Part shown: positions 1 through 60,074 of the stretch, piece by piece | Position numbering within the stretch: position 1 is the stretch's first letter | Layout: the number at the start of each line of letters is the position of its first letter | Source: Planctomycetota bacterium | GTDB taxonomy: Bacteria; Planctomycetota; Planctomycetia; Pirellulales; Pirellulaceae | Direction of reading: 5' to 3' | DNA length: 60,074 nucleotides | NCBI GenBank assembly: GCA_027622275.1 | Contig: JAQBZB010000014.1 | Span: 1 to 60,074, forward strand | Position numbers and translations under genes: made by a program | Notes under the pieces: model-generated | Seen by the model: only the letters and a program-made list of their open reading frames with translations | Databases searched by the model: none | What the model was told of the DNA's origin: nothing

Positions 1-23
1 CAAAAAAACGCCGCGCTACGCCG

Positions 24-1175
24 ATGCCCCTCCACATTTTCCGATGTGATGAGAAATGCAGGCTAGAACGAAGCATACGCTGGACTTTACAGGGTCGGCC
101 GGATTTGACCGGCCCTGTCGAGGTTGTCAACGTCGCGGCGAAACCTGTTCGTGTGGGGCGGTGTGGGGATGTCACGTTGCGCATCAACCGCCCAACGATT
201 TCGAGTTTGCACGCGGAAGTGTTCGCACGAGATGGTACACTCTGGCTGCGCGACTTGAACAGTACCAACGGCAGCTATGTAAACGGTACTCCGGTGATCG
301 GCGAGATGCGGCTTGAACGGGGAGATCTCGTCCAGTTCGCGGACGTGGCGTTTCGCGTTGGCTGCGTCGAGGCCGCGCTTGGCGTGAACAGCGAAACGGT
401 CGCCACATCGACTTACGACGAAGCTCTTTCGCTCGTGCAGTTTGACCGACTGATGCAGCACGGAAGCGTCATTCCTCACTTTCAGCCGATTGTGTCGCTG
501 CCCGATCTCGAAGTGATCGGATACGAAGTCCTGGGACGCAGCCGCCATTACGGCTTGGAAAGTCCGAAGGACATGTTCCTGGCCGCGTCTCAATTGAACC
601 AAGAAGGTGAGTTGAGCGAGTTGCTGCGCTGCGTCGGGATGCGCGATGGCGAAGGAATTGAAGGCAATCGTAAGCTGTTTCTGAATACCCATCCCGTCGA
701 ATTAGTTACGTGCGGTTTAATGGAATCGCTGGGACAGCTTCGCAAGCTTCATCCGCATCAACCCATTACTTTGGAAGTACACGAGGCTGCCGCGACGGAC
801 GTGACAATGATGGAGACATTGCAGCATCGTTTGACTGAACTCGACATGAGCCTGGCCTATGACGATTTCGGAGCGGGGGAAACGCGACTGATCCAACTGG
901 CAAATGTCAGCCCAGACTACGTCAAGTTCGACATGCACATGATCCGCGACATTCACCTTGCCTCGCCGCGACAGCGGCAACTGCTCAGCACGCTCGTCGC
1001 CATGGTGCGCGAATTCGGCAGTGCCGCGATTGCCGAAGGGGTCGAGACCGATTCCGAGCACGAAGTTTGCTGCGAGATCGGATTTGAGTTTGGACAGGGC
1101 TACTTCTATGGCAAACCGTTGCCAGCGGAACGACTCAGCGGTGACGCTCGACAAGCATCGTTGTTCTACATCTAG
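24..1175 (+). CDS. FHA-EAL protein, putative cyclic-di-GMP phosphodiesterase
   Basis: Predicted cytoplasmic signalling protein of 383 residues with an N-terminal forkhead-associated (phosphothreonine-binding) domain and a C-terminal EAL domain. The FHA core covers about residues 42-112 and shows the GR pair (45-46), S61/H63 and the STNG turn (80-83). The EAL domain covers about 145-370. Its signature is EVL (168-170) rather than EAL. N221, E251, the DD pair (280-281), K301, E338 and Q358 all look present, so cyclic-di-GMP hydrolysis is plausible. FHA-EAL fusions presumably couple Ser/Thr kinase signals to cyclic-di-GMP; that link is inference. The frame stays open to the left window edge, so the start could lie further upstream. 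The gene converges on the amidohydrolase gene. Confidence 0.9.
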   Translation: MPLHIFRCDEKCRLERSIRWTLQGRPDLTGPVEVVNVAAKPVRVGRCGDVTLRINRPTISSLHAEVFARDGTLWLRDLNSTNGSYVNGTPVIGEMRLERGDLVQFADVAFRVGCVEAALGVNSETVATSTYDEALSLVQFDRLMQHGSVIPHFQPIVSLPDLEVIGYEVLGRSRHYGLESPKDMFLAASQLNQEGELSELLRCVGMRDGEGIEGNRKLFLNTHPVELVTCGLMESLGQLRKLHPHQPITLEVHEAAATDVTMMETLQHRLTELDMSLAYDDFGAGETRLIQLANVSPDYVKFDMHMIRDIHLASPRQRQLLSTLVAMVREFGSAAIAEGVETDSEHEVCCEIGFEFGQGYFYGKPLPAERLSGDARQASLFYI

Positions 1176-1216
1176 TGCGATTCTCCGTTGTATGCAGCGG
1201 AAGCCGCGAGACTTCC

Positions 1217-1240
1217 GACTCGCTTTGGCGCTTGCGAGTC
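1217..1240. terminator. Possible bidirectional hairpin between convergent genes
   Basis: A 7-bp inverted repeat (GACTCGC / GCGAGTC) with a 10-base loop lies in the 68-base gap between the converging FHA-EAL and amidohydrolase genes. There is no clear T-tract, so a terminator role rests on position only; it could equally be part of a dispersed palindrome. Confidence 0.25.
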
Positions 1241-1243
1241 CCG

Positions 1244-2278
1244 CTACGCTCGTGGACCGGCACGAGTGCTGGCCACTAATTCTGCTGCCGTGTTGAAAAA
1301 CATGGCACGAATCTGTTCGTCGGAAAGGCCAACTCGCAATGCCGCCTGCCGCATCGCACGTAGCTGCTCGTAACGCGTGAACGTCATTCGCGAGTCGCAA
1401 TGCGTGAGGTTCAGTTGGTGATTCGTTGGCGATAGGTAGGCCCAGCCGTAACCGAAGGCAATGTACTTGCCTCGCAAGACACCCACCGGGACGTCGTCGC
1501 TGCCATACATCACTCGCTCGGCACCGACCGTTCGAATCAACGTTTCGATCGCATCCGATTCGCAGACCGACGATGTGTCGAACCAAATATTCGGTAACTC
1601 GGATAAGCGTGTCCCAGCACGTTCGATCGGCCAGGCGGCATAGCTGCGGGCGCAATGGGCGAGAATCCACTTGGCGCGGGGATAGGTCGCGGTCAGATGC
1701 TGGAGGTCCGCGAGATTCTGCTCGTCGCCAATTGCCTCGGCTCGCGACAGATGCATCATGATCAGCAAACCCAATTCGTGGGCAACTTCGATTTGATGTT
1801 CTGGCAGGAAGTCGGTGATACGACAGTTAACGGCATCGCCAGTTTGGGAGTAAAAGCGATAGGGCTTGAGTCCCAGAAAGCCGTGCTGCCGGACCGCGGT
1901 TGCGATCTGGTCGGCGGTCATCTCGGGGCGAACGAGCATCAACGCGCCGGAGGGCGGATCAGACGCGACTTGCTCCGCGACGAACTGATTCGACGCCTCG
2001 AAATCGCAATGTTCGGCAAACGGGAACGGAAAGGCGAGCCGCGAGACTTGCCGATCCGGCATCAACCGCCGATCGTATTCATCGAGCAGTTGCCAACTCG
2101 CCTCCTCAAATTCCTCTTTGACGAATTGACGATACGAGCTGTGTTCTTTGTCCGGTCCCGTGTAAAAGGCCCAGCGATAGATGTGCGTATGGACATCGAA
2201 GATCCGCACGGGAACAAAGCTGGCAAGTTCTTCTTCCCAGATGCGACGATCGAGATCATTGAGTTCGACGAGTGACAC
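1244..2278 (-). CDS. Amidohydrolase-family (TIM-barrel) metal-dependent hydrolase
   Basis: A 344-residue protein of the amidohydrolase_2 type. The N-terminal DVHTHIY segment (about residues 28-34) carries the HxH metal-binding motif of the first strand. Later histidines in MMHLSRAE and LAHCAR and the acidic YGSDD near residue 270 fit the metal ligands and catalytic aspartate of the fold. The substrate cannot be read from sequence. It starts with GTG and lies 7 bases downstream of the DUF1501 gene, so the two are probably one transcript. There is no signal peptide, unlike its Tat-targeted neighbour. The last few residues (STRAGPRA) come from a GC-rich stretch near the inverted repeat and may be a run-on. 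Confidence 0.85.
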   Translation of the reverse strand: MSLVELNDLDRRIWEEELASFVPVRIFDVHTHIYRWAFYTGPDKEHSSYRQFVKEEFEEASWQLLDEYDRRLMPDRQVSRLAFPFPFAEHCDFEASNQFVAEQVASDPPSGALMLVRPEMTADQIATAVRQHGFLGLKPYRFYSQTGDAVNCRITDFLPEHQIEVAHELGLLIMMHLSRAEAIGDEQNLADLQHLTATYPRAKWILAHCARSYAAWPIERAGTRLSELPNIWFDTSSVCESDAIETLIRTVGAERVMYGSDDVPVGVLRGKYIAFGYGWAYLSPTNHQLNLTHCDSRMTFTRYEQLRAMRQAALRVGLSDEQIRAMFFNTAAELVASTRAGPRA

Positions 2279-2285
2279 AGGATAC

Positions 2286-3650
2286 TCAAACCAACTCGGG
2301 CAGCGGTTGTGCTTGGCCTTCGATCAGGTATTGCGGACGTCCGCCGAGGTCGCGAATCGTCGCCTGGCTGGCATCGATACCGAGATTGCGATAGAGCGTC
2401 GCGTAGACCTCGGGGAACGTGACGGGGCGGTCGACGGCTTCGCCGCCAAGCCGATCCGTCGCGCCGATGACTTGCCCGGTCTTCATCCCGCCGCCCGCCA
2501 TCAAGGCGCAATTCACGTTTGGCCAGTGATCCCGGCCGACTTGCGCGCTGATCTTCGGCGTCCGTCCGAACTCGCCCCAGACGATGACCGTGCAATCTTG
2601 GTCGAGCCCGCGCTGGTGCAGATCTTCGACCAACGCGCTGACGCACTTGTCGAACGGTGGAAAGTCCTCGCCCTCGCGCTTGAAGATCGAATTATTCGCC
2701 CCGCCGTGCCAATCCCACTTGCTGTAGTTCAAGGTCACGACGCGCGCACCGGCTTCGATCAATCGTCGCGCCGCGAGCAAGCTCTGCGGAACGCGCGGGG
2801 CACCATTCCCGTCCATGAATATGGTCGGATCGCCCGTCCCGTAGCGCTCGACGATCGCGGGGTCTTCTTTCGACAGATCGAGCGCGTCGGCCAACTTCGA
2901 CGACGTCAACAGATCGATCGCCTGCGACGTAAAGGTGTCGATGCCTTCGAGCGTCGTCGTGTTATCGACTTCGCGTTTGAGCCGATCGACGCTCTTCAAC
3001 AGCTGCTCGCGATCGCCGAGCCGATCCAACGTCACGCCATTCAGCACCATGTCATCGCGCGTCGGACCCATCGGCCGGAACGGCGAATAGGAAGTGCCGA
3101 GGAAGCCCGATCCGGGCTCGTTGTACGGACCGTGCGTGCAAGGGTAGCAGAGGCTGACGAACGGTGGCGACGCCGCACCCGTCGCGCCTTGGACTTTTGC
3201 GACCGCTGATCCAAGTTGAGGCCAGCCGCCGGAAGGCTTTGGGTTCTTGGGATCGTGACCGTTGAAGACTTGAATGGCGTCGTGTCCCGCTTGCGATCCG
3301 ACGATCGAGCGGATCGGAACGAGCTTGTCCATCATGCCGGCCAACAATGGAAACGCTTCGCAGATCTCGATCCCCGGCACGTTCGTCGCGATGGGCCGCC
3401 ACGGGCCGGCGACTTCGGCGGGAGCATCCGGTTTCAGATCGAACATGTCTTGATGCGGCGGTCCGCCAACCAAATAAATCATGATGACGGACTTGTTCGA
3501 CTTCTTGACTCCCGCAGCCGCTTCGGCTCGCAGCAATCCAGGCAGTGTCAAACCAGCAGCGCCCAGCGAACCGATCTTAAGAAAATTTCTTCGCGACACT
3601 CGATCGCAGAACGCGGCGTTCGAGTGAGCGTGGTCTTGGATCGTCAGCAT
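2286..3650 (-). CDS. DUF1501 (sulfatase-like) Tat-exported protein
   Basis: A 454-residue member of DUF1501, a large planctomycete family related to the alkaline-phosphatase/sulfatase fold. A twin-arginine signal (SRRNFLKIGSLGAAGL, about residues 19-34) points to export in folded form. Family hallmarks are the MIYLVGGPPHQDMFD segment after the signal, the WDWHGG segment and the EFGRTPK / GRDHWPN motifs in the C-terminal half. The family's biochemical function is unknown; members usually sit beside PSD1 cytochrome genes, but this copy is paired with an amidohydrolase gene 7 bases downstream. ATG at 3650 gives a conventional start about 18 residues before the twin arginines. Confidence 0.92.
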   Translation of the reverse strand: MLTIQDHAHSNAAFCDRVSRRNFLKIGSLGAAGLTLPGLLRAEAAAGVKKSNKSVIMIYLVGGPPHQDMFDLKPDAPAEVAGPWRPIATNVPGIEICEAFPLLAGMMDKLVPIRSIVGSQAGHDAIQVFNGHDPKNPKPSGGWPQLGSAVAKVQGATGAASPPFVSLCYPCTHGPYNEPGSGFLGTSYSPFRPMGPTRDDMVLNGVTLDRLGDREQLLKSVDRLKREVDNTTTLEGIDTFTSQAIDLLTSSKLADALDLSKEDPAIVERYGTGDPTIFMDGNGAPRVPQSLLAARRLIEAGARVVTLNYSKWDWHGGANNSIFKREGEDFPPFDKCVSALVEDLHQRGLDQDCTVIVWGEFGRTPKISAQVGRDHWPNVNCALMAGGGMKTGQVIGATDRLGGEAVDRPVTFPEVYATLYRNLGIDASQATIRDLGGRPQYLIEGQAQPLPELV

Positions 3651-3738
3651 TCATCTACCTCCAAGCAGCGGGCGGGACGTTCAAGCAGGGTTCTGAGTAT
3701 AACAGACGGGCGTTGACTATCCTACTTCGGATTGACAA

Positions 3739-3824
3739 GTAGGCCGGAACTAAGCTTTGCGCCGTTCCGGCCGCATCGCGACGCTTGGCTGATGCCGGAA
3801 CTGCGCAGACTTGTTCCGGCCTAC
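3739..3824. repeat. Nested palindrome of two hairpins that are mirror images
   Basis: The outer arms GTAGGCCGGAAC (3739-3750) and GTTCCGGCCTAC (3813-3824) are perfect 12-bp reverse complements. Each half also folds alone: GCCGGAAC 3743-3750 with GTTCCGGC 3764-3771, and GCCGGAAC 3794-3801 with GTTCCGGC 3813-3820. It can therefore form either one long stem or two side-by-side hairpins, the same design as other palindromes in the window. Confidence 0.85.
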
Positions 3825-3953
3825 ATTACTCTTTGATACGAGGAAATCACAACAAAGAGTCCTGGGCTGGGGTGTTCAGTTTGGTGCTGTCGACGCCGAT
3901 CAGGACGATGTCGTTTCTGTTCCGCATGAATTTCTTCGTTGGACTCCTGTCCC

Positions 3954-4197
3954 CCAACGAGCTTGTCTCGTTGGAGACAAAAGATTCGTGAGTTAGCAGC
4001 GCACGTGAACGAGACCGAGACCCCAACGGGCTCGCCCCGTTCGGTGAATGAGATTCGCCGTCCGTGTCGCTCACGCCGCGACAGCGTCGCCTTGCAGAAA
4101 CTGATTCACCCACGAGGCGAACTCGTGGGGGTCTTGGTATTCGAGCGGCATGCTACTAACCGGCTAATCTTGGGTTCCAACGGGACCAGCCCGTTGG
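3954..4197. repeat. Four dispersed hairpins with 8-bp stem and 5-base loop
   Basis: Four hairpins share exactly the same geometry: 3954-3974 (CCAACGAG, loop CTTGT, CTCGTTGG), 4023-4044 (CCAACGGG, loop CTCGC, one-base bulge in the return strand), 4109-4129 (CCCACGAG, loop GCGAA, CTCGTGGG) and 4177-4197 (CCAACGGG, loop ACCAG, CCCGTTGG). Stem sequences differ at matched positions so that pairing is kept, which is the signature of selection on structure or of copying as hairpins. Function unknown. Confidence 0.85.
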
Positions 4198-4403
4198 GGA
4201 CCTAGGAACAACTTTAGCATCACTCGAGAGGCCCGATTTCGTCACGGATCACCAGATTCTGAACACCCCAGTCCTGCCCCTTTTGATTTGTCCCGCTGGG
4301 TGGTCAAAGTTTGTGCGCAATCGCTTAACGTCGAAGTAGATTGCAGGTAATATGGCAACTGGATGTGGTTGCGGTTCGTAGGCGTATCGATCAGGAGTTA
4401 TCC

Positions 4404-5435
4404 ATGCGACAGATCTCTCGTCGGCGGTTTGTGTGTCTTGTCGCCGGAGTTGGTGCTTCGGTGGGAACCATCGCAGTGCTGCGACACGGCTTGGAACCGA
4501 GTGGCGCGATGCCGCCGATCGGAAGTCTGCGGCGCGTCAGCCGGACGTCATGGGCGCTCGGGTCGAATGTTTCGATTGACGTCTTGCATCGCGACGCGGC
4601 GGCTGGCCAGACGGCGATCGATGCCGCGTTCGATGAGTTGAATTTGATCGAAGACGTGATGAGTCTTTATCGCGTGAACAGCCAGCTCTGTCGGCTGAAC
4701 CGCGATGGCGTACTCGACGATCCACATCCTTACTTCGTCGAAGTGCTTCAAGCGGCGCAAGCGATGTCCCGGCGGAGCGAGGGCGCGTTTGATGTGACGG
4801 TTCAGCCGCTGTGGGATTTGTATGCGACCGCTCAGCGTCAGAATCGGCTGCCCTCCGACGAACAAGTCGAGTTGGCTCGGCGGCAGGTTGACTGGAAGAA
4901 GTTGCACGTCGCGCGATCGCAGATTCGCCTCGACGGTGAAAGGACCGCGATCACGCTGAATGGAATCGCGCAAGGATTCGCGGCGGATCGAGTGGCGGCC
5001 GTGTTGCGAGAACACGGGATCGAACATGCGCTGATCGATACGGGAGAGATCGGCGCGTTGGGAACGAAGGCGGATGGTGACCCTTGGAGCATTGGCATTC
5101 AACACCCGCGCGATCGCGAAGCGTTCCTTTCCGTCGCCCAGCTGGCGGGGCGATGCCTCGCAACATCCGGCGACTATTCCACGACCTTCAGCGACGATCA
5201 TCGGCATCACCACCTGCTCGATCCTCGCACAGGCCGCTCGCCGAGCGACTTGTCGAGTGTCTCGATCACGGCACACACAGCGTTGGATGCCGACGCGTTG
5301 TCGACAGCCGTGTTTGTGATGGGAGCCCAAGCCGGAATGAAGCTCGTCGAAACAACTCCCGGTGCCGGTGCGTTGCTGGTGCTGAAGGATGGCCGATCCG
5401 TTGCAACTGCCGGTTTCCCTTCTTTTCAAGGGTGA
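4404..5435 (+). CDS. apbE: FAD:protein FMN transferase (ApbE family)
   Basis: A 343-residue ApbE-family enzyme, which covalently attaches FMN from FAD to a Thr/Ser of periplasmic flavoproteins using magnesium. A Tat-like signal (SRRRFVCLVAGVGASVG) follows the start. Family landmarks are the SLYRVNSQLCRLNRDG segment, ITLNGIAQGFAADRV, the DTGEIGALG strand, LLDPRTGRSP and the C-terminal DADALSTAVFVMG. The start at 4404 is supported by GGAG at 4393-4396; a TTG 63 bases upstream in the same frame is less likely. The next gene, 9 bases downstream, encodes an FMN_bind domain, the natural substrate of this enzyme, and the third gene is an iron-sulfur membrane protein, so the three form one electron-transfer operon. 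Confidence 0.93.
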   Translation: MRQISRRRFVCLVAGVGASVGTIAVLRHGLEPSGAMPPIGSLRRVSRTSWALGSNVSIDVLHRDAAAGQTAIDAAFDELNLIEDVMSLYRVNSQLCRLNRDGVLDDPHPYFVEVLQAAQAMSRRSEGAFDVTVQPLWDLYATAQRQNRLPSDEQVELARRQVDWKKLHVARSQIRLDGERTAITLNGIAQGFAADRVAAVLREHGIEHALIDTGEIGALGTKADGDPWSIGIQHPRDREAFLSVAQLAGRCLATSGDYSTTFSDDHRHHHLLDPRTGRSPSDLSSVSITAHTALDADALSTAVFVMGAQAGMKLVETTPGAGALLVLKDGRSVATAGFPSFQG

Positions 5436-5444
5436 GGCGAAAAG

Positions 5445-6770
5445 ATGCGACCCCAACCGTATACGAGCGGCGCTTCGCGTCCTCCTTCAAAGTTCAAAGT
5501 CATGTTGTGCGTTGCCGTCTGCCTGACGCCGGCGTTGCTGCTGGCCGAGGATCTTGTCGAGTTCCTCAATGGCGCGAAAGTGACCGGCGCGATGAAGGAG
5601 ATTCGCAAGGAGAAGAAGGAGTTTGATTTCGAGATTCAGTTGGGTGGCCGCAAACTCGTGCGGACGTATACCTTCGACAAGGTTCACGCCGTCACAATGC
5701 AAGGAAAGCGGCACGTTCTCACGCCGATGAACGATGCTCCCGTGGTTGCGAGCGGTACCGCGTCCAGTTCGCCCGCGTCGCGGACGAAGGCGCAAGTGCT
5801 AGATCTGATCAACACGGTCGGTTCGACGCCGCCGGATTGGTTCGAGGCGACGCCGTTGGACTATCCCCAGACGCTGGACCTCGATTGGCCCTTGCAACCG
5901 CCGGACAAGGGCTGGAACAACCAAAGGAACGTCGGCCAATACAAGTGGGACGTGATCAATCCGAATCCGGGGCGATGGCAGTCCGGTGTGCGTCTGATGC
6001 ATCACGTCATGACGCTGCACAAGGATCAGCCGGCGCTGTTGCAACGCGACATCAAGGCGCTGGCCGAGATGTACTTCGAGCTGTTTCAAGATTATCCTCG
6101 CGCCGCATTTTGGTTGCGTCAAGCCAAGGTCGAGCTTCCCGAACCGCCGGGCGTCCATCTGGCCGAGTGCTACTGGCGGTTGGGGAACAAGCAGATGGCG
6201 TTGGAGATGTTGAAGGCCCGCAGCCTGCCGACGAATGCGATTAAGCTGCTTGGCGACATGGCGCAGACCGAGCGGGCGATTCAGCTCTCCGAGGCCTTCG
6301 CGAAGATGAACCGGCGTCACGAAGCTTACCTGCTGGCGGGCGACGCTTGCCGTACGGTGGGGCGGCACAAGGATGCCATCGACTTTTATCAAAAGGTCAT
6401 CGATGCTCCCGATGCCCGGAACGAAGAGTATGCTCAGCGGTTTCATGGGCTGGCGCGGGACGGCATCGAGGCGCTCAACCTGATCGACAAGGCGAACGTG
6501 GCCAAAGTCGCCGACGGCAGCTATCGGGCGTCGAGCGTTGGTTACAGCGGGGCCGTGGAAGTCGAAGTCCGTGTGGCCAATCATCGGATCGAAGAGGTGA
6601 AAGTGATCAACCACCGCGAGAAGCAGTTCTACGCGGCCTTGACCGACACACCGAATCAGATCATCACAAAGCAGTCCGTGAACGGCATTGACGCCACCAG
6701 CCGCGCGACGATCACGTCGCAAGCAATCGTGAATTCGACGGCCAAGGCGCTGGCCAAAGGCGCTCAATGA
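5445..6770 (+). CDS. Exported FMN-binding (FMN_bind) domain protein with helical repeat region
   Basis: A 441-residue protein with an N-terminal hydrophobic export signal (MLCVAVCLTPALLLAEDL, about residues 20-37) and a beta-rich segment (about 40-85). A central helical TPR-like region (about 190-340) follows, then a C-terminal FMN_bind domain (about 355-441). The FMN_bind signature is recognisable in DGSYRASSVGYSG and in SVNGIDATSRATITSQAI. In this family the threonine near the ATxTS motif carries covalent FMN through a phosphoester bond. Here SRATITS replaces the common SGATxTS; the acceptor threonine is kept. ApbE is encoded immediately upstream and a NapH/NapG-like ferredoxin 25 bases downstream, so this protein probably relays electrons in the periplasm. 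Confidence 0.88.
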   Translation: MRPQPYTSGASRPPSKFKVMLCVAVCLTPALLLAEDLVEFLNGAKVTGAMKEIRKEKKEFDFEIQLGGRKLVRTYTFDKVHAVTMQGKRHVLTPMNDAPVVASGTASSSPASRTKAQVLDLINTVGSTPPDWFEATPLDYPQTLDLDWPLQPPDKGWNNQRNVGQYKWDVINPNPGRWQSGVRLMHHVMTLHKDQPALLQRDIKALAEMYFELFQDYPRAAFWLRQAKVELPEPPGVHLAECYWRLGNKQMALEMLKARSLPTNAIKLLGDMAQTERAIQLSEAFAKMNRRHEAYLLAGDACRTVGRHKDAIDFYQKVIDAPDARNEEYAQRFHGLARDGIEALNLIDKANVAKVADGSYRASSVGYSGAVEVEVRVANHRIEEVKVINHREKQFYAALTDTPNQIITKQSVNGIDATSRATITSQAIVNSTAKALAKGAQ

Positions 6771-6795
6771 GATTATCTGATCGCGATGTGCCACG

Positions 6796-9018
6796 ATGCG
6801 ACTGAACTGGTTCTTACCATTTCTGCGAAAGAAGAAAAAAAGCGAAACGCTCGCGCCGCCGTCGTTCGTGATGCGCTGCGCCATGACCGTGCTGCCGCGT
6901 TCGTGGTTTGCGGATCGAGTGACCGGGAAGTCGGGACGGATCCGGAAGCTGTTGCAACGCATTGGCCCTTCGGTCTTGTCATCACCGCTACGTCGGATCG
7001 TGCAAACAGCTTGCCTCCTCTTGTTCCTCACGCTGTTCTTCTACGTGTGTTGGCCGTATAGCGCACGACCGGCCGGGGACGGACAGAAGTCAGACGGCTG
7101 GCGACTCGTCGAAGTTGAACAACAAACGGGCTTGTTTCGATTCGAGGCTGACCGCCGGCCGGCTTGGATCGAACGTGACGGGCAAGTCGTGCATGTGACA
7201 AGCAGCGCCGGGAGCGCGGCGTACGTCGGTGCTTTCGCGATTGCCGACATGGCCCCGAGCGGAGTGTCGCTGTGCCCGATCAGTGAGTTGTCGCCGGAAG
7301 CGTTCGACCAACTGCTCCTCGCCCAGGGCACCTGGTCGCTGACCGAGACCGAGCCGGATCGTTGGCCCTCGCATTACGCGGACGAGCTGCGGAAGAAAGA
7401 GTTTGTTCCAGCGGAACTCTTTCTGGTAATCGACCCGCTCGTGAGCCTGTCGACGGCGATCGCGTCGCGAAGTTGGGTGTGGTCACTCACTTCGGCGGCG
7501 ATCATTCTGGTCGTTTGCGTGTTGATACCGCGTGGCTTCTGCGGATACTTGTGCCCGCTTGGTACTCTCATCGACTTGTTTGATTGGAGTGTTGCACGGC
7601 GGGTGAAGCGATTTCGCGTTACAGACGACGGTTGGTGGGTTCACATAAAATATTATCTGCTCGCGGGCACACTTGTCGCAGCGATGTGCGGCGTGCTGGT
7701 CTCGGGTTACGTGGCGGCAATTCCTGTTGTCACACGCGGCCTGTTGTTTCTCGGCGACCCGCTTCAGAGCGGCCTGTCTCGCGGCTGGCATCTGGTGCCA
7801 GAGATGAATCTTGGTCACGCCTTCTCAATGGCCCTCTTTGCAATCGTTCTCTGCCTCGGTTTTTTACAACCGCGTTTCTGGTGCAAGTATGTCTGTCCCA
7901 GTGGAGCCGTCTTCTCGCTCGGCAATCTGTTTCGCATCACCGAGCGGAAGGTCGAGTCGACCTGCATTAATTGCAACAAGTGCGTCGAGATCTGTCCGTT
8001 CGATGCCATTAAGCCGGACTTCACGACGAGGACGTCCGACTGCACGCTCTGTCAAACTTGCGGCGGCGTTTGTCCGACGCAGGCGATCAAATTCGTCGAG
8101 CGCTGGAACTTGGTCGAGTTGAAGGTCGAAAACGATCCGCCCACGGGCGAGACGTCGCTTGGCCGCCGCGGCTTCTTGTCACTCGCCGCAGGCAGCGCGG
8201 CGGCGATCGTCGGCGGAGCAAGCGTCGCCGTCGCCACGCGATCCTTCGGGGCCAGGCTCGACGATCCGACAGCCTTCCGGCCGGTGCGACCGCCAGGCAG
8301 CGTCCCCGAGCGACAGTTTCTCGAAATGTGCATTCGCTGCGGCGAGTGTTTCAAAGCGTGTCCGAACAACGTGCTGCAAGTCGAGGGCTTCCAGCAAGGC
8401 TTCGAGGGCTTATGGACGCCGCTGGTCAATGCCGATTGGGCGGGCTGCGAATCGAGTTGCAACGCGTGTGGTCAAGTCTGTCCGACCGGAGCCATTCGCG
8501 CGTTGCCGTTGGAAGAAAAGAAAGTGGCCCGCATGGGGCTCGCGATCGTCAACGAGAAAACCTGCTTGCCATTCGCGAATCGGGAAGCTTGTCAATTGTG
8601 CGTCGACGAGTGCAACGCGGCCGGCTACGAAGCGATCGAGTTCATCAACGTGCATACGTCCGTCGACGATAACGGGATGCCTGTCGAAGGCTCTGGTTTC
8701 GTCGCCCCCGTCGTGCTGGCCGACAAGTGCGTCGGCTGCGGCTTGTGTCAGACGCGCTGCTACGCCATCAACGTCAAAGAAAAACATTTGCTCACTGGCT
8801 CGGCGATCGTCATCGAAGCCGGCCTTGGCAAAGAAGATCGCCTGATGACCGGCTCGTACATCCAGTTGCGCGAAGACGAGATGCTGCGGCGTAAAACGAC
8901 AACGCATCCGCCAGCGACCGACTTCTTTGTACCCGAGTCAACGCCAGACTCCGACGGTGAGGCAATTCCCGAGTCGTTCCAGCCAGCTGCGGACAATCCG
9001 TTTGGCTCGACGAACTAA
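6796..9018 (+). CDS. Fused NapH/NosR-like membrane ferredoxin and NapG-like periplasmic ferredoxin
   Basis: A 740-residue polytopic iron-sulfur protein. The first part has a transmembrane segment near residue 75, a periplasmic loop, and several more segments between about 230 and 370. CGYLCPLG and CKYVCPSG motifs typical of NapH/NosR/RdxA proteins lie in that region. Two ferredoxin clusters follow (CINCNKCVEICP and CTLCQTCGGVCP). A second, internal Tat-like or membrane segment (GRRGFLSLAAGSAAAIVGG, about 455-475) precedes a NapG-like domain with four cysteine motifs: CIRCGECFKACP, CNACGQVCP, CQLCVDECN and CVGCGLCQTRC. The likely role is moving electrons from the quinone pool or cytoplasm to a periplasmic acceptor through the ApbE-flavinylated partner encoded upstream. 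The final acceptor is not encoded next to it. Confidence 0.9.
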   Translation: MRLNWFLPFLRKKKKSETLAPPSFVMRCAMTVLPRSWFADRVTGKSGRIRKLLQRIGPSVLSSPLRRIVQTACLLLFLTLFFYVCWPYSARPAGDGQKSDGWRLVEVEQQTGLFRFEADRRPAWIERDGQVVHVTSSAGSAAYVGAFAIADMAPSGVSLCPISELSPEAFDQLLLAQGTWSLTETEPDRWPSHYADELRKKEFVPAELFLVIDPLVSLSTAIASRSWVWSLTSAAIILVVCVLIPRGFCGYLCPLGTLIDLFDWSVARRVKRFRVTDDGWWVHIKYYLLAGTLVAAMCGVLVSGYVAAIPVVTRGLLFLGDPLQSGLSRGWHLVPEMNLGHAFSMALFAIVLCLGFLQPRFWCKYVCPSGAVFSLGNLFRITERKVESTCINCNKCVEICPFDAIKPDFTTRTSDCTLCQTCGGVCPTQAIKFVERWNLVELKVENDPPTGETSLGRRGFLSLAAGSAAAIVGGASVAVATRSFGARLDDPTAFRPVRPPGSVPERQFLEMCIRCGECFKACPNNVLQVEGFQQGFEGLWTPLVNADWAGCESSCNACGQVCPTGAIRALPLEEKKVARMGLAIVNEKTCLPFANREACQLCVDECNAAGYEAIEFINVHTSVDDNGMPVEGSGFVAPVVLADKCVGCGLCQTRCYAINVKEKHLLTGSAIVIEAGLGKEDRLMTGSYIQLREDEMLRRKTTTHPPATDFFVPESTPDSDGEAIPESFQPAADNPFGSTN

Positions 9019-9138
9019 CGACGACAGTTCCGCTCGTGACGGCCAACGGAAAAGTGCCCGTCTGAAGAATGATGTGCTGTTGCGCTACGTGCGCACGTTG
9101 CAGCGGTACAAGGAGTCCGCTACTACCGGGCCAGCACA

Positions 9139-9375
9139 ATGCAAGCGGTAACCGCAACCTTTAGAAACGGCCAAGTGGAATTGACCGAGGCTGTAGACTG
9201 GCCGGAGGGAACGCGACTCGAAGTCGTTCCGCGAGGCGCGCCAGACAATTCCCAACCCGCCGCCCCGATGACCGAGTGGCCGGACGGTTTTTTCGACCGA
9301 CTGCGGGGAAAGTGGGGTGACGAACCATTCGAGCGTCCGCCACAAGGTGAACTTGAACGACGCGAGGATTGGTAA
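9139..9375 (+). CDS. VapB-like antitoxin
   Basis: A 78-residue protein whose N-terminus (MQAVTATFRNGQVELTEAVDWPEGTRLEVV) resembles the short beta-hairpin region of antitoxins and DUF104-type partners of PIN toxins. The C-terminal half is charged and probably wraps the toxin. The stop codon overlaps the start of the PIN gene (TAATG, 9373-9377), the usual arrangement of vapBC operons. It looks intact, although its partner is broken. Confidence 0.8.
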   Translation: MQAVTATFRNGQVELTEAVDWPEGTRLEVVPRGAPDNSQPAAPMTEWPDGFFDRLRGKWGDEPFERPPQGELERREDW

Positions 9376-9822
9376 TGGCATGGCTCCCGGATATCAACGT
9401 CTGGATTCACCTCCTCAAACAGCCTGGCAGCAAAATCGAACAATCGCTGCTCAGTCATCCATCCGACCAGGTTTTTCTTTGTTCGATTGGCATGGCGCAA
9501 CTGTGGCACGACAGGGCTTTTGTTTTGTTTAATCTGTGACGAGCGCAGATGAGTAGCATGGCCTCGCAGGCCGTGTGTTTTCCGGCATTCCCAAGCTGAC
9601 ACGGCCTACGAGGCCTACGAGGCCATGCTACTTCTTGCGCAACTTCAAACAAACAAAAGCCCTGTGTGGCACGGTGCCTACAAATATGGAAACACGGAGC
9701 GACGGTTGAAAGTCTTGGAAGAACTGTTTGCGGGATTCGTGTCCTTGCCGTTCGACGACAGCGCCGCGTGGCATTACGGCGACATTCGTCACCGGCTCGT
9801 GACGGCAACTATCATAAGCTAG
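9375..9822 (+). pseudogene. vapC-type PIN-domain toxin, disrupted by a mobile element and truncated
   Basis: The frame from 9375 reads MAWLPDINVWIHLLKQPGSK, a PIN-domain start with the first catalytic aspartate, and continues to AQLWH before entering an insertion that gives a stop at 9537-9539. Removing the insertion plus one copy of the duplicated GTGGCACG rejoins AQLWH to GAYKYGNTERRL in frame. The rest reads through the FAGFVSLPFDDSAA region to HRLVTATIIS and stops at 9822. VapC proteins normally continue for about 35-40 more residues with the C-terminal acidic PIN residues, so the 3' end is also lost. Two lesions make it non-functional as a ribonuclease. The upstream antitoxin gene is still open. 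Confidence 0.88.
9511..9665. mobile_element. 155-bp MITE-like element with terminal inverted repeats and 8-bp target duplication
   Basis: The ends are inverted repeats: the left starts ACAGGGCTTTTGTTTTGTTT (9511-9530) and the right ends AAACAAACAAAAGCCCTGT (9647-9665), with a one-base length difference. The element is flanked by direct copies of GTGGCACG at 9503-9510 and 9666-9673, consistent with an 8-bp target duplication. The interior carries an imperfect palindrome (GTAGCATGGCCTCGCAGGCC near 9553, mirrored by a run ending GGCCATGCTAC near 9631). It encodes no protein, so any transposase must act in trans. Its excision exactly restores the PIN reading frame, which proves it is an insertion. 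Confidence 0.88.
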
Positions 9823-9851
9823 TTCAAGGTTCGTTCTTTAGGGAGCGCCGC

Positions 9852-10488
9852 ATGAGTAACCAGTTGATTGGAAGACGTGCTGTGATATGTCTACTTGCGA
9901 TGATTGTCGTTCTCGTGCCATCGTTTCTGGTAGTCAGCCTACAGAGCAACAACATCTCAACAGCAAATGAAGCTGCGCCGATATCAGAGTTTGGGTACAA
10001 GGAGTACGTCAAGGAAGGGCCGTTCGTCATCAACATCAGTTATCGCTCCGCTCGATGTTGTCTTGCGAGCATTCAAGTACGTCAGGCTTTCTAGCCTGAC
10101 AAGGGGAGTGTCAGCCTAGAAAAAACGTACATTGCGGCTGTGCCGCACTAAGTGGATCAGGAGTTTCCCGCGAAGCGCAAGTACATGTTCATTGACCAAG
10201 ACGGACGCGGTGGCTTAAACAATGATCGCGGCGAAGTAATTTTGAACATGGATGCACAGTTCTCCGTTGATGCCTCCTTCGATCCAAACGTACCGGGGAG
10301 CGTCTCGGAATACTCCGTGACTATAAGAGGTGTTGGCTTTACGGATCTTGATGTAAACGGATCCTTCGACTATCGGGTAACGACAGAGACTGCGGCACGG
10401 GTCGATGTGTGGTATGAGAATGCTTGGCGTGAGACCGTTGTTGGTGGCGACCTGTACGAAAGGAAACTAGCCAAGGTGCGCTGTACAA
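9852..10488 (+). pseudogene. Broken gene for an unknown anchored or exported protein
   Basis: The first segment (9852 to about 10076) has a possible ribosome site (GGGAG) and encodes a positively charged N-terminus, one transmembrane or signal segment (VICLLAMIVVLVPSFLVVSL) and a short exported stretch ending INISYRS. A palindrome at 10077-10130 then brings a stop at 10092-10094, and another stop follows at 10149-10151. The same reading frame reopens at about 10152 and encodes a beta-rich stretch (YMFIDQDGRGGLNNDRGEV through VDVWYENAW) up to the helicase 3' end. The two halves share frame, so I read this as one gene split by the repeat. I do not recognise the family; two separate short genes cannot be excluded. 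Confidence 0.5.
10077..10130. repeat. Palindromic element of the CAGCCT-TTCC-AGGCTG type, inside a broken gene
   Basis: The left arm starts GTACGTCAGGCTTTCTAG (10077-10101) and the right arm reads TGTCAGCC...AACGTAC (10109-10130), imperfect reverse complements with a 7-base spacer. The left arm also forms its own hairpin (GTCAGGCT / AGCCTGAC). It is related to the element at 12607-12657, which has the same outer GTACGTCAG end. Confidence 0.8.
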
Positions 10489-13400
10489 CTAACTTCTCGG
10501 CTTTGAGGCTGGCTTCTTCTTGCGGTCGCGTTTCATATTGGGCGTCTTCGACGTTACGGCGGCGGTGGGCAAGGCAAAGGAACTGGCTTGCTGCTGCTGG
10601 AACTTCTGCTTGGCCGGCTTTGTGATGAAGCGTGTTAGTTCGACTTGTTCGTAGTCGTCGAAGTAGCTGCCGCCGTATTGTGAAGCACGCTGGCGGCGCG
10701 GGTGGCAGACGTAGAGCCAATCGGCGGCGCGAGTCATGGCGACGTAGAACATGCGGCGTTCTTCTTCCAACTGTTCCGGATCGAACATGCTGCGTTCGTG
10801 CGGAATCTTGCCGTCGCTGGCGTGTAAGATGTAGACGACTTTCCACTCCAAGCCTTTTGCGGAATGCATCGTGCTGAGTATCAGGCGGTCGCGGTCGGCG
10901 TCTTCCGCGAGAGCTTCTTCGCCATCGGGCGGGTCGAGTGCCAACTCGGCCAACATGGTCGTGCGGTCCTCGAACCGGCTCACCACCTCTTTCAATTGTT
11001 CGAGATCGCTCAGCCGTTGAGGCAGGTTATCGTAGCGGCCTTCCATTAGCGGCTCGTAAAAAGTCAGCACGCTTTGAATCTGCATAGCGAGATTGTCGTC
11101 CGCTTGTGCCGACAGATATTGAAGCAGGCTAACCAACTGCGTCCATTCGTCGACGGCTTTGGCGGGCGGTTTGGTCGCCGACCAAGCTGCGAAGTCTCCG
11201 CCTGCATCGATCACAATCTGCTGAAGCTGCATCGCCTTTTTTGGTCCAACTCCGGCCAACAAAGTCAACACGCGCTGGCCAGCCACACGGTCGCGCGGGT
11301 TTTCCGCCAGGCGGAGGAACGACATCAGATCCTTGACGTGAGCCGATTCAATAAATTTCAAACCGCCGTATTTGACATACGCGATGTCTTGCCGTGCCAA
11401 TTCGGCTTCCAGCAAGATGCTGAGTTGAGCCGACCGAAACAGCACGGCTTGTTGCGAAAGCGGAATTCCCCGCTGGCGGTGATCGTGGATGCGGGCGACG
11501 ATGAAGTCCACTTGCTCGTGCTCGTCAAAGCAGGTGATCAGTTGCGGCGGCGAGCCTTCCTCGCGATCCGACCACAGATCTTTCGTGTACCGTTCGCTGG
11601 CTTGCGAGATGACGCTGTTCGAGGCCGCCAGAATCGGCGCGACGCTGCGGTAGTTTTGTTCCAACGCGATGACTCGCGCTCCGGGAAACTGTTTGGGAAA
11701 GTCGAGGATGTTGCGGACGTTCGCGGCACGGAACGAATAAATCGACTGAGCGTCGTCGCCGACAATGGTCAGGCCACGTCCATCGGGGCAGAGCCGCTTG
11801 AGCAACCGCGATTGCAGACAGTTCGTGTCTTGATACTCATCGACCAGGACACAATCGAACCGATCGCGGATCGTTGGCCCGGTCTGTTCGTGTTCGAGCA
11901 GCTCGCACCATGTCACTAGCAAATCGTCGAAGTCGAACACGTTCAATTCGCGTTTCCTGTTCGCGTAGCCTTCGAACAGTTTCGCGAACGCCGCAGCGTA
12001 TTTCGTTTGCGAGGAGAATTGTTGTTGGAGCGTCGCATCGAGCGACAACTGGGCGTTGACCATGTAACTGTGAATCGACATGCACGTTCCCTTCCTGGGG
12101 AACTTTTTGTCGTCCTTCGCCAGTTCAAGATCTTGGCAGACGGACTGCATCAAGGATTCGGCGTCGCCACGGTCGTGGATCGTAAACCGCTCGTCGATGC
12201 CGATATGTTTTCCGTAGATTCGCAGCAACCGCGTGCCGACGCCGTGAAACGTGCCGCCCCAGACGTTGCGGCGGACGTCTTGCTGAGCCAGCACGTCGCC
12301 CACTCGCTGTAGCATCTCGGTGGCCGAGCGGCGAGTGAACGTGAGCAGTAAGATGCGGTACGCCGGTATGCCTTCAGAGATCAAGTGCGCCACGCGATGC
12401 ACCAGCGTCGTCGTCTTTCCGGTTCCAGCGCCCGCGATGATTAAGAGAGGTTCGCTGCCGTGTGTTGCGGCGATTCGCTGTTGTTCGTTGAGATTGGCGA
12501 GACCGGCGGGCGCAGTTGCAGGTACGATGCTGCCCGACTTCTTTGTTAACGCATTCTTGGGACGTGTTGTCTTATTGCGAGGCATCTTCTTCTCCGGTGC
12601 ATCGACGTACGACAGCCTTTCCAGGCTGTCTTGGTCAGCCTGGAAAGGCTGACGTACTTCATCAGGGACATCGACGAATTGGCGCAGACTTTCATCACCG
12701 GCAATACCAAAGCCGGTGCCGCTTCCAATCGTTTCGAAGCAACCGTCAACACGAATCACTTCCGCCGTCGCACCGTCTTCTAGTTCAAACGACCTCGTTT
12801 CGCCACAACGAGAGGCGGCGGCGACCATCTCACGCATATAGGACAAGCCGCGCGTCGCTTCCGGTCGATCCCAAATCTGAGACGCGGCGTCCAATAACGC
12901 CCGCGACAAGAATACCACACACTTTGATCGGGCGCGCGTCACCGCGACATTCAATCGATTCAGCCCGTAGATGAACTCGGCCTCCTGCACGGCAAACTCG
13001 GGATCGGAGACGCCGTAGCTGACAATCACGGCGTCGGCTTCCTGGCCCTGCATTTTGTCGACCGTATCGACGAAGGGCGGGTGCTGCCACATGCGCTGAC
13101 GCCGCAGTTCGCGCTCGATCAAGCGGATCTGGGCGCGATGCGGACTGACTAGAAACACGCCGCGGCGAAAAAATTCGTCGTCGTTGGCGTAGAGTCTCCC
13201 CTCCGCATCTCGCAGCGCGCCGCGCAGCCCGATGACAAGCTTGGAGACCAGTTGTGCTTCCAATTGATTTTCGCGAGCAGCCCACACGCCATCGAGAATC
13301 ACGATCGTGAGCGGACAGGCCGGATCGAGGCAAGCCTCCGCGAACGGATCGAAACAACGCTCGCGTGACAGACCCAACCGCCGCGCGGCGATCGTCTCGT

Positions 13401-16400
13401 TGAACGGCAGATAGTCATGGCCGTAAAGCAACCCGGCCGCGAAGCTCGTCAACACATCGTTCATGCGGAAGTTTTCGGTGAGTTGAACTTTGGAGTGCGG
13501 TGACTTGTCACCGCTTTCTTTTTCTCTCGTGTTTGGCTTTCCATCTGTGTCGCCAAAATGGGAAAGCGACGACAAGTCGTCGCACTCCAAAAAGGCTTCG
13601 AACACGGATCGGTGAAGCACTGGCTGGCCTGCGGGCGGATCGGGGTAGACGCCTTTGATGATCGGCGGAAGCTGCAAGTGATCACCAGCTAATACCAAGC
13701 GGCCCGCGCTGCCGGCGAGGCTGATCGGGACCGACGCTTCAGGCACGCGGACTTGCGATGCCTCGTCGATCACGACGAAGTCGAACTCGGGTAGCTTCTC
13801 GTACGCTTTCAAACACGCGTAGGTCGTCGCTCCGACAACCGCACAGGTTTGCCGCTTCAACCACTTGGCAAAGTGTTTCTCCTCGATCACATTCGCCGAC
13901 AGTTCACCGTCACCGTGCCACGCCTTGACCTTGGCGACTTGCAGCTCGCCCGCCAGACCGAGCGAACTTTGCAAGGCCGTGACTTTCCGCAACAGGTTCT
14001 CGATGGCCGCGTGTGTGTAAGCGGAAACCAGAACGCGGAACGGCTTCTTGGCCGCGAGATGGACTGCGGCCAAGCCGAGAATGGCTGCCGCCAAGAAGTG
14101 CGTCTTGCCCGTTCCCGGTGGTCCCCACACGGGCACGACTCGTTGATTGCAAATGGCGAAGTACGCCCGCGTTTGGCTTCCCGTCAGTTGCAAATGTTCG
14201 AGCTGCTGCACCGCCGCTGCGTACAAATCGTCAGAAAGCGGTCGCGGCTGACAAGCGGCCTGCGGGTCGCGAAGCAAACGCAGGAACAATTCGTCTTCAC
14301 CTAGCCGTTCGCGGACGGCACCGTATCCCTGCAAGAACTCGACCACGCTGTCCGTGCTGTAATCGGTGAATCGCGGGTACAAGAGGAATTGCTGGCCGGG
14401 TTGCGGCGGCCCGTCGATGAAAGGCTTGGCGTACTCGACGGTAAGTTTTGCTGGCGTCCCGAGCTTGTCTTTCTGGATTTCGCAAACGCCGACGACGGCC
14501 AGATTCGACTGCGGCTTGCCCGTCCAAAGTTGCTTGCGGCACGCGTAGTCTCGGTATTCCAATTGGGCGCGCCGCCCGGCTTCGTTGTCGGTCACTAGCA
14601 GCCATTCGGGAAAACCGCCCGCATCGATCGGCATCGCGGTCCCGGATGTGACTTCGAACTCCGTCTCGCTCGTGGCTCGCAACTGCATCACCTTGGCAAG
14701 CAATAACTGAGCGGCGAGTGGTTCGCAGCGAGCGTGGCGTTTATCCAAGCAGTCGAGGAGACTTTCGTAGCGTGCGAAGAACGCTAGTCGTGACAGCAAC
14801 GGATCGGCGTAGGGATGCTGCGTGGGCAGCGCGAACTTCGCGGCCCAGGCATAGATCGCATCCGTACCTCGATGCCGGATCGATTGCAACAACTCGCGGG
14901 CGGCTCGCAGTCGAGCCGCCGTTTGGCTTTTGATCTGTTCCATCAGTTCGCCTTTGCCGCGATACCACGCCGCGTGGATCGGTTCGGCCCTCATTCCGTG
15001 GCCCAGCGGAAAATGAAAGTAATCGTTTCGATTGAGCTGGAAGCGGCTGCCAAGCGACGCGAGCGATTCGGGCAACGTGTAACTCACTTCGACGGGTAAC
15101 GCCATGACGTGCCCCAAGGCGTCGAGTAACACGACGACGGGAAACGGCACTTCGCGGGCGGGATGGCTGTCCGCAACTAGCAACTCTGGCGATTGAAAGT
15201 GAAACAGCAACGTCATCGCCTGCTCGGCCAATTCGGGCTCGTCAACGTCTTGCAACGATTCCAACAGCCACTCGACCAGCAGCCCGCGTTCCTCTTCGGT
15301 CAGCACATACGCTTGCAGGCTGAGTTGATCGCGCCACTCGCGATCTTGATTAAATCGATCGACGCCGACAATGATCTCGTGCAACACGCGGACCCATTGG
15401 CGGCGGATGTCCGACGTATCGTCGGGTGTCTTGGCCAACAGCACATACGGCTGCGACTTGTTGCCAGGGTAAAACCGTTGCACTGTTTCTGCAGACAACA
15501 CTTCGTCACGGAGATCCCTGCGCAGCGTGAGGTGAAGGCCAGCCAGATAGATTGCCTGCGACAGCGGCTCTTTCTGCAGGGTGAGGAACAAGCTAATGTT
15601 CTCGCCCTTGGACAACGACGGCGACGCCGCACCGTGTGTTTGAGGCTCGTTCGTTTCCAATGCGGTCACTTGCCGCGCGAGGCGTGGACCGCGTCCGGCG
15701 AGCGACGCACAACGCGACAGCACATTGTCCGCGTCGCTGGTCTGCAGGAACTCGCCCAATTCCGTGACGGTCGTCACGTGTGCTTCGTGGCGAAGAAACT
15801 GCTTGCCGTAGGATGTGAGGTGCGAAATCCGCGAGACGTCGTTGTCACGCTGCATTTGATCGCGGCAATGATCGAAGTAGTCGCACCATTCGCAACGGTG
15901 ATAGACATGCCAGTTCGCTGCGTCGGGCGGGGCACGAAGTAGAGGCGTCAATTCGTGTCGCAGAAACTTTTCCAGGTGCGGGCGCAGTTCCGCAAGATCG
16001 AATTCCGTCGGCGACAACTGCGACCCGAGCCACACTTCGCCTTGCTGCATGTCGACCCGCGGATCTTCAAGCGATTCCGCCCACAGGATCGCTTCCAGTT
16101 CCAAGGCGTATAGCAGTACCTGCACGCGATGCGTCAACTGCATCGACTCGCCACGCTTCACATCCATGACCCGCAGCACCCGGCGACCCTCGCCGTCGTC
16201 GCGCACGGCGATCAGATCAGGATGGTTGTCGCTGAGCACGACGACTTGGGGATCGATCCCGTAGCGCTCGTAAAACGCGAGCGGCAGGCGCAGCGTCGGT
16301 TGGTAAATGAACGTCCCGACCGGAGCCGTGCGCAACAACTCCAACGTCGCTTTCCAATCGAACCGCCGAGTGTGTAGATCGCCCTCGCCCGGAGCGATGA

Positions 16401-16698
16401 ACACTCGTTTGTCGAGATGCTGCTCGACGACAGTCTGCTCCCACACAAAGCCGCTTTCGAGGACCGCTTTGATCAACGGGCTATGGTCGAATTCGGGCGA
16501 GGGCAACTGTTCGTCGCGCCGCGTTTGCGGGCTGGCAGCATGGAAGCGAAGAAACCGCTGGCAATCGAGAAAGAAGTAGCGGGCGATCGCCGACGGGCTA
16601 GTCCGAAACGGCGGCGCGGTCGCCGGAAGCTGCAACGAGACACTCATTGTCATACCCGTTTGTGCATCCATCCCGACCCGGACTGCTGGGCGTCCCAC
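10489..16698 (-). CDS. Giant double helicase: RecB-like nuclease + UPF1-type SF1 helicase fused to a UvrD/PcrA-type helicase
   Basis: A single 2069-residue ORF. About residues 25-285 form a TM0106/Cas4-like RecB nuclease with the DLIAV...MDVKRG catalytic segment and a cysteine cluster (CEWCDYFDHC). Residues ~850-1290 hold a UPF1/Dna2-type SF1 helicase: Walker A GPPGTGKT near 856, DEAS near 976, AGDHLQLPP, TENFRMND, and the LNVAVTRARS motif VI. From residue 1372 a complete UvrD/PcrA-like helicase of 698 residues begins at an internal methionine, with GAGTGKTTT near 1423, DEYQDTN near 1616, GDDAQSIYSFRAA and YVAMTRA. Two palindromic repeats lie in frame, at residues ~1036-1070 and ~1348-1364. 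The second sits at the junction, so two once-separate genes may have been joined. The N-terminal start is uncertain (several methionines in the first 20 residues). Likely role: DNA repair or end processing. Confidence 0.9.
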   Translation of the reverse strand: MGRPAVRVGMDAQTGMTMSVSLQLPATAPPFRTSPSAIARYFFLDCQRFLRFHAASPQTRRDEQLPSPEFDHSPLIKAVLESGFVWEQTVVEQHLDKRVFIAPGEGDLHTRRFDWKATLELLRTAPVGTFIYQPTLRLPLAFYERYGIDPQVVVLSDNHPDLIAVRDDGEGRRVLRVMDVKRGESMQLTHRVQVLLYALELEAILWAESLEDPRVDMQQGEVWLGSQLSPTEFDLAELRPHLEKFLRHELTPLLRAPPDAANWHVYHRCEWCDYFDHCRDQMQRDNDVSRISHLTSYGKQFLRHEAHVTTVTELGEFLQTSDADNVLSRCASLAGRGPRLARQVTALETNEPQTHGAASPSLSKGENISLFLTLQKEPLSQAIYLAGLHLTLRRDLRDEVLSAETVQRFYPGNKSQPYVLLAKTPDDTSDIRRQWVRVLHEIIVGVDRFNQDREWRDQLSLQAYVLTEEERGLLVEWLLESLQDVDEPELAEQAMTLLFHFQSPELLVADSHPAREVPFPVVVLLDALGHVMALPVEVSYTLPESLASLGSRFQLNRNDYFHFPLGHGMRAEPIHAAWYRGKGELMEQIKSQTAARLRAARELLQSIRHRGTDAIYAWAAKFALPTQHPYADPLLSRLAFFARYESLLDCLDKRHARCEPLAAQLLLAKVMQLRATSETEFEVTSGTAMPIDAGGFPEWLLVTDNEAGRRAQLEYRDYACRKQLWTGKPQSNLAVVGVCEIQKDKLGTPAKLTVEYAKPFIDGPPQPGQQFLLYPRFTDYSTDSVVEFLQGYGAVRERLGEDELFLRLLRDPQAACQPRPLSDDLYAAAVQQLEHLQLTGSQTRAYFAICNQRVVPVWGPPGTGKTHFLAAAILGLAAVHLAAKKPFRVLVSAYTHAAIENLLRKVTALQSSLGLAGELQVAKVKAWHGDGELSANVIEEKHFAKWLKRQTCAVVGATTYACLKAYEKLPEFDFVVIDEASQVRVPEASVPISLAGSAGRLVLAGDHLQLPPIIKGVYPDPPAGQPVLHRSVFEAFLECDDLSSLSHFGDTDGKPNTREKESGDKSPHSKVQLTENFRMNDVLTSFAAGLLYGHDYLPFNETIAARRLGLSRERCFDPFAEACLDPACPLTIVILDGVWAARENQLEAQLVSKLVIGLRGALRDAEGRLYANDDEFFRRGVFLVSPHRAQIRLIERELRRQRMWQHPPFVDTVDKMQGQEADAVIVSYGVSDPEFAVQEAEFIYGLNRLNVAVTRARSKCVVFLSRALLDAASQIWDRPEATRGLSYMREMVAAASRCGETRSFELEDGATAEVIRVDGCFETIGSGTGFGIAGDESLRQFVDVPDEVRQPFQADQDSLERLSYVDAPEKKMPRNKTTRPKNALTKKSGSIVPATAPAGLANLNEQQRIAATHGSEPLLIIAGAGTGKTTTLVHRVAHLISEGIPAYRILLLTFTRRSATEMLQRVGDVLAQQDVRRNVWGGTFHGVGTRLLRIYGKHIGIDERFTIHDRGDAESLMQSVCQDLELAKDDKKFPRKGTCMSIHSYMVNAQLSLDATLQQQFSSQTKYAAAFAKLFEGYANRKRELNVFDFDDLLVTWCELLEHEQTGPTIRDRFDCVLVDEYQDTNCLQSRLLKRLCPDGRGLTIVGDDAQSIYSFRAANVRNILDFPKQFPGARVIALEQNYRSVAPILAASNSVISQASERYTKDLWSDREEGSPPQLITCFDEHEQVDFIVARIHDHRQRGIPLSQQAVLFRSAQLSILLEAELARQDIAYVKYGGLKFIESAHVKDLMSFLRLAENPRDRVAGQRVLTLLAGVGPKKAMQLQQIVIDAGGDFAAWSATKPPAKAVDEWTQLVSLLQYLSAQADDNLAMQIQSVLTFYEPLMEGRYDNLPQRLSDLEQLKEVVSRFEDRTTMLAELALDPPDGEEALAEDADRDRLILSTMHSAKGLEWKVVYILHASDGKIPHERSMFDPEQLEEERRMFYVAMTRAADWLYVCHPRRQRASQYGGSYFDDYEQVELTRFITKPAKQKFQQQQASSFALPTAAVTSKTPNMKRDRKKKPASKPRS
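12607..12657. repeat. Palindromic element at the junction of the two helicases
   Basis: Two 22-bp arms (12607-12628 and 12636-12657) are reverse complements with one mismatch, separated by 7 bases. Each arm also contains its own hairpin (CAGCCT-TTCC-AGGCTG). Read on the minus strand it encodes about 17 residues of linker (VRQPFQADQDSLERLSY region) in frame, 22 bases upstream of the internal ATG (12583-12585) of the UvrD-like half. Confidence 0.9.
13489..13591. repeat. Palindromic element in frame within the UPF1-type helicase domain
   Basis: Two 30-bp arms (13489-13518 and 13562-13591) are reverse complements except at four positions. The differences fall in an inner hairpin: the left arm has GCGGTGAC/GTCACCGC, the right GCGACGAC/GTCGTCGC, so each arm keeps its own stem by compensatory change. 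The 43-base middle is not repeated. On the minus strand it adds about 35 polar residues between helicase motifs III (AGDHLQLPP) and IV (TENFRMN) without breaking the frame. Confidence 0.9.
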
Positions 16699-16813
16699 CC
16701 GGCATCAATCCGTTCCAGGTCGCGTTGCCGATCACTATATCATAGAAGGGTTTAGCCGACGAGCATGAACGCGACGGCGACGGGTGCAGAATGCTAGCAG
16801 TCTTTTTGCAGAA

Positions 16814-16837
16814 CAGTATTCTCAGACCAGTATTCTC
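16814..16837. promoter_or_regulatory. Direct repeat CAGTATTCTC in a divergent promoter region
   Basis: CAGTATTCTC occurs at 16814-16823 and again at 16828-16837, a 14-base period, in the 171-base gap between the divergent helicase and nucleotidyltransferase-pair genes. The spacing of about 1.3 helical turns and the position 33 bases before the first gene of the pair would suit an operator, but this is only positional evidence. Confidence 0.3.
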
Positions 16838-16869
16838 GCACTTCAGCGTTTGATGTTAGACTGGAACGA

Positions 16870-17085
16870 ATGGATAATTACCTTTCGACAGCTCGCATGG
16901 AACGTCGCTTGACGGGCGTTCGGTCGCTCGATGAGGAAGGCGATGATCGCGAGTACTGGCACTCTCAAACTCCAGAGCAGCGGATGTTGGCTGCCGAATT
17001 AATGCGGCAGATTCTCTATGGCTATGATCCGTCTACCGATCGACTTCAAAGAGTTCTTCGAATTGTTGAACTCGGAGAAAGTTGA
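16870..17085 (+). CDS. Small partner protein of a nucleotidyltransferase toxin
   Basis: A 71-residue acidic protein. The core DEEGDDREYWHSQTPEQRMLAAELMRQ followed by YGYDPSTDRLQRVL is a pattern I recognise from short proteins encoded just upstream of AbiEii/MNT-type nucleotidyltransferases in many bacteria. It overlaps the next gene by 68 bases in a different frame, implying translational coupling. The pair has the layout of a toxin-antitoxin module; which one neutralises the other cannot be told from sequence. Confidence 0.72.
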   Translation: MDNYLSTARMERRLTGVRSLDEEGDDREYWHSQTPEQRMLAAELMRQILYGYDPSTDRLQRVLRIVELGES

Positions 17086-17467
17086 CTACCTGCTGGTCGG
17101 TGGATACGCGGTGATCCATTATGGCTATTCACGAGCGACGGGTGATATCGACATTTGGGTGCGACCAACTCTGGCGAACGGCGAAGCACTGGTACGTTGC
17201 TTGGAGCAATTTGGGTTCTCAGTCGGGGCGGTCGACGCTACGAAGTTCGTTGAACCACGTAAAGTGTTTCAGATTGGTATCCCACCACTGAGAATCGACT
17301 TGTTGACGGGCATTGAAGGTGTTGAGTTCGACAACTGCTTCGAACAGGGCTCAATTATCGATTGCGAAGGGACTTCAATTCGCATCATAAGCCTCGCAGA
17401 TCTGAGGATTAACAAGCAAGCCACCGGTCGCGCCAAAGATCAAGCTGACCTTGACTATCTGCCGTGA
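17018..17467 (+). CDS. Nucleotidyltransferase-fold protein (AbiEii/MNT-like toxin)
   Basis: A 149-residue protein with the minimal nucleotidyltransferase signature: GG at residues 28-29 (LLVGGYAVIHYGYSRATGDI) followed by the metal-binding DxD pair D43/D45. A later acidic strand (LRIDLLTG) supplies the third carboxylate. The C-terminal NKQATGRAKDQADLDYL is typical of MNT/AbiEii-like domains. Such enzymes transfer nucleotides to tRNA or proteins and act as toxins in type IV or type VII-like systems. ATG at 17018 or 17024 could both be used. It is encoded with the overlapping small protein upstream. Confidence 0.82.
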   Translation: MAMIRLPIDFKEFFELLNSEKVDYLLVGGYAVIHYGYSRATGDIDIWVRPTLANGEALVRCLEQFGFSVGAVDATKFVEPRKVFQIGIPPLRIDLLTGIEGVEFDNCFEQGSIIDCEGTSIRIISLADLRINKQATGRAKDQADLDYLP

Positions 17468-17565
17468 TCTCGGAGACAGCTCGCGTCAATCCGCGACAAG
17501 CTGTGCAACAGACGCGGCACGCTCGTTCGTCGATCATTTCACGTAGCGCCAGTGGCTTTGTGTAG

Positions 17566-17586
17566 CTGAAGTCGCCAAGACTTCAG
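17566..17586. repeat. 8-5-8 hairpin
   Basis: CTGAAGTC (17566-17573), loop GCCAA, GACTTCAG (17579-17586). Stem and loop lengths match the four hairpins at 3954-4197 although the stem sequence is unrelated. Confidence 0.75.
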
Positions 17587-17740
17587 GGATTTGCACTTCA
17601 GGTGCATCCAGTGTCGACCGTCATGAACCGTATAGCAGGCAGACTTCATCGAAGGCTGAGGCGACAGTGCAGCACCCGTGTTGGTGAAGTTAAATGGGAA
17701 ATGAACTCTTGTGCTTCGGTCGGAAAGCACTGGCATAGCC

Positions 17741-17776
17741 AGTGGCACACACTTTGCCGCCAGCGCCACCCAGCCG
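17741..17776. repeat. 36-bp dispersed repeat, copy 1
   Basis: It matches 19378-19413 at 34 of 36 positions. It begins AGTGGCACACAC and ends GCCACCCAGCCG, and contains the pair GTGGC/GCCAC able to form a hairpin. Both copies lie next to accessory genes of this segment. Confidence 0.85.
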
Positions 17777-17804
17777 CCGGCATACACGCGTGTGGGGGGC
17801 AACT

Positions 17805-17861
17805 GGGGACGCAGCACTTTCTTGACCTCGCCTCTTCCGACCGACGAAGTGCTGTGTCCCC
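17805..17861. repeat. Imperfect palindrome
   Basis: GGGGACGCAGCACTT (17805-17819) and AAGTGCTGTGTCCCC (17847-17861) are 15-bp reverse complements with one mismatch, separated by 27 bases. It lies just downstream of the small zinc-ribbon membrane-protein gene and could act as its transcription end or be another dispersed palindrome. Confidence 0.75.
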
Positions 17862-17899
17862 GATCTTGTGCGATCTTGTGAGCACCGTAGACACATTGG

Positions 17900-18427
17900 T
17901 CAACCTGATGAGGCTTGTGCCCCACCCATCAGCAACCCCATTAACATGAGCCCGCCAACGATTGCTGCCGCAGAGCCCCCGAGCTGCGCAGTCAAGGATA
18001 TCTGTTCAACAATCAACTCGTTGTTGGCAACTGAAATGAATATCGCTACCAAACCGACGATGAGCCAAGTGGCACTCACGAATATCAGAAGTGTGGATAG
18101 TCGGTCTCTAAAGACTTCGGTGTCATTGGTAATTCTTTCGACCGATAACGCTTTGCCGAGGACCAGAATTGGCAATCCGACCACTAGCACAAAGGCTTCC
18201 ACCGCGAGCCCTTGGAGAATCCTAGTTCCGATCGAGATATTTGCCGTTCCGAACAAACCAGCTACGAGGCCCGCCAGAATTCCGGGGAAGAGAACCACGA
18301 GGAGCACAACAATTAAGCTTCCCAGCATCTTGAGGCTGGCGAGTCTCCACCCTCCTGGGTCGCACTTTGGACAATAGTTCATCCCTGTAAGTTCATACTT
18401 CAAACCGCACTTCGGGCATTCGTACAT
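17900..18427 (-). CDS. Zinc-ribbon membrane protein of unknown function
   Basis: A 175-residue protein starting MYECPKCGLKYELTGMNYCPKC, a two-CxxC zinc ribbon. About five or six hydrophobic segments follow (near residues 31-55, 65-90, 110-130 and 148-170). The frame extends upstream to 18535, but that extension has no protein-like features and the MYECPKC start is far more natural. I do not recognise a specific family. It lies downstream of the XisI-like gene on the same strand with a 166-base gap. Confidence 0.75.
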   Translation of the reverse strand: MYECPKCGLKYELTGMNYCPKCDPGGWRLASLKMLGSLIVVLLVVLFPGILAGLVAGLFGTANISIGTRILQGLAVEAFVLVVGLPILVLGKALSVERITNDTEVFRDRLSTLLIFVSATWLIVGLVAIFISVANNELIVEQISLTAQLGGSAAAIVGGLMLMGLLMGGAQASSG

Positions 18428-18593
18428 TTCTATCTCACCCAGCCCCAGATGTGTGCTGCGATTCGGGTCCGTTCTTCCGGATGGTGAAAAGGTTCCAGGA
18501 CCCGTTGATAGGTATGATTGCTGTTCAAACGGCAACGCATGGTCAAGCGGGCTCTTTGCTGAAGGGGGATGAAGGGACTTTCCGTACGCGAAA

Positions 18594-18917
18594 CTACAAC
18601 TCGACCGTCGCAGGTGGTCTCAGCGACTCGATGACGATGTCCTCGCTGGCCACTCCAGTTTGTCGTAGTTCGTCGGCGATTTCCCACTCCGTGTCGTTCT
18701 TGCATAAATAAATCTTCTCGTCCGGCTTGACGATCAAGTGCATGAAACAGAAATGCACAAATTGCCCCTTGAGCCAACCGGAATTGACGACTTGATAGTG
18801 ACCGTGCTCGTCGTCCACAATCGCTACGGTTTCGGTGCCGTCGTCCGGCTGCCAATACTTCGCGAATTCTTCGACGATCCGCCGCGCTGCACGCTTATTC
18901 TGAGTCAGTCGATCCAT
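18594..18917 (-). CDS. XisI-like protein (fdxN-element excision controlling factor family)
   Basis: A 107-residue protein that matches the XisI pattern: an N-terminal helix (IVEEFAKYW), the HGHYQVVNSGWLKGQFVHFC core, HLIVKPDEKIYLCKNDTEWEIADEL, and the closing GVASEDIVIESLRPP. A good ribosome site (GGAGG) lies 7 bases upstream of ATG 18917. In cyanobacteria XisI works with XisH to control excision of a developmental DNA element, and dispersed XisH/XisI pairs are thought to be selfish or toxin-like modules. No XisH homologue is encoded beside it here. Function in this organism is therefore unknown. Confidence 0.8.
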   Translation of the reverse strand: MDRLTQNKRAARRIVEEFAKYWQPDDGTETVAIVDDEHGHYQVVNSGWLKGQFVHFCFMHLIVKPDEKIYLCKNDTEWEIADELRQTGVASEDIVIESLRPPATVEL

Positions 18918-19011
18918 GAAACAACCTCCTCACGCTCAATTGAGTAAACGAGAAAACTGATTTCGTACTTCGAGCATATCTGAGCAATCGCGTTCTTGCG
19001 AAAGAGGGGTA

Positions 19012-19221
19012 CTATTGGGACAGGTCTAATTCTCGGTCATCAGCGGTTGCAATCGCTTTCCGCAGCAGTTGGAGTGCCTCGACTTCACGCTCATCAGGTT
19101 GCTTCTTGGCTTGCAGTTTCGCTATTCGGCTCGCGAACCACTCCTCTGGATCGACTCCTTGCTTGGCGAACTCCGTAGCAACGTCAGCCTGGATTTCAGA
19201 CAGCTTCTTCTTGCCGATCAT
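19012..19221 (-). CDS. Small charged protein of unknown function
   Basis: A 69-residue protein starting MIGKKKLSEIQADVATEFAK, with a predicted helical, lysine- and glutamate-rich body containing EEWFASRIAKLQAKK and ALQLLRKAI. The ATG at 19221 has a purine-rich GGAGAAAAG upstream and overlaps the stop of the preceding short ORF by ATGA. The paired layout resembles a small two-gene module, but I recognise neither protein. Confidence 0.6.
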   Translation of the reverse strand: MIGKKKLSEIQADVATEFAKQGVDPEEWFASRIAKLQAKKQPDEREVEALQLLRKAIATADDRELDLSQ

Positions 19222-19406
19222 ATTCTTTTCTCCAGAAAGCTTCGTAGCTCTGAAATCAGCTCGAGTGCGTCTGGCAACTCGACGCCGCATCCGAGTGCAT
19301 CATCCAAAGCCTTCAATATCAACGCCTCTCGATCTGGCACGCTCTCAACAACCAACGAGCCAACCAAAGAAGCCAGAAGTGGCACACACGTTGCCGCCAG
19401 TGCCAC
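19218..19406 (-). CDS. Small hypothetical protein, 5' end made by a dispersed repeat
   Basis: A 62-residue ORF whose last 40 residues (ALILKALDDALGCGVELPDA through SELRSFLEKRI) look like a genuine helical protein. The first ten (MALAATCVPL) come from the 36-bp repeat at 19378-19413. A GTG within VVESVPDREAL is a plausible original start. Its stop overlaps the next gene's start (ATGA, 19218-19221). If real, it is the first gene of a two-gene module. Confidence 0.45.
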   Translation of the reverse strand: MALAATCVPLLASLVGSLVVESVPDREALILKALDDALGCGVELPDALELISELRSFLEKRI

Positions 19407-19413
19407 CCAGCCG
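19378..19413. repeat. 36-bp dispersed repeat, copy 2
   Basis: Same unit as 17741-17776 with two substitutions. It lies between the end of the dGTPase gene and the body of the small ORF 19218-19406, overlapping its predicted start. Confidence 0.85.
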
Positions 19414-19417
19414 TTGG

Positions 19418-20761
19418 CTATGTCCCTTCAATCTCACGTGAAATCTGTCGGGCGTAGTTGTCCGTCAAGCCGGAAACGTAATCCAACACCTGATGCAACC
19501 ACCACTCGTACGGTTTGCCCGCGTTGCTCTCGACATGATCTTTCGGCCAGGCCAGATCAAGACAACGCTTGGAAACGAACTGCAGCTCCGACGAGTCTTT
19601 GCTGCGGGCAAGCTGGCTCGTCGCATTGCACAAGGCTTTGAGGATTCTGCCCAGCGCCTTGAAGGCTCCAAGTTCGGTCGCCACCTTCGAGTGGTCCGCG
19701 AAGATTTCGTTGTAAACTTCCTTGACTTGGTTCAGCGCTCTCTTCAAGTCGCCGTCGAAGCTCGATTTCAGATCGGTCGCACGCGAGCCAGCCATGATGC
19801 TCTCGTAGTCGCCGACGAATACCTTCCAGCTTTCATCGATCAGCCTCTGCACGACTTTGCCACGCAACATTGACAACGGCATCGACGCCGACGGCGTGTC
19901 GCCCAAGAACTGGGCGTAAATCGAACGAACTCGTGATTCCTGGATGATCCGCAGTTCCGCAGCGTCTTCCAGATCGAGCACACGATAGCAGATATCATCC
20001 GCTGCCTCCGACAGGAACGACAAAGGATGACGAATATATTCGCCATCCGCGACCAAGCCCAACCGCTCGAACACACCGTGAAAGATCTCTCGTTCACAAG
20101 AGAAACAGTTGTACTTCCTTTGTGCCGACGCGCGATCGTCCGTCGAATTCCACGGATACTTCACCATGCCTCCCAGCGTGGCGTAGGTTAGCCGCAAGTA
20201 GCCCACCATCGGGTTGTCGTGACGCGCTGCAATCCGAAAGCCTTGCGCGTTTCCTTCGAACAGCAAGACATCCTTCCTCGTGGCAGCGCTGACTTCGAGA
20301 TCGTCCGGAAAGACGATATCCTCGTGGCACGCTGCCCACTCGCGAATCGCCGACTCGCCCGCATGACCAAACGGCGGGTTCCCAATATCGTGAGCCGCAC
20401 AGGACGCCATCAGGGTCCACACCACGTCATCGCCACTTTGACTCGGCGGCATCGGCCCGTTTTCACAGAGCCAATTCGCCAGCCGACGCCCGAAGGAACG
20501 GCCAACGCTGGCGACCTCGATCGAGTGTGTCAAACGATTGTGAACGTGGTCATTCGGAGCCATCGGGTGGACTTGAGTCTTGCGCGCAAGTCGCCGAAAT
20601 GGCGGCGAATAAACCACACGATCGTAGTCCGCTTCGAAGTCTGTCCGAAACTCGCTCGCGGACGAAGGGCCTGGTGGCTGATCAGGATAAGGGCATCGCC
20701 AATTCGATAGTAGTCTTTCCCAATTCAGCACCGCACCGTTTCCTTGTGTCATGTTTCTCAT
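19418..20761 (-). CDS. dgt: dGTP triphosphohydrolase-like HD-domain protein
   Basis: A 447-residue HD-domain phosphohydrolase of the dGTPase family, which cleaves dNTPs to deoxynucleosides and triphosphate. The order of motifs is characteristic: FRRLARKTQVHP near the N-terminus, RLTHSIEVASVGR (first metal histidine), ASCAAHDIGNPPFGHAGE (HD pair), NAQGFRI, and YRVLDLEDA later on. I chose ATG 20761 (or 20752, nine bases on). The open frame continues upstream into the neighbouring methyltransferase gene, but that part lacks family sequence. It lies 28 bases downstream of the methyltransferase gene on the same strand. Role: control of dNTP pools or defence. Confidence 0.9.
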   Translation of the reverse strand: MRNMTQGNGAVLNWERLLSNWRCPYPDQPPGPSSASEFRTDFEADYDRVVYSPPFRRLARKTQVHPMAPNDHVHNRLTHSIEVASVGRSFGRRLANWLCENGPMPPSQSGDDVVWTLMASCAAHDIGNPPFGHAGESAIREWAACHEDIVFPDDLEVSAATRKDVLLFEGNAQGFRIAARHDNPMVGYLRLTYATLGGMVKYPWNSTDDRASAQRKYNCFSCEREIFHGVFERLGLVADGEYIRHPLSFLSEAADDICYRVLDLEDAAELRIIQESRVRSIYAQFLGDTPSASMPLSMLRGKVVQRLIDESWKVFVGDYESIMAGSRATDLKSSFDGDLKRALNQVKEVYNEIFADHSKVATELGAFKALGRILKALCNATSQLARSKDSSELQFVSKRCLDLAWPKDHVESNAGKPYEWWLHQVLDYVSGLTDNYARQISREIEGT

Positions 20762-20789
20762 ACCCGTGGTGGAGCATCGCCCAGGACCC

Positions 20790-21473
20790 TCATTCCGTCG
20801 CGCGTGGCGGGACGTCGAGCGGAAGGTTCCAACGATGAACGAGGTGTGTCTCGTTCTTTCCTTCGAGCGGAACTTGGTGCGTGCTGTCGGGGTCGATGTA
20901 TTTGATGTCGCCGATGCCAAAGTCGTGTGAGACAATCCGCGAGCCAGGCGGCATCTCTTGGAACTGTGACACGAGCCGCTTGGTCATCCACGGCAGCAGG
21001 TACATCAACACAACGTCGGCTTCGCGCAAGTCGACCGTGAAGACATCTTGCTCGCGGATTTCGACCAGATCTTCAACGCCGTGCAGCTTGACGTTGGCTT
21101 TCGCTTCGGCAACAAGCCCAGGATCGTTGTCGATGCCAACGCCGTGACAGCCGTGCTTCAAAGCGGCGGTGATCACCAGCCGTCCGTCGCCGCAGCCCAG
21201 GTCGTAGACGATGTCGTCCGCGGTGAGTTCCGCGACTTCGACCATCTTGTCGGCAACCTCTGGAGGAGTCGTTATGAACGGTGCATTCAACCCGATGCGG
21301 AACTCGTCGACAGGCAGGAAAAGTGGAATCGCCGTGACGCGTTGATCGATGAAGAAGGTCGTGGCAATCGCGACGCCTACCGCAACGGCACCGCCAATCA
21401 ACAGCCAAATGACGCGGTGGTCACTTGGTCGTTCGGCGGGAGTGGAAAGGGTATCAAGAGATGGCGAGTCCAT
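20790..21473 (-). CDS. Membrane-anchored class I SAM-dependent methyltransferase-like protein
   Basis: A 227-residue protein with one N-terminal transmembrane helix (VIWLLIGGAVAVGVAIATTF, about residues 21-40) and a class I methyltransferase core. The glycine-rich motif I is VYDLGCGDGRLVI, followed by GVGIDNDPGLVAEAKAN, the acidic EQDVFTVDL strand and the VVLMYLLPWM motif. The segment PFITTPPEVADKMVEVAEL before motif I is typical of small DOT1-like or PrmA-like enzymes that act on chromosomal or membrane substrates. The substrate is unknown. ATG 21473 was chosen; the upstream extension of the frame lacks domain sequence. Confidence 0.82.
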   Translation of the reverse strand: MDSPSLDTLSTPAERPSDHRVIWLLIGGAVAVGVAIATTFFIDQRVTAIPLFLPVDEFRIGLNAPFITTPPEVADKMVEVAELTADDIVYDLGCGDGRLVITAALKHGCHGVGIDNDPGLVAEAKANVKLHGVEDLVEIREQDVFTVDLREADVVLMYLLPWMTKRLVSQFQEMPPGSRIVSHDFGIGDIKYIDPDSTHQVPLEGKNETHLVHRWNLPLDVPPRATE

Positions 21474-21623
21474 GTGCGGCTCCCGGAAACGATCGAGATC
21501 GGAAGGAAAGTGAAACGTGATCCGAGACGGCACGCTTGGACGGAATTGACGAGAACTTAAACTGACGCATGTCCTTATAACACAAGTCCGCGGAGTGTCT
21601 ATCGCTCTGCAAGATTTCGAGAA

Positions 21624-21693
21624 TACAAGCACGACGCGCGAGCGAGTGTGTACTCGGCGGATGAAACTCACTCGCTGGCGCTTCGTGCTTGTA
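21624..21693. repeat. Palindromic element, GCGAGCGAGTG type
   Basis: 25-bp arms at 21624-21648 and 21669-21693 are reverse complements with two mismatches and a 20-base spacer. It is the same family as 33807-33875, sharing TACAAGC-CGACGCG-AGCGAGTG. It lies upstream of the methyltransferase gene and just after the stop region of aguA. Confidence 0.88.
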
Positions 21694-21707
21694 CTGACAA
21701 CCCACCA

Positions 21708-22739
21708 TTAGGACACTTCAGGTTCCTGCTGTGTGAGGCAATGGAACGAACCGAGGCCCCCTACGAGATCTAGCGACGGCACTCCAACGACTTCCCGGTC
21801 GGGACAAAGCTCTTGGAGAATCTCGATTGCGCCGGCATCCGCGGGGTCGTCGAACTGTGGCACGATGACGCCATCGTTGGCGATGTAGAAGTTACAGTAA
21901 CAGGCCGGCAAACGGTGCCCGTCATGGAACTTTGGCTTCGGCAGCGGCAGCCGGACTACCGTGAACTCGTTGCCGTCCTGGTCAGTCATCTGCGAATGTT
22001 GCTCGAAGTTCGCGCGGAGCGGTTCGTGGTTGGTGTCGGCGGGATCATCTTCCCAGGCGGCCACAATCGTCGTCGGATTGACAAATCGGGCCAGTTGGTC
22101 GATGTGTCCATCCGTGTCGTCACCGGCCAACTCACCACGCTGGAGCCATAACACCTTTGTCGCGCCGAGGTAGTTCGCCAGATAGCGCTCGGCTTCCGGG
22201 CGAGTGATGTTCAGGTTTCGATTCGGATTGAGCAAGCACGATTCGGTCGTCAGGATCGTTCCGCAGCCGTTGCCTTCGACCGAGCCGCCTTCCAAGACAA
22301 TGCCGGGCGCGAATCGCCGGAGAGCACGGAGGTAGGCGATTTGACCCGGGACAGCGTTGTCCTTACCAAATGGCGGATATTTGCCGCCCCACGCGTTATA
22401 TTCCCAATCGACGATCGCAGCGTCCCACTCCCGCACCACGAACATCGGCCCGTGGTCTCGGCACCAGGCGTCGTTGGTCTCGATGTCAAGCAGGTCGACA
22501 TTCGGGTGATCGCCGACGTGTTTTTTGGCATCGGCCATCACGTCAGCGCCACCAGCGAGAATATGAACGGGTTCGAAGCGGGCAATCGCTCGGACCAGCT
22601 CGGCAAAGCAACCGGGAACAACTTCGAACTTACCGGGCCAGGTCTCCGGATTGTGCGGCCACGAAACCCAGCTTGCCGCGTGTCGTTCCCATTCGGCGGG
22701 CCAGCGATAACCGAGCGCACGGGGCGTTACTTCACTCAT
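21708..22739 (-). CDS. aguA: Agmatine deiminase
   Basis: A 343-residue agmatine deiminase (peptidyl-arginine-deiminase-like fold), which converts agmatine to N-carbamoylputrescine and ammonia. Recognisable family segments are YRWPAEWERHAASWVSWPHN at the N-terminus, NDAWCRDHGPMFVV, the VLEGGSVEGNGCGTIL core, ECLLNPNRN-like TESCLLNPNRN, DGHIDQLARF and the C-terminal catalytic cysteine in GSFHCLTQQ. Its start (ATG 22739) overlaps the stop of the amidase gene by eight bases. The two enzymes thus form a coupled two-step route from agmatine to putrescine. Confidence 0.95.
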   Translation of the reverse strand: MSEVTPRALGYRWPAEWERHAASWVSWPHNPETWPGKFEVVPGCFAELVRAIARFEPVHILAGGADVMADAKKHVGDHPNVDLLDIETNDAWCRDHGPMFVVREWDAAIVDWEYNAWGGKYPPFGKDNAVPGQIAYLRALRRFAPGIVLEGGSVEGNGCGTILTTESCLLNPNRNLNITRPEAERYLANYLGATKVLWLQRGELAGDDTDGHIDQLARFVNPTTIVAAWEDDPADTNHEPLRANFEQHSQMTDQDGNEFTVVRLPLPKPKFHDGHRLPACYCNFYIANDGVIVPQFDDPADAGAIEILQELCPDREVVGVPSLDLVGGLGSFHCLTQQEPEVS

Positions 22740-23619
22740 CGTCGATAAACCGTTTGGCAAGACCAGCATACGCGTCGATGCGACGATCGCGCAGGAAGGG
22801 CCAATGCGTTCGCGCCGTATCAATCGCATCGAGATCACACTCGACGATCAGCGTCTCCTCGTCTTCGTGCGACGCGCGGGCCACAATTTGCCCGTAGGGA
22901 TCGGCCACGAACGACGCGCCCCAAAACTGCAACTTGCCTTCGTGGCCGACGCGGTTCGTGGCCGCCACAAACACGCCGTTCGAGATCGCGTGGCTGCGCA
23001 TCATCGTTTCCCACGCCGAGTGCTGGCTCGCGCCGCAGGCTTCCTTCTCGTCAGGCAGCCAGCCGATGGCCGTCGGATAGAAAAGGATCTCGGCACCGGT
23101 CAACGCGGTCAGCCGCGCTGCCTCCGGGAACCATTGGTCCCAGCAGATGCAAACGCCAATACGGCCGAAGCGCGTCGCAAAGCTGCGAAAGCCCAAATCG
23201 CCGGGCGTGAAGTAGAACTTCTCGTAGTAGAGCGGATCGTCGGGGATGTGCATTTTGCGATACATCCCGAGCTGGCTGCCGTCCGCATCAAACACGACGG
23301 CTGTGTTGTGATACAGCCCGTGGGCTCGCCGCTCGAACATCGGACCAACGATCACGACCTCGTGCTTTCGAGCGGCTTGGGCCAACGCCTCGCTCGTCGG
23401 TCCAGGAATCGGCTCGGCTTCCGCGAACCGATCGTGATCTTCACGCTGGCACGGATATTGGTTGTGAAACAGTTCTTGCAGGCAGATGACGTTCGCGCCG
23501 CGATCGGCCGCGTCGGCGATTCGCGCGAGGGCCTTCTCGACGTTTGGCTGTTTCGACTCGGCGCAGGTCATCTGGACCAGGGCGACCGAGACTTTGCGAG
23601 GTGTGGCGTTGCTTTCCAT
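22732..23619 (-). CDS. aguB: N-carbamoylputrescine amidase
   Basis: A 295-residue carbon-nitrogen hydrolase (nitrilase superfamily), which hydrolyses N-carbamoylputrescine to putrescine, carbon dioxide and ammonia. The Glu-Lys-Cys triad can be placed: E in ICLQELFHNQYPC (near residue 49), K in YRKMHIPDDP (near 122) and C in VCICWDQWFPEAAR (near 158). The PLYYEKFYFTPGD segment is typical of the AguB/NLP1 subgroup. Its gene is translationally coupled to aguA downstream. Confidence 0.95.
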   Translation of the reverse strand: MESNATPRKVSVALVQMTCAESKQPNVEKALARIADAADRGANVICLQELFHNQYPCQREDHDRFAEAEPIPGPTSEALAQAARKHEVVIVGPMFERRAHGLYHNTAVVFDADGSQLGMYRKMHIPDDPLYYEKFYFTPGDLGFRSFATRFGRIGVCICWDQWFPEAARLTALTGAEILFYPTAIGWLPDEKEACGASQHSAWETMMRSHAISNGVFVAATNRVGHEGKLQFWGASFVADPYGQIVARASHEDEETLIVECDLDAIDTARTHWPFLRDRRIDAYAGLAKRFIDDE

Positions 23620-23709
23620 GCTGTGTTTTTAGCATGGTAGCCACGGCAAGCAAGCGGACGAGGGGTACGTGGCCGCTTGCTCCGCAAACGAACGCTGCTT
23701 TCGCGGAGC

Positions 23710-23781
23710 AAAATCAGCCGGTACGCGCTAGCGTCCGGTTCCTGCGGGGAAACCGCGGGCTAGCGCCCAGCGGCTAATTTT
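23710..23781. repeat. Palindromic element of the GCGCTAGC family
   Basis: Imperfect 31-bp arms (23710-23740 and 23751-23781) around a 10-base spacer. The core is TACGCGCTAGCGTCCGGTT mirrored by AACCGCGGGCTAGCGCCCA. The same unit occurs at 34007-34130 and a related one inside the elements at 41349-41467 and 55870-55983. Just upstream (23645-23700) is a degenerate palindrome with AGCAAGCGG / CCGCTTGCT. Both lie between the convergence-free ends of aguB (start) and the L,D-transpeptidase (stop). Confidence 0.8.
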
Positions 23782-23820
23782 GTCACAACCGCGGAGCGAA
23801 AGAAAGTCCGCGTAACCGCC

Positions 23821-25194
23821 TTACCGCACGATGACGATGCTGGACCCCTTCGACAGGATGCCGAAGACGTCTCCGGCGTCGCGAGCCGTCAACGCGATGC
23901 AACCTTGTCCCGGTGACAAACCGTTTGGCGAGCTGCCGTGAATGGAAAGATTGCTGCCCAAATCGAGCCAGACGCGACCGTAAGGGTTATTCGGGTCGTC
24001 GATCGGAATCGTTTCGCCATTGCCGGCATAATAGGTGCGCCCCGGTTGCTTGTCGTGGACTTGATACTGACCGGGGAGTGGCGCGGGATCGTCTCCCACG
24101 TTGATCGAGAATCGACCGGCGTAGAGTTTGCCGACGAACAACGTCAGCTCGTTCTTACTGAGCGAAACTTCCGCCCGAAACGGCCCGCGGACAACTTTCA
24201 GTTCACGACCGGCAAGCAGCGTCTCAGGATTCTCGATGCTGTTGATGTTTGCCAACAGCTGCCAAGGCACTTCATAACGCTCCGCGATATTCTTCAGCGT
24301 GTCGCCCGGTTGAGATTGATAGGCAGGTTCGATCAGATGCTCCCTCGAATAGATCACCTTGCCCGCCAATGGATCCAGAAAATCGACCAGCTGTGACATC
24401 TCGTCGGCACTCAGGCTGGGGTCGTTGTTGAAGGACGAAAGCTTCAACAGGGCATCCTGCCAGGCTTCGGCTTCGATTTTCGTGTGAACCGATTGCATGG
24501 TCGCTTGAAACGCGTTCATGCCGCCGCGGGCAGCCCCGCCCGCCGCAACGTCATTGATGTTGGCCTGTGTCGACGTGGACGAGGCCAGCGGGTTATCGCC
24601 AGCCCCTGCCGCAGCAGAAGGCTCCGCGGGAACGGTGGCGTAACCTCCGTAGCGATTCGATCCGCCAGATCGATTTACGGGTGATTCGAAGTCGTTCGGC
24701 CCGCTAGCCGGGTCGCGCAGCGCGTTCGAGGGGGAAGATGCCGAGTAGTTCACGCCTGAATCAAGCGTGTCGCCGGCTGTTGGCGAATGCGTGTTACCGA
24801 GCAAGTCGGGCGCAGCGATCACGGGCGCGGCGGGTGTCGTCGCTCCCGGAACTGGCAGGCGGTGGTTATCGCCGTGATCATGGTGTCTGGCTAGATCCTG
24901 CTCGAACGTCCCAGCGGCTTCGGTCGAACGGCTCGCGTTTGGTTCAGTCGTCGGATCGTAAGTTCGCGGTGTGGAGCCCCAAGATGCTGGTGGCGGTGCT
25001 AATTCGGCGGGAACAGAATTCGCATCGCCGCCCTCCGGCGTTCCCAACTCGATCTGCAATGCAGGATCGGCGGCACCCGTCTCCCAGGCAAGATCCTGTG
25101 GGTATTTGTCGGGGCTGTTCAGAAAGGCATAGACGCCATACAAACACGCCAACAAAAGTACGACAACAACTGCGGTTTTGAGAGTATCCACCAT
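23821..25194 (-). CDS. LysM plus L,D-transpeptidase (YkuD) protein
   Basis: A 457-residue envelope protein. An N-terminal membrane anchor (TAVVVVLLLACLYGVYAFL, residues ~7-25) is followed by a long Pro/Ser/Ala-rich disordered region to about residue 210. A helical stretch follows, then a LysM domain (YQSQPGDTLKNIAERYEVPW, ~290-340) and a C-terminal L,D-transpeptidase domain (~345-457). The transpeptidase active site shows SIHGSSPNGLSPGQGCIAL. The catalytic cysteine and HG are present, but the usual SHGCIR reads GQGCIA, so the flanking serine/asparagine and arginine are changed. Presumed role: 3-3 crosslinking or anchoring of proteins to peptidoglycan, notable in planctomycetes with thin walls. 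Confidence 0.9.
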   Translation of the reverse strand: MVDTLKTAVVVVLLLACLYGVYAFLNSPDKYPQDLAWETGAADPALQIELGTPEGGDANSVPAELAPPPASWGSTPRTYDPTTEPNASRSTEAAGTFEQDLARHHDHGDNHRLPVPGATTPAAPVIAAPDLLGNTHSPTAGDTLDSGVNYSASSPSNALRDPASGPNDFESPVNRSGGSNRYGGYATVPAEPSAAAGAGDNPLASSTSTQANINDVAAGGAARGGMNAFQATMQSVHTKIEAEAWQDALLKLSSFNNDPSLSADEMSQLVDFLDPLAGKVIYSREHLIEPAYQSQPGDTLKNIAERYEVPWQLLANINSIENPETLLAGRELKVVRGPFRAEVSLSKNELTLFVGKLYAGRFSINVGDDPAPLPGQYQVHDKQPGRTYYAGNGETIPIDDPNNPYGRVWLDLGSNLSIHGSSPNGLSPGQGCIALTARDAGDVFGILSKGSSIVIVR

Positions 25195-25344
25195 CGTCCT
25201 CCTTGACGATCAGAGAGATCGCGAATTTCGCGCGCGGCAGGATCATAGGGGAACGCGTCGAATGACGAAAGAGGAATCGGGCCGCGGTTGCTAGCATGTT
25301 CCCGGCAAGTCGACCTCGTGCAGTCGGCCATCCTACACGACTCC

Positions 25345-26988
25345 CTAACGAAGCAGCTCGCGCAGCTTCTGAAACTGCTGGCGAAACAGATCGGGGGCGT
25401 ACTGGATCGATACCGCCAGCGAGTTTGGTAAAGCAATCGCGAGTGGCGCGAGTTGCCGAGATTCGTCGCGGGCGGAAACGGGGAGACACGAGTGCGCGGG
25501 GCCGTTGGGAAGATCGAGACGAAGGCTTGGCGCAAGTGCTTCTAATGTCTCTTCGATCGCCTTTCCGCGAGTACTTTCCCGCGCGGCATCGCAGGACAAC
25601 ATCCGCAGCGCCCAGGCAATCTGCCGCGCCGAATCGTAGTCGTGCTGCTCGGTGCTGCCGATGACGATCAGTAAGTTGACCGCGTCGGCCACCGCGCGAT
25701 CGTCGAACGGCTTGGCCAATACCGGCGCGACGACTTCGGTGGTTAACCACTCGGACAACTCCGAACAGGCAGCATTGACGCGCGACGGCGAACCGAACGG
25801 CGAGCGTTCCAGCTCAGATTGCACCGCCGTCAGCTTCGTGTGAAACTCCGCGAGCTTCTTGTCGAAGCTGCCGCGGTCGCTTGAAACGTGGCGAATCGCG
25901 AGCCGAACAAGCGCCGTGGGCCAACTAGCAAGCATCGGCCTGCCGGGGATTGAGCCGGCACGCTGTTCTTGCCGCCTGCTTGGAGTTGTCAGCTCGTGGT
26001 GACACGCACGGCAGTCGAAGCCAGCCAGTTCGGGCCAAGTTTCTTTCTGAGGTTGTTCGAGGGCGGACAAGTCCCGCATCAATTCGATCGATTCACGCAG
26101 CGCGACCACTCCGCCGAGCACGACCGCCGAGCTGCGATGATGGTGGCGGAGAACCAGTTCCTGCGAGTCGCCCGCTGCCAACTTCAAGTAAGTGTGATTC
26201 TCGTCAAGAAACTCCTGGAAGTTCGCAAACGGCGGTCCCTCGACTTCCGTTCGTCTCGCTCCCGCATCGGCAACCTTCTCGTCGAGATATCGCCAGTGGC
26301 GAGGCATCTGCTGGGCGAACGATTCAATCTCGATGCCGGGCAACGGCGGATGGCCGGCGGCGTACATCTCGTGGGTCATGAGCTTGCCTTCCGCGGCGCT
26401 GCCGATGTGGCAGCCAAAACATTGTTCCGCACGCTCCACCGGATTGCGGACGTCGATCATGCCGAGTGCTCGTTTCTCGGCCACGGGCTTGGCCCGCCAG
26501 TCCGCGCGGCTGTGCGGCACGTCCCAATGCTCGCTCGCGCCGTGGCACGACTCGCAGGCAACACCACGGTCATAAGTCGGCGGGCGATCAATGCCTATTA
26601 ACCAGTTCGAGTGACAGCTCAGGCATTGCTGAGCCTGCGAAATGTCGGCGATATGAAGCTTGTCGCAAATCTGTTTGCTTAATGGGTTCGTCGCTGGATC
26701 GATCAACTTATACGCTTGCGAATGAATGTCGCTCGTCCAAATCTTCGATTCGTTAAGCCGCACGAAGTCGGTGACACGGTTATCGATGTCCGCCTTGGTC
26801 GGAGCCTGATGGCAACGCTCGCAGCGATCGACGCCGAGAAACTTTCCGGACTCGCGGGGAGCAATCGCAGCAGCGTTCGGGTCCGCCTCTTGCGCGAGCT
26901 GGTCGCCGTTCAATACAGGCAACGTCGACGCAATGCCTGTGATTGCGGCAAACACCAGCAGCGGCATTGAAAGAAACCGAAAGCTCAC
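25345..26988 (-). CDS. Pentahaem c-type cytochrome, operon gene 4
   Basis: A 547-residue secreted protein with an N-terminal signal peptide (LLVFAAITGIAS). Five CxxCH haem motifs sit in the first ~330 residues: CERCH, CLSCH, CESCH, CFGCH and CRACH. Several distal histidines (HRSSAV, HHHELTT type) could be second axial ligands. The pattern CESCHGASEHW and AGHPPL resembles cytochrome c554-like and NrfB-like multihaem proteins. The C-terminal ~200 residues lack haem motifs and are helical. It starts 1 base after the stop of the preceding cytochrome gene and is the last gene of a four-gene operon. Likely periplasmic electron carrier; no catalytic site seen. Confidence 0.88.
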   Translation of the reverse strand: MSFRFLSMPLLVFAAITGIASTLPVLNGDQLAQEADPNAAAIAPRESGKFLGVDRCERCHQAPTKADIDNRVTDFVRLNESKIWTSDIHSQAYKLIDPATNPLSKQICDKLHIADISQAQQCLSCHSNWLIGIDRPPTYDRGVACESCHGASEHWDVPHSRADWRAKPVAEKRALGMIDVRNPVERAEQCFGCHIGSAAEGKLMTHEMYAAGHPPLPGIEIESFAQQMPRHWRYLDEKVADAGARRTEVEGPPFANFQEFLDENHTYLKLAAGDSQELVLRHHHRSSAVVLGGVVALRESIELMRDLSALEQPQKETWPELAGFDCRACHHELTTPSRRQEQRAGSIPGRPMLASWPTALVRLAIRHVSSDRGSFDKKLAEFHTKLTAVQSELERSPFGSPSRVNAACSELSEWLTTEVVAPVLAKPFDDRAVADAVNLLIVIGSTEQHDYDSARQIAWALRMLSCDAARESTRGKAIEETLEALAPSLRLDLPNGPAHSCLPVSARDESRQLAPLAIALPNSLAVSIQYAPDLFRQQFQKLRELLR

Positions 26989-26989
26989 G

Positions 26990-28456
26990 TCAGTTCTCCT
27001 TCCGCCGTTGAAGTTGTTGCATGAGGTCTAAGAGGGACCGGTGAACTTGATCGCGCGTGACGCTTGCATCACCCGGCTCGAACCGCCACCTCGGACTATC
27101 TTGACCTCGGGGAAAGGCTAGTTGCTCACGCAGTGTCGCGATCCTGGAAGTGACTTCGTCGTCACTTGGCTTGCCGGCATCGCGCTGAGTCTGTTCGGCG
27201 GCGACCAACGCCAGATACTGTTGTGTTGCGTCGTCCCAGTTTGCGGGCAGGCCGATGGCGGCGTCGAGTTCCGGAGTAACAAGTCGCACGGCACTCGCGA
27301 TTTCAGCGACCAACTTCGGATCAGGGCGAAAGCCGCGTTGCATTTGAACGGCCAACGGTTGTAGGCTCTCGCCGGCAGAGTCCTTCAAGCGGCTGAAGTA
27401 CCAACTTCCCCAGGCCGGCATCCCCAGCACGCCCTTACTCGTTGAAATCTGTTGCCGCCAACTGGGATGAACCAGGTCGTGATGACACGCGAAGCAATCG
27501 TATTCGGCGAACTCCGGCCAGACGGCCTCCGCCGGTTCATTCGCGGCGCGTTCCGCTCGCCACTTCAGCAAATCGATCGCCGCCGCGCCGCAAGCGATTT
27601 GCCCGGCCCGCCACAATTCGATCTCAAGCTTGGGGTTTGACTTTCGTTCCTCGCGATCACGCCAATGTTTGGGGAGCATCGCGTGGTACGCGGTTAGCTC
27701 GAACTTGAGCACGGGGTGTCCGGCGGCGATCAAGTCGTGATTGACTTCACGGCCGGGCGAGCCGACGTGGCAGGCGGCACAGGTTTGTGCGCGAATCGTG
27801 ATGTCTTCCGTATTGATAAATCCTAATGCCGAAGCGTCACCCGCCTGTTTGATCCCAGCCCACGATTGCGTCACGTGCGGACCGATCCATTGCTGGGCGG
27901 GGCCATGACAGATTTCGCAACTGACGGCATCGCGAACGTAAAACGTCGTTTCTTGTTTCGATCGATCCGGCTGCGGGTTGTGACATCCAAAGCAATTCGC
28001 CAGTCGTTTCGCACGGGTTGCATCATCGTCGGTTGGCCGCGCGAGACGCCCGAGGATCGCCTTCGACAAACCGTTTTGCAAAGTCTGATAGCCGCGCGAG
28101 TGCGGATCCTTGTCGAGCCAATGCACATACTCGTGGCGGCGGCTGAGCGGGAAACGCGGATCGGGATCGATGCCGCCGTGACAAGCCGACGCGGCGCAGG
28201 AACGAGCGCCGAGAAACTTCTGCGGTTGCCGTGCGGCGAAGAGGCCGTTTGCACTGTCGGCTGTGAGTGCGAGTTGCTCGACCGGATCGGCGCGTTCGTC
28301 GGCACAGGTGCTTGAGTTTGCGAGCAAGAACACCAAGACCGACGGAATCACAAGGCCAACAATCCACGACGTACGACGGGCCTCCGAGCCCGTCGAGCTT
28401 CGACACGCTTGTCTCGACGGCCTTGGAAGGCCATCGTACTTAGGGCGACTTGGCAT
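26990..28456 (-). CDS. Multihaem c-type cytochrome, operon gene 3
   Basis: About 488 residues. A hydrophobic signal (WIVGLVIPSVLVFLLANSSTCA) is followed by a first haem site with unusual spacing CAASACH (CX4CH), then CFGCH, CEICH, CAACH and CFACH. The repeated motif CEICHGPAQQWIG and AGHPVL parallels the next gene, so the two are probably duplicates. The chosen ATG (28454-28456) overlaps the stop of the preceding gene. About 27 residues before the signal (KYDGLPRPSRQACRSS region) are encoded by a palindromic element (28371-28439), so the native start may have been displaced. Likely periplasmic electron carrier. Confidence 0.85.
   Translation of the reverse strand: MPSRPKYDGLPRPSRQACRSSTGSEARRTSWIVGLVIPSVLVFLLANSSTCADERADPVEQLALTADSANGLFAARQPQKFLGARSCAASACHGGIDPDPRFPLSRRHEYVHWLDKDPHSRGYQTLQNGLSKAILGRLARPTDDDATRAKRLANCFGCHNPQPDRSKQETTFYVRDAVSCEICHGPAQQWIGPHVTQSWAGIKQAGDASALGFINTEDITIRAQTCAACHVGSPGREVNHDLIAAGHPVLKFELTAYHAMLPKHWRDREERKSNPKLEIELWRAGQIACGAAAIDLLKWRAERAANEPAEAVWPEFAEYDCFACHHDLVHPSWRQQISTSKGVLGMPAWGSWYFSRLKDSAGESLQPLAVQMQRGFRPDPKLVAEIASAVRLVTPELDAAIGLPANWDDATQQYLALVAAEQTQRDAGKPSDDEVTSRIATLREQLAFPRGQDSPRWRFEPGDASVTRDQVHRSLLDLMQQLQRRKEN
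28371..28439. repeat. Palindromic element in the N-terminal coding region of a cytochrome gene
   Basis: 25-bp arms 28371-28395 and 28415-28439 are imperfect reverse complements, outer ends GTACGA/TCGTAC. Each arm is a hairpin by itself (GACGGGC...GCCCGTC; GGCCTT-CC... type). It is the same family as 39268-39329: the right arm here matches that copy's left arm closely (shared CCAAGGCCGTCG). It starts next to the stop codon of the decahaem cytochrome gene. Confidence 0.85.
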
Positions 28457-29861
28457 CCGCGGTGTTGCTTTCGTGGACGTGATGGTATTGATGACACTCG
28501 ACACAATTCTTGCGTCCATAGCGTTCTGTCGGCAGCGTGCGGGTTGCGCCGTGACAGTTTTGACAGACTTCCAGCTTCGGCATCAAGATGTCTTGGACGG
28601 AAGTGCTTTCGAGCGACGTGCTTTCTCGTGATGTGGCGCCGCGCTCCACATGATGACACTCGATGCAAGCCACGTCACGATGTCGGTCGTGGTCAAAGCG
28701 GCTGTGCGCGAGCCAGCGCGGAGGAATCTTGGGCGAAACGATCTCAAAGCCGAATCCCGCTTCGTTGACGCTGGTCAGGTGACACTTTTGGCAGGCGTTG
28801 TTTTTCGGTGCCGGGCCTGTCACTGCGTCAGATTGGAAGACCGCGCTCTCGATCCGGCGCAATTCTTCTTCCACCCAGCTCCAAGTGTCTTTGGGTGATG
28901 GCCGCGATGGCTTATTCGGGAGCCGCGAGGGTGTTTCACCAGCCACGCCCAGCAATTCGTCCGGGTGCTCGTTCGCATACGCCATCAACCGGTCCCGTAG
29001 CACGCCGTGGACGATGTCGGGCTTCTCATGCGGCAGAGCCTGGTCCGACAGCTTGCCGCTGAATCGCAATGGATGGCACTTCATGCAATGCTCCTCGAAC
29101 ACGATCGGCAGCATGTACGAGCCGGCAGCATCGGGACGATGACAGTCGTGGCATTGAAGCTGGACGGTCGTCGGCGACGAACTGGTATCGGAGTGCTTGT
29201 CCCAAACCGCGTTGAGCGGCTTCAAGTGATCCTTGTGGTTGAAATGAAGTGCCGTCTTGTCGATCCATCTCGCGCCTCGGCCGTCACTCGCTGATTCTCC
29301 AAACTCCGCGATGTCCAGCAGATCGCGAAACATCATTTGCTCGCTCTCGGTTTGCTGCCGATCCGGCGACCATGCACGATGCAGAGCGAATTCGGGATGC
29401 TTCTCGAACGAAGCATGACACTTTACGCAGAACTCGTCCGCCCGCTCCGTCAATCGTTTCGATCCGCGATGCTCTTGATGACAGACGGCGCAGTCAGGCA
29501 CTCCCTTCGCCGTGGCGAACGGATTGTGATCGCTCTTGCTCTGGCGATGACACCGCTGGCAGTCCTGGTCGTGAACGGAACGCACGTCGTTATCGATGTT
29601 GGCGAGTCGAACCAGCGGCTGCCAGGGCGTTCGATGACAGTTTTTGCAGTCGGCTTGTGCCGGCCCATGACTCGTCGCGAGCGGGCGCGACAAGTAGATC
29701 GTGTGGTCGCCTCGCAACGTAAACACGGCGACGAAGGCCAGCGGCACGAGCCCGCACACCAGCGTCACCCAGCGTCGCCATCGATGCAAACGATTTGGGA
29801 CGCGCTCGATGTGCAAGTCGAGTCGTTGGGCCACCGACGAATTGGTTCGTGAATCGGGCAT
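28440..29861 (-). CDS. Decahaem c-type cytochrome, operon gene 2
   Basis: A 473-residue protein with an N-terminal transmembrane or signal segment (WVTLVCGLVPLAFVAVFTL, ~30-50). It has ten CxxCH motifs: CKNCH, CQRCH, CAVCH, CVKCH, CHDCH, CMKCH, CQKCH, CIECH, CQNCH and CVECH. Many spare histidines (FNHKDH, FDHDRH) suit bis-histidine coordination. FxHxxH segments before haem motifs are typical of NapC/NrfH-linked and Geobacter-like periplasmic cytochromes. A short repetitive TSRESTSLESTS lies before the ninth haem. It starts 1 base after the stop of the membrane cytochrome gene and is read together with it. Confidence 0.92.
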   Translation of the reverse strand: MPDSRTNSSVAQRLDLHIERVPNRLHRWRRWVTLVCGLVPLAFVAVFTLRGDHTIYLSRPLATSHGPAQADCKNCHRTPWQPLVRLANIDNDVRSVHDQDCQRCHRQSKSDHNPFATAKGVPDCAVCHQEHRGSKRLTERADEFCVKCHASFEKHPEFALHRAWSPDRQQTESEQMMFRDLLDIAEFGESASDGRGARWIDKTALHFNHKDHLKPLNAVWDKHSDTSSSPTTVQLQCHDCHRPDAAGSYMLPIVFEEHCMKCHPLRFSGKLSDQALPHEKPDIVHGVLRDRLMAYANEHPDELLGVAGETPSRLPNKPSRPSPKDTWSWVEEELRRIESAVFQSDAVTGPAPKNNACQKCHLTSVNEAGFGFEIVSPKIPPRWLAHSRFDHDRHRDVACIECHHVERGATSRESTSLESTSVQDILMPKLEVCQNCHGATRTLPTERYGRKNCVECHQYHHVHESNTADAKSP

Positions 29862-29862
29862 G

Positions 29863-30705
29863 TCAATAGTAGACCGACGCGATGATGTGCGCGAGCGCCA
29901 GCACGAGCAGCGACATCGACAGGGGAACGTGAACGAACAACCAATAGTGCAGCCACTTGTGCAAGCGGGCCTGTCGCGCCAGCTCCCGCCGCTCGTCGCA
30001 GATCGCAGCGAGGCTTGTCAACGTGTCGCGTGAGGAAGCGGGAGCAGCGCGTTGCATGTGCGAGAATATCGCCGCGGCGCGTGACACATTCAACAGCGGC
30101 GCACGTTGATCGATCTTGGCGGCGAGAAACGGACGAACGGACTCGACGTAGAACTCGCGGAGGATTTCCTGTTCGAGCGGCGAATCGTCCGTGGATGGGA
30201 ACAGACTGCCGCAGGTGGCGACAACTTGCTGGTCAGCCGTCGCGCGCAACGCGGCACAGACGTGCGGCAGCTGCTCGAACATGGCCTCGCGACTGGTGGA
30301 TTCTTTCATGACTCGTGGCAAATACTGCTGAAACACGACGCCGGCCAGGCCGCTGACGATGACCACCGCAAACACGAACAACAAGACTTGCTCCAACAGA
30401 CCTCCCCAGCGGAAACCGGCATGGAACACGATTAGCGGCACACTCAACAGACCGAGCCAGATGTGAGCCTTGAGCCAGAAGCGGGCTGTTCCAAGGGGCT
30501 GCCGAGGCAGCTTCTTGCGGCCGGCCAGTAAGCCCGCGAAGACCATCAGCGTGGCGCCAACGATGCCAAATCCCAAACCCTGCCAACTGCCGCCGGATGG
30601 TCCGCTCGCAGAAGATTTGGCGTAGCCGACATAGAGACAGCTCGACAACACGAACGCAACGATCGTGATGATCATCCACCATCGGTGGCTTTTGTCGATC
30701 AGCAA
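29863..30705 (-). CDS. Membrane cytochrome b-like protein, operon gene 1
   Basis: About 280 residues from a TTG start (30705) preceded by AGAGGG; the frame stays open to another TTG at 30777. It has three or four helices near the N-terminus (MIITIVAFVLSSCLYVGYA, GFGIVGATLMVFAGLLAG, HIWLGLLSVPLIVFHAGFRW, VLLFVFAVVIVSGLAGVVF). A soluble middle and a last helix (HVPLSMSLLVLALAHIIASVYY) follow. Histidines in AHIWLGLL, IVFHAG, HYWLFVHV and LAHI are placed on helices as b-haem ligands would be, like small ferric-reductase or di-haem cytochrome b proteins. It probably passes quinol electrons to the three cytochromes encoded downstream. Confidence 0.82.
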   Translation of the reverse strand: MLIDKSHRWWMIITIVAFVLSSCLYVGYAKSSASGPSGGSWQGLGFGIVGATLMVFAGLLAGRKKLPRQPLGTARFWLKAHIWLGLLSVPLIVFHAGFRWGGLLEQVLLFVFAVVIVSGLAGVVFQQYLPRVMKESTSREAMFEQLPHVCAALRATADQQVVATCGSLFPSTDDSPLEQEILREFYVESVRPFLAAKIDQRAPLLNVSRAAAIFSHMQRAAPASSRDTLTSLAAICDERRELARQARLHKWLHYWLFVHVPLSMSLLVLALAHIIASVYY

Positions 30706-30839
30706 ATTCGTGTTCCCTCTGTCATTACGTCGCTCCGCGGCAGCCGATACTCTACCCGCGACGAACGCTTGACTCAATTCTAGGTGTCGTCTGGCGCGTA
30801 TTCGTGAGTTGCAGAACTTTTCGCTATGATGAGCGTGTT

Positions 30840-33698
30840 ATGCCAAACTCCAACCGTTTAACCGAACGACTGATCGCTCAAGCGAAGCTGGGCGAAGAGG
30901 CTGCACTGGTCGACTTGATCGGTCAGCTGGGGCCACGTCTTCGTCAAGCGATCGACGCCGAGCTGGAGGCCGTGCAGCATGATCTCGACGCCACGCAGAT
31001 GTGGAACGAGATTCAAGACGAAGCAAAACGGCGGGTGAGCGAGTTCGAAGGCACCACGGAAACAGAATTCAAAGCTTGGGCCGAGCGACTGGCGTTACGG
31101 CACATCCGATATTCCGTGGGCGGTCGAGCGGGAAATATCGAGACGGTTGTTAACGCACCAAAAACGGAGTTTCTGCCGGAGCCAGCACGGACTTCCGAAG
31201 TTACCGGAGCTGCGGAAGTCGCAGCCTCAACAACTGCCGACCCGAATGCGACGATTGCTCCCCACAATATCGAGGCGGCGAACTACGACCCAAACGCAAC
31301 GATAGCGCCTGGCGACGGCGACACGATTTCTCCGCACGATATTGCAACTCTGGCGCGTGATCCGCACGCCACGATCACGAATCTTGCGGCGATTCCGCTG
31401 GCACCGCAGGCCACGAAGATCTTCGGCGATTACGAAATCCTCGAAACGATCGCTAAAGGGGGAATGGGCGTCGTCTATAAGGCTCGCCAACGCAAGCTGA
31501 ACCGCATCGTGGCCTTGAAGATGATCCTGGCCGGGCAGTTCGCGGACCAAGGAGACATCGATCGCTTTTATGCCGAGGCCCAAGCGGCGGCTCACTTGCG
31601 GCACCCCAACATCGTGGGCATTCATGAAGTTGGCGAATGTGAAGGGCAGCACTACTTCTCGATGGAGTACATCGAAGGCAAGAGCCTGGGCGATCTTGTC
31701 CGCGAGCATCCGCTGGCCCCGCGCAATGCCGCCAAGTTCGTGAAGACGGTTTCCGAGGCGATGCACTACGCCCACGAGGAAGGTGTGTTGCACCGCGACT
31801 TGAAACCATCCAACGTCTTGGTGGACGAGAACGATGTGCCGTTGGTCACGGATTTTGGTCTGGCCAAGCGGACGGCCGAGCAATCGCAATTGACCGTGGC
31901 CGGAACCGTCTTGGGCACGCCGAGTTATATGCCGCCCGAGCAGGCCTCTGGAAAACTCGATCAAATCTCGGTGCGTAGTGATGTCTATTCACTCGGAGCG
32001 ATCCTGTACGAATTGATCACCGGCAAGCCGCCGTTCGGTGCGGCGAACCCCTGGGAAACGATCAAACAGGTGCTTAGCAACGAACCCGTGTCGCCGCGAC
32101 TGCTGAATAGCGGCGTACCTGCTGATCTCGAAACAATCTGTTTGAAGTGTTTGCAGAAGGATCAAGTCCGGCGCTATCAATCGGCACAGGATCTGGCGGA
32201 AGAACTGCAACGCTTCCTGGCTGGCGAGCCGATCCTGGCGCGGCCGATCGGCATCGTCGAGCGTTCGCTCCGTTGGTGTTATCGCAATCCGTGGCCGACC
32301 GCGGCGTTAGGGGTGTTGCTGCTGGGAGTCGTGGGGACCTCCGCCGGTTTGAAGATAGCCCGCGACGCACAACACGAAGCCGAAATCGCACAAAGCGAAG
32401 CCGAGATGAGCCGCGATCAGCTGTTGGATGCGATTAACAAGTTGTTCACGGCGTGGAGTGACGTGACGCTTATCAACGAACCAGGCTTTGAAGACGTGCG
32501 AAAGGAACTCCTTGCGACAGCCAGCGATCTGTACGAACAGATGGGCACCCAACTGGGCGCGGATCCGAAGATCCAGAAGAGATTGGGGGAGTCGTACTTT
32601 CGCCTGGGCCGGTTGATGTTCAATTTCCAATCGTATGACAACTCGCGCAAATCACTCGAAAAGGGACTGAAGATTCAAAGAGAACTCGATGCGGCCAGCC
32701 CCGGCGAAGAAGAGCCGCTGCATGCCTTGGGGGAAAGCCTGAACTTGTATGGCAATGTGTTGGAGGTCACGGCAACGGGTCCAAACAATGCTCCGAACGA
32801 ATCGCAAAAACATCTCGAGGAAGCCGAAGGAGTCTATGAAGACGTCATCGAGAAGCGCCAAAAGCTGGCGGACGCGATTCCAGACAAACCGGAGTACAAG
32901 CGGCAACTATTGAATTCGCGGATGAACCATGGCATGGTTCAACAGCGAATGGGAAGATCGCTTGACGACCACGGCGACCGGCTCTTCGACGAAGGAGGCC
33001 GGGAAGAAGCCGAGGCATCCTACCGAGCCGCCGAGAAGTTCTACGAAGTAGCGCGGCGGCGCGTCGAACTGGTACAGCCGGCCCGCCACGAGTTGCTCGA
33101 ACGACTCGCTGAATCGTCTGGCATTCGGGACGACGTCGTCCACGACTTGGCGCAAGGCTATTACAACTTGGCGAAGCTTACCAAGCGACTTGGAGACTAT
33201 GTCGCGACGGACGAATACCTCGCTGCCGCCGTCGGCGAATTCGATACGCTGCTTGATGAATACCCCAAACATTTAGAGTACCAGTACGACCAAGCCGCTT
33301 GCTGGATGCTCGTCGGCGAGGCGAAGTTTGAACAAAGACTGGACTCCGATCAAGATGCAATGAGAAAGACATTCTCGACGAAAGCGATTGAAGCCTACAA
33401 GAGTGCGGAAGTGATATTGAAGCGGATGGCCAGCAAGAGTACGAGTGTTCCCAAATATCGTCGCGACTTGGCATACGTCTACCTGCAAATCGGCGAGATT
33501 CACTTCCTCGACGAACAAGACAAAGAGGCACTCGATGCCTACCGATCGGCGGATACGATTCTTACTCCCATGGTCGGCGAATTCCCGGACGACATGGACC
33601 TGCGTAATCTGCTGGAGCAAGCCAAGCGGGGCATGGCCGACGTCATCCCCGAGACGGCTGATACGCCGCCCGCAACATCACTTGAAGAAGCGAAATAG
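30840..33698 (+). CDS. Ser/Thr protein kinase with sigma-region-2-like N-terminus, TM helix and TPR domain
   Basis: A 952-residue Hanks-type kinase. Residues ~5-95 resemble the core of ECF sigma factors (RLTERLIAQAKLGEEAALVD ... FEGTTETEFKAWAERLALRH). Next is a Thr-rich linker with repeated DPNATIAP-like motifs (about residues 130-180). The kinase domain spans ~195-460 with AKGGMGVVYKA, catalytic HRDLKPSN (318) and DFGLA. A transmembrane helix (WPTAALGVLLLGVVGTSAGL, ~480-500) precedes a helical TPR-rich C-terminus to residue 952. This puts the kinase in the cytoplasm and the repeats outside the membrane. The sigma-like part probably serves binding, because no region 4 is present. Threonines in the linker are candidate autophosphorylation and FHA-binding sites. 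ATG 30840 is chosen over 30804. Confidence 0.9.
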   Translation: MPNSNRLTERLIAQAKLGEEAALVDLIGQLGPRLRQAIDAELEAVQHDLDATQMWNEIQDEAKRRVSEFEGTTETEFKAWAERLALRHIRYSVGGRAGNIETVVNAPKTEFLPEPARTSEVTGAAEVAASTTADPNATIAPHNIEAANYDPNATIAPGDGDTISPHDIATLARDPHATITNLAAIPLAPQATKIFGDYEILETIAKGGMGVVYKARQRKLNRIVALKMILAGQFADQGDIDRFYAEAQAAAHLRHPNIVGIHEVGECEGQHYFSMEYIEGKSLGDLVREHPLAPRNAAKFVKTVSEAMHYAHEEGVLHRDLKPSNVLVDENDVPLVTDFGLAKRTAEQSQLTVAGTVLGTPSYMPPEQASGKLDQISVRSDVYSLGAILYELITGKPPFGAANPWETIKQVLSNEPVSPRLLNSGVPADLETICLKCLQKDQVRRYQSAQDLAEELQRFLAGEPILARPIGIVERSLRWCYRNPWPTAALGVLLLGVVGTSAGLKIARDAQHEAEIAQSEAEMSRDQLLDAINKLFTAWSDVTLINEPGFEDVRKELLATASDLYEQMGTQLGADPKIQKRLGESYFRLGRLMFNFQSYDNSRKSLEKGLKIQRELDAASPGEEEPLHALGESLNLYGNVLEVTATGPNNAPNESQKHLEEAEGVYEDVIEKRQKLADAIPDKPEYKRQLLNSRMNHGMVQQRMGRSLDDHGDRLFDEGGREEAEASYRAAEKFYEVARRRVELVQPARHELLERLAESSGIRDDVVHDLAQGYYNLAKLTKRLGDYVATDEYLAAAVGEFDTLLDEYPKHLEYQYDQAACWMLVGEAKFEQRLDSDQDAMRKTFSTKAIEAYKSAEVILKRMASKSTSVPKYRRDLAYVYLQIGEIHFLDEQDKEALDAYRSADTILTPMVGEFPDDMDLRNLLEQAKRGMADVIPETADTPPATSLEEAK

Positions 33699-33806
33699 CG
33701 TTGCCACCAGCAAGCTCTTCGCCGAGCGAGCGCTCGGCGTAGTTCAAATCACGAGGCTAATGATTCCCCGCTTGGCGGAAGAAATGTCCTGAGAGTGTGT
33801 CGCCAG

Positions 33807-33875
33807 TACAAGCTCGACGCGCCAGCGAGTGAGTTCGACCGCCGAAAACCCACTCGCTGGCGCGTCGAGCTTGTA
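33807..33875. repeat. Perfect 25-bp palindromic element
   Basis: Arms at 33807-33831 and 33851-33875 are exact reverse complements (TACAAGCTCGACGCGCCAGC and mirror), with a 19-base spacer. It is related to 21624-21693, which differs by matched changes in both arms. Confidence 0.92.
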
Positions 33876-34006
33876 TCTTGGCATTACCACACGATTGGGA
33901 CACCATTCGCTTGGCGCGGGATGCGGCAGCGATAGCTAAAAACAGCCATTATCTTTGTGTTTGACTGTCCGCCGAGGTATTCTAGGGTCTTAGGCAACTC
34001 CTGGAA

Positions 34007-34130
34007 ATTCGCCTACACGAGAACCGCGGGCTAGCGCCCCAGCGGCTGATTTCATTCGCCTACACGAGAACCGCGGGCTAGCGCCCAGCGGCTGATTTCA
34101 TCAGCCGGCACGCGCTAGCGTCCGGTTCTC
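34007..34130. repeat. Tandemly duplicated GCGCTAGC-family palindrome
   Basis: Two near-identical units (34007-34053 and 34054-34099, starting ATTCGCCTACACGAGAACCG and differing by one C) are followed by a mirror arm (34100-34130) with GCCGGCACGCGCTAGCGTCC. The units and the mirror arm form the same palindrome as 23710-23781. The duplication points to local copying of one arm. Confidence 0.88.
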
Positions 34131-34281
34131 TTTCACAACCGATTGATTGTTTTCTTGGAGTTGCCTCAGCCGTGATTTGCAGGTCTTGTCCGGAGGGGAC
34201 AAGCTCTCCAGACCAAGACGCCGAACTGATTTCGACCCCGCTCCCAACGGTGTGCGGGTGTTACTTGACAAGGGTGTGACC

Positions 34282-37200
34282 ATGGTTCAGCGGAATTCGA
34301 AGCTTCTGAATTCGTTACTTCGACGCAAGGCTCGCAAACGCGATCGAGGCAACCAGCGACGACCGTTGCTGTTGGAATCTTTGGAGGATCGACGGCTGCT
34401 GGCGACCTTTTCGGTGACGAATACGGACGACGGCGGATCCGGTTCGCTGCGGCAGGCCATCATCGGTGCGAACACGACGCCTAATGATCCGGTGACCAGC
34501 CCGGATCTGATCGACTTCCAGATCCCCGGCACCGGACCTCACACCATCCAGCCTCGGACGCAACTTCCCCCGATCGACGAAGCCGTCATCATCGACGGCT
34601 ATTCGCAAGATGGTTCGCAGCGCAATACAGTCCCGCTGGGTGGCACGAATGCTGTGCCAATGATTGAGTTGGATGGGTCGCAGGCAGCCGGTAGCAGCGG
34701 CCTGATCATCTCCGCTCGGGGCAGCGGGAGCTCGATCTCCGGCCTCGTGATTAACGGTTTCACTTTCGCTGGCATCTACTTGAATTCCAGCGTCAACAAC
34801 ATGATCAGCGGGAACTTTGTCGGCACCGATCCATCCGGAATGGTGTCGGCGCCAAATGGTGTCGGCATCCTGATAGAGAGTGGTGCAGATAATCAAGTTG
34901 GTGGCGTCGCTGTGGGGGCGCGGAACGTCATCGCCGGCAACACTGGCAGCGGCGTCGCCGTCATTGAACCGCTGGATGTCCCAACCTTCGGCAACTCGGT
35001 CTTGGGCAATGTGATCTTCGCTAATGGGCAACTCGGTATCGATCTAGCCAACGATGGTCCCACTGCGAACGATGCCGATGACAGCGATCAGGGTCCCAAT
35101 GACTTACAGAACTTCCCCGTCCTGAACAACGTCACCAGCGACGCGACGAGTACGACGGTCGATGTCACGTTGCAGAGCCAGCCTGCGACCACGTTCCGAC
35201 TGGAGTTCTTCGCCAACGACACGCAAGACGCCACTGGACGAGCACAAGGCCAGCGATTTCTGGGATCGGCTAACGTTATGACGACGGCGGGTGGCACCGC
35301 GAACGTGTCGATTGTCTTAGCGGTTCCGGTTCCCAGCGGCCACTTCATCAGCGCTACGGCAACGAACACGACTACCTTTGACACGTCCGAGTTCTCGGCG
35401 GCCCAAGTCCAGCCGACGAATCATAATCCGATGGCGGTCGACGACGCGATCACCACCGACGAAGACACGGCGATCAGCGGCGACGTGCTGGCGGCCAATC
35501 CGAACACGGCCGACAGTGATCCCGATGGCGATACGCTGACGGTTGATCAGCTCAACGGCGACGCCGCAACCATCGGTACGGCGACGATGATCACGTCGGG
35601 TGCCCTAGTCACGCTAAATGCCAACGGCACGTTCACCTACGATCCCAACGGCGCCTTTGATGCGCTAGACTTCGGCATCGCGGGGATGGACAACTTTACT
35701 TACCGTATCTCCGACGGGAAGGGGGGCACCGACGCAGCCACCGTGAACCTGACCATCACCGGTCTGAACGACGATCCGGTCGCTGGCGATCTGTCGGCCA
35801 GCGCGGTCGAGGACGGTCCAGCCGTGACCGTGCCGTTCAATGCGGATGACATCGACGCCGACGATGATCCGACGACTCTGGATTACTCGATAATCCTAGA
35901 CCCGACCGAAGGATCAGTCACCAGCATCGTTGGCAACACCTTTACCTTCGATCCCGGCACCGACTTCCAGGACTTGACGGTCGGCCAGACGCGGTCGGTG
36001 ACATTCACCTATCAGGCAATGGATGGCCAGACCGCTCTCAGCAACACGGCCACGGCCACGATTACGGTCATCGGCGTCAACGACGCCCCCAGTTTTGCAC
36101 TCGGAGCCGATCCGATCGTGCTGGAGGATGACGGCGCGCAAACGATCATGGACTTCGCCAGCTCGATCGATCCGGGCGTCGGCGACAATGGTCAGACATT
36201 AAACTTCAACGTGCTGGTCACCGGCGCGACAGACAATCTGGCCTTCGACGTCGATCCGGCGTTGAGTCCGTCGGGCACTTTGACGTTCACCGCGACGGAC
36301 AATACCAGCGGCAAGGCGACGGTCGAAGTCACGTTACTGGACGACAGCGGCACGAGCGGGCCACTCGCAATCGACATCCCGCCAACAGGAGGCGGCAGCA
36401 TCATCAGCGGCGAAACATTCACGATTGACGATGGTGTTAATCCGCTCACGACCTTCGAGTTCAACTCGGACGAAGCCGTTAGTGCAGGTAACGTCGCGAT
36501 CCTCTTCTCATCGGTATCAACTGCGGACGAGATCGCCAACGAAACCGTCAATGCCATCGTGGCTTCGGGGCTCGCGCTCGCGCCGGCGAACGTGGGCGGT
36601 GGGCGGGTACTCATCGCCGGGTCATCGGATGGTGTCACGGTCAATGTCACTCTCAGTCCGAGCGTGGCGCTGTTCTTCGGCACGGGAGGAGTGAACACTT
36701 CCGTGACTCAGACTTTCAGCATCAACGTCACGGCGGTCAACGACGACCCAGTGCTGGGCGCGATCGGCAACAAGAACGTCGACGAAGGAGTGGAGTTGAC
36801 CTTCGTGGCCACGGCGACCGACCTGGACATCCCGGCTCAGAACCTGACGTTCACGCTGGACGCGACGTCGATTGCCAATGGCATGACGATCGACGGCACG
36901 ACAGGCGCGTTCAGCTTCACGCCCGCCGAGTTGCAGGGAGGAATGACGTTCAACGCCACGATCACGGTCACCGACGACGGCCCGAACGAGGCCAACCTGA
37001 CCGATTTCGAAACGATCTCGATCACGGTCAATGAAGTCAACGTGGCCCCGGTGCTGGACCCGATTGGTGATAAGTCGGTGGATGAACTGACGACGCTGAG
37101 TTTCCTGGCCACTGCCAGCGATGTGGATGATCCGGCCAATATGCTGACCTTCAGCCTGGCGGGCGCGGTGCCGGCAGGGGCCGGCATCACTGCGGCCGGA

Positions 37201-39456
37201 GCGTTCAGCTGGACACCGACCGAGGCGCAAGGTCCGGGCACGTTCACGTTCGACGTGGGAGTGACTGACAACGGCGTGCCGAACTTTTCGCGCCGCGAGA
37301 TGATCACCGTCACCGTGAACGAAGTCAACGTGGCTCCGGTTGCCAACCCCGACACCGACGACACGACCGAGAACGCTGTCGTGACGACGGACGTGTTGGC
37401 CAATGATACGGACGTGGACGACGACGACGATCCCACGAACTTTTCGCTCGACATCGTCAATATCAATTCCACGACGGGCTTGCTGGCCTCTCCGTCAGCG
37501 GCTGGCAGTGTCAGCATCGTCGGAAATCAGGTCGCGTTTGATCCCGGCACGGACTTCGACGAGTTGGACGATGGCGATACTGCCACCGTCACGATCAACT
37601 ACACGATGAGTGACGACAGCGGCGTGGCGTCTGTTTCCACCTTGATCATCACCATCACCGGTGTGAACGACGGGCCGGTGGCTTTTGACGACGGCTACGT
37701 GGCCCTGCCCGGGGTGCCGATCATGATCGATGATTCGATCGGCGTGCTTGCCAACGACTTGGATGTCGACAGCGACGACACGCTGACCGTCGAGCTATTC
37801 AGTGGTCCGCAGCATGGCGAATTGATGATGCTGAACGCGGATGGCTCGTTCACCTACATCGCTCCCGTGGGGACGGCAGCCACGTCTGACAGCTTCGTCT
37901 ACACCGTCCTCGATTCCGCGGGAGCATCCGACCAGGCCACCGTGGTCATCGATATTCCGCGCACCAGCGTCGCCTTGCGTCCGAGTCAGGCCGATCCGTT
38001 GCTACTGGACGTCGTCATCGAGGATCTCGAGCCCGGCGGCAAGAACGACAACCTCTCGCTCACGTTCGAGAACGGCGAACTGGTCATCACCGACAACTTG
38101 AACTTGATTGTCGACCAAACACAGACACCGCCCGTCGTGGGCCAACGGATCCCCATCGGGAACATCACCGGACAAAACATCATTGTCAATTTATCAGGTG
38201 GTGACGACGCATTGGACATCGACCTTAGCGGGCTGACCGGCGGCGGCCTGGACCGTTCACTGACCATTAACGGCGGCGGTGGTGACAACGACAGACTCGT
38301 CTTCAGCGGGGCGACCTCGCTGGGCGATGGTGCGTTAACGGTGGCAGGCAACGACGTCGAAGAGATCCTGGTCAACGGCCCGATCACGAGCAACAACGCC
38401 CCGGTCACGCTGACCGCCAAGCGAAACCTGGAAGTGAACGCGGATATCAATACGGGAGCGGGAGGCGAGGTCCGATTGACCGCGAGCGGACACGACATCT
38501 TCGGAAACTGTTCGCTGATCCATGCCGGTACTGCGGATGTGCATTTGGTTGCCGGAACGGGAATTGCCGCAGTGCGAATCCAAACCACCGGTGATGTCAC
38601 CTTGGATGGCGGCAGCGGGGGAATTGTTGGTTGCACGGGTCAGCTTGCCGTGACTGCGCAAACACTCACGGTCACGGCGGGCGCGTCGGTGGGAACGGCG
38701 CTGTTAATTGCTGGTCAGGTGACCAATGTGGAACCGTTCCGCACCAGCATCGACGCGGTCCAGGGTACGATTGGCGGCCTGGGCATCTTTCTGTTAAACG
38801 ACCGCCCGCTGACGGACAACGTCGTGCTGGTCGATGCCGCACCGCTGGGAATTCGCGATATCCGCTTCTTGCCACCAAACAACGCGCCGGAAGGTGAACA
38901 TTCGCCCTTACAGAACTCGCTCAACCGGCTCGACGTGAACAACGACGGGGCGGTGTCGCCCGTCGACGTGTTGGGAGTCGTCAATTATCTCAACTCCGCG
39001 GGGGCGGGAGTTCAGTCGGAAGGTCCCGGCAGCAAGCGGGTCATGCTGTATGTGGATGTGAACGGAGACTATTTCGCCTCGGCTCTCGATGCCTTGTTGA
39101 TCATCAACCACCTCAACACACGAACCGCCGCACAACCGGAAGGTGAGTCGACGGGCAGCGACCGCGATCGTGTCGCGAATCACCACGTCGAGCGGCTACT
39201 CGCCAGCGGTCTCTTGCTGGCCGGCCCGGTTCCGAGCGAACGAGGATTAACGGCCGCTGACCGCTCGGTACGAGAGCCCTCCAAGGCCGTCGAATCCGGC
39301 AGACCGACGTCCTCGGAAGGCCATCGTACGACGGCAAACAATGGGCCGGTTTTTCGTTGGACAATGCCGCAAGGCGACGAAGCGTCGCCGGAATGGGAAT
39401 CGCTGCTCGACGAACTCGCAGAGGACGCGGCGGAAGCTTTGTCGGCGAAAATCTGA
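34282..39456 (+). CDS. Giant surface protein: LEPR-XLL-like N-terminus, CSLREA/beta-helix, cadherin/Ig-like repeats, dockerin
   Basis: A 1724-residue exported protein. The N-terminal RRPLLLESLEDRRLLA (near residues 25-41) is the planctomycete LEPR-XLL-type sorting segment. A CSLREA-like stretch (FSVTNTDDGGSGSLRQAI) with parallel beta-helix features follows to about residue 330. Next come many tandem bacterial Ig/cadherin/VCBS-like repeats, rich in Asp and Asn, with signatures such as NHNPMAVDDAITTDEDT and NDDPVLGAIGN (~385-1235). Beta-rich material and a dockerin type I pair (LDVNNDGAVSPVDVLGVVNY and VDVNGDYFASALDALLIINH, ~1546-1613) come next. The C-terminal ~90 residues are acidic and include about 21 residues encoded by a palindrome (39268-39329). 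Likely calcium-binding adhesion or matrix protein. Confidence 0.88.
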   Translation: MVQRNSKLLNSLLRRKARKRDRGNQRRPLLLESLEDRRLLATFSVTNTDDGGSGSLRQAIIGANTTPNDPVTSPDLIDFQIPGTGPHTIQPRTQLPPIDEAVIIDGYSQDGSQRNTVPLGGTNAVPMIELDGSQAAGSSGLIISARGSGSSISGLVINGFTFAGIYLNSSVNNMISGNFVGTDPSGMVSAPNGVGILIESGADNQVGGVAVGARNVIAGNTGSGVAVIEPLDVPTFGNSVLGNVIFANGQLGIDLANDGPTANDADDSDQGPNDLQNFPVLNNVTSDATSTTVDVTLQSQPATTFRLEFFANDTQDATGRAQGQRFLGSANVMTTAGGTANVSIVLAVPVPSGHFISATATNTTTFDTSEFSAAQVQPTNHNPMAVDDAITTDEDTAISGDVLAANPNTADSDPDGDTLTVDQLNGDAATIGTATMITSGALVTLNANGTFTYDPNGAFDALDFGIAGMDNFTYRISDGKGGTDAATVNLTITGLNDDPVAGDLSASAVEDGPAVTVPFNADDIDADDDPTTLDYSIILDPTEGSVTSIVGNTFTFDPGTDFQDLTVGQTRSVTFTYQAMDGQTALSNTATATITVIGVNDAPSFALGADPIVLEDDGAQTIMDFASSIDPGVGDNGQTLNFNVLVTGATDNLAFDVDPALSPSGTLTFTATDNTSGKATVEVTLLDDSGTSGPLAIDIPPTGGGSIISGETFTIDDGVNPLTTFEFNSDEAVSAGNVAILFSSVSTADEIANETVNAIVASGLALAPANVGGGRVLIAGSSDGVTVNVTLSPSVALFFGTGGVNTSVTQTFSINVTAVNDDPVLGAIGNKNVDEGVELTFVATATDLDIPAQNLTFTLDATSIANGMTIDGTTGAFSFTPAELQGGMTFNATITVTDDGPNEANLTDFETISITVNEVNVAPVLDPIGDKSVDELTTLSFLATASDVDDPANMLTFSLAGAVPAGAGITAAGAFSWTPTEAQGPGTFTFDVGVTDNGVPNFSRREMITVTVNEVNVAPVANPDTDDTTENAVVTTDVLANDTDVDDDDDPTNFSLDIVNINSTTGLLASPSAAGSVSIVGNQVAFDPGTDFDELDDGDTATVTINYTMSDDSGVASVSTLIITITGVNDGPVAFDDGYVALPGVPIMIDDSIGVLANDLDVDSDDTLTVELFSGPQHGELMMLNADGSFTYIAPVGTAATSDSFVYTVLDSAGASDQATVVIDIPRTSVALRPSQADPLLLDVVIEDLEPGGKNDNLSLTFENGELVITDNLNLIVDQTQTPPVVGQRIPIGNITGQNIIVNLSGGDDALDIDLSGLTGGGLDRSLTINGGGGDNDRLVFSGATSLGDGALTVAGNDVEEILVNGPITSNNAPVTLTAKRNLEVNADINTGAGGEVRLTASGHDIFGNCSLIHAGTADVHLVAGTGIAAVRIQTTGDVTLDGGSGGIVGCTGQLAVTAQTLTVTAGASVGTALLIAGQVTNVEPFRTSIDAVQGTIGGLGIFLLNDRPLTDNVVLVDAAPLGIRDIRFLPPNNAPEGEHSPLQNSLNRLDVNNDGAVSPVDVLGVVNYLNSAGAGVQSEGPGSKRVMLYVDVNGDYFASALDALLIINHLNTRTAAQPEGESTGSDRDRVANHHVERLLASGLLLAGPVPSERGLTAADRSVREPSKAVESGRPTSSEGHRTTANNGPVFRWTMPQGDEASPEWESLLDELAEDAAEALSAKI
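39268..39329. repeat. Palindromic element in frame within the giant surface protein gene
   Basis: 25-bp arms at 39268-39292 and 39305-39329 are reverse complements with five mismatches. It matches the family of 28371-28439. It adds about 21 residues (VREPSKAVES region) near the C-terminus, downstream of the dockerin, without breaking the frame. Confidence 0.85.
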
Positions 39457-39771
39457 GCCAACGAAGCCGGCAGCCGTTCGAGGACAGATTCGCCCCGCCA
39501 CGGTCGTGGATGGCTCTCGAAGGAGTGTCCGATGGTCGCAGTATGCTGTCCCCCAAGGAGTTGCAACCCAAGAAGCAGGTGTCGAGCCGCTTTCTTGCTG
39601 GCCCAGGCGTGCGATTCATTCGCTGCTTTTGCGTCAAATTTGAATCATCCGTCCCAATCACTGCGACCGATACGACCAGTATGGCGCGCCATCGCTTCGC
39701 GATTCCGGTTAGAGACTGGTGGTGCGGATCGCTTCAATACTACATGGCGCGTCCCACGTCGCGTGAGTCTC
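39457..39771. other. 315-bp gap without a recognised gene
   Basis: The frame of the next gene is open from 39532, but residues before MAKNQFHF show no recognisable signal, and the usual signal-peptide pattern starts at 39772. I see no strong palindrome in this gap. It presumably contains the promoter of the outer-membrane protein gene. Confidence 0.5.
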
Positions 39772-41346
39772 ATGGCAAAGAACCAATTCCATTTTGCGGC
39801 GATATGCTCGTTGTTTTTGCTCGTTAGCGGGACCAACCGTTCGTTGAGCGCGGACGAATCAGGCTCGCATGAAGAGCCGTATCGCGTGTGGGTCGGAAGC
39901 GAGTCCAATTATGACAATGCCGCGTTGCAGTTCGCGGTCGAGTCGGATTACGACAGCGAGTTCTACCTCGTTCAAGAAGGAGCCGCCGACGCGACGGCAA
40001 CCACGCCATCCCTTTCACGCAGCGAAGCGGTGGCGGCTCGTCGACGGCGCAGCACCTATCGCCTGCCGAACATGTTCGGCGATTACTTTGGCGGCAGCAT
40101 TCTCCAGGCAAGTGTGCTCGGCCCACCGGTCCCTTTCCAGCAAAGGATAACGGATGGACAGAATGGCTTCAATTTTTTCGTGACGAATGCCAACGGCGGA
40201 CCCGGCGCGGATCCGAATTTTGCCGTTCCCATCCAGATCCTGAACGGCGGTCCGAACGGGAATCTGATTGCGTCGAGCGTTGGGAACGGGGTACCGCAAA
40301 ACGTGATGGTTGTTTATCCAACCTCCGATCCAACGACGACCGGCTTCGCGCCGCCTCCCGTGAACGGCCCCGGCTTTCTCGCCTACCAAGGCGGAACAGC
40401 GACGGGACCCGTCGGCAACGGTGACGGCTGGATTCTGGACTTCGGTCACACCTTTACACCCATTCAAGGCACAATTCCAGTGCCTTCCGGTGGCGTGGCG
40501 GTGCGGCGATTCAAGTTGTCTGAAAACAACAGCCCGATGCCGCGTGACCGCTTCATCGCCAATTACAACTTCTTCAATGATGTCATCGGCGGCATCGGGG
40601 ACGTCAATCGATACGCATTCGGTTTCGAGCGGACCTTCCTGAACGGAAGCAGTTCGATCGAGGTTCTGTTTCCGTTTGCCTCAACACTCGCCGCCGATCA
40701 AGTCGCGAATGGCGTCATCGCCAAGAATACGCAGTTCGGCGATATCCCGATCATTCTTAAGACGATCCTGGCCGAGCGGGACGAGTATGTCCTGGCCGGT
40801 GGAGTGGGCGTCACGATCCCGACGGGCAGCGACGCACGTGTGTTCAACACCGCCGGCAACGAGATCATTCACGTCGATCATGCCAGCGTTCATCTGTTGC
40901 CTTATCTGGCCTTGGCGCGGGCCTACGATTCGGGCTGGTATTGGCAGTCGTTCCTGCAGATGGATGTCGATGTGAATGGAAACAACATTCAAGCGGATCT
41001 CAGTGGTGCCAATCTGCAACCCGTTGGCGTACTGCAAGAGCAGACGTTGCTGTTTGCCGACCTGGGCGTCGGTTACCAGTTCACCCAACTGGGAGACGAC
41101 AGTCCGCTCGGGATCGCGGCGACCGCCGAGTTGCACTACGCGACGCCCTTACAGAATTCCGACTCGATCACGGCCGGAACACTCGACATTCGCAACCTGG
41201 TCAATCGATTCGACGTTGTCAATCTGACCCTGGGCATGAACTTCCTCACCAATCGCAACTTCTCGATCCGCCCTGCGATGGTCATTCCCTTGAGCGACGA
41301 TCAATTCGATTACGAGGCGATGGTGCAGGCGAATTATTTCCGCTAA
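39772..41346 (+). CDS. Exported beta-rich protein, probable outer-membrane barrel
   Basis: A 524-residue protein with a signal peptide (HFAAICSLFLLVSGTNRSLS, cleaved near residue 25). The N-terminal ~100 residues are charged and disordered (EAVAARRRRSTYRL), followed by long alternating beta strands. The final third contains repeated strand-turn segments (EYVLAGGVGVTIPTGSDARV, SVHLLPYLALARAY) and ends in YFR, a terminal aromatic pattern typical of outer-membrane barrels. No enzyme signature is present. I read it as a porin-like or transport-like protein of unknown family. It follows the giant surface protein gene on the same strand. Confidence 0.78.
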   Translation: MAKNQFHFAAICSLFLLVSGTNRSLSADESGSHEEPYRVWVGSESNYDNAALQFAVESDYDSEFYLVQEGAADATATTPSLSRSEAVAARRRRSTYRLPNMFGDYFGGSILQASVLGPPVPFQQRITDGQNGFNFFVTNANGGPGADPNFAVPIQILNGGPNGNLIASSVGNGVPQNVMVVYPTSDPTTTGFAPPPVNGPGFLAYQGGTATGPVGNGDGWILDFGHTFTPIQGTIPVPSGGVAVRRFKLSENNSPMPRDRFIANYNFFNDVIGGIGDVNRYAFGFERTFLNGSSSIEVLFPFASTLAADQVANGVIAKNTQFGDIPIILKTILAERDEYVLAGGVGVTIPTGSDARVFNTAGNEIIHVDHASVHLLPYLALARAYDSGWYWQSFLQMDVDVNGNNIQADLSGANLQPVGVLQEQTLLFADLGVGYQFTQLGDDSPLGIAATAELHYATPLQNSDSITAGTLDIRNLVNRFDVVNLTLGMNFLTNRNFSIRPAMVIPLSDDQFDYEAMVQANYFR

Positions 41347-41348
41347 GG

Positions 41349-41467
41349 ACCGTTCGAGAAATACCTGTCCGAATTCAGGTGAGCGGCACGGCGCTGGCCG
41401 CCGGTGTTTCACGGCGCGCGAAGAACCGGTGGCTAGCGCCATTCCGCTCACTAATTCCTCGAACGGT
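41349..41467. mobile_element. 119-bp MITE-like element, GCGCTAGC family
   Basis: It starts two bases after the stop of the outer-membrane protein gene. Outer arms ACCGTTCGAG (41349-41358) and CTCGAACGGT (41458-41467) are perfect 10-bp inverted repeats. Inner imperfect 32-bp arms (41379-41410 and 41420-41451) contain GCGCTGGCC / GGCTAGCGCC, like the inner core of 55870-55983. No open frame is supported and no clear target duplication was seen. Confidence 0.75.
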
Positions 41468-41594
41468 GCTGACCGGCCGCTGACGTTCTGCGGGCTGCTT
41501 CAGACGCACCACCGAGACATCAAGAACGGGAAAAGCCGTCTGACATCAGACGGCTTGTAGCTGCTCTGTCTATGACTGGCGATCGAAGCTTGTC

Positions 41595-42716
41595 TCAGTC
41601 GTCGTCGTCCCAGCCCAACTCGTCCTCGTCGTCGTCATCCTCGTCGTCGTCGTCGTCATCGTCGACTTCTTCCCATTCGTCGTCGAAGTCCTCGTCGTCC
41701 TCGTCGTCATCCAGTTCATCGTCAACGAGGTCGTCGTCCTCGTCGTCGTCCTCGTCGTCGTCGTCCAGATCATCGTCGTCATCATCGTCCTCGTCGTCCC
41801 ACTCCTCGTCGACCCCGTCGATTGAGTTTCGGGGAGCATCAACTGGTGCTTGGAGCAGGGAAGCCTCCAAGGTTTCTTCCGCGGGCCAATCAGCGGCAGT
41901 AGTGGCGGTCACGTCGTTCTCCTCATTCATGCGATCTGGAACGGATCTACTCTCGGAATTCTCTTCGTTTTGATTATCGGTGTCATGACCGGTCGGAACT
42001 GTACTATTTTTGTCGCCCAAACCTTGAAGTTCAGCAATATGGGGAAGCTTATCAAGACTTCTCAAACCGAACAATTGGAGGAAACGTCTAGTCGTCGCAT
42101 AGAGGTAGGGCCGGCCCAATTCTTCGCTGCGGCCCTGAATTCGGACGAGGTCGCGTTCCATCAGTTGTCGGACGATTTCACCGCAATTCACACCTCGAAT
42201 CGCCTCGATCTCGGCGCGGCTCGCCGGTTGACGATACGCGATCACGGCCAGCGTCTCCATGGCCGGTCCCGAAAGCCGGATTTCATGCGGAACGTACTCC
42301 AAACGCTGCAGCCAAGCCGCGAACGGCGAACGCGTGAGCAGTTGGTAGCCGCCTGCCACGTCCTCGACGCGAAAAGCCCTGCCGCTGGCATCGAACAGCT
42401 CATTCAATCGCCGGATCAGCGTCCGGGCCTCCGTCGCATCGGCTAGATTCGCGTACTGGCTGAGCTTGCGGCTGGAAAGCGGTTCTCGGGCCAGAAACAG
42501 CACGGCCTCGAGCCGCTGGATTCGCAGATCGCGGCCATTTCGCCCATTGTCCGCAGCGGGTGCCGCAGGGTCAGAACCGGCCGCCCAGCCCTGAGCCCAC
42601 ATCCGGTTGTTGCCTGCCCCAGAACTCGGAAGGTGCGGGTCGCGATATCGTACCGCCACACTTTGCAACTGCTGCTGGACCAACTGGCCGCGATGATGGC
42701 GAAGCGTCTGATGCAT
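41595..42716 (-). CDS. scpB: Segregation and condensation protein ScpB with extreme acidic tail
   Basis: A 373-residue protein. Residues ~60-225 form the two winged-helix domains of ScpB: IQRLEAVLFLAREPLSSRKL at the start and GPAMETLAVIAYRQPASRAE later. EIEAIRGVNCGEIVRQLMERDLV and GRPYLYATTRRFLQLFGL complete it. ScpB is the kleisin-associated subunit of the SMC condensin complex. Beyond residue ~300 the protein becomes almost wholly Asp/Glu for some 70 residues, encoded by a run of GAC/GAT/GAA/GAG. The N-terminal ~60 residues are also non-conserved; a start near residue 40 is possible. The antisense strand of the tail gives a spurious poly-Ser ORF. Confidence 0.92.
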   Translation of the reverse strand: MHQTLRHHRGQLVQQQLQSVAVRYRDPHLPSSGAGNNRMWAQGWAAGSDPAAPAADNGRNGRDLRIQRLEAVLFLAREPLSSRKLSQYANLADATEARTLIRRLNELFDASGRAFRVEDVAGGYQLLTRSPFAAWLQRLEYVPHEIRLSGPAMETLAVIAYRQPASRAEIEAIRGVNCGEIVRQLMERDLVRIQGRSEELGRPYLYATTRRFLQLFGLRSLDKLPHIAELQGLGDKNSTVPTGHDTDNQNEENSESRSVPDRMNEENDVTATTAADWPAEETLEASLLQAPVDAPRNSIDGVDEEWDDEDDDDDDDLDDDDEDDDEDDDLVDDELDDDEDDEDFDDEWEEVDDDDDDDEDDDDEDELGWDDDD

Positions 42717-42736
42717 ATCCGTTCTCGTGGTGACTT

Positions 42737-42791
42737 GTGCTAGTGCCGACGTGCTAGTGCCGACGTGCTAGTGCCGACGTGCTAGTGCCGA
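42737..42791. repeat. Four tandem 14-bp repeats
   Basis: The unit GTGCTAGTGCCGAC is repeated head to tail at 42737-42750, 42751-42764, 42765-42778 and 42779-42791 (the last ends differently). It lies in the 97-base gap between scpB and the gene at 42814, immediately upstream of the scpB start, so could bind a regulator or reflect slippage. Confidence 0.95.
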
Positions 42792-42813
42792 GTATACCCG
42801 CTGCCCGCCCGTT

Positions 42814-43314
42814 CTACCGCAAGATGACCGTCGGTCGTTCCCGATGAGTTGGCTCGCGACCGGCGACGCGCCATTGTTGGAGTTCCGTCCACGCCCGCCG
42901 CATCGCCTCGTCCGGAGCATCGTCAACGACCTGGAATCGCTTCCGGTACACTGATCCTTCCGCCACGGGCAGGTCGAGCCGAAACCGGTACTTCGCCGAT
43001 TCGGTTCCGATTCGCTCCAGCACCATATAGCTGACTCCTGCTTCGACGAACTGAGCTTTTAACGATTCGATCGTCGCGGCCAAACTGTCGGGATTCGACG
43101 GGACCAACGGAGTCTGCAGCCGATCGGATGCTAGCAGCGTGACCATCGTGCCGTGTTCCGTCGAGTTTCCTTCATCGGCGGCTTCCGCCACGGGCTGTTC
43201 GCGACTGGCGGCTCGTTCATCCGGCTTCACCAACAGCAACGCCCGCAAGTGCGCGGAGATCTGCGGCACCGCGGCCAGCGGCATTCCCAACAAAAACGCC
43301 GACACGATCGCCAT
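42814..43314 (-). CDS. Small anchored or exported protein of unknown function
   Basis: A 166-residue protein with an N-terminal hydrophobic segment (MAIVSAFLLGMPLAAVPQ, signal or anchor) and a disordered linker (residues ~35-60). A compact alpha/beta part (SLAATIESLKAQFVEAGVSY through AYRKRFQVVDDAPDEAMRRAW) comes last. I do not recognise a family. It lies upstream of scpB on the same strand, with tandem 14-bp repeats between. Confidence 0.65.
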   Translation of the reverse strand: MAIVSAFLLGMPLAAVPQISAHLRALLLVKPDERAASREQPVAEAADEGNSTEHGTMVTLLASDRLQTPLVPSNPDSLAATIESLKAQFVEAGVSYMVLERIGTESAKYRFRLDLPVAEGSVYRKRFQVVDDAPDEAMRRAWTELQQWRVAGREPTHRERPTVILR

Positions 43315-43536
43315 TCGAATCGCAATGGAACCTGTCTGTTTCAGCGGACCATACTCCTTCCGTCATTCAGACATGGTGACGATGGTAGCTGAAACAGACG
43401 GGCCGAGGGAAGAGTGACTTCGCTGCCCCCATTGGTGACCAGTTAATAGTAACAGGCAAACTGCCGCCGCTTCGATTAGAATCCGATTCGAACGAACGTT
43501 GCCAAACATCAAAACTCCCTTTGTGAGGAACTCAAC

Positions 43537-45774
43537 ATGGCACGCATCATCGCCTTCACACTCGGAGCGGTGTGGATGACCGTCGTCACCGCGACGGCCG
43601 CAGAACTATCAATGGACGACGTTGCACAGCGACTACACACCGGCCAGCCGACGCGGATTGTCTGTTTCGGCGACAGCATCACGGGGGCGTACTACCACAC
43701 GGGCGGCCAGCGTGCGTGGTGCGATATGCTGGGGCTCGCTTTGCATAAGGCGTATCCGCACGCCAACATCGAGGTCTTCAACGCGGGCATCAGCGGCCAC
43801 ACAACCGTCAATGCGTTGGCCCGCATCGAAAACGATGTGCTGGCCCGTCAACCGCATCTGGTCGTCGTGATGTTCGGAATGAACGATGTCGCTCGCGTGC
43901 CGCTCGAACAGTTCCGCGAGAACACTCGCTCGATCGCCGGACGCTGTCTGGACAGCGGCTCTGCGGTTGTGCTCTGTACGCCCAATTCGGTCTACGACAA
44001 CTCGGCCCGACCCAACGGCCGCCTCGCCGAGTTTTCGCAGGCCGTCCGCGAAGTCGCAACGAAAATGAAGTTGCCGCTGGTTGATTGCTTCGCTGCGTGG
44101 CAGCAAATCCGCCAGGACGATCCGGCGGGCTGGATGCTGATGATGAGCGACGAGATTCATCCAAATATGAACGGACACAAGCGCTTCGCCGAATTGATCA
44201 CGAAGTCCGCGACCGGCAAAGCCGTCTCTCTCGACGAGTCGCCGCCGCTCGACGACGCACTTCACCATACCTTTGACATGCTGCATGCCAAAAAGCCAGT
44301 CAAGTTGGTCACGTCGCCTCCTTACGACGAGATCTTTCCCGCCGCGATACGTGCGCATTTCGCGGACACCGAGTTCCATGTCACGAGCTGGCCCGTCGAG
44401 GGCCAGACGCTTGCGGAGATCTCGAACTGGGCGAAGCAGATCCGTGGCATGAACCCGGACCTGGTCGTGCCCGCAATTCCAGCCAGCGTCGCATCTCCCG
44501 ATCTGGGCGCGTTCATTCGCGATTACGAATGGGTTCTCAATTGGAGCTTTCAATTCGCGGGCCGGCCCTGGGACGTCGTGCCAGTGCTCCCAACGGTCGC
44601 AGGCGAAGTTCCCGCGGAGTCGCAATCGTTTGCCGACGCCGCTCAACACATCGCCATCGGCAAAGATGTGCGGTTCATCGACCGATCACTTGATGACGTA
44701 CGCTCGACACAAGAGGTTGTCGCGGCTTGGGTCACCGAGCAGAAGCGCTCATGGCAAGGAGCTCGCAACAGGTTGCCGCCGCGCAACGACCATGTCTTCG
44801 TTCCCGCTCAATCTTGGCCGCATCAGCCGGGACCGCGATCGGTTCGCACGTCGATCTACTATCCCGGCGGCAAGCTGGACAATGTCGACGAACGAACCGG
44901 TATCATGCTCACGCTGCACAACTGGGGCGGCGAGGATTGCGTGGGCACCGCCAGCCCGCAAGCGTTGGCCGACCGATTGAACGTCGTCGCCGTTTGTGTC
45001 AACTATCTTCAGAGCGGACGAAAGGCGTCGATCGAGGATCCGGAGCCATACGACTACGGTTACCTGCAATCGCTCGACGCCCTGCGGGCGCTGGCGTTTG
45101 TCCGCAATGGATTGAAGCAAGCGGAACACGCTTACGACGACAGCCGCCTGTTCTGCACGGGAGGCTCCGGCGGCGGCAATGTGACGCTGATGGCGAACAA
45201 ACTCGCCCCGCGCACGTTCGCTTGTGTCGTCGATATGTGCGGCATGAAGAAGCTGAGCGACGATATCGCGTTCAACTTGCCGGGCGGCAGCGGCCTGGAT
45301 GCGCGCTGGAGCCAACATCCAGACAGTCCCAACTACTTGTCTGCCGACGAGCAAGAGCTTCGCTTCGCCGGCCATCCGAAACACCTAACAACGATGAAAT
45401 CTATCGAAGCATCCGGCAAGATCATCGTCGTTCACGGCGTCGACGATACGACTTGCCCCTACGAAGACGCGCGCGAGATGGTCGCCAACATGCAGGCCGC
45501 CGACTTGGACGTCGAGCCGCATTTCATCACTAAGGACGATCTCGATGGCAGTGTCTTCGCCAGCACGGGCCACGCGCTCGGCAATCGTACGGAGATCGTT
45601 TTCCGGGTCGCCGGAAAGTATCTGGCCGCGGACAGCCCCCAAGCTCTCCGCCGCACCGGCCCCTGCGATTTCGATCGTCGCGAAGAGATTCGCTACGAAA
45701 CCACCAACGGCCATGTTGTCATTTCGTACAACAGCGGCGTGCCCGTCGGTGCCTTCGAGCCGACGGCAAGATAG
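43537..45774 (+). CDS. Exported SGNH hydrolase fused to an alpha/beta-hydrolase
   Basis: A 745-residue exported protein. After a signal peptide (IIAFTLGAVWMTVVTATA) an SGNH/GDSL hydrolase domain begins with FGDSIT (residue ~43-48). It has GHTTVNALA, GMND (near 113-116) and the SDEIHPNMNGH catalytic Asp/His (near 204-207). A middle region (~245-400) resembles a second, degenerate SGNH lobe (PDLVVPAIPASVASPDLG). The C-terminal ~300 residues form an alpha/beta hydrolase with nucleophile elbow GGSGGG (~541-546) and LHNWGG oxyanion segment. Probable role: removal of acyl groups from polysaccharides, with two esterase activities in one chain. The pairing is uncommon. Confidence 0.88.
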   Translation: MARIIAFTLGAVWMTVVTATAAELSMDDVAQRLHTGQPTRIVCFGDSITGAYYHTGGQRAWCDMLGLALHKAYPHANIEVFNAGISGHTTVNALARIENDVLARQPHLVVVMFGMNDVARVPLEQFRENTRSIAGRCLDSGSAVVLCTPNSVYDNSARPNGRLAEFSQAVREVATKMKLPLVDCFAAWQQIRQDDPAGWMLMMSDEIHPNMNGHKRFAELITKSATGKAVSLDESPPLDDALHHTFDMLHAKKPVKLVTSPPYDEIFPAAIRAHFADTEFHVTSWPVEGQTLAEISNWAKQIRGMNPDLVVPAIPASVASPDLGAFIRDYEWVLNWSFQFAGRPWDVVPVLPTVAGEVPAESQSFADAAQHIAIGKDVRFIDRSLDDVRSTQEVVAAWVTEQKRSWQGARNRLPPRNDHVFVPAQSWPHQPGPRSVRTSIYYPGGKLDNVDERTGIMLTLHNWGGEDCVGTASPQALADRLNVVAVCVNYLQSGRKASIEDPEPYDYGYLQSLDALRALAFVRNGLKQAEHAYDDSRLFCTGGSGGGNVTLMANKLAPRTFACVVDMCGMKKLSDDIAFNLPGGSGLDARWSQHPDSPNYLSADEQELRFAGHPKHLTTMKSIEASGKIIVVHGVDDTTCPYEDAREMVANMQAADLDVEPHFITKDDLDGSVFASTGHALGNRTEIVFRVAGKYLAADSPQALRRTGPCDFDRREEIRYETTNGHVVISYNSGVPVGAFEPTAR

Positions 45775-45836
45775 GCATTACCCGGTGATTCATCGACGCG
45801 GAGAGGTTATCATTGAGGAGTAACTGCCGCCGTGAC

Positions 45837-48353
45837 ATGCCTCGCCGCGGAGCGATGAACAGGAATTGCTTCTCGATGTCTCTGAATCGTGTTCGATTGA
45901 CAACGACTCTCGCCTGCGCGTTGGCGGTTGCGGTCCTCTTCGCGATGGTTCCCGTCTGCGTGGCGGACGAGCGGCCTGCCGACGAGGCGGTCGCCCACTT
46001 TGAACAGCACATTCGCCCGATCCTGGTCACCAAATGTCTCAAGTGTCACGGTGACAAGAAACAGGAAGGCAAGCTGCGGCTCGATTCGCGAGAAGCGATG
46101 CTCAAGGGCGGCGAGAGCGGGCCGAGCATCGTGCCCGGCGAGATTGCCGAGAGCCTGCTGATCGAAGCGATCAACTACGAGAGTTTTGAAATGCCGCCGA
46201 CGGGACAACTGTCGGCGAAAGAGATCGGGCAGTTCGAGCAGTGGATCGCTGCCGGCGCGGTCTGGCCCGAAAACATCGGAACGCTTCGCGAAGACTCGGG
46301 GCTGATCTCGCCCGCCGATCGGGAATGGTGGGCGTTCCAACCGCTCAGCAAGCCGGAAGTTCCGGTCGACGCCAACGACACCTGGTCGCGAAATGAAATC
46401 GATCGGTTCGTGCATGTCCGACTGGCCGAGCAGCACATGCAGCCCGCACCGCCAGCCGATCGCCATACGCTCGCCCGGCGATTGTACTTCGACTTGCTCG
46501 GCCTGCCGCCGACGCCGGAAGAGATCGACGCTTTCGTCAAGGACGAGTCGCCGGCGGCTTGGGAGAAGCTTGTCGATCGCCTGCTGGACGACGAGCGTTA
46601 TGGCGAGCATTGGGCGCGGTATTGGTTGGATCTCGTCCGCTTCGCGGAATCCGATGGCTGGAATCAAGACGCCTTTCGCCCGCAGCTATGGCGCTATCGC
46701 GACTATGTCGTGAACTCGTTCAACAACGACAAGCCCTACCCGGAGTTTGTTCGCCAACAACTGGCCGGCGACGAAATCCAAGAAGACAACCCCGAACACC
46801 TGGCCGCCGCCGGCTACTTGCGGCTGGGCATCTACGAATACAACCAACGCGACGCGCGGGGGCATTGGAACGACATCATGAACGAGATGACGGACGTCAC
46901 GGCCGACGTCTTTCTCGGCCTGGGAATGGCTTGCGCGCGTTGTCACGATCACAAGTTCGACCCGCTGCTTCAAGCAGACTACTTCCGGCTGCAAGCTTTC
47001 TTTGCACCGATCAGTTGGCGCGACGACATCGTTGGTGCGACGCAGGCCGAGCAGGCGGCATACCAAGAGAAACTTGCCGCTTGGGAAGAGGCGACGCAAG
47101 CGATTCGCGAACAGATCGACGCGCTCATCAAGCCGTACCACGACCGCAAATGGAAGTCGACGGCGGAAAAATTTCCCCTCGACATCCAAGCTTGTTTTTA
47201 TAAGCCCGTCGAGCAGCGGACATCGTGGGAAAACCAGATGGCGTATCTGGTCACGCGGCAGTTCGAAGAAGAGGCCGGAGGTCCGCTGAAGGACATCAAG
47301 AAGGAAGACAAGGAAAAGCTCGACGCGCTGAACGAGCAGCTGGCAATGTTCGACAACCTCAAGCCAGCGACTCTGCCTTTGTTGATGACCGCCACGGATT
47401 TCGAGGGCGCGCCGTCGCCGACCTTGATCCCCGATTCAACCGATGAAACGCCAATCGAACCCGACTTTCTCGCGGTCCTGTCGGATCAGCCCGCTGGCGA
47501 ACCGCCGACGTTCCCGCAGTTGTCGCTATCCACCGGCCGCCGCACGGCCCTGGCCGAGTGGATTGGGCGAGCCGACAATCCGCTGACGACTCGCGTGATC
47601 GTCAACCGGATCTGGCAGGAGCATTTTGGTCAAGGAATTGTCTCGACCGCGAACGACTTCGGCCACTTGGGCCAACCGCCAACCCACCCCGAGTTGCTCG
47701 ATTGGCTGACGGTGACGTTCATCGAAGAAGGCTGGAGCATCAAGCGTTTGCACAAGCGGATTCTCATGTCGGCTACTTGGCAACAGTCGGCCTACCACCC
47801 CCAGGCCGATGAATATCAGCAGCAGGATGCCGCCGAGCAACTGTTGTGGCGATCACGAGTCCGTCGTTTGAAAGCCGAACAGATCCGCGATGCGATGCTG
47901 GCGATCAGCGGTGAACTTCTGTTGAAGGTCGGCGGACCAAGCGTCGATGCCAAGACGCCGCGACGATCGCTGTACGTGAAGGTTTTCCGCAACACACCCG
48001 ACACCTTTCTGGCGGCCTTCGATGTGGCCAACGGATTGAAGAGCGTCGCGGAGCGAAACAGCACGACAACGCCGACGCAATCGCTGATGATGATCAACGG
48101 CGAGTACGCGTTAAGCCACGCGAAACAGTTTGCGGACGAACTAACGAAAGGCGAGTTTGCTTCCGCGGAAGAAATGCTGCAGTACGCCTTCCGCCTCGCT
48201 TGGGGGCGGCCACCCACCGCGTCGGAACTTGCGAACTCGTCGAAGTTCGTCGCGGCTGCCTCGGGCGAGGAGCAACCGTCGTTCGACCGGAATCGACTAA
48301 TCGACTTGTGCCACGTTCTCTTTAACTCGAACGAGTTCCTGTATGTGGACTAA
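45837..48353 (+). CDS. PSD1 cytochrome c protein (PSCyt1, DUF1549, DUF1553)
   Basis: A ~838-residue planctomycete-type protein. It has an N-terminal hydrophobic signal (LACALAVAVLFAMVPVCVA). A cytochrome c domain carries KCLKCHGDKKQEGKLRLDS (haem CLKCH, residues ~67-71). The DUF1549 region contains WWAFQPL..., RRLYFDLLGLPPTPEEIDAF and GMACARCHDHKFDP (a second CxxCH). The DUF1553 region contains GRRTALAEWIGRADNPLTTRV and HPELLDWLTVTF. This family is very abundant in planctomycetes and nearly always paired with DUF1501 genes, as here. The reaction is unknown. The start among several methionines (45837, 45855, 45876) is uncertain. Confidence 0.9.
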   Translation: MPRRGAMNRNCFSMSLNRVRLTTTLACALAVAVLFAMVPVCVADERPADEAVAHFEQHIRPILVTKCLKCHGDKKQEGKLRLDSREAMLKGGESGPSIVPGEIAESLLIEAINYESFEMPPTGQLSAKEIGQFEQWIAAGAVWPENIGTLREDSGLISPADREWWAFQPLSKPEVPVDANDTWSRNEIDRFVHVRLAEQHMQPAPPADRHTLARRLYFDLLGLPPTPEEIDAFVKDESPAAWEKLVDRLLDDERYGEHWARYWLDLVRFAESDGWNQDAFRPQLWRYRDYVVNSFNNDKPYPEFVRQQLAGDEIQEDNPEHLAAAGYLRLGIYEYNQRDARGHWNDIMNEMTDVTADVFLGLGMACARCHDHKFDPLLQADYFRLQAFFAPISWRDDIVGATQAEQAAYQEKLAAWEEATQAIREQIDALIKPYHDRKWKSTAEKFPLDIQACFYKPVEQRTSWENQMAYLVTRQFEEEAGGPLKDIKKEDKEKLDALNEQLAMFDNLKPATLPLLMTATDFEGAPSPTLIPDSTDETPIEPDFLAVLSDQPAGEPPTFPQLSLSTGRRTALAEWIGRADNPLTTRVIVNRIWQEHFGQGIVSTANDFGHLGQPPTHPELLDWLTVTFIEEGWSIKRLHKRILMSATWQQSAYHPQADEYQQQDAAEQLLWRSRVRRLKAEQIRDAMLAISGELLLKVGGPSVDAKTPRRSLYVKVFRNTPDTFLAAFDVANGLKSVAERNSTTTPTQSLMMINGEYALSHAKQFADELTKGEFASAEEMLQYAFRLAWGRPPTASELANSSKFVAAASGEEQPSFDRNRLIDLCHVLFNSNEFLYVD

Positions 48354-49758
48354 CCAGCCGACCACTTTTGCGCCAATCTCCCGCCGGCAAATGCTCCAAC
48401 AATCCGGTGTCGGCTTCGGTGCGCTAGCGTTGAATTGGATGATGCAGCAGGAGTCGGCGGCTGCCGGCGGCAGGCGGGGCGTCCATCATGCCCCGACCGC
48501 GAAAAGTGTTATCTGGTTGTTTATGGAAGGAGGTCCGAGTCATCTCGATCTCGTTGATCCGAAACCGCTACTGAACGAGCTGTCCGGTCAGCCTCTGCCT
48601 TCCAGCTTCAAGGAACCGATCACCGCGATGGGCGAGAAGGGCGCGGCGTTGCTGGCGGTGCCGCGGACTTGGAAACGACACGGCCAGAGCGGCATGTGGG
48701 CCACCGAGTGGATTCCCAACATCGGCGAGTGCATGGACGACATCGCCGTGATCCGCTCGTGCTGGACCAACGGCATCAACCATGCCGGCGGCGTCTGTCA
48801 GATGAATACGTGCATCAACGTCGCGGGCCGGCCGTCGCTCGGTTCGTGGGTGAACTACGGACTCGGTACGGCCAACGACAACTTGCCGTCGTTTGTGGTG
48901 ATGTGCGACAGTTCGGGCAACCCGGTGAACGGGCCGCGCAACTGGGGCAGCGGCTTCATGCCGGCAACGCATCAAGGAGTACGCATCGACGGCGCGAGTG
49001 ACGAACCGATCGCGAACTTGAACCTGCCGAAAGGCTACACCAGCGAGCGTCAACAAGAAAAACTGGCACTCTTGCAACAGTTCAATCAGTCGCACGCAGC
49101 ATCGCGGACTCAGCAGAGCGAACTCGAAGCCCGCATCGAGAGCTATGAACTGGCGTTCCGCATGCAGGCGCAAGCTCCGGCCGCGGTCGATCTGGCGCAA
49201 GAGACCGAAGCGACGCAGCAGCTATACGGGCTCGACAAGAAGGAAACCGAGACCTTCGGCCGCAACTGCCTGATGGCGCGGCGGCTGGTCGAGCGGGGCG
49301 TTCGCTTCGTGCAGCTTTACAGCGGCACGGGCAGCAAGTGGGATTCGCACACGCAGATCGAGGCGAATCATTCGCGTTTGTGCAAGTCGATGGACAAGCC
49401 GGTGGCCGGATTGCTGAAAGACTTGAAGCAACGCGGTCTGCTGGACGAGACGCTGGTGATTTGGGGCGGCGAGTTCGGCCGCACGCCGATGAGCGAAAAG
49501 GGTGACGGCCGCGATCACAATCCGACCGGTTTTTCCATTTGGATGGCGGGAGGCGGCATCAAAGGCGGCCAGACGATCGGTGCCACCGACGAACTCGGTC
49601 TCTACGCCGTCGAAGACAAGATGCACGTCCAAGACATCCACGCCTCGATTCTCTGGCTGCTCGGCCTGGACAACATGAAGTTGACCTACGACCACAAGGG
49701 CCGACCGGAACGGCCGACGATCAACGAAGGCGCGTTCAATAGGAAGCTGGTTGGTTAG
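48343..49758 (+). CDS. DUF1501 protein paired with PSD1
   Basis: A 471-residue DUF1501 protein. A Tat-like signal (ISRRQMLQQSGVGFGALAL) near residue 14, IWLFMEGGPSHLDLVDPKP, WDSHTQIEANHSR, WGGEFGRTP and GDGRDHNPTGF mark the family. It begins 11 bases before the stop of the PSD1 gene, giving translational coupling, the typical planctomycete gene pair. Presumed to be periplasmic and part of polymer or sulfate ester metabolism; the biochemistry is unknown. Confidence 0.93.
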   Translation: MWTNQPTTFAPISRRQMLQQSGVGFGALALNWMMQQESAAAGGRRGVHHAPTAKSVIWLFMEGGPSHLDLVDPKPLLNELSGQPLPSSFKEPITAMGEKGAALLAVPRTWKRHGQSGMWATEWIPNIGECMDDIAVIRSCWTNGINHAGGVCQMNTCINVAGRPSLGSWVNYGLGTANDNLPSFVVMCDSSGNPVNGPRNWGSGFMPATHQGVRIDGASDEPIANLNLPKGYTSERQQEKLALLQQFNQSHAASRTQQSELEARIESYELAFRMQAQAPAAVDLAQETEATQQLYGLDKKETETFGRNCLMARRLVERGVRFVQLYSGTGSKWDSHTQIEANHSRLCKSMDKPVAGLLKDLKQRGLLDETLVIWGGEFGRTPMSEKGDGRDHNPTGFSIWMAGGGIKGGQTIGATDELGLYAVEDKMHVQDIHASILWLLGLDNMKLTYDHKGRPERPTINEGAFNRKLVG

Positions 49759-51053
49759 ACTTCCCAACCTTTACGATACGGTTTGCTCAGATACTGATTC
49801 GCTTCTGGTACGTTCTTGACCTTCATCGTTGCAGGATCGAACTCGACCGTCTGGCCGACGCGATAGGCGACGTTGCCCAATAAGACGACTTCGGTGAAGG
49901 GGCCGGCGTAGGTGAAGGGGCTGCCGGTGCGAGAGCCGGTCTTGCAGGCTTCGATCCATTGCTGATGGTGGCCGGGCGAGGTGGGCAAGTACGAATCGGG
50001 GCCTTTGAAATCCACGAACTTGTCTTCGGGCAGCAGCTTGGGATGGCCGTCGTGTGCGATCGCGATGCGGCCTTGGTCGCCGATGAACAGCGAACCGTTC
50101 ATGGGCAGCTCGTTGGCAATCTCGTCGCGCGGTTTGGCTTCGCCTTCGTACCAGTAGACTTCGACCGGCGGCAGTTCGCCCCGCTTGCCGAACTCGAATC
50201 GCGTTTCCATCCACGTGGGCCCGCTGTGCGCATGAGGCTCGGGACCTTTGGACGTGACTTTCACCGGCCCGCCCAATTCCAACGCCCAGAATGTCGGGTC
50301 CATCAAGTGGATCGCCATGTCTCCGATCGCTCCGCAGCCAAAGTCCCACCAGCCGCGCCACTTGAACGGCACGTAGGCCGCGTTGTAGTCCCGCTCGCTC
50401 GCCGGGCCGAGCCACAGATCCCAGTGCAGTCCGGCAGGTATCGGCGGCTTGTCGGTCGGACGATCGAGCCCTTGCGGCCACCAACGGCCAGGGCGATCGG
50501 TGATGACATGCACTTCGCTGACGTTGCCGATCGCTCGCGATTGCAACAGCTCGACCAACCGCAAATAACCGGGATGTTCGTGGTTCTGGGTTCCCATCTG
50601 AGTCGCCAGCTTCTTCTCGGCGGTCAACTGCGTGATCAATCGCGCCTCGGCAACGGTATGCGTCAGCGGCTTCTCGCAGTAGACGTGCAAGCCACGACGC
50701 AAAGCGCGAACCGTCGCTGGGGCGTGATGGTGATCGGGCGTCGCCACCACCACGGCATCGAGGTCGTCTTGTTCGAGCAACTTGCGATAGTCGACATACT
50801 TCTTGGCCGAGGAGTGTTTTGCCGTCGCCGCATCTAAGCGTCCTTCGTCGACATCGCACAGCGCCACGATGTTCTCGCCGGCAACACCGGCCAAGTCACT
50901 CGCACCACGACCGCCGACACCGATCACGCCGATGTTCAGCCGCTCGTTCGCGCCGAGCACGCGGGACGGTTTGAGCAGCACGGCGGATGAAGCAGCGATG
51001 CCGAGAGCTGTCGATGTTTGCAGGAAGCCCCGGCGGTTGATTCGAGTTGGCAT
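49755..51053 (-). CDS. Tat-exported Gfo/Idh/MocA oxidoreductase
   Basis: A 432-residue NAD(P)-dependent sugar dehydrogenase-like protein. The Tat motif RRGFLQTSTALGIAASSAVLL at residues 5-26 indicates export. The Rossmann segment is NIGVIGVGGRGASDLAG, followed by VALCDVDE, VVVATPDHHHA and the catalytic-region signature YCEKPLTHTVAEAR. The C-terminal domain contains GCGAIGDMAIHLMD. Tat export of a Gfo/Idh/MocA protein is common in planctomycetes. It converges on and overlaps the DUF1501 gene by four bases. The substrate is unknown. Confidence 0.92.
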   Translation of the reverse strand: MPTRINRRGFLQTSTALGIAASSAVLLKPSRVLGANERLNIGVIGVGGRGASDLAGVAGENIVALCDVDEGRLDAATAKHSSAKKYVDYRKLLEQDDLDAVVVATPDHHHAPATVRALRRGLHVYCEKPLTHTVAEARLITQLTAEKKLATQMGTQNHEHPGYLRLVELLQSRAIGNVSEVHVITDRPGRWWPQGLDRPTDKPPIPAGLHWDLWLGPASERDYNAAYVPFKWRGWWDFGCGAIGDMAIHLMDPTFWALELGGPVKVTSKGPEPHAHSGPTWMETRFEFGKRGELPPVEVYWYEGEAKPRDEIANELPMNGSLFIGDQGRIAIAHDGHPKLLPEDKFVDFKGPDSYLPTSPGHHQQWIEACKTGSRTGSPFTYAGPFTEVVLLGNVAYRVGQTVEFDPATMKVKNVPEANQYLSKPYRKGWEV

Positions 51054-51183
51054 GAGGGATTAGCTCCGAGGAATGTGAGTTGTCGGCGAACGTGTTACGT
51101 TTCGAGTGCATGCTTTCGACAGTATACTCAGTTCGTCTCTGCAACGTGACGAATACTCTCAATTCCTTTCTCGCGAGCTTCCC

Positions 51184-52029
51184 ATGACTGTCTGCTCCCG
51201 TTTGAACGTGCTTCCACCAGGCTTGGCAATCGTCGCGTGTTTCGTTGCTACTCTCCTCGTGACAGCGAATCGAGAAATCGCGGCGGCGACCACCGAAGAC
51301 CGCTCGTTCATTGCTGCCTGCGACGGGTCGGAACAGAAGTACGTGATCGTCATGCCCGATGGTTTCCAACGCGGTCGTCCCGCGTCGGTGCTAATCGCGT
51401 TGCACGGTCACGGATCCGATCGCTGGCAGTTCGTCCGGCAAGAGCGCGGCGAGTGCCGAGCTGTCCGAGATGTTGCGGCGGCAAACGGATTGATCCTCGT
51501 ATCGCCCGACTATCGAGCAAAGACTTCGTGGATGGGCCCGAAGGCCGAAGCTGACGTCGTGCAGATCATCCACACGGTCAAAGAGCAGTTTCAAGTCGAA
51601 CGCGTTGTCTTGTGCGGCGGCTCGATGGGCGGAACGGGCGCCTTGACCTTCGCGGCGTTGCACCCTGACTTGATCGACGCCGTAGTCTCGCTGAACGGAA
51701 CGGCGAACCTCGTTGAGTACGAACGATTTCTCGATGCCATCGCCGAATCTTACGGCGGGACGAAGCAGCAGATTCCCGCAGAGTACCGCAAGCGGAGCGC
51801 CGAGTTCTTTCCCGAAAGCTTCACGATGCCGCTGGCCGCGACGACTGGTGGCGCTGATGAAGTCGTGCCGCCGGACAGTGTGCTGCGGTTGATTGATAAC
51901 TTGCGGGGCAGAAACAAACACGTACTCAGCCTGCATCGGCCCGAGGGCGGACATCGTACGTCGTACGAAGATACCAAGCAGGCGCTTGAATTTGTGCTTG
52001 GCGTTTTGGGCCAAATCTCCGATCGATAA
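51184..52029 (+). CDS. Exported alpha/beta-hydrolase (esterase-like)
   Basis: A 281-residue hydrolase. A signal peptide (LAIVACFVATLLVTANREIA) is followed by an alpha/beta fold with oxyanion LHGHGSD (near residue 72) and nucleophile elbow GGSMGG (near residue 145). The downstream catalytic histidine is probable in GGHRTSYED near the C-terminus. It resembles feruloyl-esterase/phospholipase-like or PHB-depolymerase-like proteins. ATG 51184 is chosen; the frame is open upstream to 51106. The gene is divergent from the Gfo/Idh/MocA gene. Confidence 0.85.
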   Translation: MTVCSRLNVLPPGLAIVACFVATLLVTANREIAAATTEDRSFIAACDGSEQKYVIVMPDGFQRGRPASVLIALHGHGSDRWQFVRQERGECRAVRDVAAANGLILVSPDYRAKTSWMGPKAEADVVQIIHTVKEQFQVERVVLCGGSMGGTGALTFAALHPDLIDAVVSLNGTANLVEYERFLDAIAESYGGTKQQIPAEYRKRSAEFFPESFTMPLAATTGGADEVVPPDSVLRLIDNLRGRNKHVLSLHRPEGGHRTSYEDTKQALEFVLGVLGQISDR

Positions 52030-52169
52030 CGCTTCTTCCGCTCTGAATTCCTGCGTTTCGGGCTCCCTCGCGGTCATCGCGCGACCGCCAAGAATATGCG
52101 TTTCGCCGATCACCTCGCCCCGCTATACTTCGCGACCTACTTTACGACCCCGCGACGATCGAGCAAGCG

Positions 52170-53099
52170 ATGCGAGTGGACGGTGCTAGCAAGTTGAACG
52201 GCCAGCCGATGCGGATGCCGCTGCGCGCGATCGCCGTACTCGCGATGATCGCAGCGATTGGCTGTGGTACGACGAAGACTCGGTTGGCCACCGATCAACT
52301 GCTTGTCTCGGATGCCGTCGATCAAGCGGTCGGCGACATCGACTTTGGCGTGATGGCTGGACAAAAGGTCTATTTCGACGCCCAGTACATCAAGAACATC
52401 AAAGGGGTCGGGTTCGTTAACTCGGAGTACATCATCAGCTCGCTGCGTCAGCAGATGGCTGCGGCCGATTGCCGGTTACAGGACGCCGAAGACGATGCGG
52501 ATTTCGTTGTTGAAGCTCGTGTCGGCACGCTCGGTACAAACGGACATGAAATCGTGTACGGCGTGCCTGCGAACAATTCGCTTTCCACGGCTGCTAACTT
52601 GATGCCAAATGCACCTTCGATCCCCACGATTCCGGAACTCGCGCTCGCCAAGAAGGACGCTCATCTCGGCGCGGCAAAGATCGCCGTGTTCGCATACGAA
52701 CGTGAGAGCCGGCGGCCTGTTTGGCAATCAGGGATTTCGCGCGCGAAGAGTACGGCCCAGGACTTTTGGTTCTTCGGTGCCGGACCCTTCCAGCGCGGCA
52801 GTGTCTACGACGGAACGCAATTCGCCGGTATCCGCATCCGGCTCCCGCGACACGACGACGATGGCACACCCACCGACGCACTTGCTGTTTCGTATCGCGA
52901 GCAGTTCCATTTTCCCCGGTCCACTGTTTCTCGGCCGATGCCCGAGATTGCCACCGTCGGTCATGAAGAACAACTTCCGCCGGTCGTGCTTCCCCCGGCA
53001 CGTGCTCCAGGCAGCGAACCCATACCACGACAGCCACAGCCGCGCGAGCAACCAACGCCAGCTCCTCAACAACCTCCGCCACCAACGATAGACCAATAG
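52170..53099 (+). CDS. Lipoprotein of unknown function, DUF6655-like
   Basis: A 309-residue protein with a lipobox ending AAIGCG after a hydrophobic segment (ALRAIAVLAMIA), so probably membrane anchored by lipid. The mature part opens TTKTRLATDQLLVSDAVDQA and continues with QKVYFDAQYIKNIKGVGF and YIISSLRQQMAAADC, a pattern I associate with the DUF6655 planctomycete lipoprotein family. The C-terminus is Pro/Gln-rich (PRQPQPREQPTPAPQQP), a likely spacer or disordered tail. Family function is unknown. A start 14 codons in (MRMPLRA) is an alternative. The glycosyltransferase gene follows. Confidence 0.75.
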   Translation: MRVDGASKLNGQPMRMPLRAIAVLAMIAAIGCGTTKTRLATDQLLVSDAVDQAVGDIDFGVMAGQKVYFDAQYIKNIKGVGFVNSEYIISSLRQQMAAADCRLQDAEDDADFVVEARVGTLGTNGHEIVYGVPANNSLSTAANLMPNAPSIPTIPELALAKKDAHLGAAKIAVFAYERESRRPVWQSGISRAKSTAQDFWFFGAGPFQRGSVYDGTQFAGIRIRLPRHDDDGTPTDALAVSYREQFHFPRSTVSRPMPEIATVGHEEQLPPVVLPPARAPGSEPIPRQPQPREQPTPAPQQPPPPTIDQ

Positions 53100-53135
53100 C
53101 GCTTTCGCTCTTTGGCTGAAGGAGAAGCACTCACG

Positions 53136-54182
53136 ATGAGCGAACAACATCCACGAATTCTGATCTCGAGGCTCAGTGCCATCGGCGATTGTGTGCTAAC
53201 AACTCCGTTGCTGTGCGCGCTTCGTGATCATTTTCCCAGCGCTCACATCGCTTGGGTTACGGAACGGGTCTCGGCGATGGTTCTGGCAGGCCACCCCGCG
53301 CTCGACGAGTTGATCGTGGTGCCGAAAGGATGGCTGAAGTCACCCGCGGAGATTCGCCAGTTGCGGTCCCAGCTTCGCGCGCGTCGCTTTGACATCGCGA
53401 TCGATCCGCAGGGATTGACCAAGAGCAGCATCGTCACTTGGCTGTCGGGAGCCAAGCGGCGGATTGGTTTTCACAAGCCTCGTGGCCGCGAGTTCAGTCG
53501 CTGGTTCAACCGCGAACTGGTAACGCCAACCAAAACGCACATTGTCGATGCCCAACTCGAGCTGCTGAAGCCGCTTGGCGTTCACAATCCCGTGGTGCAA
53601 TTCGCTCTGCCGGTGATCCCGGAAGTCGAAGGCAAAGTCGACGCGATGATTCATGCCGCACATCTCGACTGCGATTTCGTTGCGGTAAATCCTGGTGCGG
53701 GATGGGATTCGAAGCTCTGGTCGGCGTACCGTTATGGCCGCGTCGCCCGTAGTCTCGGCGAGCGGCATCAGCTCCCCTCGTTCGTGCTTTGGTCCGGAGA
53801 ACGAGAACGAGCCTGGGCCGAACAGATTGTGGCTTGCTCGGGAGGCCGTGCGGTGCTTGCTCCGCCCACGACACTTCCTGAACTGGCTGCCGTCTTGCGG
53901 CGAGCCCGAATGTTTGTCGGCTCGGACACGGGCCCTCTGCATATCGCGGCGGCTGTTGGAACGCCTTGCGTGGGGCTCTTCGGAACCACTCGCCCCGAAG
54001 ACTGCGGTGCCTACGGGCCACAACACGTCCACCTCCAGAAGCGGTATCAAGACGGCACCAGCCGCGGGCGGCGTCGCGCGAACAACGACGCGATGCTAGA
54101 GATCGATGTCGAGAGCGTGGTCACGGCGTGTCAACAATTGTTAGAGCGAGAACCCCATTCCATCCCACGGCAAGTCGCCTAA
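53136..54182 (+). CDS. Glycosyltransferase family 9 (heptosyltransferase-like)
   Basis: A 348-residue GT9-family protein, acting on the cytoplasmic side of the inner membrane in LPS or surface-glycan assembly. Diagnostic segments are RILISRLSAIGDCVLTTPLL at the N-terminus, VNPGAGWDSKLWSAYRYG, the donor-binding FVGSDTGPLHIAAAVGTPCVGLFG and the C-terminal TRPEDCGAYG. The residue pattern suggests ADP-heptose or a related sugar donor, but the acceptor is not evident. ATG 53136 was preferred, with GGAG at 53121-53124; the open frame begins 24 bases earlier. Close to the lipoprotein gene upstream. Confidence 0.92.
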   Translation: MSEQHPRILISRLSAIGDCVLTTPLLCALRDHFPSAHIAWVTERVSAMVLAGHPALDELIVVPKGWLKSPAEIRQLRSQLRARRFDIAIDPQGLTKSSIVTWLSGAKRRIGFHKPRGREFSRWFNRELVTPTKTHIVDAQLELLKPLGVHNPVVQFALPVIPEVEGKVDAMIHAAHLDCDFVAVNPGAGWDSKLWSAYRYGRVARSLGERHQLPSFVLWSGERERAWAEQIVACSGGRAVLAPPTTLPELAAVLRRARMFVGSDTGPLHIAAAVGTPCVGLFGTTRPEDCGAYGPQHVHLQKRYQDGTSRGRRRANNDAMLEIDVESVVTACQQLLEREPHSIPRQVA

Positions 54183-54380
54183 CTGTCCCCGCTTGATGTT
54201 GTTGGTGCAAGGTGTCTTCTGAGATGCTGTTACCGCCGTTTACGAAGGACATGAAGTCTTCGGAGGTAGAGCAATGGAATGCACATTTGAGGAGCGGAAA
54301 CGACAGCCGGCAACAGGTTCGTGGCCGAATGGGTACCGACAGGGCGCGTGTCGAAACTGCGTCGAGTGAGTTAAGGCAAG

Positions 54381-55217
54381 CTATTTGAAGTCGACGAGCT
54401 TCGTCTGCTTCTTTAGCTCTTCGAGCTGTTGACTCTTCGCCGCATCGCTCAACGGGTTGCCCGTGAGAAACACTTGCCAGAACGAAGCGGATCGATCCGG
54501 CTTGGCGTTCGCGGCCGCGGCGGTTTCCACGAGGACTCCCAAGTCGGTGATCTTGTTGTTCTCCAAGGACAGGAACTTCCAACGCTCGTGTCCCTTCAGC
54601 GGTGACAGGTCCGCGACTTGATTTCCGCCCGCGAAGAGTGTGTCGAGTTTGTCCATGCCTTCGATCGGTTTGAGATCGACGATCTGATTCCCATCCGCAT
54701 ACAGCGACCAAGCTTTCTTGAGGTTGGCAACGGGTGCCAGATCCTGAACTTTATTGTTCGAAATGTAAAACGACCTCATGTTGTCGAGTTTCGCGACCGC
54801 GGCCAGGTCGCTAACTTGATTGTCAGAAAGTTCCAGGTGCTGCAACTTCGTCAAGCCTTCGATCGGCTTGATGTCAGTGATCTTGTTCTTCGAGAGATCG
54901 AGGGACTGGATGTTCTTTAAGCCCGCGATGGCATCGATCGTTGTGATCTCGTTCCCTGCCAGATCGAGCAATGCCAGGCTGCGGCACTTTTCCAATCCGG
55001 TCAGATCCTTGATCCCCTTGTTCTTGCCTTTAATTGTCGAGATGTTGACGACGTCGTCTTCGACGATTGGTTGATCGTTATTTCGTTTCTCGAAGACGTA
55101 GGTGCGAACGACCGCCTCCAACGCCTTGTCCGGGAAAATCGACTCTTGAGCGATCAGCTCGGAAACCATTGACAACATCGAGATCGAAAGAACTGCACAA
55201 GCGATCGACAATCTCAT
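54381..55217 (-). CDS. Exported leucine-rich-repeat protein (internalin-like)
   Basis: A 278-residue protein with a signal peptide (IACAVLSISMLSMVSELIA) and an N-terminal cap (FPDKALEAVVRTYVFEK). At least seven 22-residue leucine-rich repeats of the LDLAGNEITTIDAIAGLKN type occupy about residues 70-235. They include IQSLDLSKNKITDIKPIEGL and LQHLELSDNQVSDLAAVAKL. A C-terminal capping helix (FLTGNPLSDAAKSQQLEELK) closes the solenoid. Likely protein-protein binding at the cell surface or periplasm. No anchor is seen. Confidence 0.9.
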   Translation of the reverse strand: MRLSIACAVLSISMLSMVSELIAQESIFPDKALEAVVRTYVFEKRNNDQPIVEDDVVNISTIKGKNKGIKDLTGLEKCRSLALLDLAGNEITTIDAIAGLKNIQSLDLSKNKITDIKPIEGLTKLQHLELSDNQVSDLAAVAKLDNMRSFYISNNKVQDLAPVANLKKAWSLYADGNQIVDLKPIEGMDKLDTLFAGGNQVADLSPLKGHERWKFLSLENNKITDLGVLVETAAAANAKPDRSASFWQVFLTGNPLSDAAKSQQLEELKKQTKLVDFK

Positions 55218-55410
55218 CGGAGTACCTCGTTGGTTGCGTCTCGAAGATTTAGCGGGGGCATGGGTTACTTGGTGGGGACTCGCTCGACATGGTGTGGGCC
55301 GCGAATCGGCGGTCCCACAGTGAGTGCGTCTGCTTCAAAATAGGTTACTTCGCCAAACTGTAACAATCCAGCCCGCAAGTCACGACTTCGCCAAGAATCC
55401 CGTGCAAACT

Positions 55411-55758
55411 TCAGTAACGGGCGACACTTGAGTCGATTTCGTGCGACCACGCATCGATTCCACCTGCCATATTCTGGACCTTGGGAAACCCTTGCTGCTG
55501 TAACCACTGCGTCACCTGCATACTGCGACCGCCATGATGACAGTGGACGACGATCCTCCGGTCCCGCACGGGCTCTAGCTCCGGAAGTCGCGCTGGAATC
55601 TCTCCCATCGGAATCAACACCGCTGAATCTAGCTTTGCAATCGCGTACTCACTCGGCTCTCGACAGTCGAGCAGGAAGAAATCGACTCCTTCGTCAAGCA
55701 GCTTCTTGACCCCGCGACAATCGATTTCCAACGGCAGGTTCTCTTCAGTCGCGCTCAT
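55411..55758 (-). CDS. Single-domain rhodanese (sulfurtransferase-like)
   Basis: A 115-residue rhodanese-homology protein. FLLDCREPSEYAIAKL, IPMGEIPARLPEL and the active-site loop VVHCHHGGRSMQV (cysteine near residue 76) match PspE/GlpE-like proteins, which transfer sulfur from thiosulfate or persulfides. The loop carries CHHGGRS where classic forms have CxxGxR. It begins at ATG 55758; a longer frame to 55806 lacks domain sequence. No obvious partner gene is adjacent. Confidence 0.9.
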   Translation of the reverse strand: MSATEENLPLEIDCRGVKKLLDEGVDFFLLDCREPSEYAIAKLDSAVLIPMGEIPARLPELEPVRDRRIVVHCHHGGRSMQVTQWLQQQGFPKVQNMAGGIDAWSHEIDSSVARY

Positions 55759-55869
55759 CTCATTAGCTCGTTTCGTTCTCGAAAGCGTTGCCTTGTCAGC
55801 CGGCAAAGCTATCCCTTCCGCCGGACCTTGTCCAGCCGGGCCGTAAGTCCAATGCGGTCCCTATGGAAG

Positions 55870-55983
55870 TGTCCCGAAATAGATTCAAGTTTTAGCGGTA
55901 CGGCGCGAGCCGTCCGGTGCCTCAAAACCGGAGGGCTCGCGCCCTGCCGCTACAATTCAAATTCGCCAATTTATTTCGGGACA
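55870..55983. mobile_element. 114-bp MITE-like element with perfect 12-bp terminal repeats
   Basis: Outer arms TGTCCCGAAATA (55870-55881) and TATTTCGGGACA (55972-55983) are perfect reverse complements. Inner arms (55894-55918 and 55927-55951) are 25 bp with three mismatches and share AGCGGTACGGCGC...CCGGT with 41349-41467. No open frame is supported. It sits between the divergent rhodanese and SGNH-TPR genes (313-base gap from 55759 to 56071), where I see no other feature. Confidence 0.88.
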
Positions 55984-56071
55984 ATTCCTATCGGAAGCTG
56001 ATCGCGCCGTGTTGTGGTACTCTGGAAGGTCTGCATCACTCACGCCCTTGCGGAGCCGTCCGCGGATCTTC

Positions 56072-58147
56072 ATGCGTTCGTCTGCTCAAATATCACTCTC
56101 GCGGAATCGCTCGTGGCGCAAGAAGCTGGCGTTCGCGTTCGTCGCGACTGTCGGGTTCTTTCTGCTCTTCGAGTTCGGGCTGCGTCTCGGTGGCGTGCAG
56201 CCGGTGACGGACAGGAACGACCCGTTCGCCGGATTCTCGCAACTCCCAATGCTTGAAGCGGTGGAAGGTGATGGCGGCGAGCAGCTCCTGACAACCGCCC
56301 GCGGCAAACTGGTGTGGTTCAACGCACAGACGTTTCCCAGGCAGAAACCTGCGGGAACGCGCCGCGTTTTCTGCGTGGGCGGCTCGACGACATACGGCCG
56401 TCCGTATTGGGACATGACGTCGTACTGCGGATGGTTGCGCGAATTGCTGCCGTTGGCCGACAGTTCCTGTGATTGGGAAGTGATCAACGCGGGAGGCATT
56501 AGCTATGCGAGTTATCGCGTCGCGGCAGTGATGGAGGAGTTGGCCCGCTACGAGCCGGATCTGTTCATTGTCTACAGTGCGCACAACGAGTTCCTGGAAC
56601 GTCGCACTTATGCAGGGATGTTCGAGCAGTCGCCGGTCAAGTTGCGGGTGTCGGCCGCCTTGAGCCAAACACGAACCTGGGCGTTGCTTGATCGCGTGCT
56701 CGGGCGTCAAGAGCACGTTGAACCGACGACGGCTTCCAGCATGTTTTCGGAGGAAGTCGACGAGATACTCAACCACACGGTCGGCCCGTCTGACTATCAC
56801 CGCGACAACCAATGGCGCGAAGACGTGCTGCAACACTACGAGCTGAATCTCCAGCGGATGGCGGCCATTGCCAAACGAGCGGGTGCCAAGATCGTCTTCC
56901 TCGCGCCGGCAGCGAACGAGAAAGACTGCGCTCCGTTCAAGAGCGAGGCAATCTCAGGCTTGTCGGACACGCAAGTGAAGCAATTCCGCTCGCATCTTGC
57001 CGGGGCTCAGGAGCACATGGCGGCCGGCCAGCTTGACGATGCCATGCTGTCGCTGGAGCAAGCTCAAGTGATCGACGACGGGTACGCCGCGGTTCATTAC
57101 CAAATGGGGAAGGCGCTGTTCGCGCTCGGTCGTACGGAGCAGGCCCATCAAGCATTCGAGCGAGCCCTGGACCAAGACGTGTGTCCGTTGCGGGCCTTGC
57201 CGGAGATCACCGCATCGATCCGACGCGTCGCACATCGGGAACACGTTCCCGTGGTGGACTTTGGCGCGCAAATGAAAGCTAAGTGCGAGAAGGAGTTCGG
57301 ACATCCATGCCTGGGAGCTGAGTACTTTCTCGATCACGTTCACCCAACCATGGACGTGCATCGGCAGCTTGCCTTGTGGATCATCGAGGTACTGCAACGC
57401 GAGAGAATCGTCGCGGACAGTGCTCTGTCGTCCGAAGCCGTTAACGCGGTCGCCCAGCGAATCGATTCCCGGATCGATAAGACGGCGCAAGGAGTTGCCT
57501 TGCGAAATCTTGCCAAAGTGCTGCATTGGGCGGGCAAGTTCGACGAGGCCGCACCTCGCGCGGCCGATGCGTTGAGGCTGATCGAAAATGATCTCGAAAG
57601 TCAGTTCTTGCTGGCGGAATGCTGGCGGCAGATGGGAAGAAGCGACGAGGCCCTGTTGCAGTTCGAGCGGCTGTTCGAGATCGAGCCCAATTACGAACGC
57701 GGCTACATCCCGTTCGGTATGCTGCTGGCCGACCGGGGACATCTGGCCGCGGCGAAGATGTACCTTTCGATGGGAATCTATTTGCATCCCGACCGCGACG
57801 ACGCGCATCACGCACTCGGCGCGGCGCATCTTCGAGCGGGTGAGTACGAACTCGCCAAACAATCGCTTCTGGAAGCCAGCACGCTCAACCCGAACGAACC
57901 CAGCACGTTAACGCTGCTCGCGCGGGCACAAGCGGAACTCGGTGAATCCGCCGCGGCGATTTCGACCTACGAGCAGTCGCTTCGTCTCGCTCCGGACGAC
58001 GCCTTCGCGCACAACGAGCTTGGCGAAGCATTGTTGTTGGAGGGGCAAGTTAACGAAGCGATCCGTCATTTCGAAGCGGCTCTCAAAATCGATCCGGACC
58101 ACGAAGACGCTCGCTTCAACCTCGAAGCGGCTCGCGAACGCCGATAA
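56072..58147 (+). CDS. Membrane SGNH-like hydrolase with C-terminal TPR domain
   Basis: A 691-residue protein with an N-terminal transmembrane helix (LAFAFVATVGFFLLFEFGLRL). An SGNH-like domain carries VFCVGGSTTYG (near residues 104-114), INAGGISYASYR, IVYSAHNEFL (the block III Asn) and DHVHPTMDVHR with the Asp/His pair near 425-430. A helical insertion lies in the middle. The last ~220 residues hold several TPR units, for example GYIPFGMLLADRGHLAAAKM and AAISTYEQSLRLAPDDAFAH. It resembles alginate-type O-acetyl or sugar-ester handling proteins combined with a TPR partner-binding domain. It precedes a methyltransferase gene by 15 bases, so the pair is probably an operon. Confidence 0.85.
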   Translation: MRSSAQISLSRNRSWRKKLAFAFVATVGFFLLFEFGLRLGGVQPVTDRNDPFAGFSQLPMLEAVEGDGGEQLLTTARGKLVWFNAQTFPRQKPAGTRRVFCVGGSTTYGRPYWDMTSYCGWLRELLPLADSSCDWEVINAGGISYASYRVAAVMEELARYEPDLFIVYSAHNEFLERRTYAGMFEQSPVKLRVSAALSQTRTWALLDRVLGRQEHVEPTTASSMFSEEVDEILNHTVGPSDYHRDNQWREDVLQHYELNLQRMAAIAKRAGAKIVFLAPAANEKDCAPFKSEAISGLSDTQVKQFRSHLAGAQEHMAAGQLDDAMLSLEQAQVIDDGYAAVHYQMGKALFALGRTEQAHQAFERALDQDVCPLRALPEITASIRRVAHREHVPVVDFGAQMKAKCEKEFGHPCLGAEYFLDHVHPTMDVHRQLALWIIEVLQRERIVADSALSSEAVNAVAQRIDSRIDKTAQGVALRNLAKVLHWAGKFDEAAPRAADALRLIENDLESQFLLAECWRQMGRSDEALLQFERLFEIEPNYERGYIPFGMLLADRGHLAAAKMYLSMGIYLHPDRDDAHHALGAAHLRAGEYELAKQSLLEASTLNPNEPSTLTLLARAQAELGESAAAISTYEQSLRLAPDDAFAHNELGEALLLEGQVNEAIRHFEAALKIDPDHEDARFNLEAARERR

Positions 58148-58162
58148 CTTTCTGGCAAGATC

Positions 58163-58984
58163 ATGTTTCACCCGCAAGGCCCGACGTTTGGCGAGTTAGC
58201 GCGACAGGCACTGTCGTCGACCGAGCGAGGTTACGATTTGCTCGCTCCCAAGTTCGATTACACTCCGTTTCGGACGCCGGATTCGTTGCTGGAACTGGTC
58301 GCGCCGCTGATCGGGAACGAGAAGCCGATCGATTCCGCACTGGATCTGTGCTGTGGAACAGGCGCTGGAATGAAGATGCTGCGACCGCTGTGCCGTGAAC
58401 GTGTCGTCGGTATTGATTTCAGCCACGGGATGCTCGACATTGCCCGCCAATCGATCGAGCACGGGGCGGGGAAAGCGGATTGCGAGTTCGTTTATGGCAA
58501 CGTGCTCGAGTTGCCGTTTACCAGCAAGTTCGATGTGGCCGTCTGCTTCGGAGCTTTGGGGCATATCTTGCGGCGGGATGAGGCGACGTTTGTCGCCCAG
58601 ATCGCCAAGGCATTGCGGCCCGGCGGGCGGTTCGTCTTTATCACCGCGCAACAGCCATCGCGGTTGTCGCCGAACTATTGGTTGGCGCGGGGATTCAACG
58701 CTGCGATGCACGTTCGAAACGCTTTTATCAAACCACCTTTCATCATGTTCTATTTGACATTCCTGCTCCCGCAAGCGACGAAGCTGCTCGAAGATCACGG
58801 TTTTCACGTCACGATTCACGACAACGTCTTTCCGCACCCGTTCCAACGAGCGTGCGTTGTAATTGCGACGTTACGTGGCCCTTCGCTCCGCGAAGGGAAG
58901 CATGTTCGCGGAGCGAACAGCCACGTAGAACCGCCAAATGGCGACATTCAAAAATCATATGGGCCGGCTATCATGGTAAGGTGA
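58163..58984 (+). CDS. Class I SAM-dependent methyltransferase, C-terminus altered by a palindrome
   Basis: A 273-residue methyltransferase. It shows motif I LDLCCGTGAGMKM, VVGIDFSHGMLDIAR, the NVLELPF acidic strand, AVCFGALGHIL and LRPGGRFVFIT. Substrate unknown, perhaps a lipid or small molecule. The family-like part ends near FQRACVVIATLR. The last ~36 residues (from GPSLREGKHV) are encoded by and beyond a palindrome at 58872-58927, so the original stop was probably lost and the frame runs on to 58984. It is 15 bases downstream of the SGNH-TPR gene. Confidence 0.87.
   Translation: MFHPQGPTFGELARQALSSTERGYDLLAPKFDYTPFRTPDSLLELVAPLIGNEKPIDSALDLCCGTGAGMKMLRPLCRERVVGIDFSHGMLDIARQSIEHGAGKADCEFVYGNVLELPFTSKFDVAVCFGALGHILRRDEATFVAQIAKALRPGGRFVFITAQQPSRLSPNYWLARGFNAAMHVRNAFIKPPFIMFYLTFLLPQATKLLEDHGFHVTIHDNVFPHPFQRACVVIATLRGPSLREGKHVRGANSHVEPPNGDIQKSYGPAIMVR
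58872..58927. repeat. Palindromic element at the 3' end of a methyltransferase gene
   Basis: 23-bp arms 58872-58894 and 58905-58927 are reverse complements with two mismatches (TACGTGGC...GCTCCGCGAA and mirror), separated by 10 bases. Each arm also makes its own hairpin (TTCGC-...-GCGAA). It adds residues in frame to the methyltransferase. Confidence 0.88.
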
Positions 58985-59016
58985 TATCAATTGCAATACT
59001 GAATTGGAACCGAAAC

Positions 59017-59949
59017 ATGTTGAAGAGAATCACGCTCGCGATGAGTCTTGCACTCGTCGCCATGAACTTGGATGCGGCGGAGCCGAATGGGTTGCTCGCC
59101 CCTCACAAAACGATCTTGTTCCTGGGCGATTCCATCACGCACGCGGGTCATTACGTCAGCCGCCTTGAAGCCCAACTCCGCACGACAAATCCCGAGGCGA
59201 TTCCGGTGCTGATCAATCTCGGCTTGCCAAGCGAGACTTGCAGCGGTTTGTCAGAGCCGGACCATCCGTTTCCACGTCCTGACGTCCATGAACGGATCGA
59301 TCGTGCGCTGGCCAAGGTAAAGCCGGATGTTGTCTTCGCGTGCTACGGCATGAACGACGGGATCTATTACCCGTTCAGCGATGAGCGTTTCGCGGCCTAT
59401 CGGAAAGGCGTTAACGGCATCATCGCCAAAGTGCAAGCGAGCGGCGCGAAGCTCGTGCTAATGACGCCACCAGCTTTCGACGCGCTGCCGCTACACAAGA
59501 AGGGAGATTTGCGACCCGCCGGCGCGGAGAAGTACGCCTGGTTCGCGATCTACGAAGGCTATGACGACGTGTTGGAGAAGTACGCGGCGTGGGTCATGAC
59601 GCTTGGCGATCGGGTGGATCTCGTCATCGATCTGCACACGCCGGTGAAAGAATACGTTGCGGCAAAGCGGCAGGATGACGCGGATTTCACGATGTCGCCC
59701 GACGGCGTGCACGTGAACGAAGAAGGACATCAGGTCTTGGCGGCTGCGATCATCAAGGCCCTTGGCGTCGAGCCGATTGACCTCGATCCGAAACTGCTCG
59801 GCCTTGTTCACGCGCGGCAGCAGATACTTCATACGTCCTGGGTCAGCCGCGTCGGTCACAAACGCCCTGGCGTCGCCGCCGGCCTTCCGCTCGAAGAAGC
59901 AAAAGCGAAAGCGGCCGAGTTCGATCGACAGATCCGCGCCGTGGAATGA
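59017..59949 (+). CDS. Exported SGNH/GDSL hydrolase
   Basis: A 310-residue secreted esterase-like protein. A signal peptide (ITLAMSLALVAMNLDA) is followed by ILFLGDSITHAGHYVSRLEA (block I serine in GDSIT, near residue 30). Block III is CYGMNDGIYYPF. The C-terminal MSPDGVHVNEEGHQVLAAAI carries the Asp/His pair. Planctomycete members of this group probably deacylate polysaccharides. The start at 59017 fits the signal peptide; the frame is open upstream through the methyltransferase end in another frame. A palindromic hairpin lies just after the stop. Confidence 0.9.
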   Translation: MLKRITLAMSLALVAMNLDAAEPNGLLAPHKTILFLGDSITHAGHYVSRLEAQLRTTNPEAIPVLINLGLPSETCSGLSEPDHPFPRPDVHERIDRALAKVKPDVVFACYGMNDGIYYPFSDERFAAYRKGVNGIIAKVQASGAKLVLMTPPAFDALPLHKKGDLRPAGAEKYAWFAIYEGYDDVLEKYAAWVMTLGDRVDLVIDLHTPVKEYVAAKRQDDADFTMSPDGVHVNEEGHQVLAAAIIKALGVEPIDLDPKLLGLVHARQQILHTSWVSRVGHKRPGVAAGLPLEEAKAKAAEFDRQIRAVE

Positions 59950-59956
59950 AGACGCT

Positions 59957-59993
59957 CGGGTGCCACTGCTGGCTTGTCCAGCAGTGGCACCCG
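59957..59993. repeat. 16-bp stem hairpin with CTTGT loop
   Basis: GGGTGCCACTGCTGG (59958-59972), loop CTTGT (59973-59977), CCAGCAGTGGCACCC (59978-59992), with an extra C-G pair outside. It could act as a terminator for the SGNH gene. It lacks a T-tract and shares its loop with the hairpin at 3954-3974, so it is probably another dispersed palindrome. Confidence 0.92.
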
Positions 59994-60074
59994 ACCTGAA
60001 GAATGAAGATGACACCGCACTGTTAAAGTAAGAAAGTGAATATCAACAACTTCCCGATTTGAGTTTTGGGAGGG

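Follow-up and report, generated by a model that had tools for sequence, protein, structure and literature searches.

Within the 60,074-nt planctomycete window analysed here, one long helicase gene carries two palindromes that leave its reading frame open. This raises the question of whether they are mobile elements that inserted into coding sequence and, if so, whether the host protein merely tolerates them. We conclude, with a probability of roughly 87%, that the larger palindrome (site A) belongs to E1, a REP-type (REPIN-like) family of non-autonomous mobile palindromes, and that it inserted in frame and is tolerated in a flexible loop.

The ORF (10489..16698, reverse strand) is open across all 2069 codons and, based on a synthesis of translation, Pfam, NCBIfam, and Foldseek results, comprises a RecB-like nuclease region and a Dna2/Upf1-type SF1B helicase fused to a PcrA/UvrD-type helicase. 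The N-terminal nuclease region (residues 157-388; 15535..16230, reverse strand) has a weak match to TIGR03491 (E 1.4e-9, 37.4 bits; below the cut-off of 97.45), and the best 25 NCBIfam matches to the ORF all fall under curated cut-offs. E1 splits the SF1B helicase core (residues about 837-1263; 12910..14190, reverse strand) between GDHLQLPP and QLTENFRMND, and the PcrA/UvrD-type helicase occupies residues 1403-1997 (10708..12492, reverse strand; Pfam, NCBIfam). Conserved Pfam domains flank both palindromes (best stretches: AAA_11 950-1015, AAA_12 1066-1263, UvrD 1403-1672, and UvrD_C 1677-1997), and the top Foldseek structural matches are Dna2 (5ean/5eax/5eaw). PADLOC matched 66 families, the best 25 of which resemble generic helicase domains, and we did not adopt a classification as a defence gene; a viral-contig scan found no relative of the helicase. 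Between the window genome (G000) and its congener G001, dN/dS is 0.098 and 0.064 in the regions flanking E1 and 0.106 in UvrD, which indicates purifying selection.

Site A (13489..13591, reverse strand) is a palindromic doublet of two inverted REP-like units with a 43-nt spacer. It encodes about residues 1036-1070, as first proposed (~1036-1070), in a loop that we take to lie between helicase motifs III and IV. The arms are 30 nt long and 87% complementary in the repeat search (arm 2, 13489..13518, read as ESGDKSPHSK; arm 1, 13562..13591, read as LECDDLSSLS; both reverse strand). Folded as single-stranded DNA, the site gives z = -6.23, and 0 of 200 dinucleotide shuffles fold as well. Together, the repeat search, folding against shuffles, and flanking Pfam domains confirm the observation of the first-pass annotation that both palindromes are real and lie inside the 2069-residue ORF without breaking its frame. 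AlphaFold pLDDT drops below 50 only at model residues 342-368 (ORF residues 1041-1067) and at the final three residues. Compared with the nearest insert-free relatives (58), site A of G000 has a net gain of 17 residues, fewer than the roughly 35 that the element encodes, so part of the older loop was lost or replaced. Inspection by eye revealed no target-site duplication.

E1 is a multi-copy family. The 9.78-Mb window genome contains 94 arms in 61 clusters (reversed-pattern control, 0), compared to 212 arms in G001 (control, 1) and one in G026 (control, 0); among 60 genomes, the control also gave one match each in G010 and G044. Across 93 distinct arm contexts, the stem covaries at pair 3 (GC/TA 80/9), pair 4 (GC/AT 88/4), and pair 5 (CG/TA 41/29), the last being Watson-Crick in only 70 of the 93. 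Twenty-five elements are paired as inverted doublets and span 89-146 nt when 6 nt of flank per side is counted. E1 shares repeated short palindromic units, a covarying hairpin stem, and inverted doublets with REP/REPIN elements, but it does not carry the GTAG/CGTC tag: E1 starts with GGAGT, and the palindrome at the second site, E2, with GTAC. At gathering scores, Rfam gave no match in the window.

We recovered 78 homologues, of which 76 cover the loop (L217 and L220 do not span it). The interval from RLVLAGDH to QLT measures 49-63 aa in 74 of these 76, and it is longer only in G001 (118 aa), G026 (94 aa), and the window (75 aa; 70 counted from GDH). The G001 loop includes a further in-frame gain beyond E1, which duplicates an E1 arm and holds a GTTCCC unit (101 matches in G000, 12 in G001, 31 in G026; control, 0; many units scored on each strand, the pattern being near-palindromic). 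The G026 loop has an unrelated GTAG-tagged REP, whose unit has 182 matches in G026, 26 in G000, and 0 in G001 (control, 0); this REP is identified by its exact 182-match unit because its inverted-repeat score equals that of the best shuffle (10 v 10). G001 (completeness 93, contamination 8) and G026 (completeness 78, contamination 6) are both draft MAGs; that the window shares its insert with G001, a separate assembly, speaks against an assembly artefact. In a tree of 18 rows, with long branches on L154 and L156, a clade of eight is supported at 99/100. G026 is sister to the insert-free L148 (95/96), and G000 and G001 (100/100) fall beside the insert-free L144-L147, all six grouping at 99/97. 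The insert-free lineages between G026 and G000/G001 show that unrelated palindromes entered this helicase loop on separate occasions. Orthologues that lack the residues and retain intact flanks, the comparison suggested in the first-pass annotation, thus exist for site A; for site B, no alignable clean empty site was found among relatives. Altogether, the multi-copy family, the hairpin covariation, and the element-free relatives with intact flanks show that E1 inserted at site A.

Site B (12604..12660, reverse strand) holds the palindrome E2. Its two GTAC-headed hairpin units are inverted relative to each other and encode about residues 1347-1365 (initially ~1348-1364). E2 sits in the linker that connects the helicase modules, which agrees with the original placement of one palindrome at an interdomain junction. 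The 25-nt arms (12604-12628/12636-12660) are 92% complementary, and the site folded as single-stranded DNA gives z = -10.64, matched by none of 200 dinucleotide shuffles. E2 is nearly single-copy, with five genome matches at ≤3 mismatches, three of them having 3 mismatches. The repeat unit at site B of G026 has 20 matches in G026, 2 in G001, and 0 in G000 (control, 0). Site B is likely the same kind of insertion event as site A. The idea that related palindromes occur elsewhere in the window held only for E2, which has one degenerate partner downstream of the helicase ORF (about 10077..10130), with GTAC ends and an altered stem; E1 has no second copy in the window, and the other strong palindromes (at 9552, 21624, 33807, 55883, and 58872) differ in sequence by eye. 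The UvrD fusion is legible in a single ORF in the window, L143, L144, L145, L148, and L201, while L146 and L147 stop short of UvrD and G011 continues on another contig. L144, L145, L148, and G011 have both fusion and linker, yet none of them shows a palindrome scoring above shuffles. The helicase-UvrD fusion is therefore independent of the element and was not created by it, and the earlier suggestion that such palindromes seed coding sequence is not supported here.

In-gene copies were defined by frame-spanning with set flanks, a window-trained codon score, and Pfam/NCBIfam. A frame spans 25 of the 61 E1 clusters in G000 at the set flanks (a few clusters are near contig or locus ends). When all 25 were scanned with Pfam, three lay between or beside conserved coding parts common to relatives: in the helicase, in imuA, and in a sulfotransferase-DUF6065 ORF, two of these being repair-type genes. 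Three of 61 is a lower bound because the codon score alone missed imuA. In imuA, E1 is in frame in G000 and G001, and congener G002 has an empty site with no target-site duplication seen by eye; the ImuA domain of G000 precedes E1, and the tail after E1 is common to G001 and G002. In the sulfotransferase-DUF6065 ORF, E1 lies in the linker with Pfam domains on both sides, and the orthologous fusion in G002 lacks E1, so E1 did not fuse the two domains. These in-frame copies, with empty-site relatives at site A, imuA, and the sulfotransferase-DUF6065 linker, bear out the view that palindromes can be tolerated in coding sequence. In two further spanned clusters (BatD-like L099 and DUF4062/NACHT L128), the element precedes the domain and may lie outside the translated region; the remaining spanned clusters in G000 have no Pfam domain. 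In a second sample, 21 of 24 clusters came from G001, among them those in imuA and the helicase, and 3 from G018; imuA, the helicase, and L304 had frames that passed. For GTTCCC and GTAG, a stricter filter (summed score above 0.05) retained a single GTTCCC cluster, L283, which has no Pfam match. It also retained two of 25 G026 GTAG clusters, of which L270 has domains and L266 has none, and the known helicase. In regions that were not chosen at random, 0 of 24 GTTCCC clusters in G000 were shown inside genes, as was 1 of 25 GTAG clusters in G026, besides the helicase. Arm 1 is in the same frame in all three in-gene E1 doublets (LECDDLSSLS, LECGDLSPLS, and LDCCDSSQLS), and the two GTAG REPs that lie within G026 genes each encode SRSRLPSGT. 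The short L148 loop, RSGLPSG, resembles this REP peptide; no palindrome above shuffles is present there.

In the favoured reading, E1 landed in the motif III-IV loop before the window genome and G001 diverged. The frame was kept since the length of E1 fitted and its composition leaves an average of 2.6 of six frames open, and the flexibility of the loop accounts for tolerance. A Y1 (RAYT/TnpA-like) transposase may move the units through single-stranded hairpin DNA, and the E1-encoded residues would be neutral passengers.

The alternative that survives best, although we consider it improbable, is that the insert is functional: the palindrome would be kept as a DNA/RNA hairpin or useful peptide, for example through mRNA-level autoregulation of the helicase or as a structure met by the helicase's own substrate-binding site. 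G000 and G001 differ at 3 positions across both E1 arms versus 9 in the 43-nt spacer, and the two arm-1 differences are both sides of one stem pair. Synonymous change is also lower in the element than in neighbouring helicase codons (dS 0.10 vs 0.82 and 0.76), which is unexpected under simple neutrality, and repair-type genes make up two of the three E1-bearing genes. However, gene conversion or templated correction between arms could keep this likeness without selection, dN/dS is about 1.2 within E1 at site A (and 3.6 in E2, based on one synonymous change), E2 is decayed in G001, and relatives without the insert cope. It is similarly a long shot that the motif III-IV loop of the Dna2-like helicase is a recurrent landing/turnover site for unrelated mobile palindromes and that, in repair-type genes, selection retains them for their nucleic-acid hairpin, which would regulate the DNA-processing enzyme carrying it or serve as its substrate; the low synonymous change and the paired stem change would fit this.

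Formation in place by templated (quasi-palindrome) mutation, instead of transposition, is very unlikely. It would fit the nearly single-copy E2, near-perfect in G000 and imperfect in G001, and the duplicated E1 arm in the G001 gain, but the E1, G026, and G001 units belong to families with many matches elsewhere, and the imuA site is empty in G002. Rickettsia palindromic elements, reportedly the subject of work by Ogata et al., were the precedent raised at first. Coding palindromes of that type, adapted to in-frame reading and commonly spreading in genes, are the least probable reading: the constant arm-1 frame and GTAG peptide would suit them, but in-gene shares are small in all three families, and E1 is not enriched for open frames (2.6 vs 2.40 in shuffles, 95% point 2.76). 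The in-frame E1 copies are rare tolerance, not Rickettsia-scale invasion.

In-frame mobile palindromes are already known from other bacteria, and ours is a planctomycete case of the same phenomenon; R. baltica, which figures in the earlier work, is also a planctomycete. Our literature search for planctomycete or in-frame palindromes found one paper directly on point, its supplement lying outside the search. In the text available, Di Nocera et al. 2013 describe in-frame intragenic GTAG/CGTC REPs, short palindromes that are often inverted dimers, many of them located in genes for DNA synthesis/repair (UvrD/REP helicase, UvrA, and RecBCD), with different REPs at about the same recB site in two Xanthomonas, and propose that they occupy flexible linkers or loops (PMC3733652). 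The same text lists R. baltica as a GTAG REP carrier and reports REPs inside genes of other bacteria, the verrucomicrobium O. terrae among them, so the initial remark on the lack of a described planctomycete counterpart is not supported (PMC3733652). E1 is likewise a short inverted-dimer palindrome found in genes, repair genes included; it differs in its GGAGT start (GTAC for E2) and its uncultured planctomycete hosts, and the empty sites and independent insertions by unrelated families go beyond that account as available (PMC3733652). New here are in-frame examples from planctomycetes for which empty sites exist, and a single loop that unrelated families entered independently. E1 resembles Rickettsia palindromic elements as in-frame palindromes in genes (PMC10969869, PMC3733652), but nearly half of their copies are in genes according to the portion of PMC10969869 consulted, compared to 3/61 for E1, in a different phylum. 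With filled and empty sites in several genes of one genus, this is a clean comparative case of mobile palindromes becoming protein. It bears on the reality of the excess of in-frame REPs reported for DNA-repair genes and cautions that gene calls in planctomycetes can contain repeat-encoded residues.

As for mobility, REPINs with RAYTs are described in the available part of PMC3116915 as two inverted REP units plus a spacer, multi-copy and mostly extragenic. E1 shares the paired units, the spacer, and the presence in many copies; unlike the REPIN/RAYT system (PMC3116915), no intact dedicated RAYT was found beside E1 in G000. Among 21 Y1 loci of this genome, E1 lies within 1.5 kb of two, both fragments (raw counts), and no intact Y1 gene flanked by E1 was seen. 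Among 30 loci from G001, G018, G028, and G052, E1 occurs at three (L352, L358, and L372; raw counts). Class 3 TnpA-Y1, with atypical hairpins and the tag CnGA, is placed mainly in Planctomycetes, Acidobacteria, and Proteobacteria in the accessible sections of PMC6006769. The one Y1-E1 association, in G052, resembles this class in being a planctomycete Y1 gene with flanking hairpins: the sole Y1 match of that genome (1/1 locus) has E1-like copies on both sides.

Both palindromes that the first-pass annotation had placed in frame within the minus-strand ORF at 10489-16698 were borne out in position and frame. Site A (13489-13591, palindrome E1) lies in the loop between helicase motifs III and IV and site B (12604-12660, palindrome E2) in an interdomain linker; both fold far better than shuffled sequences (z -6.23 and -10.64, respectively; 0/200 shuffles as good). 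E1 consists of two inverted units, each a hairpin (GGAGT-GCGGYGAC-TT-GTCRCCGC-TTTC). Across 93 distinct arm contexts, the stem has both-sided changes at three pairs, with pair 5 Watson-Crick in 70. The 25 doublets collected measure 89-146 nt, counting 12 nt of flank. Copies expected elsewhere in the genome are indeed there: the window's genome has 94 E1 arms (≤2 mismatches; control 0) in 61 clusters. Its congener G001 has 212 (control 1), and E1 is present in 10 of 60 genomes, the window's included. E2 differs from E1 in comprising two GTAC-headed hairpins; of its five genome matches (≤3 mismatches), two are site B itself and one is at 10077, the site of a degenerate E2-like pair. Two other strong palindromes (21624-21693 and 33807-33875) resemble each other (TACAAGC...GCTTGTA) and are seemingly unrelated to E1 or E2.

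The ORF fuses a RecB-like nuclease region to an SF1B helicase, which a linker connects to a PcrA/UvrD-type helicase. The SF1B helicase model matches Dna2 best, followed by Upf1, Sen1, and IGHMBP2. This first helicase is scarce, with a match at E 1e-60 in 3 of 396 order genomes sampled (window's genome counted), and it is rare for a Dna2-like nuclease-helicase and a PcrA/UvrD-type helicase to be fused in one ORF (window 10489-16698 and homologues L143-L145, L148, and L201). In a tree of 18 helicase sequences, the fusion occurs on either side of the split within the clade, so it predates these palindromes.

One scan of GTDB genomes yielded 78 homologues, 76 of which cover the loop. The RLVLAGDH-to-QLT interval is 49-63 residues in 74 of these 76, 118 in G001 (L143), and 94 in genome G026 (L201); the same count gives 75 for the window. 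Every one of the three inserts comes from a repeated family: G001 has E1 plus 129 extra nt that duplicate an arm of E1 and contain a GTTCCCAGGC hairpin, and G026 has a GTAG-headed REP pair, unrelated to E1, in its place. In the tree, G026 is sister to the insert-free L148 (95/96), and the window's genome and G001 (100/100) cluster with L144-L147, all without insert (99/97 for the six together). Since each lineage groups with insert-free relatives, E1 and the GTAG REP entered one helicase loop separately. The window's loop is almost wholly encoded by E1, with a net gain of 17 residues relative to the nearest insert-free relatives, so E1 displaced part of the old loop rather than simply adding to it.

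The proposed comparison with orthologues thus shows insertion at site A, where relatives have shorter loops, but at site B makes it only likely, as the relatives' linkers align poorly. E2 is common to the window's genome and G001, where it is decayed, and G026 has another palindrome at this site, from a family of 20 matches. The linkers of the fused relatives L144, L145, L148, and G011 are low-complexity and poorly alignable, and their best inverted repeats fall inside the shuffle range (9, 8, 8, and 9 vs. shuffle maxima of 10, 10, 12, and 11).

AlphaFold modeled the helicase segment (38 sequences) with a mean pLDDT of 85.8; pLDDT is <50 at segment residues 342-368 (ORF residues 1041-1067) and the final three residues. 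Between the window's genome and G001, the helicase parts flanking E1 have dN/dS ratios of 0.098 and 0.064, and UvrD has 0.106: purifying selection on the protein persisted with the insert present. E1 itself has a ratio of 1.2, the linker 0.55, and E2 3.6, a value that rests on one synonymous change. Synonymous changes in the helicase E1 are few (dS 0.10 vs. 0.82 and 0.76 in neighboring helicase parts). Three differences fall in the arms and nine in the 43-nt spacer, and the only two changes in arm 1 affect both members of a single stem pair. Gene conversion, templated correction, and selection for pairing are each possible contributors; the counts are small. The E1 in imuA has dS 0.30 (dN 0.19), so low dS is not general for E1.

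This imuA (NCBIfam ImuA 118.2 bits, under the 150-bit cut-off) carries E1 in frame, with net gains of 36 codons in the window's genome and 40 in G001 relative to congener G002, whose ImuA is continuous and lacks E1 (an empty site). E1 also lies within the linker of a sulfotransferase-DUF6065 fusion that occurs without E1 in G002, and a G026 glycogen-synthase-like ORF (L270) contains a GTAG REP in frame. By frequency, in-gene copies are rare: they were shown for 3 of 61 E1 clusters (frames of all 25 clusters with a spanning frame scanned), 0 of 24 clusters of the GTTCCC repeat family in the window's genome, and 1 of the 25 GTAG clusters across the retrieved regions of G026, helicase not counted. 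Open frames are not enriched in E1 (2.6 of 6 vs. 2.40 in shuffles). At L099 a BatD-like domain, and at L128 a DUF4062/NACHT domain, is preceded by E1 units that lie within open frames; these units are probably located 5' of the true starts and may be untranslated.

It is plausible that a Y1 (TnpA/RAYT-like) transposase moves E1. E1 lies ≤1.5 kb from 2 of the 21 Y1 matches in the window's genome, both fragments, and near 3 of 30 further Y1 loci. Several of the 21 are flanked by distinct hairpins of their own (L070-L075, L081, and L083). The genome of G052 is a single contig, and its one Y1 match (L352) is bordered on either side by E1-like units that share flanking sequence, making this locus a candidate REPtron for the E1 family.

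Mobile palindromes within genes are already known from reports on intragenic REPs (Di Nocera et al. 2013, PMC3733652) and REPINs (PMC3116915). The former places REPs inside genes of many bacteria, with many of them in DNA-repair genes, suggests that they are tolerated in loops, and names R. baltica as a carrier. The two Xanthomonas in that study whose recB genes carry differing REPs at roughly one position resemble our cases, both in the repair genes involved and in one site being hit by different REPs. Our searches on planctomycete or in-frame palindromes found no earlier report of these planctomycete cases, which add the GGAGT head of E1, planctomycete hosts, congeneric empty sites, and independent use of one helicase loop.

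Elsewhere in the window, a MITE-like insert at 9511-9665 (22-nt inverted ends, 86% complementary, with a GTAG-headed palindrome inside) appears to break a short ORF recognized by eye as PIN/VapC-like, and by appearance is a gene-breaking counterpart of the in-frame cases. A methyltransferase-like ORF (58163-58984, likewise recognized by eye) has a palindrome in its C-terminal tail, at 58872-58927, that may be a further in-frame case.
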